Assembly: GCA_013001045.1 (NCBI GenBank)
Contig: JABDNG010000064.1
Location: 41,504 to 105,503 of the forward strand
Reading direction: 5' to 3'
Source: Woeseiaceae bacterium
GTDB lineage: Bacteria > Pseudomonadota > Gammaproteobacteria > Steroidobacterales > Woeseiaceae
Length of the DNA stretch: 64,000 nt
Part shown: one piece after another, positions 1 through 64,000 of the stretch
Layout: each line of letters starts with the position of its first letter
Position numbering within the stretch: the first letter of the stretch is position 1
Translations under genes and position numbers: made by a program
The notes under the pieces: model-generated
What the model saw: only the letters and a program-made list of their open reading frames with translations
Databases searched by the model: none
What the model was told of the DNA's origin: nothing

Positions 1-2
1 CG

Positions 3-4927
<4,925 letters not shown>

Positions 4928-5689
4928 CTATTCCTGGTGCGCAAGTGATGAAGTCGGAGACGCGAACAGTCTTGGCAAGGGGTTGAATCGTGTCATCAGC
5001 CCGGGCTCCATCTCTCTCAGCAGCAGTTGATCCAGCCAATCGATGATCCGGCCCATCTGTTCAAGGTCCTGTTTGACGCGGTGTTGCGGTAATTCGTAAA
5101 TGCCGAGGCCGAGATTGGCGGCATGCACATAGTTCTGGCTGTCGCGCAGTATCGCGATGGTCGGAGTCTCAAAATTATTCAGGATCTTCAGTAGCGCTGA
5201 GAGGCTCTTCGTGTTTTGTCGCGTGCGGTTCGCCACGACGGCCACAGGTCGGTCAAACTCGGTCTGGAGCAGAAGCTCGGCAATAAAATTGGCCGTAGCG
5301 TGAGTATCGAATGCCGATGGCAATACAGGTACCAGAACGCAGTCGGCGTCGTCGGTGAGCTCTGCTATCTCGCGTCGACCCAGGGCGGCCGGCGTGTCGA
5401 TGATCACCGCACCGGCCTCCTTCGGCTTGCGCAACGACCAGCTGTGTTTTCCAGGCATTGCCAGCTCGTCGATCGTTATGCCGTTGATCATGCAGCTGGT
5501 TTTTGGCCGGCGCTCCAGCCAGCGTGATGTGTAGCCCATGGGGTCGGTATCGATCAGCGTAGGCGCGGGCCCACGCAGCGCAAAGAAACTCGCCAGGTTG
5601 GTAGCCAGTGTCGTCTTACCGCACCCACCTTTGGGATTCAGTATGACGATCTTGTTTGAGTCGTCTCGATAGGGAGCAATTTTCATCAA
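4928..5689 (-). CDS. ParA/MinD-like P-loop ATPase (orphan, no ParB adjacent)
   Basis: Deviant Walker A KGGCGKTTLATN, DTDP, VIIDTPA. Paralogous to the product at 45402-46040. Confidence 0.9.
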   Translation of the reverse strand: MMKIAPYRDDSNKIVILNPKGGCGKTTLATNLASFFALRGPAPTLIDTDPMGYTSRWLERRPKTSCMINGITIDELAMPGKHSWSLRKPKEAGAVIIDTPAALGRREIAELTDDADCVLVPVLPSAFDTHATANFIAELLLQTEFDRPVAVVANRTRQNTKSLSALLKILNNFETPTIAILRDSQNYVHAANLGLGIYELPQHRVKQDLEQMGRIIDWLDQLLLREMEPGLMTRFNPLPRLFASPTSSLAHQE

Positions 5690-5845
5690 GTCATCCGCTG
5701 CTGAACGGATGATACTCCTACAAGACTTGAAGTCACAAACGGCCGGACACGATGCGTGGCGCCTGTGCGTGGTCTAAACTTGAAGTAGCATCAGAGCTTA
5801 AATTGGCAAACTGCGGATATCCTTTGAAAACCTGGAAGAGAGAAA

Positions 5846-6022
5846 ATGGAACTGAAAAACAAAGAAGATATTAAGCCTCTTTGTCCACATTGCTCCACGC
5901 TTCTGAGCGAGTTGTGGTTTCAAAAACTGAAAGGATTCTGGGGCCAACGTTACATCTACTTCTGCGGTTCATGCCGCAAGGTGCTCGGCGTGTCTCACCG
6001 CAAAGGCTTCTGGATGGGTTAG
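5846..6022 (+). CDS. Small zinc-ribbon protein, 58 aa
   Basis: Read directly from sequence: MELKNKEDIKPLCPHCSTLLSELWFQKLKGFWGQRYIYFCGSCRKVLGVSHRKGFWMG*. Two CxxC knuckles; purine-rich GGAAGAGAG upstream of ATG. Below the 60-aa cutoff of the ORF track. Confidence 0.75.
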   Translation: MELKNKEDIKPLCPHCSTLLSELWFQKLKGFWGQRYIYFCGSCRKVLGVSHRKGFWMG

Positions 6023-6081
6023 GAGCGCTGCCTGTCGACATCGATCGATGGCCGCGAACCTCAAGGCTCAGCCATTGACGC

Positions 6082-7041
6082 TCAACAGCGCGCCTTGATA
6101 GCCGCAATGTGTTCCTGAAACTTGCGGCTAACCGCCAGCGGCATGATGGTTGATTCATTACGGCCCTGCAGAAGGTCCTCTCCGACGGCCTTTGCCTCAA
6201 AGTTGTAACCATGAGATTCGCGTTTATCGGCAAAGCTCGAGACGTGCTCGTCGACGCGAAAGAGGTGGCATTCGCGTGCGCACCAGAAATCGGGAATAAC
6301 TATATGGCCCTTGTCGCCGATGACATAGGTTCGGTTGGGCAGCTTGCAGCGAAATGACGTTGAAAGCGACGCGGTGCAATTCGGGTAAGACGAGATAGCA
6401 ACAACGTCGTCTTCCACGCCATTCGGCGCATTGCGCGAGACGACGTCGATGCTGATCGGGTCACTGCGAGTAAACAGATAGGCAATGGCGATCGGATAGA
6501 TGCCCATATCCGGCAATACACCACCACCCAATTCAATGCTGTACTCTCTTCGATCGGCGCTATAAGGCAGTATTGGATAACCAAAGTCGGACTTGACATG
6601 CTGCAGGCGGCCGATTTCGCCCGACTCGAACCAGGCCAGCGCCTGTTGAATCGCAGGGAGGAACCAGGTCCACATGGCCTCCATAAGATAACCACCAGTT
6701 TCGGCAACAACGCCCATCAATGTATCGACCTGTTCGACCGAAATCGTCAGGGGCTTCTCACAAAGTACCGCCTTGCCTGCCCGCAAAGCTTCGCTGCTGT
6801 TTTCGAGGTGCAGGGTATGCGGCGTTGCAATATAGATTGCGTCAATGTCGGGATCGTCATACAGCTCCTGGTAACTCGAATAGGCAATCTTGATACCGTG
6901 CCTGGCCGCGAAATCGGCTGCCGTTTTCTCGGAGCGTGACGCGACAGCCGCCAGGTGAGCGTTGTCGACGAAAGCAAGATCGTCGGCAAACTGATGCGCG
7001 ATGCGCGCCGTACTCAGGATTCCCCAACGTATTTTATTCAT
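6082..7041 (-). CDS. Gfo/Idh/MocA family oxidoreductase
   Basis: N-terminal Rossmann region IRWGILSTARIAHQFADDL, then YIATPHTLHLENSSEALRAGKAVLCEKPLT. Confidence 0.92.
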   Translation of the reverse strand: MNKIRWGILSTARIAHQFADDLAFVDNAHLAAVASRSEKTAADFAARHGIKIAYSSYQELYDDPDIDAIYIATPHTLHLENSSEALRAGKAVLCEKPLTISVEQVDTLMGVVAETGGYLMEAMWTWFLPAIQQALAWFESGEIGRLQHVKSDFGYPILPYSADRREYSIELGGGVLPDMGIYPIAIAYLFTRSDPISIDVVSRNAPNGVEDDVVAISSYPNCTASLSTSFRCKLPNRTYVIGDKGHIVIPDFWCARECHLFRVDEHVSSFADKRESHGYNFEAKAVGEDLLQGRNESTIMPLAVSRKFQEHIAAIKARC

Positions 7042-7051
7042 GATTGCCGGA

Positions 7052-9076
7052 TCAACTCAGCCGCGGTAACAGTACGCGAAACCTGACGCCATGGTCGACG
7101 TTGTCAGCCTCGATGTGCCCACCATGACCCACGGCAATCAGGCGCGCAACGTAAAGCCCAAGGCCCAAGTGTCGCGTGTTTTCGCCGCTACGCATCGAGA
7201 CCATCGAATCGAACATCTGCGTGCGCATTTTTTCCGGTAACGGTGGACCCGGGTTGGTCACCGAAACCTCAAGGCCGTCGTCAACAGCAACCAGACGAAG
7301 GGAGATTGTGTCGCCTTTGCTGCTGAAGTCGACCGCGTTGTCCACAAGCTTGTCGAGCATCTGGATGAGCAGCTCGGGCGACCCGGTCGTGTCTGCGCGC
7401 GTCAGCGCACAGTCGAAATCAAATCTGCGTTCTTCATAAACATCCCGATACGCGGTCACGGTTGATTCGAGAACCTTCTTGAGGTCGAAGCGTTCCGGCT
7501 CTGCGTTGGCCATCAGTTCCTCGACCCGATTCGCTTCACTCATCGCGCTCAGGATTCGTCGCAAGCGGTCTGCTCCTTCGCGAGCACGTGTCGTGTAGCC
7601 AACACCCGCCTCGCTGAGCGGCTCATGTTCGAGGTTTTCGAGAGAGGAGGTGACGATTGCGAGCGGCGTGCGAAGTTCGTGCGACAATTTCGACGCAAGC
7701 GACCGGAGGTACTCGTTGTAGTCGCCAAGTTGCTGCAGCACGCTCGAAAAACTGCGAGAAAGGTCACCCACTTCATCGACGGCAAGCGCACTGGGTAGCG
7801 CGGATTGCAGTGACTCGTTGTCGAGCGCCGCCTCGGCCGCGACCGACAGATGGCGAATGCGTCGCGACAACCAGGTCGCGTAGCCGAGCAAAGTACCCGC
7901 GACCAGCAGCGTCGCGACAAGCGTCACGTTGATAAGCCGAGCGAGCCCCTCGTTCGTCAGGCTCAGAATTGCGTCTGTACCCTGCTGCAGAATTGCGGCG
8001 CCCAGTTTATCGCCGCCTGCCGTGATCGGCGCGGCAACCGCTACGATGGCCTTGCCGGTGTCATCACCACGAAACCAGCTTGCCATTTCGCGGCCGTCCA
8101 GCGCGGAGCTGACGTAGGCTTGTTGTTCGCGTCCCGTCGGGTCGGGGTCCGAGAATTTGGTGTCTTTACCGCTCTCAACCAGCAAGTTGTAGGTCCGTCG
8201 AGCAAACCCGGCGCGTATGTTGGCGGTAGAGCTATTGTTCAGCTCCCCGACAGCCGCTATTCGCCAGCCGTTGGTGTCGGTGATCATGAGGCGCATGCCT
8301 GGCTGCACCAGCCGGGTGGCGATAGCGCTGAGTTCCACGGACTCGCGCACCGCCGGGCCGGGCCCAGTTCCCGAGAAGCTGCTGCTGCGAGTGCCCGGTT
8401 GTCTGGCGTCATCGGTGTTGTTAACCACGAGGCCCAGGTGCGTGCCGAGCAGCGTGGCCGGGATCCGCGCTTCGAGCCGATAGCCGCCCGGAATGTCCTG
8501 CCAATGTGCGGTAATTGTCGGCTCGGGGGCGACGCCATAGGCGTCTTGTTTGTAGCTCAGTATCTTGCCCGGGGCTTCCGCCGCAAACGCGATCGTATCC
8601 TGCAGATACGGAGGATTGCTGCTGATGAGATTGATGCGATCGGCGTACCGCGAGCCCTCATCCAGAAGGAACGATTGTGACATCGCATAGACGACCTGGC
8701 GGTCACTGACTTCGACATACAGGTAGACCGACTGGCCAAAGGATCCAATTACAAAAACCACGGGACCGTCCGCACCGCGTATTGAACGTAACGACTCCGA
8801 CGGCAAGGGCCAGTCATCGAAATATCCGTCAATTTCGGGGCGTGCTTCGAGATTGTGCAGGTACAGCTGGTCGCCCGTGCTGAATGCGTCATCGTGAAGC
8901 GGAAACTCTTCACGATACTGGGCCATGGAATTGGCGAGCGCGCGTGCGGTTGCCGCGAGCATTTGCTGCTGCCCCGCGCGCAGTGCGGATTCGGTCTCGC
9001 GAATAAATTCACACCCGGCCCACGGGAGCATCAGTGTCAGCAGACTGACGAGCAGTAACTGGCGCTTTAGATTCAT
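7052..9076 (-). CDS. pdsS: Sensor histidine kinase of the proteobacterial dedicated sortase system (PdsS-like)
   Basis: N-terminal signal/TM, CBM9-like sensor region (EIDGYFDDWPLPS...), second TM, HAMP, H-box SKLSHELRTPLAIV, N/G boxes (LVDNAVDFS, GLGLYVARLIAVGHGG). Clustered with response regulator, VIT/vWA target and sortase. Confidence 0.85.
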   Translation of the reverse strand: MNLKRQLLLVSLLTLMLPWAGCEFIRETESALRAGQQQMLAATARALANSMAQYREEFPLHDDAFSTGDQLYLHNLEARPEIDGYFDDWPLPSESLRSIRGADGPVVFVIGSFGQSVYLYVEVSDRQVVYAMSQSFLLDEGSRYADRINLISSNPPYLQDTIAFAAEAPGKILSYKQDAYGVAPEPTITAHWQDIPGGYRLEARIPATLLGTHLGLVVNNTDDARQPGTRSSSFSGTGPGPAVRESVELSAIATRLVQPGMRLMITDTNGWRIAAVGELNNSSTANIRAGFARRTYNLLVESGKDTKFSDPDPTGREQQAYVSSALDGREMASWFRGDDTGKAIVAVAAPITAGGDKLGAAILQQGTDAILSLTNEGLARLINVTLVATLLVAGTLLGYATWLSRRIRHLSVAAEAALDNESLQSALPSALAVDEVGDLSRSFSSVLQQLGDYNEYLRSLASKLSHELRTPLAIVTSSLENLEHEPLSEAGVGYTTRAREGADRLRRILSAMSEANRVEELMANAEPERFDLKKVLESTVTAYRDVYEERRFDFDCALTRADTTGSPELLIQMLDKLVDNAVDFSSKGDTISLRLVAVDDGLEVSVTNPGPPLPEKMRTQMFDSMVSMRSGENTRHLGLGLYVARLIAVGHGGHIEADNVDHGVRFRVLLPRLS

Positions 9077-9086
9077 CGCCGCTCGC

Positions 9087-9779
9087 TTAGTCGCTCAGCC
9101 AGCGGTAGCCCATGCCGTAGACTGTTTCGATCGCGTCAAAACTCGCATCGATGTCGAGGAACTTTCGGCGGATGCGCTTGACGTGCGACGTAATCGTATT
9201 GTCATCGAGTACCGCCTGCGCCGCATCCATCAATTGTTGTCGGTTCTTCACGTGACCCGGGTACCGCGCGAGTGCATGCACGAGCCAGAACTCTGTGAGC
9301 GTCAGGCCGACGGGGACGTCTTGCCAATAAATGGTCATGCGTTCCGTATCGATGACAAGGTCACCGCGCGTGATCTTGCTTTCCGCACCTTGCGGTTTTT
9401 GCAGCGCATCGAGACGCCGGAACAAGGCGGCAATACGCGCCATCAGGTGCGGAAGGCTGATGTCCTTGGTCAGATAGTCGTCGGCGCCGAGGCGTAGCCC
9501 GGAGACGGCGTCGAATTCGCTGTCACGCGCCGTCAGGAAGATGATTGGCAAGTCGGCTGCGCGCACCCGAAGTTCGCGACACAACTCGAAACCACCCTCG
9601 ACATCGTCCTCCAGGTTGATGTCGATGACGACAAGGTCCGGCAGCCGGCTCTCGAAAGCTTCGAGTGCCGGGGCGCGAGCCTCGTAGGTATCGACGACAT
9701 AACCCTCACGGCGAAATGCCGCCGCGTAGTTATCTCTAATCGCCGCTTCGTCTTCAACGATTGCTATCCGTTTCGCCAC
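9087..9779 (-). CDS. pdsR: OmpR-family response regulator of the dedicated sortase system (PdsR-like)
   Basis: REC domain (RIAIVEDEAAIRDNY, VVIDINLEDDVEGG, FLTARDSE, LGADDYLTK) plus winged helix. ORF track extends to 9800 via a TTG; GTG at 9779 preceded by GGGAGG is the better start. Confidence 0.88.
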   Translation of the reverse strand: MAKRIAIVEDEAAIRDNYAAAFRREGYVVDTYEARAPALEAFESRLPDLVVIDINLEDDVEGGFELCRELRVRAADLPIIFLTARDSEFDAVSGLRLGADDYLTKDISLPHLMARIAALFRRLDALQKPQGAESKITRGDLVIDTERMTIYWQDVPVGLTLTEFWLVHALARYPGHVKNRQQLMDAAQAVLDDNTITSHVKRIRRKFLDIDASFDAIETVYGMGYRWLSD

Positions 9780-9893
9780 ATTGGCCTCCCGTCGCCACAA
9801 TTTGCCACATTACGCCGGTGCATTGCCATGCCGCCGTCGGCAGACGGGCGTTTTGAAGGGTTGCAATAGTGTGGACGCCAAAGGGAGGCCGCA

Positions 9894-11954
9894 ATGAACA
9901 ACTTCAATACCAGTATTCGTGTGCGGATAGCGCAACTTGTCTTGCTGCTCATCGGGCCAGTCATGGTTCTTGCCGAGGAGCCTTTGCCGAGCCAGGCGCA
10001 GGCAGGCAGCCTGCTGTGGCGAATGCAGCAGGGCTACACGACGGCGACCCTCATGAACACCGAGGTTGATATGCAGATCAGCGGGCTGGTTGCCCGCGTT
10101 TCCGTGCGGCAGGAATTTTTAAACGAAGGCGCCGAATGGGTGGAGGGTATCTACGTGTTTCCGCTACCCGATCGGGCGGCAGTCGATCGCATGCGGCTGC
10201 ATATTGGAGACCGCTTTATCGAAGGCGAGATAGAGGAGAAGGAACGTGCCAGGAAGACCTATGAGCAAGCGAAGCAGGCCGGCAAAAAAACCAGCCTTGT
10301 GCAGCAGCAGCGCGCCAACCTGTTTACAACGTCGGTGGCAAACGTCGCACCCGGTGAGCGAGTGGTCGTCGAGATCGAATACCTGGAGGAGATACGCTAC
10401 GAAGAAGGCCGCTTCAGCATTCGGTTCCCAATGACGTTGACGCCGCGATACATCAGCGGACAGTCCATGCCTGACAAGCTTGGTAGCGGCTGGTCCGCGG
10501 ATACCGACCGGGTCCCCGATGCGTCCCTGATCACGCCGCCGATGGTGTCGAGTTCAAAAGGCCACAAGCTCGCTCTTGCAGCGAACGTTAATGCGGGCAT
10601 GCCGCTCGCCATAATCACGAGTCGTTACCATCCCGTCGACGTTGCCGAACACGATGGGCGGTACACAGTGACGCTTGGCGGTGGCCAGGTGCCGATGGAT
10701 CATGACTTCGAGCTGGTCTGGCAACCCGTCGCTTCAGCGGCGCCGCGGGCGATGATCTTCTCAGAAACGATAGAAGGCGAGCCCCATCACCTCTTGATGG
10801 TTATGCCACCGGACCAGGATGAGGCGCCGCCTGTTCTCATGCCGCGTGAAGTCATTCTGATCATCGATACGTCGGGGTCCATGCACGGCGTGTCCATTGC
10901 ACAGGCAAAGCGGGCGGTGAGTCTTGCGCTGGAGGGCCTGCAGCCCACGGATCGGTTCAATGTCATCGAATTTAACTCAACGACCAATGCGCTTTACCCG
11001 GAGAGCGTCATGGCAAGCTCGTCGAGCGTCGATAGCGCCAAAAAGTTCGTGCAGCAGTTGCGAGCGAACGGCGGTACCGAGATGCGCCCGGCATTGTCCA
11101 TGGCACTGAACAATGAGTCTCGGGAAACGCACTTGCGCCAGATCGTTTTCATCACGGACGGTAGCGTCGGCTACGAAGACGAGATGTTTTCGATGATCGA
11201 AGACAGGCTCGGTGATGCGCGTTTGTTTACGGTCGGCATCGGATCGGCGCCCAACAGCTGGTTCATGCGGCAGGCGGCCGAAGCCGGTCGTGGGTCATTT
11301 ACGTTCATCAGTGCCCTGCACGAGGTTCGTGAGAAAATGGATGGCCTGTTCCGCAAACTCGAACACCCGCAGGTAACCGGTATCACGGTGGACTGGCCCA
11401 GCGGTGTCGTTGTTGACGGCTACCCGCAGACAGTTCCCGACCTGTATCTGGGTGAGCCTGTAACCGTTAAGGCGAGAGCAAGCGGCGAGTATCGCGCCGG
11501 CGACACGGTACGCGTCAGCGGCGACTCCGTGACAGGCGGCTGGTCGAAGGCGCTGCCGCTGGATTCATCGCAAAGCGATGAAGGTGTCGGTGCACTTTGG
11601 GCGCGGGCCAGAATTGCAGACCTTATGCACAATGAACGTCGCCACAGTGAGCCCGATGAGACTCGCGCGGCGATCGTAGCGACGGCGATGCGGCATCACC
11701 TGGTCAGCAAGTACACGAGCCTGGTCGCGGTCGACAAGACGCCGGCGCGCCCGGCCGATGATCCATTGTCGAGCGAGCAGGTGCCCAACCTCATGCCTTA
11801 CGGCCAATCGACGAACGCGATCTTCGGCTTCCCCGCGACGGCCACGAATGCGCCGATGCTGCGCCTGATCGGAATCGCGTGCCTGCTGGCCGCGTTGCTG
11901 CTCTCTGCCGCGCTGCAGGCCGGCCAGTGGCGCCTTCGTGTCCGCGCCGCGTAG
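9894..11954 (+). CDS. VIT and vWA domain protein, marine proteobacterial sortase target
   Basis: Signal peptide, VIT domain (EVDMQISGLVARVSVRQEFLNEGAEWVEGIYVFPLPDRAAVDRM), vWA MIDAS (IIDTSGSMHG), C-terminal FPATA-hydrophobic TM-basic tail (QWRLRVRAA). Adjacent to sortase. Confidence 0.9.
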   Translation: MNNFNTSIRVRIAQLVLLLIGPVMVLAEEPLPSQAQAGSLLWRMQQGYTTATLMNTEVDMQISGLVARVSVRQEFLNEGAEWVEGIYVFPLPDRAAVDRMRLHIGDRFIEGEIEEKERARKTYEQAKQAGKKTSLVQQQRANLFTTSVANVAPGERVVVEIEYLEEIRYEEGRFSIRFPMTLTPRYISGQSMPDKLGSGWSADTDRVPDASLITPPMVSSSKGHKLALAANVNAGMPLAIITSRYHPVDVAEHDGRYTVTLGGGQVPMDHDFELVWQPVASAAPRAMIFSETIEGEPHHLLMVMPPDQDEAPPVLMPREVILIIDTSGSMHGVSIAQAKRAVSLALEGLQPTDRFNVIEFNSTTNALYPESVMASSSSVDSAKKFVQQLRANGGTEMRPALSMALNNESRETHLRQIVFITDGSVGYEDEMFSMIEDRLGDARLFTVGIGSAPNSWFMRQAAEAGRGSFTFISALHEVREKMDGLFRKLEHPQVTGITVDWPSGVVVDGYPQTVPDLYLGEPVTVKARASGEYRAGDTVRVSGDSVTGGWSKALPLDSSQSDEGVGALWARARIADLMHNERRHSEPDETRAAIVATAMRHHLVSKYTSLVAVDKTPARPADDPLSSEQVPNLMPYGQSTNAIFGFPATATNAPMLRLIGIACLLAALLLSAALQAGQWRLRVRAA

Positions 11955-12519
11955 GGTCGCGGGGCGCTGGCTCGTGGCCTGCCTCTTGTGCCTCGGCTTC
12001 TGGCAGCTGGGAAGCGGCGCCTACATTCCGGCCAAGGCCTGGTTGGCGCAGGAACTCATGCAACGGGCATGGCTGCGCGCAGGCAAAGACGTCGAGCGTG
12101 CGGTGCCGTGGCCGTGGGCCGACACGTGGCCGGTTGCCCGCCTGAGATCAAAGTCTCGCCAGGTTGACCTGATCGTCCTCGCTGGCGGCTCGGGTCGCAC
12201 ACTGGCCTTCGGCCCCGGGCACCTGAGCGCCAGCGCGATGCCCGGTGAGATCGGGAATACCGTGATCGCGGGGCACCGTGATACCCACTTCAAGTTCCTG
12301 AAGACGGTCGAGAAGGGCGAGCTTCTGAGCGTTGAATCCACAAAGGGCCAGAAGCATTTTTACAAGGTGATCGGTGCAGATGTCGTTGATTCACGCAAAG
12401 GAAGCCTGCTGCTGGATACGGATGTGGCAATGCTGACACTCGTAACCTGCTATCCGTTCGAGGCGTATGAATCCGGCGGCCCGTTGCGCTACGTCGTTAC
12501 GGCGAAGAGGGTGTTTTGA
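11938..12519 (+). CDS. Sortase, marine proteobacterial type
   Basis: GTG start overlapping the target gene by 17 nt. Catalytic His (IAGHRDTHF), Cys (LVTCYPF) and Arg (GGPLRYVV) in sortase order; N-terminal TM. Confidence 0.92.
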   Translation: MSAPRRVAGRWLVACLLCLGFWQLGSGAYIPAKAWLAQELMQRAWLRAGKDVERAVPWPWADTWPVARLRSKSRQVDLIVLAGGSGRTLAFGPGHLSASAMPGEIGNTVIAGHRDTHFKFLKTVEKGELLSVESTKGQKHFYKVIGADVVDSRKGSLLLDTDVAMLTLVTCYPFEAYESGGPLRYVVTAKRVF

Positions 12520-13039
12520 CGGTTTGAATGCACAGTAACGCGGCCGCGCTGATAGCGTCCGTAATCTGCCCGTCAAGCACCATGGCAACGGCGTCTTGCA
12601 GCGGCAGTTTGCGGATTTCCAGTTCCTCGGTTTCTTCGAAGCTTGTTTCACCGAACGTCAATTCGGTTGCAACGTAGGCAAAGCCGAGCTCATCCGTAAT
12701 TGAATTACTGGGATGCAGGCGCATCAGCTCCTGCCAGTTCGCGGCACGGATGCCGGTTTCTTCCTGCAACTCGCGCTTTGCGGCAAGGAGTGGCGGCTCG
12801 TCAAGCGGCGCTCCGCCCATGGGCAGCTCCCAGGAATACTCGCCCAGTGTGTAGCGATCCTGGCCGACCAGCCACGTATTATTGGCGTCGTCGAGCGCGA
12901 TGATTGCGACAGCGACGTTCTTGAAATGCACATGTCCATAGAAGTTTTCGCCGCCGCCCGGATTGACGACATGGTCTTCCTGCACTTGCATCCAGTCATT
13001 CTCAAAAATCGTTCGCGATGTGAGTTTCTTCCAGCTCAT
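12497..13039 (-). CDS. NUDIX hydrolase, ADP-ribose pyrophosphatase-like
   Basis: Nudix box GGAPLDEPPLLAAKRELQEETGI (GX5EX7REUXEEXGU). Confidence 0.9.
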   Translation of the reverse strand: MSWKKLTSRTIFENDWMQVQEDHVVNPGGGENFYGHVHFKNVAVAIIALDDANNTWLVGQDRYTLGEYSWELPMGGAPLDEPPLLAAKRELQEETGIRAANWQELMRLHPSNSITDELGFAYVATELTFGETSFEETEELEIRKLPLQDAVAMVLDGQITDAISAAALLCIQTVKTPSSP

Positions 13040-13494
13040 GATGTCTTGCCGGCAAGTTCTGTCTCGACCATTAATTTAAAGCGATTCAAGTCTGTGTCGG
13101 TGCGCTTACGAATCGACTTACGCATGAAGAACGCCATAAACTTCATGAATCCTCTGAAATTGTAGTTTGTGTTTACGATCCAGCGTGTCTTGCCGTCATC
13201 GGTATCTTCAAAATTATTGAAGATAACAACGGTTCCCCATTTCGATTCATAGGTGCCTCCCAGGAAGTCGAGCTCGCGGCGCGCCGTGACGGTCTCGATC
13301 ATTACCATTTTACGGCCCTTCTCTTCGTAAACGAGTTCGGATATGGCATCGGGCTGACCCGGTGTTCCTGACTTATGCGTGAATGATAGTAATGTCGGCT
13401 GCCACTTCGTCATATTGTCGGGGTCGTCGAACATGCGCCAGACAGTAGTGCGATCCGCGTCGATAATTATTTCGGTCTTGTGTTTCATCCCCAA
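13036..13494 (-). CDS. SRPBCC (START-like) family protein
   Basis: MKHKTEIIIDADRTTVWRMFDDPDNMTKWQPTLLSF opening is typical of the polyketide-cyclase/START superfamily. Confidence 0.75.
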   Translation of the reverse strand: MGMKHKTEIIIDADRTTVWRMFDDPDNMTKWQPTLLSFTHKSGTPGQPDAISELVYEEKGRKMVMIETVTARRELDFLGGTYESKWGTVVIFNNFEDTDDGKTRWIVNTNYNFRGFMKFMAFFMRKSIRKRTDTDLNRFKLMVETELAGKTS

Positions 13495-13536
13495 TACCTG
13501 TATTCGTCCGTGTCAATCATAGCCTATCGGGCCGCA

Positions 13537-14904
13537 ATGGAAGCGCAGAAAGCCAGACTTACAAACGGGCCCGTTGGCCGGCACCTTGTCGATATGACGT
13601 TGCCGATGCTACTCGGCATTACGACGATGATGGGCCAGTCGTTCATCGACGCGTGGTTTCTCGGTCGGGTCGGTGATCGTGCGCTGGCAGCCTACAGTTT
13701 TGGTTTTCCGATATTGATGATTGTTACCAGTGTCGCTATCGGCCTTGGGGCTGGCACATCATCGGTCGTCGCACGCGCCATCGGCGCCGAAGATCATAGT
13801 CGGGCGAAACGGCTGGTAACCGACAGCCTGATTCTGTCCTTCCTTATTACAGCGTCAGTCTGCGTGGTCGGTATTCTGACCATCGATCCCCTGTTTCGTG
13901 TTCTCGGCGCTCCGGATGACATGCTGCCGATGATCCGGAGCTTCATGATCATCCTGTACAGCGGCGTTTCCTTCGTCGTAGTCGGAATGGTGGGCATGAG
14001 CGGCATGCGGGCAACGGGTGATACGCGATTGCCGAGCAAGCTCATGATCGCAGGCGCCGTTCTGAATATCGCGCTCGACCCCATTCTTATTTTCGGACTT
14101 GGACCGATTCCGGCGATGGGCTTGAATGGCGCGGCGATGGCCGCGTTGCTCGCGAGGGGGGCAATATTCACGGGTACGCTCTACCTGCTAATACACAAGC
14201 TCGACATGGTCACGTTCAGGAAACCGGCATTCGCCGAATTGAAGAAGTCGTGGACGGACATTCTGCACGTCGGACTGCCGGCTGCGGGGACGAATGCCAT
14301 CGTACCTGTTGGTCTTGCAGTTATCACGGCGATGATTGCACGCTTCGGGCCGGAAGCCGTGGCCGGGTTCGGCGTCGCGAGCCGCATCGAGTCGCTGGTG
14401 CTGGTGCTCTACTACGCATTGTCGGCTGTCATAGGTCCTTTCGTCGGCCAGAACCTGAGCGCGGGTAAAGAGGACAGGATTCAGATGTCACTGCGGCTGT
14501 GTGCCGGGTTTTGTATTTCAAGCGGCCTCGTCGTTGCCGTCCTGCTGGGGTTACTGGCCGGCTTCCTGCCAACGCTGTTCAGCGATAGCGATGCCGTCGT
14601 TAGCGTTACTCGATCATTCCTCTTGATAGCGCCGATAAGTTATGGGGCATACGGAATCGTAATGGTCGTGAATGCAGCGTTTAACGGGCTCGGCAACCCG
14701 ATGCCGGGCGTCATCATCAGCGTCACCAGAATAGCGGTGTTGTATGTTCCGCTTGCGATGCTCGGCGTGCGTTTGTACGGCATCGTGGGAATCTTTGCGG
14801 CCTACGCGGTCGCAAACATTGTCTCCGGCGTCTTCGGTTACTACTGGGCGAGGTCGAACGCGCATCGGCTATGCGAACGCTCGGCCAGTCAGTCTATGGG
14901 CTGA
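13537..14904 (+). CDS. MATE family efflux transporter
   Basis: About 12 TM segments; MTLPMLLGITTMMGQSFIDAWFLGRVGDRALAAYSFGFP typical of MATE. ORF extends to 13480 but ATG at 13537 (MEAQKARLTNGPVGRHLVDMTLP) avoids overlap with the divergent gene. Confidence 0.9.
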   Translation: MEAQKARLTNGPVGRHLVDMTLPMLLGITTMMGQSFIDAWFLGRVGDRALAAYSFGFPILMIVTSVAIGLGAGTSSVVARAIGAEDHSRAKRLVTDSLILSFLITASVCVVGILTIDPLFRVLGAPDDMLPMIRSFMIILYSGVSFVVVGMVGMSGMRATGDTRLPSKLMIAGAVLNIALDPILIFGLGPIPAMGLNGAAMAALLARGAIFTGTLYLLIHKLDMVTFRKPAFAELKKSWTDILHVGLPAAGTNAIVPVGLAVITAMIARFGPEAVAGFGVASRIESLVLVLYYALSAVIGPFVGQNLSAGKEDRIQMSLRLCAGFCISSGLVVAVLLGLLAGFLPTLFSDSDAVVSVTRSFLLIAPISYGAYGIVMVVNAAFNGLGNPMPGVIISVTRIAVLYVPLAMLGVRLYGIVGIFAAYAVANIVSGVFGYYWARSNAHRLCERSASQSMG

Positions 14905-15680
14905 ATCAGCAGTGTCTGCAAGGCGGATCCCACGGGTCCCTTTTCATCGAACAATGTTGCCCGAGAAAGGCCGATACCGGTTGGCTCCCAAAACGAAACA
15001 GCGCTGGACGCAAGCCATTCCGATTCGGGTAGCCGATGCAAAACGATGGTGAGGTCGGGATTGACGAACGTCATGTCGGTCAGTTCTGCGTTTCTCGACG
15101 TACCGTTGCCACAGTCTGCCAATGGACAGATGCTTTGAAACGGTGACGGGGTTTCGTTGTCGAGCAACGGCGGGGTGCGCATCCAGAGTGTGGTCGGTCC
15201 CGGCGCGTTCGACTCGCCCGGCGGGTACGCGACTTCTATCGAATCGCGAAAAAATGGCAGGTCATGATGGGCGTTTTCAACGGCGAACCTGCCGGGCGTA
15301 GCATCTTTTCTCGAGGGTCCCTGAACGACCGTCGTGGGCAGTTTTCCGAAATCAGCTTTTACAAGGTGAAGACTCGTCGCCGTGGCACAGACTTTGCCCG
15401 CAGCGTCCGTCAGCGTGGCGCTGCCCGTTGCGGCGGCGCGCCCGCTTCGAGTGACTTTCGCATCGATACGAAACCCGGACATCGGGATCGGCCGCGCATA
15501 ATCGGTTGTGATTCGAACGAGTTGCTTGTCAGTCAGGGACTGCTCCAGCGCGCGTACTATTAATCCGGTTACAGGCCCCGCATGGCACGCGTCGGCTGAC
15601 CACGGGCCGCGTGCACCATCGTTGCCAACAAACCACTCGTCGTTGCGGATTGAGAAGAAAGTTCGTTTATCGTTGATCAT
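14889..15680 (-). CDS. Acyl-CoA thioesterase-like double hot-dog protein
   Basis: ADACHAGPVTGLIVRALEQ... ITTDYARPIPMSGFRIDAKVTRSGRAAATGSATLTDAAGKVCATATSLHL. Thioesterase-like family organisation. Confidence 0.75.
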   Translation of the reverse strand: MINDKRTFFSIRNDEWFVGNDGARGPWSADACHAGPVTGLIVRALEQSLTDKQLVRITTDYARPIPMSGFRIDAKVTRSGRAAATGSATLTDAAGKVCATATSLHLVKADFGKLPTTVVQGPSRKDATPGRFAVENAHHDLPFFRDSIEVAYPPGESNAPGPTTLWMRTPPLLDNETPSPFQSICPLADCGNGTSRNAELTDMTFVNPDLTIVLHRLPESEWLASSAVSFWEPTGIGLSRATLFDEKGPVGSALQTLLIQPID

Positions 15681-17004
15681 GATCCAAAGACACCATCGGT
15701 ATTACGGTTCTGCGGTAGCCAATATGCATGCCAATACCACGGCTGGCCATGAACAATAGAAAAGCAAGCCATAGTCCATCATTACCCAGCGGCTTTAAAA
15801 AATACCAGGCGGGAAGAAACACAAGGAGCGTAGAAATGATCATGATGTTGCGCATCTCCTTCGCACGTGTGGCGCCAACATAGACGCCGTCGTAAAGAAA
15901 ACACCATACGGAGACGAGTGGCGAAGCGATCATCCAGGGAAGGTAGCGAATCGCCGCCTCCCGAACATCGGGCAGGTCAGTCAGTATGCCGATAATCGTG
16001 CGGCCCGCGACAAGGTAGACGAGAGTAAACGCGATAGAAAAGATGAGCGACCACTTGAGCGTCAGTCGGACTGACTCCTTAAGTGCATCGCGTCGCTTCT
16101 GGCCGATTGCCTTGCCGACGAGCGCTTCCGCTGCATGCGCCACGCCGTCGAGGCCAAATGACGTCAGGTTCTGAAAATTCATTAGCACCGCATTCGCAGC
16201 CAGCACGAGTCCGCCGAGGCGTGCGCCTTGTGCCGTAACGAAGCCAAGCGTGAACATCAGTGCCATCGTGCGCACGAACAGGTTGGCGTTTACTGAGAAG
16301 AATGCCTTATACGCGGCGACGTTAATCAGCCTTGCGACCGGCCAGTGTCCGGCGCGTTTTCGGAGTGCGGAAAGTGCGAACGCCCCGCCGACCGCGAGTC
16401 CGGAATACTCGGCAAAAACAGAGGCGAGAGCGACGCCATCGACTTTCATACCAAGAGCGAGAACGAAGACCAGGTCGAGGACAATATTGGTGATATTGAT
16501 GGTTAGAAAAATGAGCAAGGGAATCCTGGCATTCTGCAATCCGATGAACCAGCCGATTAACGCGAAATTGGCGAGTGTGCCGGGTGCGCTCCAGATTCGG
16601 ATCGAAAAATACTCGAGCGCATGCACATGTGTTTCGGCGTCGGGGCCGAGCAGGTACATCGCGGCACTTCCGAGCGGAGCCTGTAATGCGATTAACGTGA
16701 ACGCGATCAGCATCGCGACGATCAGGGCCTGACCGAGCGAAACGCGCAAGCCATCATTGTCGTCGGCACCAAAACTCTGTGCGGTGATGCCCGTGGTGCC
16801 CATGCGCAGGAAATTAACGCCGGTATACAGGAAGCTGAATATCATTGCGCCGATGGCGACGGCGCCCAGGTAGACGGGACTGTCGAGATGCCCGGTGACA
16901 CCGGTGTCGACCATGCCGAGGAGCGGTACCGAGACATTGGACAAGATCATCGGCGCCGCGATACGCCACATGTCCCGGTTCTGCGGTAGACGACCGTCCG
17001 TCAA
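15667..17004 (-). CDS. MATE family efflux transporter, DinF-like
   Basis: MWRIAAPMILSNVSVPLLGMVDTGVTGHLDSPVYLGAVAIGAMIFSFLYTGVNFLRMGTTGITAQ; DinF-subfamily N-terminus. Confidence 0.9.
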   Translation of the reverse strand: MTDGRLPQNRDMWRIAAPMILSNVSVPLLGMVDTGVTGHLDSPVYLGAVAIGAMIFSFLYTGVNFLRMGTTGITAQSFGADDNDGLRVSLGQALIVAMLIAFTLIALQAPLGSAAMYLLGPDAETHVHALEYFSIRIWSAPGTLANFALIGWFIGLQNARIPLLIFLTINITNIVLDLVFVLALGMKVDGVALASVFAEYSGLAVGGAFALSALRKRAGHWPVARLINVAAYKAFFSVNANLFVRTMALMFTLGFVTAQGARLGGLVLAANAVLMNFQNLTSFGLDGVAHAAEALVGKAIGQKRRDALKESVRLTLKWSLIFSIAFTLVYLVAGRTIIGILTDLPDVREAAIRYLPWMIASPLVSVWCFLYDGVYVGATRAKEMRNIMIISTLLVFLPAWYFLKPLGNDGLWLAFLLFMASRGIGMHIGYRRTVIPMVSLDHDQR

Positions 17005-17011
17005 ACAGTAT

Positions 17012-18184
17012 TCACCCGAAGGCGTTTGTGCCGGTCAACTCCATACCGACGACAAGCTGGTGAACCGTTTCGGTTCCCTCATAAGTGATGACGCTTTCGA
17101 GGTTCAGCATGTGGCGAATCGGCACATATTCGGCGCTGATGCCGGCGCCACCGAGAATGTCGCGCGCGTCGCGAGCGATATCGAGTGCCGCGCGGCAATT
17201 GTTCCACTTGGCCAGCGAAACTTGCGTCGGTTTCAGTGCACCCTTGTCCTTGATACGGCCGAGTCGCAACGACAGTAGCTGCGCCGTCGTGATTCGACGA
17301 CTCATGTCCGCAAGACGAATTTGCATCGCCTGTGTGTGCGCGACGGGGCGATTAAAAAGTATTCGGTCCTGAGAGTATTTGAGCGCTTCATCCAGGCAAG
17401 CCTGTGCAGCGCCGATGACGCCCCAGGTTATACCGTAACGCGCTTGCGTGAGGCAGCTGAGCGGTCCTTTCAGGCTAGACACGCCCGGCAATACGTTGGC
17501 GGCAGGGATACGGACATCATTAAAAAACAATGCGCCCGTAACGGACGCGCGCAGCGAGAATTTGTTTTCGATTTCCTGAGTTTCGTAACCCGGCATGTCC
17601 TTCTCGACGATGAAACCCCTCACGCCCTCATCGGTCATGGCCCAGACGACAGCCGCATCCGCGATCGTCGCGTTGGTGATCCACATTTTGGAGCCGTTCA
17701 GTATCCAGTCGTCACCGTCGCGCTTCGCGTGCGTCTTCATGTTGCCCGGATCGGAACCACCATGCGCTTCAGTCAAACCGAAACAACCGATTGCCTCGCC
17801 GCGCGCCATGGCTGGCAACCATCGCTGCTTCTGTTCCTCGGAGCCGTAAGCATGAATCGGGAACATGACAAGGCTGCTCTGTACCGAAACGAAACTTCTG
17901 AGCGCGCTGTCACCGCGCTCGAGTTCCTGGCAAATCAGGCCGTAGCTGACACTGTTGAGGCCAGCACAATCATAGCCGTCGATAGACGTGCCAAGCAGCC
18001 CCAGTTCGGCGACTTCGCCGATCAGGTGCCGTGGGAACCGGTGTTGCTCGAAGGCTTCGCGCATCAGCGGAATCACCTTGTCGTCGACGTAGCGCGCGAC
18101 GGTGTCCTTCACCATGATTTCGTCTTCGCTCAATTCAGAACGGACGTCGTACAGGTCGAGTGGGTCAAGCTGTTGCGTGCTCAC
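17012..18184 (-). CDS. gcdH: Acyl-CoA dehydrogenase, glutaryl-CoA dehydrogenase-like
   Basis: FGLTEAHGGSDPGNMKTHAKRDGDDWILNGSKMWITNA, DILGGAGISAEYVPIRHMLNLESVITYEGTETVHQLVVG; close to GcdH pattern. Confidence 0.85.
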   Translation of the reverse strand: MSTQQLDPLDLYDVRSELSEDEIMVKDTVARYVDDKVIPLMREAFEQHRFPRHLIGEVAELGLLGTSIDGYDCAGLNSVSYGLICQELERGDSALRSFVSVQSSLVMFPIHAYGSEEQKQRWLPAMARGEAIGCFGLTEAHGGSDPGNMKTHAKRDGDDWILNGSKMWITNATIADAAVVWAMTDEGVRGFIVEKDMPGYETQEIENKFSLRASVTGALFFNDVRIPAANVLPGVSSLKGPLSCLTQARYGITWGVIGAAQACLDEALKYSQDRILFNRPVAHTQAMQIRLADMSRRITTAQLLSLRLGRIKDKGALKPTQVSLAKWNNCRAALDIARDARDILGGAGISAEYVPIRHMLNLESVITYEGTETVHQLVVGMELTGTNAFG

Positions 18185-18245
18185 GGGGATCCTCGCGGGT
18201 GGTGGGGCACTGATTCTAGTCGAAGTAGCCTATCGTGGCACCCGT

Positions 18246-18710
18246 CTAATAGGGGATACCAAGGCGCCGGTAGATGACCGACAGCAACCAGGCGGGACCG
18301 ATCATCATGAGCTGAAGGTCCTGCAAAACGGCCCTAACGCCTCCCGACCCACGGCGGCCAAGCCAGAGGCCGACGATGCCCGCGACGACAAAGCCCGTGG
18401 AAACGCCGAGCGCCGGATAACTCGATGCGGTCAGCCAAAGCTGCAGTGACGCGAGCCCCAACATAAACGGCAGCATGCCGATGGCGATCGACAGCGAAAT
18501 AATGAAGTAGTAAATGGTGGTGGCCATCAGGAATGCGCTACCCCAGTTGAGGAATGGCGATATTTCGTAGAATTCTGCCGGCACCGGCAGGTACCACAAA
18601 AGGCCAACGGTGCCCACGACGACCATGGGTACAGCCGCCCAGAAAACCCAGGGGTTTGTGAGGTCGCTGTGGTTTTGCTCGTAGCGTAGCAGCCAGTTGT
18701 CGGTATCGCT
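18246..18710 (-). CDS. Integral membrane protein, DUF962/Mpo1-like
   Basis: MSDTDNWLLRYEQNHSDLTNPWVFWAAVPMVVVGTVGLL... resembles WL-x-Y-x-x-H-x-x-x-x-N-family start followed by 4 TM segments. Confidence 0.55.
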   Translation of the reverse strand, partial: SDTDNWLLRYEQNHSDLTNPWVFWAAVPMVVVGTVGLLWYLPVPAEFYEISPFLNWGSAFLMATTIYYFIISLSIAIGMLPFMLGLASLQLWLTASSYPALGVSTGFVVAGIVGLWLGRRGSGGVRAVLQDLQLMMIGPAWLLSVIYRRLGIPY

Positions 18711-18890
18711 CATCGGATCTTCCACTCGGCGACCCGCTATTCTACACGTAGCCTGCGAATCCTGTGACGTAGCACGCAGTATCGGAAATTAATGCGACTT
18801 TTCTGAACATAAGGGTCACAATTAAGTCTGTGTTCAGGTAATTAGCGACTACAATGCGCGGGTATTTAATCCAGGCAAGAGGATAGGATC

Positions 18891-19568
18891 ATGAGTAACA
18901 AATCTCCAAAACTGCTTCTCGCACTGACCGTGTTCGCGGTCTTCGTGAGTGGTTGTGAAACGTTGGACCCGTATACACGGGAAGAGAAAACCAGCAAGGC
19001 CACGAAAGGCGCGCTGATCGGTGCGGCCGCCGGCGCGGTTGTGGGCCTGATATCGGGCGACGACGCCGTCGAGCGCAGGCAGCGTGCCTTGATCGGCGCC
19101 GGGGTCGGTGCATTGGCCGGCGGTGCGATTGGCAACTACCAGGATCGTCAGGAAGCCAAGCTGCGCGCCGAACTCGAAGGCACGGGCGTCAGCGTGACGC
19201 GAATTGGCGACAACATCACCCTCAACATGCCGGGTAATGTCACGTTCGCGACGAATAGCTCGGATTTGAGTCCGGCATTCTTCGACGTGCTGAATTCCGT
19301 CGGTAAAGTACTGGGCGAATTCAACAAGACCGTTGTCGAGGTTGCCGGCCATACCGACAGTACCGGTACCGATTCGTACAACCAGAGCCTGTCGGAACGT
19401 CGAGCCGGGGCGGTTTCGAGTTACCTGACAGCACAAGGCGTAAGCGGGCAGCGCCTGATCACCGTGGGTATGGGTGAACAGCGGCCAGTCGCGGACAACA
19501 GCACACCTGAAGGCCGCCAGGCCAACCGGCGTGTCGAAATCACGATGGTGCCAATAACGGCCGGCTAG
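18891..19568 (+). CDS. OmpA family lipoprotein with glycine-zipper segment (YiaD-like)
   Basis: Lipobox VSGC, glycine-zipper GALIGAAAGAVVGL/GAGVGALAGGAIG, OmpA domain (EVAGHTDSTGTDSYNQSLSERRAGAVSSYL). Confidence 0.9.
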   Translation: MSNKSPKLLLALTVFAVFVSGCETLDPYTREEKTSKATKGALIGAAAGAVVGLISGDDAVERRQRALIGAGVGALAGGAIGNYQDRQEAKLRAELEGTGVSVTRIGDNITLNMPGNVTFATNSSDLSPAFFDVLNSVGKVLGEFNKTVVEVAGHTDSTGTDSYNQSLSERRAGAVSSYLTAQGVSGQRLITVGMGEQRPVADNSTPEGRQANRRVEITMVPITAG

Positions 19569-19588
19569 AAGTTCCAGAGCAGCAAGAT

Positions 19589-19624
19589 AACGCGGCGGCC
19601 AGGGATGGTTCGCCGCGTTTTTTT
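19589..19624 (+). terminator. Rho-independent terminator of the OmpA-family gene
   Basis: AACGCGGCG-12nt-CGCCGCGTT followed by TTTTTTT, 21 nt after the stop codon. Confidence 0.85.
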
Positions 19625-19638
19625 ATCAGGAGTGTCGC

Positions 19639-19956
19639 TTGAGTCGAAGGTTTAACAAGCGCGACACCGGCACCTGGATCGAGATCACGGGATTCGTGAG
19701 GCGGCTGCTGGTGGATGATGACGATGGTTCCCGCCATCAGCGCTTCATCATTGATATCGGCAATCGCGCCACGCTCCTTATTGCCCACAATATCGATCTC
19801 GCGAAGCGGGTTCCCTTGGGACTCGGTGACCGGGTGTACGTGCGCGGCATGTACGAATGGAACGACCTGGGTGGCCTGGTGCACTGGACGCATCATGATC
19901 CGCTGGGTATCGAAGATGGCGGTTACGTGCGCTACCGACGACACGATTATCGGTAG
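19639..19956 (+). CDS. DUF3465-type small protein
   Basis: HQRFIIDIGNRATLLIAHNIDLAKRVPLGLGDRVYVRGMYEWNDLGGLVHWTHHDPLG; recognised DUF3465 pattern. Confidence 0.75.
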   Translation: MSRRFNKRDTGTWIEITGFVRRLLVDDDDGSRHQRFIIDIGNRATLLIAHNIDLAKRVPLGLGDRVYVRGMYEWNDLGGLVHWTHHDPLGIEDGGYVRYRRHDYR

Positions 19957-19972
19957 CACAGCAATCACGCAC

Positions 19973-20000
19973 AAAAAAAGGCCGCTCACCGAGCGGCCTT
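19973..20000 (-). terminator. Rho-independent terminator of rpoH
   Basis: AAGGCCGCTC-ACC-GAGCGGCCTT stem with 7-A run on + strand (T run on - strand), 20 nt past the rpoH stop. Confidence 0.85.
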
Positions 20001-20019
20001 CTCGTTCATGCGGACTTAT

Positions 20020-20883
20020 CTAAACAGCCATCGCGTTGCCGAGTTTCTTGATAGCGTTGGCCTCAATCTGTCGAATGCGCTCAGCTGAAACGCCGTACTC
20101 CGCGGCGAGTTCGTGCAGCGTCATCTTCGTATCGCTGAGCCACCGCTGTTCGAGAATGCGGCGGGATCTGTCATCAAGAATATTGAGCGCGGACGCCATG
20201 CGTGTGCTTGCGTCCGAATGCCAGTCGTCCGCCTCGACGAGCACAGCGGGATCGGCATCCGGGCTCGGCAGGTACGCGGCCGGCGTGAAGTTGCGGTCAT
20301 CATCGGCATCCGGAGTCGGGTCAAAGATGGCATCACGAGAATGCAGTCGTTTCTCCATTTCCGTGACTTCCTTCGCGCTAACGCCCAGGTCCTTGGCGAC
20401 TGCTTCGGTTTCGGCAGCCGATAACCAGGCAAGGCTCTTTTTCGCTCTGCGAAGATTGAAAAACAGCTTACGTTGCGCCTTGGTTGTCGCAACTTTCACG
20501 ATGCGCCAGTTCTTGAGGACAAACTCGTGTATCTCTGCACGAATCCAGTGCACGGCGAATGACACCAGGCGCACGTCGTAACTCGGATCAAAGCGTTTCA
20601 CCGCCTTCATGAGACCAACGTTGCCTTCCTGGATCAGATCGTTCAGGGGCAGGCCGTAGCCTGTGTAGCCTTTGGCAATATGTACGACAAATCGCAAGTG
20701 CGCCATGACCAGGTCGCGTGCGGCATCGAGATCTTCATGATCGCGAAAGCGCGTTGACAGTGCCTGTTCATCTTCTTTCGACAGAACAGGAATGGCGCCG
20801 ACGGCCTGAATATAGGCATCGAGACTGCCTACCGGGCCTGCCAGTACCAGATCGTGGTTGTACTTTGCTACAGCGTTTGTCAT
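20020..20883 (-). CDS. rpoH: RNA polymerase sigma-32 factor
   Basis: LIQEGNVGLMKAVKRFDPSYDVRLVSFAVHWIRAEIHEFVLKNWRIVKVATTKAQRKLFFNLR (RpoH box) and C-terminal EYGVSAERIRQIEANAIKKL. Confidence 0.97.
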   Translation of the reverse strand: MTNAVAKYNHDLVLAGPVGSLDAYIQAVGAIPVLSKEDEQALSTRFRDHEDLDAARDLVMAHLRFVVHIAKGYTGYGLPLNDLIQEGNVGLMKAVKRFDPSYDVRLVSFAVHWIRAEIHEFVLKNWRIVKVATTKAQRKLFFNLRRAKKSLAWLSAAETEAVAKDLGVSAKEVTEMEKRLHSRDAIFDPTPDADDDRNFTPAAYLPSPDADPAVLVEADDWHSDASTRMASALNILDDRSRRILEQRWLSDTKMTLHELAAEYGVSAERIRQIEANAIKKLGNAMAV

Positions 20884-20910
20884 CGACTACCTCCGTGATG
20901 GCGAGCAATT

Positions 20911-20937
20911 TTAGCACTCGCAATCTTAGAGTGCTAA
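20911..20937. promoter_or_regulatory. CIRCE element (HrcA operator)
   Basis: TTAGCACTC-GCAATCTTA-GAGTGCTAA: exact match to the TTAGCACTC-N9-GAGTGCTAA consensus, starting 28 nt upstream of the rpoH start codon. Confidence 0.93.
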
Positions 20938-20953
20938 TAAATGACTGAGTTCC
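20926..20953 (-). promoter_or_regulatory. Candidate sigma-E (RpoE)-type promoter for rpoH
   Basis: Minus strand GGAACTC-N16-TCTAA, close to the GGAACTT-N15/16-TCTRA/TCAAA sigma-E consensus; the -10 lies inside the CIRCE element. Confidence 0.6.
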
Positions 20954-21028
20954 CAGCAGAAAAAAATTATTTTTATAATTAAAACAATATCTTGCGGTGT
21001 CTAGCGGGCCCTGGATTATGTTTAATAA

Positions 21029-21994
21029 TTAGCGTGGCTCGATGCGCCGCATGTGTCGGGCCGTCGTGAGCCACGAGCCGAGCAGCCCCAGGAAGATGCC
21101 GAGGCCAACGATAGCGGCGCTTTCCTCGAGGCCCAGTGATGCAACAACAATGTTGCTCTGATAGAGGCCGGATAGCCGCGCGACGGGCCCCTCGAGCAGG
21201 TACAAACCGTAATGAACCAGGGCCAACGCCATAAGCCCGCCAAGCAAGCCATACCAGAGACCCGTCCAGAGAAAAGGACGTCGAACAAATGCATTGGATG
21301 CACCGATCAGCTTGGTGACTTCGATCTCATCACGACGATTTTCGATATCAAGGCGAATCGTGTTGCCGATAATGACGACGATTGCGACGCCGAGCAGCCC
21401 GGCGCCAATCCCGATGGCTTGCCTGACGATGTCCAGTATCGCGTGGAAACGCTGCACCCATTCGGTATCGACCTGCACGTGATCGATTTCCGGCAAATTA
21501 CCGATCTCTTCCTGCAGCAAAGTGAGCGACTCACTCGTATTGCCGGCTCCCGGCCTTACAACCAGGGTATGCGGCAATGGATTGCCGGGCAGCTGGCTCA
21601 GCGCATCACCGAATCCGGATTGCTTCTTGAATTCGGCGAGGGCGTCGTCGGCCGAAATAAAATCAACCTTGTCGACGTCTGCCCGTTGCCCGATAAGTCG
21701 GCCAAGTGCTGCGCCGTCATCGACCGAAATCTCCTGTTTCAGGAAGACCGAAAAGTCGAACGCATTGTCCCAGCTGCCACTCACGCTTCGCGCATTCTTG
21801 ACGACGACGTTGATGGCGGCGGGTAATGCCAGCGTGACGGCAATGACGAGGATAATCATGAAGCTCGCAAACGGCTGACGCGCGAGCCGGCCGAGCGATC
21901 CTAAAGCTGTACTAACGTGGCGAGTTACCCAGATAGACAGCGGTCCCGATGAACGAACCGGGGCTACGGCATCGGCGTTACGGGTTACTGCCAT
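21029..21994 (-). CDS. ftsX: Cell division ABC transporter permease FtsX
   Basis: FtsX topology and motifs (FSVFLKQEISVDDGAALGRLIGQRADVDKVDFISADDALAEFKKQSGFGDAL; KLIGASNAFVRRPFLWTGLWYGLLGG). ATG at 21994 overlaps the ftsE stop. Confidence 0.95.
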   Translation of the reverse strand: MAVTRNADAVAPVRSSGPLSIWVTRHVSTALGSLGRLARQPFASFMIILVIAVTLALPAAINVVVKNARSVSGSWDNAFDFSVFLKQEISVDDGAALGRLIGQRADVDKVDFISADDALAEFKKQSGFGDALSQLPGNPLPHTLVVRPGAGNTSESLTLLQEEIGNLPEIDHVQVDTEWVQRFHAILDIVRQAIGIGAGLLGVAIVVIIGNTIRLDIENRRDEIEVTKLIGASNAFVRRPFLWTGLWYGLLGGLMALALVHYGLYLLEGPVARLSGLYQSNIVVASLGLEESAAIVGLGIFLGLLGSWLTTARHMRRIEPR

Positions 21995-22656
21995 GGATCG
22001 CTCTCCTGCTGCAGCCGACCGTCTTCCAACGCAATGCGGCGACAACCCAGACGGTCAATCAACGAAATATCGTGACTGGCAATTAACAAGGTCACACCAA
22101 CCTCGTTGAAGCGACGGAATATGCGCATGACTTCAAGTGACAGGTCGGGGTCGAGGTTGCCCGTTGGCTCATCCGCAATGAGGAGCTTTGGCCGGGTTAC
22201 GATCGCGCGTGCGATGCCGACGCGTTGCTGTTCACCAGCGGAAAGCGTCTCGGGTCTCTGTTTTTCCTTGTGCAACAGGCTGACTTGATCGAGCGCCGCA
22301 CGAACTCGCCGGCCGGCATCGCGATGATTGACGCCGGCGATGATCAGAGGCAATGCAACGTTATCGAAGACCGTGCGGTCATAGAGCAGTTTGTGATCCT
22401 GGAATACCATGCCGATTTGCCGTCGATAGGCGGGAATTTTTCGACGTTTGACGCGGCGCGTGTTCTGGCTATCGACGATGACCTGCCCGGCAGTCGGGCG
22501 TTCTATCAGCGCAATCAGCCGCAGCAGCGTGCTTTTTCCGGCACCCGAGTGCCCCGTGACGAAAACCATCTCTCCGGTATCGACGGACAAGTCCAGGCCA
22601 GAGAGGGCTTCCTGCCCCCCGGGATACCGTTTCGTGACGTTCTCGATTCGAATCAT
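21985..22656 (-). CDS. ftsE: Cell division ATP-binding protein FtsE
   Basis: IRIENVTKRYPGGQEALSGLDL, Walker A GHSGAGKSTLLR, LSAGEQQRVGIARAIV, Walker B LLIADEPTGNLD. Confidence 0.97.
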   Translation of the reverse strand: MIRIENVTKRYPGGQEALSGLDLSVDTGEMVFVTGHSGAGKSTLLRLIALIERPTAGQVIVDSQNTRRVKRRKIPAYRRQIGMVFQDHKLLYDRTVFDNVALPLIIAGVNHRDAGRRVRAALDQVSLLHKEKQRPETLSAGEQQRVGIARAIVTRPKLLIADEPTGNLDPDLSLEVMRIFRRFNEVGVTLLIASHDISLIDRLGCRRIALEDGRLQQESDPWQ

Positions 22657-22665
22657 GGAATCGCG

Positions 22666-23628
22666 TTACCCCTGTTGCTCGCCGGAGGCGAGCAGCGCGT
22701 CGACGAACTCCGTCGCAACAAAAGGCTGCATGTCCTCGGCGGCTTCACCGATGCCTATGAACCGCACGGGCACTTTGAGCTTGTTGGCAATGGCAAGCAA
22801 AATGCCACCCTTCGCGCCGCCGTCCAACTTCGTTACGGTGATACCTGTGAGTCCGAGCGCCTCATGAAACTTCTCGGCCTGTACGAGCGCGTTCTGCCCC
22901 TGGCTGGCGTCCAGCACCAGCATGACTTCGTGGGGTGCCGTTTCGTCACGACGACCGAGGACGCGCTTTACTTTAGCCAGTTCATCCATGAGTCCCGCCT
23001 GGCTTTGCAGCCGGCCAGCAGTATCGGCCAGGAGCACGTCGACGCCGCGCGCACGAGCGGCATCCCAGGCGTCGAAAATTACGGCCGCCGGGTCCGCGCC
23101 CGCTTGCTGGGCGATGACCGCAACGTCGTTTCGTTCTCCCCAGGCCTGCAGTTGTTCTACCGCGGCGGCGCGAAACGTATCGCCCGCGGCGAGCATCACC
23201 GAGCGCCCATCATCCTTGAGGCGTCGCGCCAGCTTGCCGATCGTCGTCGTCTTTCCAGCGCCATTTACGCCGACCATCAATATCACGAACGGACCGTCTG
23301 TCTGGCGAATGGCGAGCGGCACCTCGACCGGCGCCAGGATGTCACACAGGGATTTGCGCAGACCGTTTTGCAACGCCTCCAGATCCTTGAGTTCCTTGCG
23401 GGCAAGACGTTTTTGCAGATCGGCAATGATGCGTTCGGTCGTTTCAACGCCTACGTCTGCCATGACGAGTAATGACTCGAGCTCGTCGAGAACGTCCTCG
23501 TCGATCTTGCCGCCGGGAGCGAGATTGGCGAGATCATAGGTGAGCCAGCTGTTACCGCGATTGATGCGAGCGCGAAGACGCTTGACGAAGCCTTCACGCT
23601 TCTCGGGCTTTTCTTTTTTGCCAAACAT
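22666..23628 (-). CDS. ftsY: Signal recognition particle receptor FtsY
   Basis: VILMVGVNGAGKTTTIGKLA, DTFRAAAVEQL, DTAGRLQ, TKLDGGAKGG. Confidence 0.97.
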   Translation of the reverse strand: MFGKKEKPEKREGFVKRLRARINRGNSWLTYDLANLAPGGKIDEDVLDELESLLVMADVGVETTERIIADLQKRLARKELKDLEALQNGLRKSLCDILAPVEVPLAIRQTDGPFVILMVGVNGAGKTTTIGKLARRLKDDGRSVMLAAGDTFRAAAVEQLQAWGERNDVAVIAQQAGADPAAVIFDAWDAARARGVDVLLADTAGRLQSQAGLMDELAKVKRVLGRRDETAPHEVMLVLDASQGQNALVQAEKFHEALGLTGITVTKLDGGAKGGILLAIANKLKVPVRFIGIGEAAEDMQPFVATEFVDALLASGEQQG

Positions 23629-23663
23629 GGATATACGTTGTTAATTCCCTTAGCAGGAAGACC

Positions 23664-24260
23664 ATGGCCAAACGACACAAGACGAAGAAAACCGGGTCGG
23701 GACGGCTGCGTATTGTAGCGGGAAACTGGCGCAGTCGCCGGTTGGATATCGCAGACGCTCCGGGCTTGCGGCCAACGTCGGAACGTATTCGAGAGACCCT
23801 CTTTAACTGGCTCGAACCACGCATTCACGGCGCACGTTGCCTGGACCTGTTCGCCGGCACCGGTGCCCTTGGCCTGGAGGCGCTGTCGCGTGGCGCGCAC
23901 AGCGTGGTTTTCGTGGAGAAATCCCCACTGGTCGTCAGTATGCTGGACGCCAATATCAAGGTGCTGGACGCAGAAGCGGCGGTTGTCCACCAAATGGAGG
24001 CGCTGAATTACCTGCGCGGCGAACGTCCCGGCGAATTTGACCTGGTGTTTCTCGACCCGCCGTTTGCGGCGGAGCTGGTTGAGGACGTGTGCAGGCTGTT
24101 GGTCGAGCGCCAGGCGCTGGCAAACGACGCTTTGATTTACATCGAACAGGATCGATCGCAGCCGGAGCCTGCCCTGCCAGACGGTTGGCAGGTGCTAAAG
24201 AGCAAGACGGCCGGCAATGTCCGTTATATGCTGGTCCAGGAACAGGCCGGACAGGATTGA
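23664..24260 (+). CDS. rsmD: 16S rRNA (guanine(966)-N(2))-methyltransferase
   Basis: [44 protein letters not shown]. Confidence 0.95.
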
Positions 24261-24264
24261 ATCG

Positions 24265-24753
24265 ATGACCGTTTCTGCAATGTACCCCGGGACCTTTGAC
24301 CCGATTACGCTCGGACACGAAGACCTCGTGCGCAGGGCGGCTCGCCTGTACGACAAGGTGGTTGTAGCTATTGCGGCCCACCCGGGCGCCAAAGCACCGA
24401 TGTTCACGTTCGGTGAGCGCGTCGAGCTGGCAAAGTCGGTCTTGTCGAGCATCAAGAATATCGAAGTGACCGGTTACGAAGGCCTCACGGTCGATTTTGC
24501 CAGGGAGCATGACCTCGAAGTCATCATTCGGGGTCTGCGAGCGGTTTCGGATTTCGAGTACGAATTTCAGTTGGCCAATATGAACCGGCACCTGACAGAC
24601 GAAGTCGAGACGGTCTTTCTGACGCCGACGGAAAAATACACGTTCATCTCCTCGAGCCTCGTTCGGGAAGTGGCGTCGTTGGGCGGTGACGTGTCGGAGT
24701 TCGTGTCACCGAAAGTGAAGCAGGCGCTCCTGGAGCGTTGCGGGCGTACGTGA
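24265..24753 (+). CDS. coaD: Pantetheine-phosphate adenylyltransferase
   Basis: [55 protein letters not shown] at 24265 fits CoaD N-terminus (ORF track start 24217 too long). Confidence 0.97.
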
Positions 24754-24756
24754 CCG

Positions 24757-25569
24757 TCAGGTTTGGCAGGTCTTGCAGTAGTACGTTGATCGCTGGCCCT
24801 GAACAATCGCCGTGATCGGCGTATTGCAGCGTCGACAGGGCTCATCCTCCCGGCCATAGGCTTCGAGCTGCTGCTGGAAGTACCCCGCCTCTCCGTCGCC
24901 GCCATAGAAATCGCGCAATGTGGTACCGCCGGCCCTGATGGCTTTGCTCAGTACGTCCTTGATGGCGTCGGCGAGCGCATCGTAACGCTGTCGCGCGATG
25001 CGTCCGGCTGCGCGACGCGGATGGATACCGGCCATGAACAAAGACTCGCTGGCGTAAATATTGCCGACGCCAACGACGATGTGGGCATTCATTATGAATT
25101 GCTTGATGCTTACCTTGCGGCCGCGCGATTTCTGCCACAGGTAGTGTCCGTCGAATTCATCGCCGAGAGGCTCCGGTCCGAGGGGTCTTAGCAGGGGATG
25201 TGACAGCGGGCTTGTGCTCCAGTGCAAGGAACCAAAGCGCCGCGGGTCGCGAAATCGCAGCATCAAGCCGGACTCAAACTCGATATCGACGTGATCATGG
25301 ACACCGGCGGGTGTACCCCGATCAACCATGCAGACGCTGCCTGACATACCGAGATGCAGGATCGCCGTGCCCGTCGCTGTATTGATCAACAGGTACTTGG
25401 CGCGGCGACCCACCGATAGGATGGTCTGGCCTGGCAGATTGTGGTCAACGTCCTTCGAAACCGGCCAACGCAGGCGACGTTCGCGAATGACAACGCGTGA
25501 GATAGTGGCGTCGATAATGTGCGGCTCGATCCCTCGGCGGCTGGTCTCGACTTCGGGAAGCTCGGGCAT
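24757..25569 (-). CDS. mutM: Formamidopyrimidine-DNA glycosylase
   Basis: MPELPEVETSRRGI start and C-terminal zinc finger CRRCNTPITAIVQGQRSTYYCKTCQ. Confidence 0.97.
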   Translation of the reverse strand: MPELPEVETSRRGIEPHIIDATISRVVIRERRLRWPVSKDVDHNLPGQTILSVGRRAKYLLINTATGTAILHLGMSGSVCMVDRGTPAGVHDHVDIEFESGLMLRFRDPRRFGSLHWSTSPLSHPLLRPLGPEPLGDEFDGHYLWQKSRGRKVSIKQFIMNAHIVVGVGNIYASESLFMAGIHPRRAAGRIARQRYDALADAIKDVLSKAIRAGGTTLRDFYGGDGEAGYFQQQLEAYGREDEPCRRCNTPITAIVQGQRSTYYCKTCQT

Positions 25570-25584
25570 ACGCTATTGTGACTC

Positions 25585-25615
25585 AAAAAAAAGCCCGCGG
25601 CAGGGCGGGCTTTTT
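25585..25615 (-). terminator. Rho-independent terminator of rpmBG (potentially bidirectional)
   Basis: AAAAAGCCCGC-GGCAGG-GCGGGCTTTTT between rpmG stop and mutM start. Confidence 0.85.
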
Positions 25616-25635
25616 CAACAACAGTGAATTTGCTG

Positions 25636-25791
25636 TTACTTGATCTTGGCTTCTTTATAGATCACGTGTTTCCGAATGGTCGGATCGTATTTCTTGGTTT
25701 CCAGCTTTTCGGGATGCAGGCGCTTGTTCTTGGTCGCCGTGTAGTAGTGGCCGGTACCGGCGCTGGAAACGAGTTTGATTTTGTCACGCAT
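25636..25791 (-). CDS. rpmG: 50S ribosomal protein L33 (bL33)
   Basis: Read from sequence: [51 protein letters not shown], 51 aa; absent from ORF track because <60 aa. Confidence 0.97.
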
Positions 25792-25809
25792 AGTCGAGTC
25801 CTCCGGCGC

Positions 25810-26046
25810 TTAAACGCGCTGTCCGCTGGCACGCAGGTCCGCCACGACCTTCTCGATGCCGTGCTTGTCGATGATCCGGAGACCCTTGTGCGAAATACGC
25901 AGGCGCACGAAACGTTTTTCGGATTCGATCCAAAAGCGCTTGTTCTGCAAATTGGGCAGAAAGCGCCGACGGGTTCTGTTTTTCGCGTGAGAAACGTTAT
26001 TGCCGCTTTGCGGCCGCTTCCCAGTCACCTGGCAAACCTTGGACAT
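25810..26046 (-). CDS. rpmB: 50S ribosomal protein L28 (bL28)
   Basis: [39 protein letters not shown]. Confidence 0.98.
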
Positions 26047-26065
26047 GACTTAAGTCTCTGATTTT

Positions 26066-26092
26066 ACTAAAAGTTGCCCGCGACAGGCGGGC
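26066..26092 (-). terminator. Candidate terminator of radC (or rpmB leader hairpin)
   Basis: GCCCGC-GACAG-GCGGGC (26076-26092) with a T-rich tract on the minus strand downstream. Confidence 0.45.
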
Positions 26093-26163
26093 AGAGAGCG
26101 AGACTTTATACCAGTGTGGACTGATCAATTCAAGCGCTGCACAGTGCCGGCTGGGAATTGGCT

Positions 26164-26793
26164 TCAGATCATCCCTCGGCGAGCCAGGGAGGTCGCCTTT
26201 CCGTCGCCAATGATCAGATGATCGAGCAGGCGGATATCGACGAGATCCAGGGCGGATTTCAGCCGCCTCGTGATGCGTTCGTCGGCCTGGCTGGGTTCGG
26301 CGACGCCGGATGGGTGATTGTGGGCGAGGATGACCGCCGCAGCATTAATGGCAAGGGCCTCCTTCACGACTTCCCGCGGATAGACGGAGGTCCCGTCGAT
26401 CGTACCGCGGAACAACTCGTCAAAGCTCAGGACCCGATGCCGATTGTCGAGAAACAGGCAACAGAACAGCTCATGATCGAGATGCCGCATCCTGGCCATC
26501 AGGAACGCCTCCGTGTCCGCCGGGCTTCGGATCGTCTCCCCGCTGGGCAGCGACTCGGCATAGTAGCGGCGGGCCAATTCCGGCAGCGCACGCAGCACAC
26601 CAAGCCGTGCACGTCCGATACCGGCACACCCCAGCAGATCCGCCGTATCGGCATGCAGCACCGCCCGCAGGCTGCCAAAGCGGTCGAGCAGCTGCATCAC
26701 GGCCTGAGCCGCTGCAGTCGTGCTGCTGCTGGCACTGATCAATGCGGCCAGCAACTCACCGTCGGTCTTATGTGCATGGGTTCTGTTCTTCAC
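26164..26793 (-). CDS. radC: RadC/YicR family JAB-domain protein
   Basis: FCCLFLDNRHRVLSFDELFRGTIDGTSVYPREVVKEALAINAAAVILAHNHPSGVAEPSQAD (JAMM motif HNHPSG...D). Confidence 0.95.
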   Translation of the reverse strand: MKNRTHAHKTDGELLAALISASSSTTAAAQAVMQLLDRFGSLRAVLHADTADLLGCAGIGRARLGVLRALPELARRYYAESLPSGETIRSPADTEAFLMARMRHLDHELFCCLFLDNRHRVLSFDELFRGTIDGTSVYPREVVKEALAINAAAVILAHNHPSGVAEPSQADERITRRLKSALDLVDIRLLDHLIIGDGKATSLARRGMI

Positions 26794-26873
26794 GGCCTCA
26801 TAGTCGGGGCTGCCAGTCCCTGCTTACAACGAATCAAACTGGCCGGGATCGATGGTTTCGGTAGAATCAAGCC

Positions 26874-28109
26874 ATGAATATCGTTCTTGGCATTACGGGT
26901 GGCATTGCGGCGTACAAGGCACCCGACCTGGTGCGGCGCCTTCGCGAGCGCGGAGCCGAAGTGCAGATCGTCATGACGAAGTCAGCCGAGGAATTTGTGA
27001 CGGCGACCGCTCTGCAGGCCGTGTCAGGCCGGCCCATACGGTCGAATCTCTGGGACAAGGAAGCCGAAGCGGCCATGAGTCACATCGAGCTGGCCCGCTG
27101 GGCGGACGTCGTGCTGATCGCACCGGCCACGGCCGAAGTGATGGCGCGTATTGTCAGCGGCGCAGCGCCAGACCTGCTGACCACGATATGTCTCGCGACA
27201 GAGGCGCCGATTGCGCTGGCGCCGGCGATGAATCATGTGATGTGGAGTAATCCCGCAACGCAAGCCAACCGGGAAGTGCTGGAACAACGCGGCATACATA
27301 TCCTGGGGCCCGATACGGGGTCGCAGGCCTGCGGCGAAACCGGCGCCGGCCGAATGTTGGAGCCGGACGCTATCGCGGCGACCGTTTGCGGCTTGAGCGT
27401 CGGCAAAGGCGAAGGCGTGCTCGAAGGCTGCACGGTATTGGTCACGGCTGGGCCGACGCGCGAAGCGATCGATCCGGTGCGCTACATAAGCAATCGCAGT
27501 TCCGGAAAAATGGGCTATGCAATGGCGCGCGCCGCGGCAGCACAAGGGGCGAGAGTGATACTGATAAGTGGCCCCGTCAACTTGCCGTCACCACCCGGCA
27601 TGGAGGTGCACTACGTCGATACCGCAGAGCAGATGTTCGATGCGGCGCATGAGCACGTCAGGAATGCGGACATCTTTATCGCAGCGGCGGCTGTTGCAGA
27701 CTATCGGCCCGCCAAAACACAACAGCAGAAAATAAAGAAGCACGCGGAAACAAGCAGCATCGACCTTGTTCGCTGCCCCGATATTCTGGCGTCGATAGCG
27801 GCGTTGGATACACCACCGTTCACGGTCGGTTTTGCAGCGGAAACAGAAAACGTCGAGGACTATGCGCGTTCGAAGCTGCAAAACAAGAAACTGAACATGA
27901 TCGTGGCGAACCAGGTTGGCAGCGACCGTGGATTCGATCTTGATGAAAATGCGGTCAGCGTGCTGTGGAATAACGACAAGAAGGATTTTCCAACAGCAGC
28001 AAAGACCGAGCTTGCCGGCGACCTCATTGCATTGCTGGCCGAGCTCTTTCATTCTACCCGCGGCGCCGATACCGAGCCGCGACTCACTATCATCTCCAGG
28101 AACGACTGA
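26874..28109 (+). CDS. coaBC: Bifunctional phosphopantothenoylcysteine decarboxylase/phosphopantothenate-cysteine ligase
   Basis: [60 protein letters not shown]. Confidence 0.97.
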
Positions 28110-28122
28110 AGGACACAACAAC

Positions 28123-28578
28123 TTGCGATCAATCGAACTGAAGATCCTCGATTCACGCGTCGGGGATTCGATTCCTTTGCCACACTATGCGACCAATGGT
28201 TCCGCCGGCCTGGACATGCGAGCTTGTATCGACGAAGCAATTACCGTGGCACCGGGCGAGACGGTGCTGGTGCCGACCGGTATTGCGATTCACGTGGCCG
28301 ACCCGGCACTCGCGGCAGTACTGTTGCCGCGCTCGGGATTGGGCCACAAGCACGGGCTTGTGCTTGGCAACCTGACCGGGCTGATCGACTCTGATTACCA
28401 GGGTCAGGTGTACATCTCCTGCTGGAATCGCGGCTCAGTCAGCTATGACGTGCAGCCCGCCGAGCGCATTGCCCAGATGGTATTCGTGCCTGTGGAGCAG
28501 GTGGAATTCAGGGTTGTGGAAGAGTTTGATACGAGCGACAGAGGTGCCGGCGGTTTCGGTCACTCGGGTACCGCGTGA
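28123..28578 (+). CDS. dut: dUTP diphosphatase
   Basis: [48 protein letters not shown]. Probable TTG start at 28123 (ORF track start 27916 overlaps coaBC). Confidence 0.95.
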
Positions 28579-28591
28579 CAGGGCTTACCGA

Positions 28592-29212
28592 CTAGTCGAT
28601 ACCTTTCAATAACTTGAAGCGGGTGATGTCGCCGTCGAAGCGCGCAATAATTTGCTGTTCGTCCGACTGAAACTTCTTGAGATTGCGCTCGTGCCGTACG
28701 ATGATTTCCTTGGTCAATCGTATGTCATCTGCGAGATCGTCATCGATCATCGGCGCGTCCGGATTTTCACTGTATGGCTGAAAGTTCGAGGCCTCTTTGC
28801 GCAGCTTGAGCATGCGGCGTTCCAGGTTTCTCAGATACAGTTCGGTGACGCGCGACTGCGCCTGGAAGAGTTCGACACGGCGATCGCGGTGCATGAGAAT
28901 TTCGTCGACCGAGAGATACGTGGCGAGCAACGCCTGATCGGCGCGGCGCTGTAATTCGATGGCAGCGACACGTTTCGCCTCGATGCGCTCCGCCTCGATC
29001 TGTTCGGGCGTTTTCTTGCCCTCGAGGTTCGCTATCGTCACGCCGTGGTCATTGATGACCTCTTTCGGCAGCTCCGCATACTCGGCGGGAATGCTATCGC
29101 CGTAGTGAATAGTGCCGTTCTCGTCCACCCACTTGTAGACTCTCGCCTCCTGGGCGAGGCTCGCACCGCTTGCGAGCAGGAAGAGTACAAAAAAGAAATT
29201 CAATTTCCGCAT
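28592..29212 (-). CDS. DUF4124 domain-containing protein
   Basis: Signal peptide then ARVYKWVDENGTIHYGDSIPAEYAEL, typical of DUF4124. Confidence 0.8.
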   Translation of the reverse strand: MRKLNFFFVLFLLASGASLAQEARVYKWVDENGTIHYGDSIPAEYAELPKEVINDHGVTIANLEGKKTPEQIEAERIEAKRVAAIELQRRADQALLATYLSVDEILMHRDRRVELFQAQSRVTELYLRNLERRMLKLRKEASNFQPYSENPDAPMIDDDLADDIRLTKEIIVRHERNLKKFQSDEQQIIARFDGDITRFKLLKGID

Positions 29213-29326
29213 TAGACAAATATGCCAGTTATCGCCAAGCAAATACCGGGACTGGTTCTCGTTCCTAGACCTTAATACGCGGGCGGCGTTCTGTAAACCA
29301 TTGAATCACTGCCGGATTTCAAGTCC

Positions 29327-29995
29327 TTAGGAAATAACGCCGTATTGCTTACGATAGCTAAGAACGGGCTCCAGGTGTTGCTCATATTCGCTTGATTCCT
29401 CCAGAATATTGATCAGATCGTCCAGTTCGACGATGCTGATGACCGGGATTCCCAGCGACTGTTTCAATTCCTGCACGGCCGAATAGGGCCCCTGGCCGCG
29501 CTCCTGGCGGTCGAGCGAAATGACCAGTCCGGCAATTTGCGCGCCGGCGGTCGTAATAACCTGGTACGCCTCGCGGACAGCCGTGCCGGCAGTGATGACG
29601 TCATCGACGATCAATACGTCTCCCGAAAGCGGCGCGCCAACGATACTGCCACCCTCGCCATGCGCCTTGGCTTCTTTGCGATTGAAAGAGTATGGGACGT
29701 CGATATCGTGGTGCTCGGCGAGCGAGGCGGCGGCGAGCGTCGCCAGCGGGATACCTTTGTAAGCCGGTCCGAAAAGCATGTCGAAACGAACTTTGGACTC
29801 GGCAATCGCCGACGCGTAGAAGCGGCCGAGTTTCGCGGCGGCATATCCCGTATTGAAAAGTCCTGCGTTAAAAAAGTAGGGGCTTACGCGTCCGGACTTC
29901 AGCGTAAATTCGCCAAACCGCAATACGCCGAGTTCCAGTGCCAGCTCAATGAATTCCCGCTTGTACCCACGCATTCGTTTGGTCTTCTGTATCAT
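29327..29995 (-). CDS. pyrE: Orotate phosphoribosyltransferase
   Basis: [53 protein letters not shown]. Start 29995 or 29974 preferred to 30145. Confidence 0.95.
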
Positions 29996-30032
29996 GGCCG
30001 CGACACACTGAAGTATGACACAGGAGATCGTA

Positions 30033-30815
30033 GTGTTTCGCGTTATCAGCTTGAATGCCAACGGTATTCGGGCCGCTGCTCGCAAGGGCTTTTTCGACTG
30101 GATGGCGACACAAAATGCCGACGTGATTTGCATCCAGGAAACCAAGGCGCAAGTGCATCAACTGACAGACGATGTCTTCTCGCCGCAGGGGTATCACTGC
30201 TACTACGAGGACGCCGTGAAGAAAGGCTACAGCGGCACGGCGGTCTACAGCCGGCACAGGCCGAAGAAAGTCGTTCGTGGCTACGGCGATCCCGAGTTTG
30301 ACGCGGAGGGTCGGTACCTGGAAGTGCAGCTCGAAGGCATCAACGTTGTGTCGTTGTACTTGCCGTCCGGGTCATCGAGCGAGGAACGGCAGGAGGCCAA
30401 GTACCGCTGCATGGCTACTTTCACCGAGCACTTGAAGAAATTACAGCGACGTCGTTCCGAATACATTATCTGCGGCGACTGGAACATCGCGCATAAGGAA
30501 ATCGATCTCAAGAATTGGCGCAACAACCGCAAGAACTCTGGATTCCTGCCCGAAGAACGCGCCTGGATGGACAGTGTGTTCGGTGAGTATCGCTATGCCG
30601 ACGCGTTTCGCGCCATCGAACAGGAACCGGATCAGTACACGTGGTGGTCGAATCGCGGTCGAGCCTGGGACAACAACGTCGGATGGCGCATCGATTACCA
30701 CGTGGTCACGCCCGGATTGACCGACAAAGTACTGCGAACCGACATCTACAAAGAGCAGCGATTCTCTGATCACGCGCCATTAATCATGGACTACGATTGG
30801 GCCCATGACGGCTGA
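30033..30815 (+). CDS. xthA: Exodeoxyribonuclease III
   Basis: [63 protein letters not shown] at 30033 proposed; ORF track starts 30015. Confidence 0.92.
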
Positions 30816-32070
30816 CGTAAGCCAGGATCGCGCGCGGCGGGAGAGCTTCAAAGAGGCCGTCCTGAACAAACGCATGTTGATCTGCGTGTTCACGGGGTTC
30901 ACGTCCGGACTGCCTCTGTATGTGCTGTTTCAACTCGTTCCCGGTTGGTTGCGTGTAGAAGGCGTCGGACTGGCGGAGATCGGTTTTTTCGCGCTGGTGC
31001 AATTTCCGTATACGTGGAAGTTCCTGTGGTCGCCGGTCATGGACCGTTTCACGCTGCCGTTCCTGGGGCACCGTCGGGGCTGGATGCTGGTGACGCAGGT
31101 CGCCCTGTTGCTGTCGATGGGCGTGATGGGCTTCATCAAGCCCGACCTGTCCCTTTGGACCGTTGCTTACCTGTCCGCCGCGGTTGCGTTCTTCAGCGCC
31201 AGCCAGGATATCGTCCTCGATGCGTACCGGCGTGAGCTGTTACCCGACGTCGAACTCGGCCTCGGTAATTCGATACACGTACAGGCGTATCGGCTGTCTG
31301 GTCTCGTGCCGGGTGCCCTGGGCTTTATTCTTGCGGACCACTTTGCCTGGCACATCGTGTTCGTCATCATTGCGCTGTTCATGTTCATCGGTATCGTGAT
31401 GACGCTGGTCATCAACGAAGCTATCGAAGAACCGACGCCGCCAAAATCGATGCGCGATGCTGTTATCGAGCCGTTCCGCGATTTTATCGGTCGGTCTGGC
31501 CTCGGACCCGCGTTGCTGGTGCTCGCGTTCCTGTTTCTCTACAAGCTCGGCGACAACATGGCGACGGCGTTGCAATCACCGTTTTTTATTGATGTCGGCT
31601 TCACATTGACCCAGATCGGCGCGATAGCGAAGACGGCAGGACTGATCGCGGCAATTGTCGGCGGCATGGCGGGTGGGTTCGTCATGGTCAAGTTGTCGAT
31701 CAACCGGGCGCTGTGGTTGTTCGGTGTGGTGCAGATCGTCAGCATTCTGGGTTTTGCGCTGCTATCCGAGATTGGCGCCAATCCCTGGATGCTCGGTGTT
31801 GTTGTCGCGTTCGAATACCTCGGCGTTGGCCTCGGCTCGGCAGCGTTGATCGCGTTTATGGCGCGCACGACCAATCCGGCATTCGCTGCAACGCAACTCG
31901 CGCTGTTTACGGCGCTCGCTTCGGTGCCAAGAGTGTTCGCCAATGCCGTTACAGGAGTGATCGTCGAACAAGTGGGCTGGACGAACTTCTTCGTGCTTTG
32001 TACGGTCCTGGCAGTTCCCGGAATGTTGTTGCTCCTAAAGGTCGCGCCCTGGAACGAGGCCACCGAATGA
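30805..32070 (+). CDS. ampG: MFS transporter, AmpG-like muropeptide permease family
   Basis: FTSGLPLYVLFQLVPGWLRVEGVGLAEIGFFALVQFPYTWKFLWSPVMDRFTLPFLGHRRGWM; AmpG/ATP-ADP-type MFS pattern. Confidence 0.85.
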   Translation: MTADVSQDRARRESFKEAVLNKRMLICVFTGFTSGLPLYVLFQLVPGWLRVEGVGLAEIGFFALVQFPYTWKFLWSPVMDRFTLPFLGHRRGWMLVTQVALLLSMGVMGFIKPDLSLWTVAYLSAAVAFFSASQDIVLDAYRRELLPDVELGLGNSIHVQAYRLSGLVPGALGFILADHFAWHIVFVIIALFMFIGIVMTLVINEAIEEPTPPKSMRDAVIEPFRDFIGRSGLGPALLVLAFLFLYKLGDNMATALQSPFFIDVGFTLTQIGAIAKTAGLIAAIVGGMAGGFVMVKLSINRALWLFGVVQIVSILGFALLSEIGANPWMLGVVVAFEYLGVGLGSAALIAFMARTTNPAFAATQLALFTALASVPRVFANAVTGVIVEQVGWTNFFVLCTVLAVPGMLLLLKVAPWNEATE

Positions 32071-32426
32071 GCGACGCGGAAGTAGAAATAGCTGTGGGCC
32101 GCCTCGATGAACTCGAGGATCCGGGTTGTCGCGAATTTGAAATCGGCGAGGGCGACTGGCCCTTCCGTGGTTTTGTCGTGCGGCGTGGCAACGACGCGTT
32201 TGCGTACCAGAATTTCTGCGCGCACGTTGGACACCCGCTGAACTGGGCGCCTGACGCATTCCTGACCAAGGACAAGTCCGCAATCATCTGTGCATCACAT
32301 GGTGCGACCTACGAGATCGAGACAGGCCATTGTTTTGCGGGGCCAGGATCCGGGGGTTCACTCAGGCGGGTCGAACTGGCGGTCCGCGATGGTGTCATCT
32401 ATGTCTCCGGCCCGACCAGCATGTAA
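32067..32426 (+). CDS. Small Rieske [2Fe-2S] ferredoxin-like protein
   Basis: CAHVGH...CASHGATYEIETGHCFAGPGSGGSLRRVEL; CxH/CxxH Rieske pair. ATGA overlap with upstream ampG. Confidence 0.88.
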   Translation: MSDAEVEIAVGRLDELEDPGCREFEIGEGDWPFRGFVVRRGNDAFAYQNFCAHVGHPLNWAPDAFLTKDKSAIICASHGATYEIETGHCFAGPGSGGSLRRVELAVRDGVIYVSGPTSM

Positions 32427-32436
32427 CGCGTCTCGT

Positions 32437-32618
32437 CAACACTCGCCATTCACTGCCCACATTGCATCGTCTGACATTTTTGCCGCGGCGTCGATCGCCG
32501 GGGTGTCTCAGTCGCTCGGACAGCTGCTTCGCAAACTCGCTTTGTGAAACACCCCCGCACTCGCCGCCGCTGCATGGGCCCTTTAGTGTATGTCTTGGGC
32601 AGTGAGTGGCGGGTGTTG
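32437..32618. repeat. 182-bp nested imperfect palindrome, candidate MITE-like element
   Basis: Outer arms 32437-32459 CAACACTCGCCATTCACTGCCCA and 32596-32618 (inverted CAACACCCGCCACTCACTGCCCA), 21/23 identical. Inner arms 32485-32506 and 32549-32570, 18/22 complementary. Confidence 0.7.
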
Positions 32619-32909
32619 TCAGGTCTTGTCGAGGAAGGAAAGCGGATCGTAGTATCCGGGGGGAACCCCGTCGTCTTTCTTGCCGACGTAGTCTTCCGGA
32701 TCCATGTCAACCGATCCTGACCAGTCCTCCGGTGCGGCGACTTCAGCCAGCGTCAGTTTCGACCAGGCGTCGATGTCGATTTCATCGATGGTGCCGTCGT
32801 ACTGCTGAATCTCAACCGTGGCCGCGTCTTCGTCGATCGCGACAACTTCGAAATAAGTCCCGTTGGACCGTTCGAACCATTGACCGATCACGGGACTGCA
32901 CGTGTTCAT
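32619..32909 (-). CDS. DUF6763-like small acidic protein
   Basis: VIGQWFERSNGTYFEVVAIDEDAATVEIQQYDGTIDEIDIDAWSKLTL... PEDWSGSVDMDPEDY. Confidence 0.7.
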   Translation of the reverse strand: MNTCSPVIGQWFERSNGTYFEVVAIDEDAATVEIQQYDGTIDEIDIDAWSKLTLAEVAAPEDWSGSVDMDPEDYVGKKDDGVPPGYYDPLSFLDKT

Positions 32910-32981
32910 TGAACGAAGTCCTCTTGCGAAAATCAGGTCCTTACCGTTATTTATAGTTGATATCGCGCCAAGCGCAAGAAA

Positions 32982-33689
32982 CTAATCGTTTTGTGTGGCC
33001 TTCTTGTATCGCCAGTCCCATATACGATGGCCTTTACGCAATCCTCGTTGTTCGAACTTGGTTCTCGGTCGATCGAGGGGTCGGCTACCGTCGTGTTCCT
33101 GCTGCTCGGCGCAGCTGAATAGATCTGACTGGCTGAACACGTCGTCGATATGTTCGGCATAGTTCGCCCAGTCTGTCGCGATGTGCAGCGCACCGTCAAC
33201 GCCAAGGCGACTATTGATCAGCTGCAGAAACTCCGGCTGGATCATTCTGCGCTTGTGATGGCGTTTTTTTGGCCACGGGTCCGGAAAGTAGATGTTGACG
33301 CGCCCTAACGATGCTTTCGGAATCTGGTGCTGCAATACTTCGACCGCATCGTGCTTGATAAGCCGCAGGTTCGAAAGGCCCGCGTCATGCGCCTTCAGGA
33401 GACAATGCCCAACGCCGGGTTCGTGCACTTCGATGCCCAGAAAATTCAAATGGGCATTCTCGGCTGCCTGTTGAACGAGCGTGTCGCCGTTGCCGAAACC
33501 GATTTCGAGCACGACAGGCGCGCTGCGACCGAAGAGTGCGTCGAAGTCTAAAAGTTCGGGTCCAGTATCGACGCCGAATTCAGGCCACAGCTCCTTAAGC
33601 GCACGTTGTTGCGATGCTGTCAGTCGGCCGGTACGGCGCACGAAACTTCGGATCGTGCGGCGTCGGCCATTGTCGGTCCTTGCAATCAT
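32982..33689 (-). CDS. trmB: tRNA (guanosine(46)-N7)-methyltransferase
   Basis: VLEIGFGNGDTLVQQA, NFLGIEVHEPGVG, VNIYFPDPWPKKRHHKRRMIQPEF. Confidence 0.97.
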   Translation of the reverse strand: MIARTDNGRRRTIRSFVRRTGRLTASQQRALKELWPEFGVDTGPELLDFDALFGRSAPVVLEIGFGNGDTLVQQAAENAHLNFLGIEVHEPGVGHCLLKAHDAGLSNLRLIKHDAVEVLQHQIPKASLGRVNIYFPDPWPKKRHHKRRMIQPEFLQLINSRLGVDGALHIATDWANYAEHIDDVFSQSDLFSCAEQQEHDGSRPLDRPRTKFEQRGLRKGHRIWDWRYKKATQND

Positions 33690-34249
33690 GACCTGTCGAC
33701 GAAAACGACCGGGGTGGTCTTCTCCGGCCAGCGACCCTCGAAACCGCCGTAATAATCCTGCAAGAACCTGAGATCGGCGTCCTGATCGCCGCTCAGATCA
33801 AAGCGTTGTCCAATGCCGAGGCGCTTGTGCTTGTAGTCAAAGAAGCCCAGGTAAACCGGAACATTCGCGCCTTCGGCGATTCGATAAAAACCGGACTTCC
33901 AGCCGGGCTTTTTCGTGCGCGTGCCCTCGGGCGAGAGACCGAAGAAAAATCTGTCTTGTTCATTGAACATGTCGACGGCCAGCTGCACGGCCGAGCCCGC
34001 ACGCTTGCGATCGAGCTCGATGCCTCCGAGCGCTCGCAGTAACGTACTCAGCGGAAACCAGAACAGCGAGTGCTTGGCGAAGAAGTGGATCTCGGCGCCC
34101 ATGGCTACCTTGTAGACGAGGGCCCAGAAGCCGTCCCAGTTCGAGGTGTGTGGTGCGGCGATGATCACCGCTTTCGGCACATCCGGCATGCCGCCCACGG
34201 CAGTCCAGCCGCCGATTCGCAGTAACAATCTCGCAAGGCCTCGTAACAT
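33686..34249 (-). CDS. Lysophospholipid acyltransferase family protein (PlsC-like)
   Basis: AAPHTSNWDGFWALVYKV (NHx4D-like H-T-S-N-W-D), FGLSPEGTRTKKPGWKSGFYRIAEGANVPVYLGFFDY. 4-nt overlap with trmB. Confidence 0.85.
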   Translation of the reverse strand: MLRGLARLLLRIGGWTAVGGMPDVPKAVIIAAPHTSNWDGFWALVYKVAMGAEIHFFAKHSLFWFPLSTLLRALGGIELDRKRAGSAVQLAVDMFNEQDRFFFGLSPEGTRTKKPGWKSGFYRIAEGANVPVYLGFFDYKHKRLGIGQRFDLSGDQDADLRFLQDYYGGFEGRWPEKTTPVVFVDRS

Positions 34250-34345
34250 GGGCGTCGATGTCCAGCTGTCAGTGGGCCGCTGCCGCACTCCGGTGTGGCA
34301 TAGTACCGCCGACCGGGTCATTTTGTAATCGAGCGTGGAGATATC

Positions 34346-35071
34346 GTGAGAACATCGGGATGGATGAAGCGTCAGCCGTGGTTCTGGCCCGTCAAGCGTT
34401 TCATAAAGCGCATCAGCGGCAAGGAACTGTGGCTGAGGACGGACGTCGAGCGCGAGGTCCTCGAAACGGGCGGCTGGATTTACATACCCGAGTTACTCGG
34501 GCCCGCTTCGATCGTCTATTCGCTCGGGGTTGGCGACTCGATCGACTTCGATATGGACCTGATCCATCACTATAGCCTGACCGTGCATGCGTTTGACCCG
34601 ACACCTTACTCGGAAGAGTGGATTGCAACGTTAGATTTGCCGGCCAACTTTGTGTTTCATCCGTGGGCTGCTGCCGGGGAGGACGGTAACCTGCGGCTGT
34701 TTCGGCGCGTCAGCAAACGCGGCAGAAAGTCGAAAGTCATGTGGACGGCCGAGGGGGACGCGGGTGACGACGCTGACTTTATCGATGCACCCGCTTATAC
34801 GATTCGCTCGATAATGGAGAAACTGGGCCACGAAAAAATCGACGTACTGAAGATCGATGTCGAAGGGGCCGAGTACGAGATTCTGGATAGCCTGGGCGAA
34901 GTAGACAAGCTGCCCACGCAATTGCTGGTTGAATATCATCATCGCTTTCCGGGCATCGGCAAGCAAAAGACGGCCGATAGCATCGAAAAGCTCAAAAATT
35001 ATGGTTACCAAATATTCGCGATCTCCGAAACTGGTCGCGAGATCGGCTTTATGCTCGAATCCGACGAATAA
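34346..35071 (+). CDS. FkbM family methyltransferase
   Basis: VYSLGVGDSIDFDMDLI, VHAFDPTP, IDVLKIDVEGAEYEILDSL. Confidence 0.88.
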   Translation: MRTSGWMKRQPWFWPVKRFIKRISGKELWLRTDVEREVLETGGWIYIPELLGPASIVYSLGVGDSIDFDMDLIHHYSLTVHAFDPTPYSEEWIATLDLPANFVFHPWAAAGEDGNLRLFRRVSKRGRKSKVMWTAEGDAGDDADFIDAPAYTIRSIMEKLGHEKIDVLKIDVEGAEYEILDSLGEVDKLPTQLLVEYHHRFPGIGKQKTADSIEKLKNYGYQIFAISETGREIGFMLESDE

Positions 35072-35109
35072 AAAAGACCGGGAGAGTAATCTCCCGGCCT
35101 CAGTCTTTT
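35069..35109. terminator. Bidirectional terminator between convergent FkbM and decaheme genes
   Basis: AAAAGAC...CCGGGAGA-GTAA-TCTCCCGG...GTCTTTT nested inverted repeat with A and T runs. Confidence 0.85.
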
Positions 35110-35162
35110 CTCCTTATCGGTGGTGCGGGGTGGATCCGGAGGCCCACCCCTCAACCCGATTG

Positions 35163-37649
35163 TTATGGCGCGTCGATGATCGTCTGGCGACCCTCGGGGA
35201 ACGCCTGCGGTGTCCAGCTGTTCTGGTACGCATGACCCTTGCTCGCGCTGTCGGCGTGGCAAGTGATGCAAGCCGTCGTCCCTGCGCCCTGGAGCACATC
35301 GTCGAGCTGGTTGATCCACTCTGTGCTACCGGCTTCGGTGGTGGTCGCCATCGACTTGGTCTGGTCAGGAATGACGGTGAAGTCGTCCGTGTGGCAGGCC
35401 GTGCAGGCGTTGAGCGCCCGCGGGTATGTCGCAGAGTGGAAGTTGTGGTTCACCACATACGGCGGCGGTTGCTGAACACCGTCTACTACATTGCCTATTG
35501 TGGAACCGAAGACAGGCTGCGAACCCGTGCCCGGCCAGTTCGGCAGAAGTGATTCGTCGGTCGCGAAGCCGTAGACGCCGCGTCCTCGATAGATCACGTA
35601 CGGAGGCAAACCTTCCACACCGGCAGAGTGAATGCGATGCAGCATCGTCTTCATCTCAAAGGTCTCGCCGACCTTGCCGTCATAGGTATCGGAGGGATCG
35701 ATGCCCATAGTGTCTGTGCGGACATACTGCTCGTTCGAAGCCGAGTTGTGGCAGATGAGGCAATAGTCGACGTTGTCAACGCGGTCGCCGCCATGCTCGT
35801 AGAGCGATCCCACGTGGCACTTCAGGCACTCGCCGGTGTCGACGACATTGCGTCGCTCCGGTGCCGCGCCGCCAACACCCACGAGCCAATCGTAGGTCGG
35901 CGACGGGACACGAGCTTCCACTGTCAGAGCAGGATTAGCCTCGCTGAGAACTTGCGGTTTGCCGCCCAGGGCTATCCTGGCCTTCTCGGCAACGACATTT
36001 TCCGCCGGGATGACGGTGGTCGCGACCAGGCCCATGCAGTCCGTGTTGGCGGCGCTCACGTTGGCCCGAGAGGGCTGGCCTGCCCCGCTGGTCGACGTGC
36101 CGATGATGAAATCATCGCCCTGGGCGTAGCTGCGGTATGTGCGGAGGCGGCTGATGGGATTGCCGTCGTCGTTAACCCCCCCGTCGTGGAACACCGGGGC
36201 ACCCACACCGACCGTGTCGTTACACGGATCGACGGGAACGCCATTGTAGGAAGCTTCCCAGGTGAACGTCAGGTTCGCGCCGTCATCGGCCATGCTGGTG
36301 ATCGCCCAGTCGAACTTCGCACCCTCGGCGACGGAGGTGTCGACGCCATCCCAGATGATGCCATCGTTGCCGGTTAACGCGAGGTTGTGGAATTCGGCCA
36401 CGTTCGCACGCGCGACGCCGCCATCGTGGCACACTGTGCAGTCAGCCGTTTCCGGGTCCGGAATAGAAGTCAGGTGGAATTCCAGGCCGGTGAAGTCAAA
36501 GCTCGCCATCGAGCCGTGGCAGGAGAAGCAGCCCCTGCCCGAGACCGGCATCGCGTTCGCCGCGGCAAGCGCGGACCCGCCTGTGGCCGGGACGACATTG
36601 TCGTCGCTGTGGCAGACGCTGCAGTTCGTCATGTAGGTCGGATAGGTGATGTCGTAGATTTTGTCGGGGATGCCATCGGGGGTGCCATCACCGTCGTTAT
36701 CATCTTCACATCCGCGGCACGTCGTGAAACCACCGTCCGGTGCCGACACGCTCGGCGGGAAGTTGTGCGAGTTGTGGATGCCGTGCACGACTCTGAAGAA
36801 CTGATAATAACTCGGCTCTTCGTCGTCATCCGGGGTTGCCGGATCGTCGGGACGATGGCAGACCACGCAGGCGTCCGCACTGATCGGCGCGGAGTAGTGC
36901 CCGCCGCGGTTGTCGGGGGCGAATCGCCCAACCTCGCCGCTCGCACCGTGGCAGCCGACACAGGCCTCGCTGCTGGCCAGGCCGGCGAGCGGGATCGGAT
37001 TCGGATAGTCACCGACCGCGGCAATCTCGAGGTTGTTCATACCGGTGCGCAAAATGACCAGGTATCGGCCGTCTGTGCCACCAAATTCTGCCACGCCGCC
37101 TTCAAGCCTGACGCTGTAGGTGCCGTCGCCGTTGTTGGTGAAGAAGAGCGTGGGGGGAACGGGGGGAACAGCGTCGGGATCACCTTCGAATCTGCCCGTC
37201 AGGCTCGTGCGCACCGTGCCGTCCGAGAAATAGGCACGGTAGAATGTCGCGTCCGTCGCTGCTGCGCCGTCGGCCGTTACGCTGAAACTGACGGTCAGGT
37301 CAGTTGGCACGGTAGCGTCCGGGGCAACCGCGAAGTTGGCAAACGAGCCGACGTCGACGATGTCTGCTTCAGTGATTTTTGCATGGGCTGCTGACGCATC
37401 GGCAACGGAGCCTGCATCATGGCAAACCCCGCAGCTTTCGAGAGGCGTCGCGGACGCCGAAGGTCCCGGAGGTCCCGTGTCGCCAGTAGCGCCAGTAGCG
37501 CCAGTATCGCCAGTAGCGCCGGGAGCGCCAGGAGCGCCAGGAGCGCCAGCGGCACCATCGTCGCCGTCACAAGCGGCGAGTCCAAGCGTCAGGATTACAA
37601 CAACCAGAAATGTCCAACTCTTTTTGAACAACACGTTGAACTGTCCCAT
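35163..37649 (-). CDS. OmcA/MtrC-family multiheme c-type cytochrome, outer-surface lipoprotein
   Basis: Lipobox LAAC at aa 24-27; 10 CXXCH heme motifs counted (CGVCH, CVGCH, CVVCH, CSVCH, CFSCH, CTVCH, CLKCH, CLICH, CTACH, CITCH) plus degenerate CRGCE. Confidence 0.92.
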   Translation of the reverse strand: MGQFNVLFKKSWTFLVVVILTLGLAACDGDDGAAGAPGAPGAPGATGDTGATGATGDTGPPGPSASATPLESCGVCHDAGSVADASAAHAKITEADIVDVGSFANFAVAPDATVPTDLTVSFSVTADGAAATDATFYRAYFSDGTVRTSLTGRFEGDPDAVPPVPPTLFFTNNGDGTYSVRLEGGVAEFGGTDGRYLVILRTGMNNLEIAAVGDYPNPIPLAGLASSEACVGCHGASGEVGRFAPDNRGGHYSAPISADACVVCHRPDDPATPDDDEEPSYYQFFRVVHGIHNSHNFPPSVSAPDGGFTTCRGCEDDNDGDGTPDGIPDKIYDITYPTYMTNCSVCHSDDNVVPATGGSALAAANAMPVSGRGCFSCHGSMASFDFTGLEFHLTSIPDPETADCTVCHDGGVARANVAEFHNLALTGNDGIIWDGVDTSVAEGAKFDWAITSMADDGANLTFTWEASYNGVPVDPCNDTVGVGAPVFHDGGVNDDGNPISRLRTYRSYAQGDDFIIGTSTSGAGQPSRANVSAANTDCMGLVATTVIPAENVVAEKARIALGGKPQVLSEANPALTVEARVPSPTYDWLVGVGGAAPERRNVVDTGECLKCHVGSLYEHGGDRVDNVDYCLICHNSASNEQYVRTDTMGIDPSDTYDGKVGETFEMKTMLHRIHSAGVEGLPPYVIYRGRGVYGFATDESLLPNWPGTGSQPVFGSTIGNVVDGVQQPPPYVVNHNFHSATYPRALNACTACHTDDFTVIPDQTKSMATTTEAGSTEWINQLDDVLQGAGTTACITCHADSASKGHAYQNSWTPQAFPEGRQTIIDAP
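37458..37556 (-). repeat. Tandem 9-bp/Gly-X-Y collagen-like repeat within decaheme gene
   Basis: Encodes GAAGAPGAPGAPGATGDTGATGATGDTGPPGPS, 11 Gly-X-Y triplets immediately after the lipidated Cys region. Confidence 0.9.
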
Positions 37650-37761
37650 GGCACTACTCCTAAAATTCTTCGTGGTTATGTCTACAGACCGGTGGCAGTT
37701 ACAGAAAAAGCGGACGGACTACCGGCATTGAACCTAGCCTAATTGCGAGACGCGGCCGCAA

Positions 37762-37777
37762 CACTGACAAATGTCAG
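37762..37777. promoter_or_regulatory. Perfect palindrome ACTGACA-AA-TGTCAGT upstream of decaheme gene
   Basis: 7-2-7 perfect dyad in the intergenic region between ubiB stop and the decaheme start. Confidence 0.4.
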
Positions 37778-37808
37778 TTTCGGAGAATTAGCGGGCGGTG
37801 GATTACAC

Positions 37809-37828
37809 TTATCGGCGAGGACCGATAA
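37809..37828. promoter_or_regulatory. Perfect palindrome TTATCGG-N6-CCGATAA upstream of decaheme gene
   Basis: 7-6-7 perfect dyad; a third TATCGG copy at 37842-37847. Confidence 0.4.
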
Positions 37829-37862
37829 TTCGGGATTTACGTATCGGCCCTGGTTAACGGCG

Positions 37863-39491
37863 TCATGGCCTCGCCGCGATGCCGGCGAGAACGCCTGCGG
37901 CGAGCAGCATCCAGCCCAGCCACGGCAAGGATCCCAGGGTCAGTACGAGCGTTCCGGCGATTCCGCCCGTGGCCGCGACGGCAAGCCAGTAACGCTGGCG
38001 CCGCTGTTCGCTGAGTTGCTGCCGTATTTCGGTAAGTTCGGGTGACTGCAGCTTAAAGTGGATTCTGCCCTCGCCGGCCTGTTCACCGAGCTGGTGCAGA
38101 ATGGCAGGCAGCTCGCGCATTGCGTCCCTGAGCTGCGGCAGGTTGTCGCGGACGTCCTTCAATAACGCTCGGCCCCCGACCTGCTCATCCATCCATTGCT
38201 TGAGTACCGGGTGGGCCGTCTTCCAGAGATCCAGCTGCGGGTACATTTCACGGCCAAGGCCCTCGATGTTGAACAGTGTCTTGTGCAGCAGGATCAATTG
38301 CGGCTGAACCTCGACGTTGAAGCGCTGCGCCACGCGGAACAGGCGCATCAACACTTGCGCGAAGGAAATCTCGGCCAGCGGTTTATTGAATATCGGTTCG
38401 CACACCGTTCTTACGGCTGTTTCCAGCTGGTCAACGCGAGTGTCGGGTGGCACCCATCCGGAATCGAGGTGCAGCTTGGCAATTCGGTGATAGTTTCGGT
38501 CGAAAAACGCGAGGAAATTCTCCGCAAGGTAACGTTGGTCTTCAGGGCTCAACGTACCGACGATACCGAAGTCGACAGCCGCGTACCGGGGTCGCTCCGG
38601 ATCCGTCGTGATGACGAAGATGTTGCCTGGGTGCATATCGGCGTGAAAGAAATTGTGTCGAAATACCTGTGTGAAAAAAATCTCCACGCCGTTCTCGGCC
38701 AGGACCTGGATATTCGTTCCCGCCGCACGCAGCGCGGCCATGTCGCTTACCGGTGTTCCGTAAATCCGTTCCTGTACCAGCGCTTCGGGTCGGCAATAGT
38801 CCCAGTAAACCTCCGGGACGTATAGCAGGTCGGAACCTTCAAAGTTACGTTTCAGCTGCGCCGAATTGGCGGCTTCGCGCATCAGGTCGAGTTCATCGAT
38901 TATCGTGTGCTCGTATTCGTCCACGACCTCGAGCGGTCTTAGTCGTTTCCCGTGTTCCCAGTAACGGTCCGCCAGCCCCGCGAGCATGCGCAGCACGCGA
39001 AGATCGCGCTCGATTTGTTCCTGTACGCCGGGCCGCAGTATCTTGACGATGACCTCGGTGCCATTTTTCAATTTCGCCGTGTGCACCTGCGCGATCGATG
39101 CGGCGGCCAATGGCTCGACGTCAAAGCGCTCGAAAACCTCGTCAACGTTCGAAGCGTACGCCGTGTTCAGAATCTCGATCGCCTGCTCCGCTGGAAACGG
39201 CGGCACCGCGTCCTGAAGCTTGGCGAGTTCGTCCGCGATATCGGTGGGCAACAAATCGCGCCGGGTCGAAATGGCCTGACCGAACTTGACGAAGATCGGG
39301 CCGAGCTCTTCCAGCGCCAGTCGTATACGTTCGCCAACGGGGGTCGAGCGGTCGCGCCGGCGCGGCGCAAGATAAAAAAGGAAGCGCAGCGGCCTGAGAA
39401 GGTGAGTTTCCCGGATGATATCGTCGAGGCTGTACTTCACGAGCACGCGCTGGATCCTCAGCATTCGTACGAATGTGCGAAACTCCGCCAT
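37863..39491 (-). CDS. ubiB: Ubiquinone biosynthesis protein UbiB
   Basis: GPIFVKFGQAISTRRDLLPTDIADELAKLQD, AAASIAQVH, FFHADMHPGNIFV, two C-terminal TM helices. Confidence 0.97.
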   Translation of the reverse strand: MAEFRTFVRMLRIQRVLVKYSLDDIIRETHLLRPLRFLFYLAPRRRDRSTPVGERIRLALEELGPIFVKFGQAISTRRDLLPTDIADELAKLQDAVPPFPAEQAIEILNTAYASNVDEVFERFDVEPLAAASIAQVHTAKLKNGTEVIVKILRPGVQEQIERDLRVLRMLAGLADRYWEHGKRLRPLEVVDEYEHTIIDELDLMREAANSAQLKRNFEGSDLLYVPEVYWDYCRPEALVQERIYGTPVSDMAALRAAGTNIQVLAENGVEIFFTQVFRHNFFHADMHPGNIFVITTDPERPRYAAVDFGIVGTLSPEDQRYLAENFLAFFDRNYHRIAKLHLDSGWVPPDTRVDQLETAVRTVCEPIFNKPLAEISFAQVLMRLFRVAQRFNVEVQPQLILLHKTLFNIEGLGREMYPQLDLWKTAHPVLKQWMDEQVGGRALLKDVRDNLPQLRDAMRELPAILHQLGEQAGEGRIHFKLQSPELTEIRQQLSEQRRQRYWLAVAATGGIAGTLVLTLGSLPWLGWMLLAAGVLAGIAARP

Positions 39492-40093
39492 CAGTCGTGC
39501 AGCAACCGCTTGATTCGCGCTTCCAGGCGAGCAACGTCGTCTCGTAGCGCGTTTACGTTGGTCGTGAATCGATCCACTTCGTAACGGCTAGGCACGTCGC
39601 GACTTTCTTCCTGCAAGTACTCGCGAATATTCGCGCCCATTGTCGCGCGTGCGTCACGACTCCAATTGCCGACGCCTCGCGCGATCTCGCCGATACGGTG
39701 GGCCGCGACGTCACCGACCACGCCCGACAGCTCCTCTTCGAGGTCAGGCTTGGCGTAAGCAAGGAGCTGCTGAAATTCCTGTGCCAGCAGCGGATCGCCT
39801 GTCAGCTCGAGAGAACCGTCGCGAATCGCACCCACGCCGGATATACCGGCCATGCGCGCGAGTGTAATCAAAGAGCCGCTGATGAGTACATCCGGTTCCT
39901 GGTCCGAGTCGGTCGCAAGCTCGAGGGCATCATCGTGCACGAGGAACCAGGCCGCCAGCGCCGTATCGCGCACCCGCACCGCCACGACGGTGCCGGCGAG
40001 TTTTTCGCAGAGTTCGCGCGCGGGAGTCGTCGCACGGATATTCCGATTCAAGACATTGGCGACAGGACGCAAGGCTGTTTCGAGCGGATTCAT
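39491..40093 (-). CDS. ubiJ: Ubiquinone biosynthesis accessory factor UbiJ (SCP2 domain)
   Basis: SCP2-like sequence between ubiE and ubiB; VLISGSLITLARMAGISGVGAIRDGSLELTGDPLLAQEFQQLL. Confidence 0.92.
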   Translation of the reverse strand: MNPLETALRPVANVLNRNIRATTPARELCEKLAGTVVAVRVRDTALAAWFLVHDDALELATDSDQEPDVLISGSLITLARMAGISGVGAIRDGSLELTGDPLLAQEFQQLLAYAKPDLEEELSGVVGDVAAHRIGEIARGVGNWSRDARATMGANIREYLQEESRDVPSRYEVDRFTTNVNALRDDVARLEARIKRLLHD

Positions 40094-40099
40094 TGTGAG

Positions 40100-40858
40100 T
40101 CAGACCCGGTAGCCGATATGCAGCGCGACGATTCCGGCCGCGAGGTTGTGGTAGCGGCAGCGCTCGAAGCCGGCTTCTTCCATCATGCCTTTAAGTGCTT
40201 CCTGGTCGGGGTGCATTCGAATCGATTCGGCCAGGTACTGGTAACTCTCCGAATCCTTCGCAATGAGTCTTCCGAGCGCCGGAAGCACCTTGAACGAGTA
40301 AAGATCGTAGGCGGGCTTGATTGCCTTACTGGGTTCGGAGAACTCCAGGATCATCGCCTTGCCGCCGGGCTTCAAGGTCCGGTACATCGAACGAAGCGCC
40401 GCGTCCTTGTCGGTGACATTCCTGAGCCCGAACGCGATGCTGATGCAGTCGAATGCGCGGTCGGCGAAGGGCAGGTTCTCGGCATCGACCTGGGCGATCG
40501 ACAGGTTGCCGGCAACGCCGGCATCGATGAGGCGGGCACGACCCTGGCGGAGCATGGCGGCATTGATGTCGGCCAGCACGACATGACCCTGCTTGCCGAC
40601 CTTGCCTGAAAAAGCGCGAGCCAGGTCGCCGGTACCGCCCGCCAGATCGAGCACGACATTGCCGGGTCGAAGGGCCGCCTGGTCCACCGTGAATCGTTTC
40701 CACAAGCGGTGCATGCCGGCCGACATGAGGTCGTTCATGATGTCGTAGCGACTGGCCACCGAATCGAAAACATCACGGACCAGGTCGGCTTTCTCGTCTT
40801 TCGAAACCGACTGGTATCCGAAGTGCGTGCTGTCGTCGGGTTGCTGGGGCTTGGCCAT
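40100..40858 (-). CDS. ubiE: Demethylmenaquinone/2-methoxy-6-polyprenyl-1,4-benzoquinol methyltransferase
   Basis: [61 protein letters not shown]. Confidence 0.97.
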
Positions 40859-40908
40859 GGCTTGTTATTGGTCGTTTCAGGCGCGATCCGCGAGGATACC
40901 CTTCCGAC

Positions 40909-42249
40909 CTACAAAATGTAACGGCTCAGGTCTTCGTCCTGCGACAGTTCGGCCAGGTGGTCATCGACATAGGCGGCATCGATCGCGAGTGCCGTGCCGC
41001 TCTGATCCGAGGCTTCGAAGGACACGGTTTCGAGCAGACGCTCCATCACCGTGTGCAAACGACGCGCGCCGATGTTCTCGGTATTTTCGTTGACGTGAAA
41101 CGCAACTTCGGCGAGGCGTCGGACGCCGCTTTCATCGAAACTCAGCGACACGTCCTCGGTGTGCAGCAAGGCCTTGTACTGAGATGTGAGGGATGCGTCC
41201 GGTTCCGTCAGGATGCGCACGAAGTCGTCGGTCGTCAGCGATTTCAATTCGACACGAATCGGGAAGCGGCCCTGAAGTTCAGGGATCAGGTCGGAGGGCT
41301 TGGAGACATTGAATGCCCCGGACGCGATGAACAGGATGTGATCGGTCTTCACCATGCCGTACTTGGTATTGACGGTCGAGCCTTCCACCAGCGGCAGAAG
41401 GTCACGCTGCACGCCTTCGCGCGAAACATCGGCGCCCTGGGTGCCGGAGCGCCGTGCGACTTTGTCGATCTCATCGAGAAAGACGATGCCTTGCTGTTCA
41501 ACCGCTTCGAGCGCACGCGTCTTCATCTCTTCCTCGTCGAGCATTTTCGCGGCTTCTTCATCGGTGAGGAGTCGAAAGGCTTCCTTGACCTTGAGCTTGC
41601 GCCGTTTGCTGCGATTGCCGCCGAGATTCTGAAACATGCCCTGCAGCTGGCTCGTCATCTCTTCCATTCCGGGCGGCGCCATGATTTCCACGCCGACGGG
41701 CATGGCCTGTACATCGATTTCGATTTCCTTGTCGTCGAGTTTTCCTTCGCGCAGCATTTTGCGAAATTTCTGTCGGGTGTCGCTGTCGGCGGAGGGGGCG
41801 TCGGTATCCGACGTGAAGCCAACACCGCGAGAGGGTGGCGGCAGCAGCGCGTCGAGGACACGCTCCTCCGCGGAGTCTTCAGCGCGATGCCGGACTTTCG
41901 ACATCGCATCTTCGCGCGTCATCTTGATCGACACGTCCATGAGGTCGCGCACGATACTGTCGACTTCACGGCCGACGTAGCCGACCTCGGTGAACTTGGT
42001 CGCTTCGATCTTGATGAAGGGTGCCTTGGCCAGGCGTGCGAGACGGCGCGAAATTTCAGTCTTGCCGACGCCCGTCGGCCCGATCATAAGAATGTTCTTC
42101 GGCGTGATTTCGCTGCGCAGTGGTTCGTCGACCTGTACGCGCCGCCAGCGATTGCGTAACGCGATTGCCACCGCACGCTTCGCTTCGTCCTGACCGATGA
42201 TGTGCTTGTCCAGTTCCTGGACGATTTCCCTGGGCGTCATTTGCGACAT
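40909..42249 (-). CDS. hslU: ATP-dependent protease ATPase subunit HslU
   Basis: [50 protein letters not shown]-terminal EDLSRYIL. Confidence 0.98.
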
Positions 42250-42276
42250 AGTCGTTTCGCGCGTACGGGCGCGCTC

Positions 42277-42807
42277 CTACAATTCTTCAATGATGATGTT
42301 CTGATTGGTGAAGACGCAAATATCGCCTGCGATGCCGAGCGCCTTCTCGACGATCTCCCGCGCCTCGAAGTCGGTGTTTTGCAACAGCGCCATGGCAGCG
42401 GCCTGTGCGAATGGACCGCCGGAGCCGATCGCCATCAGATCATCTTCAGGTTCGATGACGTCGCCATTTCCAGAGACGACGAAGGAGCTTTCTTTGTCGG
42501 CGACGCAGAGCAGCGCTTCGAGGCGTCGTAGTCTTCGATCAGTGCGCCATTCCTTGGCGAGCTCGATGGCAGCGCGTGTCAGGTTGCCGTACTGCTCGAG
42601 TTTGGATTCGAACAGTTCGAACAGCGTAAAGGCGTCGGCCGTACCACCCGCAAAGCCCGCGATAACGCGGCCGCCGGCCAGCGGCCGAACCTTGCGCGCG
42701 TTGCCTTTCATGATCGTGTTGCCCATGCTGACCTGGCCATCGCCGCCGATCGCGACCTTGCCATTGCGGCGGACCGAGACGATGGTCGTCCCTCGAAATT
42801 GTTCCAT
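42277..42807 (-). CDS. hslV: ATP-dependent protease subunit HslV
   Basis: [38 protein letters not shown] (mature N-term Thr). Confidence 0.98.
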
Positions 42808-42854
42808 GCGTGGTATTCCTGCTGTGGCGGCGGCTCGTCTTACTCGTTTGACGG

Positions 42855-43751
42855 CTAGTCTTTTTTGCGCGCCCGTGGATGTGTCTGATCGTATATCTGG
42901 GCCAAATGCTGGAAATCAAGGTGAGTATAAACCTGTGTGGTCGAGATGTTGGCATGCCCCAGTAATTCCTGCACGCCGCGGAGATCGTGGCTCGATTCGA
43001 GCAGGTGTGTCGCGAATGAATGCCGGAAGAGGTGTGGGTACACGTTGGTATCGATGCCCTGTCGCCGCGCCCAATGCGAGACGCGGGCCTGCACCGATCG
43101 AGTGCTGATGCGGGTGCCGCGATTGCTGACGAACAGGGCCGTCTCCTCTGCATTGGCCATTTCGGCGCGCGATTTCTGCCATCGAGTGAGCGCCTGCAGC
43201 GCGTGGCGACCGACGGGAACAATGCGGTCCTTGTTGCCTTTGCCTGTGACGTGCACGGTCCGACTGTGCATGTCGACATCGCCGCAATCCAGGTCTGTCA
43301 GTTCGGAAAGGCGCAGGCCGGACGAATACAGCAGCTCGAGTATGGCCCTGTCACGATCGACAATGGCGGTATCGCCCGGAATGTCGAGCAGACGGGCCAT
43401 GCGGTCGGCGTCGAGGTTGCCGGGAAGGCGCTTCTTGCTCTTCGGTGCGGATACCGAGGTAACCGGGTTCCTGCTGACATGCTTCTCCCGCATCAGGTAA
43501 CGAAAAAAAGTACGCGCGGCGGACAGCCGGCGCTGGATGCTCCTGGCACTCTGGCCTTTGCGAAAACTCGTGGCGGAGAAGGCCCGGATGTGTCCGTCGT
43601 CCAGGTCCGCCCAGCCGTCGATACCGACCTGTTCGCAATAGGCCAGCAGCACCTCGAGGTCGCGTCGATAGTTCTTGCAGGTCAGCGGTGACAGGCGGCG
43701 CTCGAATTCGAGGTGCCGGATGAAGCGATCGATCCAGCCTGAATGGGTCAT
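42855..43751 (-). CDS. xerC: Tyrosine recombinase XerC
   Basis: Catalytic R-H-R-H-Y ([40 protein letters not shown]); context DUF484-xerC-hslV. Confidence 0.96.
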
Positions 43752-43761
43752 CGGCGCGGTC

Positions 43762-44466
43762 TTAGTAGCGCTTCAACGCGCTCGCGATCAGCTCCCCGAG
43801 GCGTGTCAGGAAGTCAATGCTCATGCCGGGATGAAAGCGGTCCGAATCCACGCTGCCAACGGCGAGGAAGCCGATTTCAGCGCCCTTGCCGATCGGCACG
43901 AGTGCGGCGGATCCGATTTCCTCGGCATCATCGCGAAACAGGACCTCGCGCTGCGAGTCACGAATCTGCCCGCAGCGCGCACTGCTGCCGTCGAGAAATG
44001 TCTCAAATGGCTTCAGAGCGGCATCTTTACGGGCAACGACACGAAAGAAGCGCCCGATATCGATATCAGTAAACGACTCCGGATCGCCAAAAATAACGAG
44101 CACGGCCTGGTCGGCTCCAAACCCGCTGCGCATGGCTTCCTCCAGCGCTTTGACGGTCGCATGAAGGCCGCCCGCGGCCATTAGCTGCAGGGCCAGTTCG
44201 TGAATCTTGGCGGCGAGCAGGTCGTTCGCACGCGCCACGGAAATCAGCTCCTTGAGCTGGCGTTCGCGCTTCAGGTCCTTTTGTCGCAGCATCGAGACCT
44301 GCCGCTCCACGAGCGAGACCGTCCCGCCGCTGGAATGTGGCAGGTGCAGCGAGCCCAGCAGCCTTGCATTTCGTTCGAAAAAGTCGGGATGGGCGGCGAG
44401 GTAGTCGTGAACCGCTTGTTCTGACAGCTCTTCATCGACGTAGTCCGGTTTGGGTTGCGTACTCAT
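43762..44466 (-). CDS. DUF484 family protein
   Basis: EQAVHDYLAAHPDFFERNARLLGSLHLPHSSGGTVSLVERQVSMLRQK, between dapF and xerC. Confidence 0.93.
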   Translation of the reverse strand: MSTQPKPDYVDEELSEQAVHDYLAAHPDFFERNARLLGSLHLPHSSGGTVSLVERQVSMLRQKDLKRERQLKELISVARANDLLAAKIHELALQLMAAGGLHATVKALEEAMRSGFGADQAVLVIFGDPESFTDIDIGRFFRVVARKDAALKPFETFLDGSSARCGQIRDSQREVLFRDDAEEIGSAALVPIGKGAEIGFLAVGSVDSDRFHPGMSIDFLTRLGELIASALKRY

Positions 44467-45293
44467 ACGTCCAGGGTTCCTTCAGAGATCAACTCGGCAT
44501 TTCCGGTGAGCCAGACGGCTTCTGTGCCACCGCGCCAGCTTACCACGACTTGGCCGCCGGGCAGCCGGACGTCGACCTCGTCATCGAGCAGGCCGAGTTG
44601 CTGGCCGGCAACGACCGCCGCGCATGCGCCGGTGCCGCAGGCGAGTGTTTCGCCGACGCCCCGCTCGTGCACGCGCAGGTCGATGCTTGTGCGGCCGCGA
44701 ATCGTCATGAAACCGACATTTGCCCGCTGCGGGAATCGCTCATGATGCTCTATTCTTGGCCCGAGGTCGGCGACCTCCGCGGTCGAGACGTCCGGTACTC
44801 GCAAAACGCAGTGCGGATTGCCCATCGACAGCACCAGTACATCGATATCTCGACCAGCGACGCTCAGCGTGTAAAAAGGGGCTCGGGCATCCGCAATAAA
44901 CGGTATACGGCGTGGCTCGAATTCGGGGGCGCCCATGCTGACGGCAACGCGGCCGTCGTCTCTGACTTCAGCGCTTATCAGGCCGGCGGGACTCTCGAGT
45001 GTAATGGCAGTATTGTCTCGCCCTTCTTTCGACAGCAGGCTTGCGACGCAGCGCACGCCGTTACCGCATTGCTCGACTTCGGTGCCGTCCGCGTTGAACA
45101 CGCGATAGCTTGCGGCATGCCCGGGATCTCGCGCCGGAGCTACCCACATCAGCTGGTCGAATCCGGGCCCGGTCGCGTCATCACCCAACTCGCGCACGCT
45201 CGACGCGTCGGGTGGAGGCAGGTCATTTCGACGCTGATCGACAACAAGAATCTTGTTCCCGGTTCCCTGCATCTTTACGTAGGCAACTTGCAT
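44463..45293 (-). CDS. dapF: Diaminopimelate epimerase
   Basis: KMQGTGNKILVVD, EQCGNGVRCVA, ACGTGACAAVVAG. Confidence 0.97.
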   Translation of the reverse strand: MQVAYVKMQGTGNKILVVDQRRNDLPPPDASSVRELGDDATGPGFDQLMWVAPARDPGHAASYRVFNADGTEVEQCGNGVRCVASLLSKEGRDNTAITLESPAGLISAEVRDDGRVAVSMGAPEFEPRRIPFIADARAPFYTLSVAGRDIDVLVLSMGNPHCVLRVPDVSTAEVADLGPRIEHHERFPQRANVGFMTIRGRTSIDLRVHERGVGETLACGTGACAAVVAGQQLGLLDDEVDVRLPGGQVVVSWRGGTEAVWLTGNAELISEGTLDV

Positions 45294-45401
45294 TTTCGGA
45301 GTGTATCAGCCGTCAAATAGATGAATGGACTTTTGATCGCGGCCTCTGTAGTTTTACATAAACCACTTACCAAACTAACAACATTGCCCTTGGGGAGAGT
45401 C

Positions 45402-46040
45402 ATGCGGCACATAATGGTCATGAATGCGAAAGGTGGCTGCGGTAAAAGCACCCTCGCAACAAACATCGCTTCCTACTTCGCTAGTCAAGGCGCCGCTGTT
45501 GCGCTGGCCGATTACGATCCGCAGCGCTCAAGCCTCGACTGGCTCGAACGCCGTCCCGAAAACCGCGCCGAGATCCATGGCGTTGCGGGCTTCGAGGGTG
45601 GCCTCAGGCGCGTTCCGCGCAATGCTGATTTCGTCATTATCGACGCGCCGGCGCGTTCGCACGGCACTGAGCTGACCGACCTCGTGAAACACGCCGAGAC
45701 GATCGTGGTGCCGGTATTGCCGTCGACAATCGACATGCAGGCGACGACCCGATTTGTCGACGAGCTCAAAGCGGTCGGCAAGGTTTCACGCAAGCAGGCA
45801 AAGATCGCCATGGTTGCCAATCGCGTTCGTGACAACACGCTCATCTTTGACGATCTGGATGAGTATCTCACCAAGATGCGCGTGCCCTACATCGCGGCAC
45901 TGCGTGAGGCACAGAATTACGTGCGCGCCTATACGCGCGGTCTCGGCATCTTCGAGCTGCCCGAGTACCTGGCATGGCCCGACTGGGAAGAGTGGGAGCC
46001 GCTGACGGCCTGGCTGCGCAGCGTTCGCAGCCAGCCATAG
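45402..46040 (+). CDS. ParA/MinD-like P-loop ATPase (orphan)
   Basis: MRHIMVMNAKGGCGKSTLATNIASYFASQGAAVALADYDPQRSSLDWLERRP. ATG 45402 preferred to 45321. Confidence 0.92.
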   Translation: MRHIMVMNAKGGCGKSTLATNIASYFASQGAAVALADYDPQRSSLDWLERRPENRAEIHGVAGFEGGLRRVPRNADFVIIDAPARSHGTELTDLVKHAETIVVPVLPSTIDMQATTRFVDELKAVGKVSRKQAKIAMVANRVRDNTLIFDDLDEYLTKMRVPYIAALREAQNYVRAYTRGLGIFELPEYLAWPDWEEWEPLTAWLRSVRSQP

Positions 46041-46053
46041 AGCCTGGCGGCCG

Positions 46054-46917
46054 TCACAGGCTGGCTTTTATACCGTCCTCCGGATTGGCATAGCGCGGCG
46101 TTACGCCCAGTACCTCGCGCATTTTCGTCGTGTCGACACGACGCGATTCCGTCAGGAATGACAGGCGTTGCGGCGAAAACTCGGCGCCGGCACGTTCGCG
46201 ACTGATTTCGGGTGGAGCCGGCAGTCCTGACTGCCGGGCTACCTCGCCCGCGAACCAGGTTGCGCTGCGGTGGTCACCGTCACCCACGTTATAAATCCCC
46301 GCAGGCACTCGTTTCGACAGGGCGGCGACACAACAATGCGCCAGGTCGTCGACGTGGACCCGGTTGCCCGGATTGGCGCTGGCCTTCGAAAGCACCGGTA
46401 ATTGCGCTTGAATGCGCTCGATGCCCAACCGCCCCGGACCGTAAATGCCGGGTGCCCGGAGAATGACCAGGTCGACATCGTTCTTCTCGGCCCAGGCGGT
46501 CAGCAGCATCTCGGCCGCTACGCGTCGCGCCGACCTTTGGTTCGAGGGATTCACCGGCGAGGCCTCGGTGACCGTTCCGCCCTCGCAATCGCCGTAGACG
46601 CCGGTGGTGCTGATATAGACGAAACGCGCCGGTGTCGGTTCTAACAGCGAGACGAAGCCTTGCAGGCGATCATCGGGCGGGCTGCCTTTGGGCGGGACCG
46701 TGTAGATAACGGCATAGCGTCGCGGCAGCGCTATAGGTAACGATGTTGCCGAATCAAGATCGAAGATCTTTGCCTGTCTCTTGGTCTCGATCGCCGAGCG
46801 ACTGAGTCCCAGGACAGACCGCCTGGGCAGCCGGTCAAGCACGCGTCGACCCGTATACCCGATGCCGGTTATGAGGGTGAACATCTTTCCGGGGACGACA
46901 CTAGGTCTTGCCGTCAT
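46054..46917 (-). CDS. NAD-dependent epimerase/SDR family protein (YeeZ-like)
   Basis: ITGIGYTGRRVLDRLPRR, FVYISTTGVYGDCEGGTVTEASPVNPSNQRSARRVAAE, YNVGDGDHRS. Confidence 0.88.
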   Translation of the reverse strand: MTARPSVVPGKMFTLITGIGYTGRRVLDRLPRRSVLGLSRSAIETKRQAKIFDLDSATSLPIALPRRYAVIYTVPPKGSPPDDRLQGFVSLLEPTPARFVYISTTGVYGDCEGGTVTEASPVNPSNQRSARRVAAEMLLTAWAEKNDVDLVILRAPGIYGPGRLGIERIQAQLPVLSKASANPGNRVHVDDLAHCCVAALSKRVPAGIYNVGDGDHRSATWFAGEVARQSGLPAPPEISRERAGAEFSPQRLSFLTESRRVDTTKMREVLGVTPRYANPEDGIKASL

Positions 46918-48103
46918 CCATGTGCGGGATCGCCGTTAACGGTGCGGGCGCGACCATTCCCAGCCCGTCGCGATACGCCTCGGCGGCGGCATCGGCTTCC
47001 CCCATCTGGTTGAGCAGCGCCCCATATTCCTGGTAAGCCTCGGGTGTCGGCCGCAGGCTGATGACGGTCTCGAGATAGCTTCTCGCCTTACCCCAGAGTT
47101 CGTTGCGCAGGCAAAGCCGGGCGGCGGCGAGCAACAGGTCCGGATCGTCACCGCGTTTCTTTAACCAGACTTCAGCCCGTTTCAGTTGTTTTGTTGTGTC
47201 CGTTGCTTCAACCAGTCCGAACAGCCGCACGAGTGGGCCGCTCCAGTTCGACTTGAGGGCGGCGGCCAGCTCTTTTTCCACGCGGTCGTTTTGTCCCGAC
47301 CGCATCAGGCCTTTGTAATAGGCTTCGAGCAACCGCGGGTTGTTCTTGTGCGCCCGCGCTACATTTTTCCAGGCCTCTGCAACAGCGTCACCATCCGCCG
47401 CACGGTTGAGCGCTTCTTCGCGAACGCGAATCGTCCATGCATCCAGCAATTCGGGTTTCAGTTGGCTGTTCTTCTTGAGTCGCGGCAGTAATTCAGACAG
47501 CGATTGCCAGTCTTCGAGGTCGAAGTAAAGGCGGCCCAGCAACGACAATGCATGGGCATGGTCTTTCGAGTTTTCGTCAAGACGCCGCAGAGTCGCAAGT
47601 GCCTGTTCCGTCTGGCCGCGGTCGAGCTGAAATTCGGCCTGGGTCAGCAACACCGCGTTGGCAGCTTCGGGCGTTTCCTGGTAGGCAAGCCGCAGCCATT
47701 CATCACGCCGGTCGTCGAGGCCTTGCAGGTGTGCGGCACGAGCGGCCTGTAGATAATTGAACAACGGCGAGTCGCTGGTGCTCGCTGCACGGGCCAGCAT
47801 TTTTTCGCCGCGCGCGAAATTGCCTTCGGCAACTTCGATCATGCCACGCGTCATTTTCTTTCCGGAGCGCGCCGAACGATAGCGACCGGCGGCTTCACCG
47901 AGGCGGCGCGGCGCCAAAACAATCTTGCGAATCAACCAGATCGCAAACAGCAAAACGACAGTGATGCCCAACAGGACGGGCACCGACATTTCGACGATGT
48001 AGCCGCGGAAATTGATGATGACATAGCCCGGGTCGGCGAGCAGGAAATGGGCGGCGAACGCGCTGACGAACAGCGCTACGACAACGATGATGCCGAAGAT
48101 CAT
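46901..48103 (-). CDS. hemY: Heme biosynthesis protein HemY (TPR)
   Basis: Two N-terminal TMs, GYVIINFRGYIVEMSVPVLLG; downstream of hemX. Confidence 0.93.
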   Translation of the reverse strand: MIFGIIVVVALFVSAFAAHFLLADPGYVIINFRGYIVEMSVPVLLGITVVLLFAIWLIRKIVLAPRRLGEAAGRYRSARSGKKMTRGMIEVAEGNFARGEKMLARAASTSDSPLFNYLQAARAAHLQGLDDRRDEWLRLAYQETPEAANAVLLTQAEFQLDRGQTEQALATLRRLDENSKDHAHALSLLGRLYFDLEDWQSLSELLPRLKKNSQLKPELLDAWTIRVREEALNRAADGDAVAEAWKNVARAHKNNPRLLEAYYKGLMRSGQNDRVEKELAAALKSNWSGPLVRLFGLVEATDTTKQLKRAEVWLKKRGDDPDLLLAAARLCLRNELWGKARSYLETVISLRPTPEAYQEYGALLNQMGEADAAAEAYRDGLGMVAPAPLTAIPHMDDGKT

Positions 48104-49293
48104 TGCGCGCTCTCGCTCAAGATTCGAAATTGCCGCAGCAGACGCAGCGATTCGGAAATATCCGGCACGGAGGTCGTGAAAATGTCGCTCCGGATTTCGG
48201 CCAGGGTCTCTTGTGCACTGGCGACCTGGGCACTCTCGTTGTCGAAATATCTTGACAGGAGCGCGCTGGTGTCGTCGAGGGTCTGCTCAAAAACCACGTG
48301 TTCGCCGCGCAGCAGTGCGAGCCGTGCCGATTGCAGCTGCAATGCGAGGTTGCTGCGCAGGAATGCTTCGGCATCGGGCGAAAGCAATGCAATCTTGCCG
48401 CCATCGGGCGGCGTCACTTTGACGAGGTCCGACATTGCGCTTTTCATCGACGACCAGGCGCGAGCGGCCCCACTTTGTTCGTCATCGATGGGCTGCGAAT
48501 CCTTACTTCTGGTTTTTTCGGCGCTCCCGACGGGAAGTGACTCCACGACGCGCGCGAGGCTTGCCAGCGTGAGCGTTGCCCCGGCAATGTCGGGCTTCTC
48601 CATGACGTCGAGTGCGGCCAGCTCATCGGATATCGCGCGACGCACGTCCGTCAAAGCGGGATTACCCATTTGTACGATGCGTTCGTCGGCCATGCCGAGC
48701 GCCAGGGCTGCGAGTTGTGGATTGTTGGAAAGCTGTAGCTGCGCGTTCGCAATTTGCAGGTAATACTCGGCCTCGGCGAGCAACCAGGTGTCGCGGGCAC
48801 TTTTGGACACTCCCGCGAGCGATGCCATCGTGCTTTCGAGTGTCGACATCCTGGAAGGCAGCGCACTTAGAGCGCGTACACGTTCATCGAGTTCTTGTCG
48901 CAGATTGTCAATTTCGGTCGCAGCGTCACTATCCCTGCCGTCGAGTTCGGTCAGCCGCGTACCCAGCGAAGACAGGTTGTCCTGAGTCGCCGAAACACGA
49001 CTGCCGAGGCTGGCAAGGGCATCGTCCGCGCTACTGTCGCCGGCGGCCAGCCAGTCACGCGAGACCGTGTAGCCAACGGCTGCGCTGGCGATCAATGAGA
49101 GCAGCAGGGCCAGCCAGGCGACGGAATTGCCACGCGGTTTGGCCGGTTTTTCCTCGACCAGAGCGTCCGGCTCGGCCAGGGTTTCGACCTCTCCCGTATC
49201 TTCGGTGGACGAACTATCATCGTCAGTGCGTTCGTCGTCAGTGGTTTCGTCGCGAGTGGGTTCGAGTTCCGGGTCTTTCTCTGTTTCGCTCAT
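48100..49293 (-). CDS. hemX: HemX / uroporphyrinogen-III C-methyltransferase-like protein
   Basis: Acidic N-terminus, single TM, coiled coil, WLLAEAEYYLQIANAQLQLSNNPQLAALALGMADERI. Start at 49293 (MSETEKDPELEP). Confidence 0.92.
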   Translation of the reverse strand: MSETEKDPELEPTRDETTDDERTDDDSSSTEDTGEVETLAEPDALVEEKPAKPRGNSVAWLALLLSLIASAAVGYTVSRDWLAAGDSSADDALASLGSRVSATQDNLSSLGTRLTELDGRDSDAATEIDNLRQELDERVRALSALPSRMSTLESTMASLAGVSKSARDTWLLAEAEYYLQIANAQLQLSNNPQLAALALGMADERIVQMGNPALTDVRRAISDELAALDVMEKPDIAGATLTLASLARVVESLPVGSAEKTRSKDSQPIDDEQSGAARAWSSMKSAMSDLVKVTPPDGGKIALLSPDAEAFLRSNLALQLQSARLALLRGEHVVFEQTLDDTSALLSRYFDNESAQVASAQETLAEIRSDIFTTSVPDISESLRLLRQFRILSESAQ

Positions 49294-50069
49294 GGTGCTG
49301 ATCCGCTGTCGTTCGGGTGGAGTGCAATGATCGCTTCGACCATCTCGTTGGCCTGAGGGCCCGACGCGAGGATGGCTCGGGAAGCAGGGTACCGATCCAG
49401 TGCTTCTTTTAACACACGACCGGCCGGCGTCACCAGTGGGGTCGATTCGATCTGACGTTTGCACCATTCGGGCAATAATGCATGCAGGTTTTGCAGTGTT
49501 TGCACGCTCATCGCCGTTATCACGTTGATATCGCCCTGTCGCCAGCGCGATTCGATATCCGCGAGGGTCTGCGCGCTGATTTCGGGTAACCGGCGCTCAT
49601 ACACCGAAAGGTACTCGACAACGGCGCCTCTCTCAGTGAGCTCCTCGGCAAGCAGTTCGCGTCCGTTATTGCCGCGAATAATGCGCACGTGTTGCCCCGC
49701 AATGTCGCGCAAAGCGGGCTCCAGTAACAGGTGTTCGGAGTCGAAACCGCTGGCCGGCTGAATTTCGACAATGTGACCGGCCGACTCGATGGCGGCGGCG
49801 GTCGCCGGGCCGATAGCGGCGATTTTACCGCCATGCGTATACCGCAATCCGTATTCGACGGCGTTGCGACTGACGAACACCACAATATCGGGCTTTGCGA
49901 GTCGCGCTGCTTCCGTTGCAACCACGTTTGCGTCCAGCGCGGCAATTTCCATGACGGGAAAGCAGTAGGCGGTTCCACCCGCCGCCTCGATGGCCGAAAC
50001 GAGCTCGATGGCCTGCGTTCGTGGCCGCGTCACGAGTACGCCAACACCCTCGAGCGATGCGTTAGTCAT
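49290..50069 (-). CDS. hemD: Uroporphyrinogen-III synthase
   Basis: VGVLVTRPRTQAIELVSAIEAAGG, IRGNNGRELLAEELTERGA. Start 50069 gives a short overlap with hemC. Confidence 0.93.
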   Translation of the reverse strand: MTNASLEGVGVLVTRPRTQAIELVSAIEAAGGTAYCFPVMEIAALDANVVATEAARLAKPDIVVFVSRNAVEYGLRYTHGGKIAAIGPATAAAIESAGHIVEIQPASGFDSEHLLLEPALRDIAGQHVRIIRGNNGRELLAEELTERGAVVEYLSVYERRLPEISAQTLADIESRWRQGDINVITAMSVQTLQNLHALLPEWCKRQIESTPLVTPAGRVLKEALDRYPASRAILASGPQANEMVEAIIALHPNDSGSAP

Positions 50070-50988
50070 GTGCGGTACCGGCGGCATCGAGCAATTCTCG
50101 CGCACCCCGCTCAAGCAAGCGAGCGGCCAGCGCCACTCCGAGCTCCTCGGCGTCCTCTGCATCCCCGGTCGCAGAGTCGCGAATCGATTCGCTGCCATCG
50201 GGCAGCGCGACCAGCGCGGTCATACTGAGTTCGGTGCCGTCAACGATGGCATAGGTCGCCACGGGCGACTGGCAATCCGCCTGCAACGTCTTTGCAATTG
50301 CGCGTTCGGCAAGCGTGGTGCGCACGGTTGTCGCGTGATTGAGCTGACCCAAGACGGTGCGCAGGGATGAATTATCGGACAAGCATTCGACTCCGACAAC
50401 GCCCTGAGCCGCTGCCGGCAGCATTTCGGACGGCAGGAACTGCTGACTGATGTGCTGCTGCAATTCGAGGCGTTCGAGCCCAGCGGCGGCAAGAATGATC
50501 GCGTCATAGTCGCCATTTTGCAGTTTCGCCAGGCGCGTGTTCACGTTGCCGCGCAGCGGTTCGATCCTCAGGTCCGGGCGCATCATCTTCAGTTGCGCCT
50601 GTCGCCGTAAGCTCGAGCTGCCGACCAGGGCGCCTCTCGGCAGATCGCGCAACTGCACGCCATCCAGCGCAACGAGCGCGTCGGCGTGGTTGGCGCGCTC
50701 GAGCACGGCTGCGACGCAAAACCCGTCAGGCATATCGGCGGGAACGTCCTTCATTGAATGCACGGCGATATCGGCTGCGCCTTTTTGCATCGAAACCTCG
50801 AGTTCCTTGATGAACAGGCCCTTGCCGCCAATCTTCTGCAGGCTGCGATCAAGGATTTCGTCACCACGCGTCGACAATGGCACTAGCGTGACGTCCTCGA
50901 CTTCGGGAAGCGCAAGCAGCAAGGCGGCGACATGGTTGGCCTGCCAGAGCGCCAGCGCACTCTTGCGTGTTGCAATACGGATATTCAT
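50062..50988 (-). CDS. hemC: Hydroxymethylbilane synthase
   Basis: IRIATRKSALALWQANHVAALL, AVHSMKDVPADMP, VGSSSLRRQAQL, RGNVNTRLAKLQNG. Confidence 0.97.
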   Translation of the reverse strand: MNIRIATRKSALALWQANHVAALLLALPEVEDVTLVPLSTRGDEILDRSLQKIGGKGLFIKELEVSMQKGAADIAVHSMKDVPADMPDGFCVAAVLERANHADALVALDGVQLRDLPRGALVGSSSLRRQAQLKMMRPDLRIEPLRGNVNTRLAKLQNGDYDAIILAAAGLERLELQQHISQQFLPSEMLPAAAQGVVGVECLSDNSSLRTVLGQLNHATTVRTTLAERAIAKTLQADCQSPVATYAIVDGTELSMTALVALPDGSESIRDSATGDAEDAEELGVALAARLLERGARELLDAAGTAHD

Positions 50989-50993
50989 AGCTT

Positions 50994-51740
50994 TTATGAT
51001 TCTTTCAAACGCCGACGGACTTCGGCAACATGCCGGCGACTGATTATCAGCTCTTTGTCATCGACATGCGAGCCATCGCGCAGTACCACGCGATGCTTTC
51101 CATCGGTGATCTTCTCAATCTTCCTGATTCTGTCCACCGCCACCAGGGCGGCGCGATGAATACGAACGAAGCGGTCCTCGAATTCCGCGGCCAGCGACTT
51201 CAACGAATCATCGAGGAGATCCTTACCGCCCTCATGCTCGACGCGCACGTATTTCTGATCAGCCAGAAAACACCAGATGTCTGATATAGGGATCAGCTTG
51301 AGTTCGCCGTGAGACCGCGTGCAGACGTGACGACGCGCCGTATCGGCACTGGATTGCGATGCTATTTGTCTCAGTGTGTTGCCCGCAAGCTTCGAGGCCT
51401 GATCGAGCGCAGCAGCCAGCCGCGAACGGCGTACGGGCTTCAATACGTAACCGACGGCGCGCGCCTCGAATGCGTCGACGGCATATTCGTTATAGGCGGT
51501 CGTGAACACCACGGCCGGTGTGCGCTCGAGCGCGTTGAGGTGGTGGGCGGTCTCGATACCGTCGAGGCCGGGCATTCGTATGTCGAGCAATACGACGTCC
51601 GGTTCGAGCTCGGCGGCAAGTGACAGGGCGTCGCGGCCATTGCTCGCTTCGCCAACTACCTCGTAGTCGTCATCGCCCTGCAACAGTTGTCGCAGGCGGT
51701 CGCGGGCCGGTTTTTCATCGTCAACGATCAAAATTTTCAC
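50994..51740 (-). CDS. algR: LytTR-family response regulator, AlgR-like
   Basis: REC domain (MKILIVDDEKPARDRLRQLL, VVLLDIRMPGLDGIE) plus LytTR DNA-binding domain; algZ-algR-hemC synteny. Confidence 0.9.
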   Translation of the reverse strand: MKILIVDDEKPARDRLRQLLQGDDDYEVVGEASNGRDALSLAAELEPDVVLLDIRMPGLDGIETAHHLNALERTPAVVFTTAYNEYAVDAFEARAVGYVLKPVRRSRLAAALDQASKLAGNTLRQIASQSSADTARRHVCTRSHGELKLIPISDIWCFLADQKYVRVEHEGGKDLLDDSLKSLAAEFEDRFVRIHRAALVAVDRIRKIEKITDGKHRVVLRDGSHVDDKELIISRRHVAEVRRRLKES

Positions 51741-52798
51741 GACGATGCCTCGTCATCGGGGAATCGCAGGGTCACCGTGTAAAGACCGTTGTCGACATCG
51801 ACATCAACCGTGCCACGGCTGCCGTAAGCGAGTTCGAAGCGCTGACGGATATTGGACATTGCCATCTGGTTTCCGGCCTTACTGCGTGCCTTGCCTTCGG
51901 CGATCGGGTTGGACATTTTGACCACCAGGGTCTTGCCGTCGCGTCTGCCGGAGACGAGTACATCGCCGCCGTCCGGAAGCAGTTCAATACCGTGGTAGAT
52001 GGCGTTCTCCAGCAATGGCTGAAGCGTAAGGTGTGGAATGCGTACCCGCATCGGCAGGTCAGCAATGTCCCAGCGTACGTTCAGACGGTCACCGAGGCGC
52101 AGTTTCTCAATGCGCTGGTAGATTGCCGCGATTTCCAGTTCCTGTTTGAGCGATGAGCGGTCTTCCGGGTTACTCATCGTCGCGCGCAACAGGTCGGACA
52201 AATCCTCGACGGCCTCTTCCGCCTGCGCCGGGTTGCTCCGGGTCAGCGACGCAATTGTATTCATACTGTTGAAAAGGAAGTGTGGTCGAATCAGTGCTTG
52301 CAATGCACTGATACGCGATTGAGCTTCGAGAACAATACTGCGACGCCACTCGCTGGAGATGTACATGTATCGCATTGCCAGGGCGATGACGATCGAGCTG
52401 ATCGCGAACGTACGCAGAATGAATGTCATGTGCGCGTCGTCGATGATGGTCGACTGGCCGAAGATGCGAATAACCTGCCAGGAAAGCTCCGACAAAACGA
52501 GACACAAGGCCTCGAGCACGACAAAGCTGATGACGAACGCACGTGTTTTGCCCGCGCTTTCCAGCTGCTTGCGCAGCAGGCACATAACCGCCGAACCCAA
52601 CAAGGCAAGCCACAGGACGAAGAAAGAGGTTTTCGAAAGCTCGATCAGGAAACGGCCCGGCACCTCATGCGCAGCGAGCGTAAGAACGATTGCGACAAGC
52701 TCGGCAACGAGTACGATGACGAACACCGTGCCGGGCGCGCAGAAGTCCGGAAGATAGGCCTGAGTTTCTTCTTGCGTAGGCTCTGTTGCTGCGGTCAA
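51737..52798 (-). CDS. algZ: LytS/AlgZ-family sensor histidine kinase
   Basis: LQALIRPHFLFNSMNTIASLTRSNPAQAEEAVEDLSDLLR (His_kinase box); multi-TM N-terminus. Confidence 0.9.
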   Translation of the reverse strand: MTAATEPTQEETQAYLPDFCAPGTVFVIVLVAELVAIVLTLAAHEVPGRFLIELSKTSFFVLWLALLGSAVMCLLRKQLESAGKTRAFVISFVVLEALCLVLSELSWQVIRIFGQSTIIDDAHMTFILRTFAISSIVIALAMRYMYISSEWRRSIVLEAQSRISALQALIRPHFLFNSMNTIASLTRSNPAQAEEAVEDLSDLLRATMSNPEDRSSLKQELEIAAIYQRIEKLRLGDRLNVRWDIADLPMRVRIPHLTLQPLLENAIYHGIELLPDGGDVLVSGRRDGKTLVVKMSNPIAEGKARSKAGNQMAMSNIRQRFELAYGSRGTVDVDVDNGLYTVTLRFPDDEASS

Positions 52799-52865
52799 AC
52801 GAGCGCTCCTGCGACGTCAAGCTGGCATTGTAGCGCAGCAGCCGGGCCACGCCCTGTCGGGCGTA

Positions 52866-53336
52866 TCAGGAGGTGCAATTCTCCGAGATGAGCTCTTCAA
52901 CGCGGTCGCGCGCTTCTTGAGCCTGTGTCTCATCGAGATAAACACGTTCGCCATTTTCATCCTGGCGATAGAGCCTGCGAGACTGAATGAAGGTCTGGAG
53001 GCGTGCACGGTAGGAATCGCACTTTTTCTGTTTGTCGGCAGCCGCTGCTTCTTCTTGCGCAGCCGCTTTCTTCTCCTCATCGGCCTTGGCTCTCGCGTCT
53101 CGTCGGGCAGTACGGCTTGCGGTCTGAGTCTCTACCTGGCGTTGTACGGAGCTCGAATCAGTACGACTGTAGGACAGCGCCATAAGCTCTTCGGTCCTTG
53201 ATCCTGACGGGCGGTCTTCATAGTGAACATTGCCGTCGTCATCGGTCCATTTGTAAACCTCATTGGCCATGGCGCCAGTTCCGAGCGTCAGGGCCAGTAG
53301 CGAGAATCCAATCAATAACCGTTTGCGTTTCATTTG
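52866..53336 (-). CDS. DUF4124 domain-containing protein
   Basis: MKRKRLLIGFSLLALTLGTGAMANEVYKWTDDDGNVHYEDRPSGSRTEEL. Start adjusted to MKRKRLL. Confidence 0.82.
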   Translation of the reverse strand, partial: QMKRKRLLIGFSLLALTLGTGAMANEVYKWTDDDGNVHYEDRPSGSRTEELMALSYSRTDSSSVQRQVETQTASRTARRDARAKADEEKKAAAQEEAAAADKQKKCDSYRARLQTFIQSRRLYRQDENGERVYLDETQAQEARDRVEELISENCTS

Positions 53337-53465
53337 TGTCCGTCCGAAGCGATGTGCGCCGCCCATAAGGCGCTGAGTTACAATGTATTAGAGCATCATT
53401 TCACCGATTTTGCTGTGACCGTATTCACAATCAATTGCGACATTCGGCACGTTCTTTCGAGACAC

Positions 53466-53491
53466 AAAAAAAGCGGGCCTTGCGGCCCGCT
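53466..53491 (-). terminator. Rho-independent terminator of amtB
   Basis: A-run then AGCGGGCC-TTGC-GGCCCGCT; reads as stem plus T-run on the minus strand. Confidence 0.85.
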
Positions 53492-53589
53492 AAGTGTTTG
53501 CTTCATTGGGGAATTTTGTGTTCGATATCAAGAAGATGGCGGCGCCACCGGGGTCTCGTTATGACAACTCCGGCGACGCCACCGGGGGA

Positions 53590-54864
53590 CTATTCAGCCG
53601 ACGTAAATTCGGGGTAAGCCTCGAGCCCGCATTCGCCGATGTCGACACCTTCGTACTCTTCCTGTTCCGAGACGCGGATGCCCATAATCAACTTCAGTAC
53701 AAACCAGACAGCCAGGCTGACCAGGAATGCCCAGGCGAAGATGCTGACGACACCGACAATCTGACCGATGAAGCTCGCATCGCCATTAGTGAACAGAACC
53801 GCCATGACGCCCCAGATGCCGACCGTGCCATGCACTGATATCGCGCCAACCGGATCGTCGATCCTGATCTTGTCAAAGGCGACGATCGATGCGACAACGA
53901 TAAGGCCGCCAACTGCGCCGATCGTGGTCGCCACAATAGGTGACGGCGACAATGGGTCAGCTGTGATAGCAACCAGTCCGGCGAGTGCGCCATTAAGCGC
54001 CATCGTCAGGTCCGCCTTGCCAAACCAGATGCGTGACAGGATAAGCGCAAAGACCAGTCCGCCAGCCGCTGCCATATTGGTATTGACGAATACCAGTGAA
54101 ACAGCATTCGCTTCGCCGACGTCGGATACCTTGAGCTCCGAACCGCCGTTAAAACCGAACCAACCCAACCAGAGTATCAGCGTGCCAAGCGTGGCGAGGG
54201 GCAAATTGCAGCCGGGGATAGCATTGATTGCACCATTCTTGCCGTACTTGCCCTTACGAGCACCCAGCACGATGACGCCAGCCAGTGCCGCCGCAGCGCC
54301 ACACAGATGCACCGTTCCAGAGCCTGCGAAGTCGAAGTAGCCGAAGCGCTCTGTCAGGAATCCACCGCCCCAGTTCCAGAAACCCTGGATCGGGTAGATA
54401 AAGCCCGTCAAAGCGACCGCAAATGCAAAGAACGACCACAGCTTCATGCGTTCGGCAACGGCGCCCGAAACGATTGACATTGCGGTTGCGACAAACACGA
54501 CCTGGAAGAAGAAGTCCGACAGGTTCGAGTAGTAGGTGTCGCCGCCGCTGGCAAGGACATCGGCTGAGGAATTGTCGCTGGTCGTCAGCAGACCATCGCC
54601 AAACTGAAGAAACAGATTGGATGCCTCGCCTGGATACATGATCGTGTAGCCGCACAGCATGTACATGATGCACGCTATTGAATAGAGACCAACATTCTTC
54701 GTCAGGATCTCCGCGGTGTTCTTGGCGCGCACAAGGCCGGCTTCGAGCATCGTGAAGCCCGCCGCCATCCACATGACGAGCGCGCCCATCACGAGAAAGT
54801 AGAACGTGTCGAGCGCATAGGCCAGTTCTGTCACCTGCGCCGCTATTTGAGTTGTTTCTTCCAC
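53590..54864 (-). CDS. amtB: Ammonium transporter
   Basis: MLEAGLVRAKNTAEILTKNVGLY, GWFGFNGGSEL, LAGLVAITADPLSPS, SVHGTVGIWG. Confidence 0.96.
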   Translation of the reverse strand: MEETTQIAAQVTELAYALDTFYFLVMGALVMWMAAGFTMLEAGLVRAKNTAEILTKNVGLYSIACIMYMLCGYTIMYPGEASNLFLQFGDGLLTTSDNSSADVLASGGDTYYSNLSDFFFQVVFVATAMSIVSGAVAERMKLWSFFAFAVALTGFIYPIQGFWNWGGGFLTERFGYFDFAGSGTVHLCGAAAALAGVIVLGARKGKYGKNGAINAIPGCNLPLATLGTLILWLGWFGFNGGSELKVSDVGEANAVSLVFVNTNMAAAGGLVFALILSRIWFGKADLTMALNGALAGLVAITADPLSPSPIVATTIGAVGGLIVVASIVAFDKIRIDDPVGAISVHGTVGIWGVMAVLFTNGDASFIGQIVGVVSIFAWAFLVSLAVWFVLKLIMGIRVSEQEEYEGVDIGECGLEAYPEFTSAE

Positions 54865-54882
54865 AACAAAACCCCCTTTTAA

Positions 54883-55267
<385 letters not shown>

Positions 55268-55275
55268 GACTAGAG

Positions 55276-55956
55276 TTACTGCAGGTCGAAAGACTTGCCG
55301 ATCGTGAAGACAATCGAGTTGTTGTCGGTTGGTGAACCGCTGTCGACATCTTCAAGTCCGCTCAGCATCTTGTCGTTGAAAAGGACGTAGACGCCGAGAT
55401 CAATGTCCGCAACCGTCGCGCCGTAGCCCAATTCGAAATACTCACCGTCGGCATCTTGAGAGAAGCCGGCATACTTGCCGTACAGACCGTTCTTCTCGAG
55501 TGTCAGCGAGTAGTAGGTGTAGTCCTGTGTCGGGCCGGTGAAGTTGTCGTACTCACCAATGGCAACGTCGATCGTTGCGATCCCGTAGCCACCGCTGAGA
55601 TTGATTTCCTGGTAGGTGTCGTCAAAGTCCTGCGTGTAGTAGTAGCCGGTAAAGCCAATGCCGTAACTGAAGTCGCCAACTTCTCCGCCATAACCAAAGT
55701 AGCCGTCGACCTCGAGACCAGCAGCATCGCTGCCGCTATAGCCGGCCGACTGGCCATCACTGACGTCCGCGGCCCAAACGCCCGCGTAGAATCCGCCCTG
55801 TTCAAAATCGACGCCACCACTGGCTGACGACTGTGCTTGAAAAATGCCGCGGAAAAAGTAGTCGCTGGCAAAGCCCAAATTTGCGGACCATTCGGCGTGC
55901 ACCATTCCGCTCGATAACAATGTGATCGCGACGAACGCGGTTTTTCTAACAGTCAT
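55276..55956 (-). CDS. TorF family putative porin
   Basis: Signal peptide then EWSANLGFASDYFFRGIFQAQSSASGGVDFEQGGFYAGVWAADV; C-terminal beta-strand pattern. Confidence 0.9.
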   Translation of the reverse strand: MTVRKTAFVAITLLSSGMVHAEWSANLGFASDYFFRGIFQAQSSASGGVDFEQGGFYAGVWAADVSDGQSAGYSGSDAAGLEVDGYFGYGGEVGDFSYGIGFTGYYYTQDFDDTYQEINLSGGYGIATIDVAIGEYDNFTGPTQDYTYYSLTLEKNGLYGKYAGFSQDADGEYFELGYGATVADIDLGVYVLFNDKMLSGLEDVDSGSPTDNNSIVFTIGKSFDLQ

Positions 55957-56013
55957 TTCCTATTGCTCCCATATTAAAAGATGGCCTAAAAGGCCGCTGT
56001 CGTTTCCTATAGA

Positions 56014-56028
56014 GCAGATACCGTGCCA
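56014..56028 (-). promoter_or_regulatory. Sigma-54 -24/-12 promoter of torF-glnK-amtB
   Basis: Minus strand TGGCAC-GGTAT-CTGC vs consensus TGGCAC-N5-TTGC; GG/GC spacing exact, 58 nt upstream of torF ATG. Confidence 0.75.
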
Positions 56029-56082
56029 ACTCCTGGAAATGCTTGTTAATCAACAGGTAACAGAAAATGCGAAAGCAGGTGT

Positions 56083-56099
56083 GCACCAATCTGGAGCAG
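56083..56099. promoter_or_regulatory. NtrC-like binding site
   Basis: TGCACCA-ATC-TGGAGCA: 17-bp dyad matching TGCACYA-N3-TGGTGCA with 1 dyad mismatch, about 70 bp upstream of the sigma-54 element. Confidence 0.65.
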
Positions 56100-56203
56100 C
56101 GTTTTGAGCGTCTTGCCCTGTTTTGGGGGGCAAGGCGCGTTATTGCGCACTTCGTCTGCGTACGCGACTGGTGTTTTGAGGCCACCTCAGGTATCAAGCC
56201 GGT

Positions 56204-56446
56204 ATGAGTGATGAATCGATCGAAAATCTGGCTAAGAAACTGGCCGAGTCTGTGCCCGAGGGCCTGCGCGTCCTGCGGGACGAAATGGAGAACAACTTTC
56301 GTTCGGTATTGCGTGCGTCCTTGAGCAAGCTGGACCTCGTCACGCGGGAGGAGTTTGACGTGCAGGAGGCCGTACTCGCGAGAACGCGCGAGAAACTCGA
56401 AGTGCTGGAGGCGAAGCTCGAGCAGCTTGAAGAGAACGACGGGTAG
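56204..56446 (+). CDS. ubiK: Ubiquinone biosynthesis accessory factor UbiK (BMFP)
   Basis: ENLAKKLAESVPEGLRVLRDEMENNFRSVLRASLSKLDLVTREEFDVQEAVLARTREKLEVLEAKLEQLE. Confidence 0.92.
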   Translation: MSDESIENLAKKLAESVPEGLRVLRDEMENNFRSVLRASLSKLDLVTREEFDVQEAVLARTREKLEVLEAKLEQLEENDG

Positions 56447-56490
56447 CTACACGCCGCGGCGTACAAGTCTGGCCATGGAGGGCCGAACAG

Positions 56491-57993
56491 ATGAGTCTCG
56501 CTATTCTGCATTGCCGCGCGCAATACGGCATCGCGGCACCGCCCGTGACTATCGAGGTCTTTCTTTCGGGCGGACTACCGGCGTTCACGATCGTTGGTAT
56601 GGCGGAAACGGCGGTACGCGAGAGCAAGGACCGGGTGCGTGGCGCGCTGTTGAGTTCCGGCTTCGAGTTTCCGCAGCAACGCATCACCATAAGCCTGGGT
56701 CCCGCGGACATGCGCAAGACGGGTGGGCGCTACGATCTCGCCATTGCGCTTGGAATCCTCGCTGCCCGTAAACAATTTCCCAGGGCCGCCCTGTCCAATG
56801 TCGAGTTCTACGGCGAACTTGCGTTGAGCGGTGAGTTACGCCCGGTACCCGCCATGTTGCCGGCTATTCTGAAAGCGCGTGATGCGGGTCGGGCAGTCGT
56901 GCTACCCGCACAGAATCGAGCCGAAGCCGCGCTCGCCAAAGCCGAGGTGTTCCCGGCTTCATCCTTGCTGGAGGTCACGGCGCATCTTGGCGGGCGAGCA
57001 CCCATTGCTCCTCTCGAACAAGCGGTGCCAAATGAGCAGGCACCGACAGCGCACGACCTGGTTGACGTCAAGGGCCAGCAGCATGCGAAACGCGCGCTCG
57101 AAATCGCAGCGGCCGGCGGCCACAATCTCTTGTTCATCGGCCCACCAGGCACCGGCAAGAGCATGCTGGCGCGCCGGTTGCCCGGAATATTGCCGTCGAT
57201 GAGTGAGGTCGAGGCGCTCGAAACGGCGGCGATCGATTCGGTGCTGGGCAAACCGCTTGATCTCTCAGGTTGGCGGCGGCGACCGTTTCGGGCGCCACAT
57301 CACACGGCTTCCGCCGCGGCGCTTGTGGGTGGTGGTCACGTCCCGCGACCCGGCGAGGTATCCCGGGCACACAACGGCGTCCTGTTCCTCGACGAGTTGC
57401 CCGAATTCAATCGCAACGTGCTCGAGGCATTGCGCGAGCCGATGGAAACCGGCGCCATAACGATATCGCGTGCCGCACGACAAGCCGAGTTTCCGGCGAA
57501 ATTTCAGCTCATTGCGGCCATGAATCCCTGTCCCTGCGGTTACCTCGGAGACAGTCAGGCCGATTGCCGTTGCAGTGGCGATCGTGTCGCAAATTATCGG
57601 GGCAAAGTGTCGGGGCCGCTGCTTGATCGAATTGACCTGCATGTCGAAGTGATGCGCCCCTCGACCACGGTACTAAGGTCGGACAATGCGGGCGCCGACG
57701 ACAGCACGACGGTCGCGAGGCGCGTCAGGGGTGCCTGGTGTTTGCAGATGCAGCGATCAGGAATGCGCAACTCACAGCTGCAGGGCGAACAACTTGCCGA
57801 ACATTGTGATGCGGATGATCGATGCTGGGTACTACTCGAGAATGCAGCCGAGCAGTTCAATTTGTCGGCGCGCGCGCATCAGCGCGTGCTTCGGGTCTCG
57901 CGAACGATCACGGACCTTGCCCAAGAAACGAAGATCGCGCCTCCGCATGTCGCGGAAGCGTTGTCATTGCGCTGCCTGGATCGGCGCTCCTGA
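56491..57993 (+). CDS. comM: YifB/ComM family Mg-chelatase-like AAA ATPase
   Basis: VEVFLSGGLPAFTIVGMAETAVRESKDRVRGALLSSGF, GPPGTGKSMLARRLPGILP, RPFRAPHHTASAAALVGGG. Confidence 0.95.
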   Translation: MSLAILHCRAQYGIAAPPVTIEVFLSGGLPAFTIVGMAETAVRESKDRVRGALLSSGFEFPQQRITISLGPADMRKTGGRYDLAIALGILAARKQFPRAALSNVEFYGELALSGELRPVPAMLPAILKARDAGRAVVLPAQNRAEAALAKAEVFPASSLLEVTAHLGGRAPIAPLEQAVPNEQAPTAHDLVDVKGQQHAKRALEIAAAGGHNLLFIGPPGTGKSMLARRLPGILPSMSEVEALETAAIDSVLGKPLDLSGWRRRPFRAPHHTASAAALVGGGHVPRPGEVSRAHNGVLFLDELPEFNRNVLEALREPMETGAITISRAARQAEFPAKFQLIAAMNPCPCGYLGDSQADCRCSGDRVANYRGKVSGPLLDRIDLHVEVMRPSTTVLRSDNAGADDSTTVARRVRGAWCLQMQRSGMRNSQLQGEQLAEHCDADDRCWVLLENAAEQFNLSARAHQRVLRVSRTITDLAQETKIAPPHVAEALSLRCLDRRS

Positions 57994-58000
57994 AGGGAGG

Positions 58001-58513
58001 CTACTGCGACTCGTTAACCATGTAATCGACGGCGTCCGCGATTTCACCATCCGAAAGATCCGTGCGGCCGCCTTTCGCCGGCATGTAGCCGGCCGAACCG
58101 GTGTAGCCCTCAATCGCATGTCGCGTCAATACGTCGATACCCTGTGCGATTCGCGGTGCCCATACCGCCGCGTCACCAACAACTGGGGCGCCGCCTACGC
58201 CCGCCGCATGGCAGGCGAGACAAGCCGAGTTGTAGACCTGCGGGCCCGTCATTGCGGTTGCGACGGGTTCGGGCTCTACCACAGCCGTGACGGTCGGTGC
58301 CGGAGCGTCATGTTCTTCGCCGGGCAGGTATACGTCACCGACCGGGCGAATGCGTTCATGCACGGCCGCTTGATATTCGTCGGCGTCGCGCGTGTAAACA
58401 CCCTGTGTCAGGTCTGACATCTTCATTGCCAGAACGAGAATCGCGAGTGCGACTGCGGCAAGAACGCCTATGACGAGGGAGTACATGTCAAAAAAACTCT
58501 GATCCCGACTCAA
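58001..58513 (-). CDS. Cytochrome c5 family protein
   Basis: N-terminal TM, CLACHAAGVGGAPVVGDAAVWAPR...MPAKGGRTDLSDGEIADAVDYMV. Confidence 0.92.
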   Translation of the reverse strand: MSRDQSFFDMYSLVIGVLAAVALAILVLAMKMSDLTQGVYTRDADEYQAAVHERIRPVGDVYLPGEEHDAPAPTVTAVVEPEPVATAMTGPQVYNSACLACHAAGVGGAPVVGDAAVWAPRIAQGIDVLTRHAIEGYTGSAGYMPAKGGRTDLSDGEIADAVDYMVNESQ

Positions 58514-58586
58514 GTTACTGCTCCGAAGCTTGATGGCCTGATTTGGCCGGACGACGTGTCCGGCAATGGCGGGCGATTATATCTCA

Positions 58587-59768
58587 TCAGCGCGATTCCG
58601 CGAGCGTTTCGAGCATCAGCCCCATGAGCTCTTCAGCGAAGACGGCGGCGGCCTGGCGCGCGGCCTCTCTGTCAGTCTCGTCGCCGACCTCGTAAGTCGC
58701 CGATGGCACGCCGTAGCGACGGTACATGTAGTTCTTTCCGACAACGGGGTTTTCCCCCGGTCCGGCGTCATTCGTAAATGCGTAGTCGCTGAGCCGCGGC
58801 GCGGCTCGGGAAAACCACCTCTCAAAGAAATTCGGGGGGTCTGTGGGCACAGTCTCGTCTTGCGTATAAAACACGTTTCGATCGGTCGAGTGAAAGTCCA
58901 GGAAAACGCGAATCCTTTTGCCTTCCGCATCAAGCCGGTCCAGCAACTCGCCGACCATGCGAGTCTCAGGCTGTTTGAAGACGCCCCAGTCACGGTTGAG
59001 ATCGGTGCTGCCGCGGTTATGGCGCCAGTTTCCGTCAAGTACGCCGTCCGGGTTCAGTAATGGTATGGCGATGATTTGAAACTGCGTACGAAAGCGTCTT
59101 GCCACTTCGGTATTGGCAAGTAATGTTTCGGTGAAGGAAAAGAATCCGAATGCACCGGAAACCTCAGGAGGATGCTGACGGCCGACCAGGAACAGGACGT
59201 CCTTCGCCGACGGGTTGCTGACAAGGTAGCGAATGGGTTGCTCGGCCATCGAGTAGCCGAGTAACTCCAGTTCGGCGTCGGTCCGCTCCGCAGTATGCGA
59301 GGTCCAGACCTCGTAGATTGCTGGCATCACGAGTTCCTGCGCCGATACCCAGACGGCATCGGTTCCGAGCGGCACGATTATCGTTGCGAGCGAGCCGTCG
59401 TCGGACACTTGCACGTTTTTCTCGTCAAGCGCAGACCAGCTCAGGCTGTCGGTACTGATTTTCGGAATGTAGCGGTGTTTGTGGTTGGTGTAGTGCAAAG
59501 AGATAACTGCTGTCGTCGCTTCAAAAGGGTCGAGTTGGAACGAATACCACGGACTGGGATTGATGTAGCCGGCGTCTTCAGGACGTATCGAAAGTCGCAC
59601 GTGGTCTGCCGCAACCACTTCGCACCGACCACGGCGTGCACCGCCAAAGCCGTCGACGACCGTGAACGACGCCGTTTTGCACGGTGTGCCGGCGTCGAAT
59701 ACAGGAGCCTGCGTTACGCATGCGCCCAGCAAGAGAACAAGAGTGACGGAAGCGGCTTTTCTGAACAT
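58587..59768 (-). CDS. M14 family zinc carboxypeptidase, lipoprotein
   Basis: Lipobox LLGAC; LFLVGRQHPPEVSG (HxxE), HNRGSTDLNRDWG, FLDFHSTDRN. Start 59768. Confidence 0.88.
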   Translation of the reverse strand: MFRKAASVTLVLLLGACVTQAPVFDAGTPCKTASFTVVDGFGGARRGRCEVVAADHVRLSIRPEDAGYINPSPWYSFQLDPFEATTAVISLHYTNHKHRYIPKISTDSLSWSALDEKNVQVSDDGSLATIIVPLGTDAVWVSAQELVMPAIYEVWTSHTAERTDAELELLGYSMAEQPIRYLVSNPSAKDVLFLVGRQHPPEVSGAFGFFSFTETLLANTEVARRFRTQFQIIAIPLLNPDGVLDGNWRHNRGSTDLNRDWGVFKQPETRMVGELLDRLDAEGKRIRVFLDFHSTDRNVFYTQDETVPTDPPNFFERWFSRAAPRLSDYAFTNDAGPGENPVVGKNYMYRRYGVPSATYEVGDETDREAARQAAAVFAEELMGLMLETLAESR

Positions 59769-59776
59769 GGTTTGCC

Positions 59777-60994
59777 TTATTCTTTTCGAGGTGACGAAAC
59801 GATCGAATGAGCGATGTCGTGACCTGACGCGCACGCCAGGGTCCAGCCAAGCATGCCATGGCCCGTATTCAGATACAGGCCCTCTATACGGGATGGCCCC
59901 ACAAGCGGTTGACCGTTGGGTGTCATCGGCCGAAAGCCACCCCAGGTTGTTCGTTCACTACTCTCGTAGTCGGCGGCGAGTGGCGCGGCGTCGCGGGCAA
60001 CGGCCAGTAAGGTATCGATGCGTTCCGAGTCCCGTTCGCTGCCAAGCCCCTTGAAGTCGGCGAAGCCCGCGATTCGCAAGTCGCCGTTCATGCGACTGAA
60101 TACTATTTTTTTGTTCAGGACCGTGACACTTGCTTGAGGCGCCGCATCGCGTGCCGGCAGCGTCACGCTGTAACCCTTTACGGGATAGACGTGCGGATTG
60201 ATGCCGACAGACTTAAGGAGTTGTCCGCTCCAGGCGCCGTTACACACAACGACGGCGTCTGCCGACAGTCTTCCTTGCGCCAGTTCTATAGACTGAAGAC
60301 GATTCCCCTCTTTGTGCAAACGCTTGACGGTCTCGCTCAGCCTGAAGGCAACGCGTCCGGATTTTTCGAGCATTTTTTTCAGTCCGACCGTAAACAGGCG
60401 TGAGTCGGCAACGGAGTCTCTCTGCGAGTACACGGCAGCAGTAAAGTTCTCGTCCATGCTGGCGAGTGCAGGCTCGATTTCGATAGCAGCCTGCCGGCTC
60501 AATACGTCGGTCTCGCAGCCGAGTTGCATCTTGAGTGCCGCATTGGCTCGTGCTTCGCGAACATCCGCCCCCGAATGCAGGAGCACCAGCTTGCCGGCCG
60601 CACGGTGTGAAAACTCGAACGGCACTCGCTTGTGCAATTCCTGCATCAATGTTTCGGATCGCAATGCAGCCTTCAAGACAGCCAGGGTATTCTGTTGCGC
60701 GCGCCGATTTGTGCATTGCGACAGGAATCGCAGTCCCCACGGAATCAGCTCGGGCGTGAGTCGTACGCGATAGCCGCGATCGCGGCCGGCGACGATGCCC
60801 GGAATCCTGAAGAGAAACCGTGGTTTCGCCAGCGCGTCGGTAAAGCTGTAGGAGAGTTGTCCGGCGTTCGCGTAGCTTGCGCCACGCGCAACATCGGATG
60901 CACGATCGACGACCGTAACCTGGCATCCGAGTTCAGACAGGTAATACGCGGTGGTTACACCGATAACTCCGGCGCCAATGACGACGACGTGCAT
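59777..60994 (-). CDS. dadA: D-amino acid dehydrogenase
   Basis: MHVVVIGAGVIGVTTAYYLSELGCQVTVVDRASDVARGASYANAGQLSYSFTDALAKP; LNTGHGMLGWTLACASG. Confidence 0.93.
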   Translation of the reverse strand: MHVVVIGAGVIGVTTAYYLSELGCQVTVVDRASDVARGASYANAGQLSYSFTDALAKPRFLFRIPGIVAGRDRGYRVRLTPELIPWGLRFLSQCTNRRAQQNTLAVLKAALRSETLMQELHKRVPFEFSHRAAGKLVLLHSGADVREARANAALKMQLGCETDVLSRQAAIEIEPALASMDENFTAAVYSQRDSVADSRLFTVGLKKMLEKSGRVAFRLSETVKRLHKEGNRLQSIELAQGRLSADAVVVCNGAWSGQLLKSVGINPHVYPVKGYSVTLPARDAAPQASVTVLNKKIVFSRMNGDLRIAGFADFKGLGSERDSERIDTLLAVARDAAPLAADYESSERTTWGGFRPMTPNGQPLVGPSRIEGLYLNTGHGMLGWTLACASGHDIAHSIVSSPRKE

Positions 60995-61071
60995 AGAGCA
61001 TCCTTGAGAATTCTGACAGCTGGAGATTCGCTGCTAGTATAACCAGAGGTCTCGCAACAAAGACGCACCTT

Positions 61072-63081
61072 ATGAAGCTCGCTTTAGTCACATTGGCCGT
61101 TGCTGGCTTGGCACTGAGCAACATTGCTGTTGCCAGTCCAGTGGACGTACGGGGTCGTATTGTCGACGAGGCGGGAGTTGCCATTGCTGGCGCCATCGTT
61201 GCGGTAGGAAACGTCTCGCACGATGTTGGCGCTGATGGCGAGTTCAATTTTGCACTGGACTCGCCAACGACCATTAGCCTGCGCGTGGCAGCGCCTGGTT
61301 ATTACACGTTCTTGCATACACTGCATCGTTCTGACTTTGTTATGGGACGTCCGGCCGTTGTGCCTGACATCGAACTGGTTGAGAAAAAATCGGGGCGCAC
61401 ACTTATGGTGTTCGCAGGCGACGCAATGCTTAGCCGCCGTTATTTCGAGCCGCGGGCCGGCGAGCCGACGCTGGTACGGCGAGCAAGCGTTCTTGGCGAC
61501 GGCAAGCAGTTACTCATGCACGTGCAGCCTTACATCGAGCTTGCAGATGTCGCATCGGTGAATATGGAGACGCAGCTTTCGAATGAAATGCTGACCAATC
61601 CTGTCCCCAAGTCCGTGACGTTTTATTCGCCACTTGAGTTGGCAGAATTGCTGCAATGGGCCGGTTTTGACTACGTGGCGCTCGGCAACAATCACCTCTA
61701 CGATTATCGTGACGCGGGCTTACGTTCGACTTTCGACGCGTTGGCGGCGACCGAACTCGCCTACTCTGGCGCCGGCTTCAATGAGGAGCAAGCGCGTAAA
61801 CCGGCGAGCCTGGTAATCGACGGCCGTGATCACCACTTCCTGAGTTACGTCGGCTGGCCCGGTACATTCGCGCCAACCCAGGTTGCAAGAGGATCGAAAG
61901 GCGGAGCAGCGCTCGGCGATTCAGCGTTCATCACACAAGATCTCGGCGCATTACCCGCCGATGCGATATCGGTACTGCAGCTGCACGCAGGCCTGGAATA
62001 TGCCGAGACACCGGCACTCTCAGAGCGAACAACGCTTCGCCAGGCGATCAGGGACGGAGCGGATATCGCGATCGGTCATCATCCGCACGTGCTGCAGGGG
62101 TTCGAGATATACCGCGATCGCCTCATCGCTTACTCACTCGGCAATTTTCTGTTCGATCAATACCACTACGCGACCCAGCTCGGCATGCTGCTTTATGTCT
62201 GGATGGATGGGGACGAACTGCATCGCGCCGAGGCTGTGCCCCTGCACATCAACGGCTACCTGCCAACGCCGGCAACGGGACTGTTTCGATACGCGGTGCT
62301 GGCGCGATTGGCACGGCTGACCGACTCGAGTGTCTGCATGCGGGCCAGCGGATTTCACGCCGTCGTCGACTCATGCGATGGCAAAGCGCGGGCGCCGACA
62401 GCTGTCACAATCGACGATTCCACGAGTAGCGCTCCCATGCACCTCAGAAGCCTGGGGGCGTCACCTTTGCAGGCGTTGAAAGTCGAATCAGCTGATCGGC
62501 CGTATCGGCTGGGGCTCGATCTGCTCAATCGCGGTGATTTCGAGTATGCCCGCTTATATGGCGCGCATGACCGGACCTGGATCGTGGGTAGCAATGCCTC
62601 GCTCAGGACGGGTGACAACAAGCTACTGGAAATTCGTGTGCCGGCTGGCGGGCAAGCCGTTCGCAGCGGCATGAAAGTCTTCGAACGCGTTTTTACTTTG
62701 TCCAATCCTGCCACCGTTAGCGGTCGTATCAAGGTAGACGGAGATGTGAGGGTTCGATTCATGCTGCAGCGTCGTCGCGCGATGGATACGCTCGAGGACG
62801 CGCTGGTCGGTGGGCCCATCAGGCAGATCGGCATGTGGCAGGGCTCAAGCACAGATTGGGCGGATTTCTCGTTCGACCATAACCAGCCGAGGGTTGCGAC
62901 GCGTGCCGTGCGACTGCTGCTCGAAGTCGAGGACGTATCGCCCGAAAAACAAGGTGCGACCGTCTCACTTGACGATTTGGCGTGGGTGGAGTGGCGCACG
63001 CCGTGGATAGGGCCGGACGATGCCGACATTGACGCTGAATTCGCTACGCACCTTATGTTACATTTGAAACCGAATCGTTGA
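61072..63081 (+). CDS. CapA family protein (PgsA/CapA-like) with N-terminal carboxypeptidase-regulatory-like domain
   Basis: Signal peptide; VRGRIVDEAGVAIAGAIVAVGN...GEFNFAL; CapA motifs MVFAGDAMLSRRYF, ALGNNHLYDYRDAG, IGHHPHVLQGFEIYRDRLIAYSLGNFLFDQY. Confidence 0.85.
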   Translation: MKLALVTLAVAGLALSNIAVASPVDVRGRIVDEAGVAIAGAIVAVGNVSHDVGADGEFNFALDSPTTISLRVAAPGYYTFLHTLHRSDFVMGRPAVVPDIELVEKKSGRTLMVFAGDAMLSRRYFEPRAGEPTLVRRASVLGDGKQLLMHVQPYIELADVASVNMETQLSNEMLTNPVPKSVTFYSPLELAELLQWAGFDYVALGNNHLYDYRDAGLRSTFDALAATELAYSGAGFNEEQARKPASLVIDGRDHHFLSYVGWPGTFAPTQVARGSKGGAALGDSAFITQDLGALPADAISVLQLHAGLEYAETPALSERTTLRQAIRDGADIAIGHHPHVLQGFEIYRDRLIAYSLGNFLFDQYHYATQLGMLLYVWMDGDELHRAEAVPLHINGYLPTPATGLFRYAVLARLARLTDSSVCMRASGFHAVVDSCDGKARAPTAVTIDDSTSSAPMHLRSLGASPLQALKVESADRPYRLGLDLLNRGDFEYARLYGAHDRTWIVGSNASLRTGDNKLLEIRVPAGGQAVRSGMKVFERVFTLSNPATVSGRIKVDGDVRVRFMLQRRRAMDTLEDALVGGPIRQIGMWQGSSTDWADFSFDHNQPRVATRAVRLLLEVEDVSPEKQGATVSLDDLAWVEWRTPWIGPDDADIDAEFATHLMLHLKPNR

Positions 63082-63188
63082 TCCATCGAATAGTGTTTTT
63101 GTTAGACTGATTCCACTACAAAGAGCCATCGCAAGCCCGGCTCAATAATCGGTTCAAGCCGAAGAATCAGAAAGCTAAGGGGGATGTC

Positions 63189-64000
63189 ATGCTTATTTCG
63201 AAGTTACGCCACATTGGCGGCCGTTCCGTGCTGTTCATTCTAAGTTCATTGGCGCTGACACTGGCGGCGGCACCGGCTGCTGCTCAGGAAGACGACGACG
63301 ATATCGAAGAGATCACCGTCACCGGAACGCAGATCAAAGGTGCCGCTATTTCCGGGGCGCTGCCGGTATCGATTATTTCGGTGGCAGACATCGAGGCCTA
63401 CGGCATCGACTCCGGCGACGAGCTGCTGGATCTCATGCCCGAGAACGGCAATAACTTCTTCAACGAAGCTGAGAGCATCAGCGGCGGCGTCAACTCGGCC
63501 CGAGGCGACGTCGGTGCTTTCAACCTGCGCAGCATGGGCACAGGTAATACCCTTGTTCTGTTGAACGGTCGCCGCCTGGTACTCGCGCCCCAGTATCAAA
63601 CCGAGGAGATTGGCGGCAGCTTTGTTCCGGTCAACACGGTCAACTCGAACACGATTCCTGTCTTTGGTGTAGAGCGTGTTGAAGTGCTGCGTGAAGGCGC
63701 GTCGGCCATTTACGGCGCAGACGCCGTCGCCGGTGTTGTAAACACCGTACTGAGATCGGACCTCGAAGGTTTCGCGATTCGGACCAAGTTCAGCGAGTAC
63801 GATCATGTTCCTCGTAACGACACCAACGTAACGCTGGAATGGGGCAAGAACTTCAACGGCGGTGCGACTAATGTAGGCGTGTTCGTTAACTACCTCGACC
63901 GGGGCCGCGTCAATTCACAGGATGAGGCTCGCTGGGCAGACGCCGATTTTCGTTATCGAATTCCCGAGGGCTCGCCGTGGGAAGGCAATACGTCGTTTCG
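63189..64000 (+). CDS. TonB-dependent receptor, 3'-truncated by window edge
   Basis: Translated from ATG 63189: MLISKLRHIGGRSVLFILSSLALTLAAAPAAAQEDDDDIEEITVTGTQIKGAAISGALPVSIISVADIEAYGIDSGDELLDLMPENGNNFFNE...; no stop before 64000, absent from ORF track. Confidence 0.9.
   Translation, partial: MLISKLRHIGGRSVLFILSSLALTLAAAPAAAQEDDDDIEEITVTGTQIKGAAISGALPVSIISVADIEAYGIDSGDELLDLMPENGNNFFNEAESISGGVNSARGDVGAFNLRSMGTGNTLVLLNGRRLVLAPQYQTEEIGGSFVPVNTVNSNTIPVFGVERVEVLREGASAIYGADAVAGVVNTVLRSDLEGFAIRTKFSEYDHVPRNDTNVTLEWGKNFNGGATNVGVFVNYLDRGRVNSQDEARWADADFRYRIPEGSPWEGNTSF

Follow-up and report, generated by a model that had tools for sequence, protein, structure and literature searches.

How is sigma-32 itself controlled in a Woeseiaceae bacterium whose rpoH gene is preceded by both an HrcA operator and a sigma-E-like promoter? 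A preliminary description of this DNA had proposed that rpoH is repressed by HrcA and activated by envelope stress. We therefore analyzed the locus within the window, that is, the whole stretch of 64,000 nucleotides, and compared it with the rest of its source genome, a 2.6 Mb metagenome-assembled genome (MAG) of 78% completeness, with other members of the family and with Gammaproteobacteria at large. In the reading that we prefer, to which we assign a probability of roughly 0.82, the 43 bp upstream of rpoH would constitute a composite control element in which a sigma-E promoter and a probable extended −10 promoter lie under an HrcA operator. This reading builds on the sequence elements, on the degree to which they are conserved and on the way in which they occur together with hrcA and rpoE, and from these it predicts binding, repression, start sites and the responses to heat and envelope stress.

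A predicted composite control element upstream of rpoH

The features of the locus, all on the minus strand, are as follows:

20020..20883, minus strand: rpoH (sigma-32), 287 aa; TIGR02392 rpoH_proteo, above cut-off
20890..20894, minus strand: ribosome-binding site GGAGG, from sequence
20908..20916, minus strand: predicted sigma-70-type extended −10, TGCTAAAAT, made up of the right CIRCE arm plus AAT; from conservation, function predicted
20911..20937, minus strand: CIRCE, predicted HrcA operator, perfect, in rpoH sense TTAGCACTC-TAAGATTGC-GAGTGCTAA; from sequence match and conservation
20926..20930, minus strand: sigma-E-type −10, TCTAA, across the arm-spacer junction (2 bases from the end of the left CIRCE arm, 3 from the start of the spacer); from sequence and spacer conservation
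20947..20953, minus strand: sigma-E-type −35, GGAACTC; from sequence and conserved spacing, presence follows rpoE
21029..21985, minus strand: ftsX, same-direction upstream neighbor of rpoH; TIGR00439, 340.4 bits

The CIRCE at 20911-20937 reads TTAGCACTC-GCAATCTTA-GAGTGCTAA in the window sequence and has no mismatch, as had been claimed; at three or fewer mismatches the window contains no other site, against an expectation of 0.01. On the minus strand, GGAACTC (20953-20947) is followed by N16 and TCTAA (20930-20926), which fits the form of a sigma-E (RpoE) promoter (GGAAC −35, TCnnA −10, about 16 bp; the consensus is of the GGAACTT-N16-TCTGA type) and places the −10 inside CIRCE exactly as first described. 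Read on this strand, the region runs GGAACTC-AGTCATTTATTAGCAC-TCTAAGATTGCGAGTGCTAAAATTGCTCGCCATCACGGAGGTAGTCG-ATG, with the start codon 27 nt beyond CIRCE and GGAGG at 20894-20890. The downstream gene had been named rpoH, and its product is indeed RpoH (TIGR02392, 396.9 bits against a cut-off of 323.1); the gene order ftsY-ftsE-ftsX-rpoH is the usual one. A further element emerges at the other end of the operator: TGCTAAAAT matches TGnTAnnnT, the form of a sigma-70 extended −10, and its −35 is weak (TTAGCA at 18 bp). From the sequence, a second, sigma-70-type promoter thus probably sits inside CIRCE.

Comparison of rpoH and groESL CIRCEs within Woeseiaceae

A scan of the rpoH upstream regions of relatives, proposed along with the preliminary description, covered 57 regions of the family, one of which belongs to a second, distant rpoH paralogue. 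CIRCE was present at two or fewer mismatches in 55 of the 57; in the one other orthologue, G039, the spacer between the arms is 8 nt long. CIRCE-like arms 8 instead of 9 nt apart precede rpoH in G173 as well. The second rpoH of G051 is 53% identical and has no CIRCE.

As a rule, a genome of the family has exactly two CIRCEs. Retrieval of the probable non-rpoH sites yielded 38, of which 37 lie upstream of groES and one (G034:C58) lies upstream of rpoH on a split contig. The groESL sites share the operator with rpoH but differ in their surroundings: They come just after a sigma-32 promoter, CTTGAAAT...CCCTATNA, their spacer has another composition, and they have no extended −10. Two differences are especially sharp. 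YAA (TAA or CAA) begins the spacer in 44 of 55 rpoH CIRCEs and in none of 37 groESL CIRCEs (p 4e-16), and the third base past CIRCE, equivalent to 20908, is T in 55/55 rpoH CIRCEs, where it is the most conserved base outside the operator, compared with 1/37 at groESL (p 8e-25). Because the groESL CIRCEs serve the same repressor and yet lack YAA and, in all but one case, this T, HrcA does not require these bases, which are specific to rpoH. By this comparison of sequences, YAA completes the predicted sigma-E −10 at the rpoH CIRCE, and AAT probably supplies the end of TGCTAAAAT, an extended −10 to which the right CIRCE arm contributes TGCTAA.

The role of AAT might be read differently, namely as an extension of the HrcA site or as part of the mRNA leader, which would leave sigma-E as the sole local promoter and move any sigma-70 promoter up into the AT-rich stretch past ftsX. 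In most members of the family, the −35 is indeed immediately preceded by an AT-rich block in which TATAAT-like words abound, and rpoH of E. coli has several promoters. As an operator extension, however, AAT should not be so rare at groESL CIRCEs, and nothing symmetrical is found upstream of the left arm; both observations argue that AAT does not extend the operator. We regard this alternative as possible, though somewhat improbable.

Co-occurrence of the two layers with hrcA and rpoE

To place the locus in its class, 120 gammaproteobacterial rpoH upstream regions were sampled, with each family represented by a single genome. CIRCE lies upstream of rpoH in 82 of 88 hrcA-bearing and in 7 of 32 hrcA-less genomes (Fisher p 4e-14; this and the other Fisher values assume independent families, an assumption that is only partly true, and are a guide only). 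Among the seven exceptions, four are MAGs of 62-85% completeness and three have imperfect sites. The −35 behaves in the same manner with respect to rpoE: GAAC stands at the right distance in 58/74 families with rpoE versus 1/15 without (p 2e-7), and A occupies the last −10 position in 52/59 cases with a −35 versus 10/30 without (p 2e-7). TGnTAnnnT is matched in 81 of 89 members of the class. CIRCE at rpoH is conserved in step with hrcA, and the −35 in step with rpoE; the predicted HrcA repression and sigma-E activation of rpoH are thereby strongly supported by comparison. In hrcA-less families without CIRCE, most of them without rpoE by the family cut-off, 4/25 match a loose sigma-E pattern upstream of rpoH against 0.75 expected, from which nothing firm follows about a sigma-E promoter in these families.

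The same pattern is visible within Woeseiaceae, where GAAC is found 15-16 nt upstream of CIRCE at 46 rpoH loci. The sigma-E −35 is present in 45/46 rpoE-bearing versus 2/10 rpoE-less genomes (p 3e-7), a count that leaves out G034, which was found later. Of the two rpoE-less genomes with a −35, G044 carries an rpoE fragment at the end of a contig; in G049 and G034, both incomplete MAGs, the −35 persists although rpoE was not found. Conversely, the −35 is lost while CIRCE and AAT are kept in six genomes of one small-genome genus as well as in G057 and G031, all of which are rpoE-less; losses of rpoE within the family amount to about three events. In the small-genome genus, the right CIRCE arm at rpoH is GACTGCTAA, and the groESL sites retain GAGTGC.

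These data also bear on the proposal that the housekeeping promoter TGCTAAAAT is the sole target of repression via CIRCE and that GGAAC...TCTAA is not a working sigma-E promoter. It would account for the invariance of the T past CIRCE (T30), for the retention of CIRCE and AAT in rpoE-less lineages and for the 16 of 74 rpoE-bearing families in which no −35 stands at the expected distance. It leaves unexplained, however, why the −35, like the YAA with which the −10 is completed, goes with the presence of rpoE, and why groESL CIRCEs have neither, and we consider it unlikely.

hrcA in the source genome and in its relatives

The preliminary description had singled out the absence of hrcA from the genome as evidence against HrcA control, and hrcA was in fact not found in the 78%-complete MAG. 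We attribute this to a gap in the assembly, in which the whole block is missing: No DnaK above the family cut-off was found in the MAG either, in a search that recovers this protein from E. coli and 11 further control genomes, the nadK-hrcA-grpE-dnaK region of the closest relative has no DNA match anywhere in the MAG, and hrcA is present in 55 of 61 family genomes, including 36/37 of those of good quality. A true loss of hrcA from this genome is very unlikely on these grounds. The rpoE gene is present (TIGR02939, 3.7e-89; G000:C18). The accompanying check for CIRCE at groESL was positive: The whole MAG has three CIRCEs, all perfect, two upstream of groES-groEL and one upstream of rpoH. The two groESL operons (G000:C43 and G000:C84) each have a perfect CIRCE, and one of them may represent either a genuine duplicate or contamination.

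That CIRCE survives only as a relic after loss of hrcA from the lineage, as the missing gene by itself would suggest, is hence very improbable, given the concurrent absence of dnaK and of the surrounding region, the good-quality relatives with hrcA and the perfect state of all three sites. A chance palindrome is ruled out by the expectation of 0.01 per window even at three mismatches, by the lack of any CIRCE at three or fewer mismatches in 2400 trials with shuffled upstream regions of the 120 gammaproteobacterial rpoH genes, and by conservation across the class.

The gene order in relatives places hrcA divergently from nadK, with grpE and then dnaK behind hrcA (the GrpE query, an approximate E. 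coli GrpE sequence, served only to place grpE beside hrcA). The closest relative encodes an HrcA with both Pfam domains, DNA-binding and C-terminal, that matches the solved HrcA structure 1stz. Upstream of hrcA, no CIRCE at fewer than six mismatches occurs in 13 relatives, which argues against autoregulation via CIRCE, and no credible strict sigma-32 motif was found there in relatives. A TTGACC-N17-TAGCGT-like promoter is conserved instead; together with the lack of CIRCE, it suggests that hrcA is probably made constitutively and that HrcA is probably not autoregulated. The divergent nadK-hrcA region contains a strongly conserved block, CCCTTGACCG...CCAAGCCGTTGCTAGCGT, a likely constitutive promoter.

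Proposed mechanism

In the composite element that we favor, rpoH would be transcribed from the sigma-E promoter GGAACTC-N16-TCTAA and probably also from the housekeeping extended −10 promoter TGCTAAAAT, with predicted starts near 20920 (leader of about 37 nt) and near 20901 (leader of about 17 nt). HrcA bound to CIRCE would block RNA polymerase and keep rpoH low; since CIRCE extends over the sigma-E −10 and most of the extended −10, both promoters should be blocked. Dependence of HrcA on GroE is known from Bacillus. Heat would inactivate HrcA, either directly or by diverting the GroE that it needs, as has been established for other HrcA proteins, and rpoH would be released, while envelope stress would raise rpoH via sigma-E. 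Campylobacter HrcA is reported to be an intrinsic thermosensor (PMC8533110). The groESL operon would be repressed by HrcA and driven by its own sigma-32 promoter: HrcA would therefore act on groESL both directly and through sigma-32, which corresponds to a coherent feed-forward loop.

Relation to known systems

The circuit had been described as unlike that of E. coli. In E. coli, rpoH lies downstream of ftsX and has a sigma-E-dependent promoter, P3, and regulation of sigma-32 is mostly translational and post-translational. The likeness to the window thus consists in the position after ftsX and the sigma-E-type promoter in front; the difference is that E. coli has no hrcA, for which the search of the control genome gave no match, and hence no CIRCE layer. 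The arrangement is, on the other hand, not peculiar to this organism: As judged from the class survey, an HrcA site over a sigma-E-type promoter at rpoH is usual in Gammaproteobacteria that keep HrcA, and the E. coli circuit looks derived by loss of the repressor layer. Taken as a whole, the wider proposition would be that HrcA control of sigma-32 is ancestral and still usual in Gammaproteobacteria with E. coli as a derived loss, and that the CIRCE arms themselves supply part of the sigma-E −10 and of the housekeeping extended −10, so that HrcA shuts both starts at one place; we consider the case for it evenly balanced. If it is true, one short promoter brings together heat sensing by a repressor, the sensing of envelope stress and the sigma-32 response, and if rpoH is under HrcA in most HrcA-bearing gammaproteobacterial families, the E. 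coli scheme, which is the taught model, is a special case.

Permina and Gelfand (2003) are said to have described HrcA-type regulons in beta-, gamma- and epsilon-proteobacteria, which may already include gammaproteobacterial rpoH. A full-text literature search, beyond whose reach that work lies, returned Geobacter as the only precedent for CIRCE at rpoH and no paper on sigma-E overlap or an embedded extended −10 at such a site. Rodionov et al. 2004 predicted a perfect CIRCE at −51 of Geobacter sulfurreducens rpoH, with HrcA predicted to control sigma-32 and groESL also a target (PMC545781). G. sulfurreducens belongs to a distant delta-proteobacterial group and has CIRCE also upstream of hrcA-grpE-dnaKJ, unlike the Woeseiaceae relatives with none upstream of hrcA, and the passage of that paper on the rpoH site does not mention overlap with a sigma-E promoter (PMC545781). 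What is probably new here is the extended −10 TGCTAAAAT formed by the right CIRCE arm and AAT, as read from sequence and conservation.

When GTDB genomes were scanned for the composite pattern GGAAC-N10..13-CIRCE with YAA, rpoH lay directly behind it in 78 of 80 loci among the matches listed; in the other two of these, the sequence ends 14 and 22 nt past the element. Cultured carriers among the matches listed include Alcanivorax jadensis, several Dyella and Rhodanobacter, Ectothiorhodospira magna, Chromatocurvus halotolerans and Aromatoleum buckelii, so that direct testing is possible. The composite is also carried by MAGs labeled Bordetella parapertussis and Klebsiella pneumoniae, the RpoH of which is 54-59% identical to that of the window; these labels look doubtful, that of Klebsiella above all.
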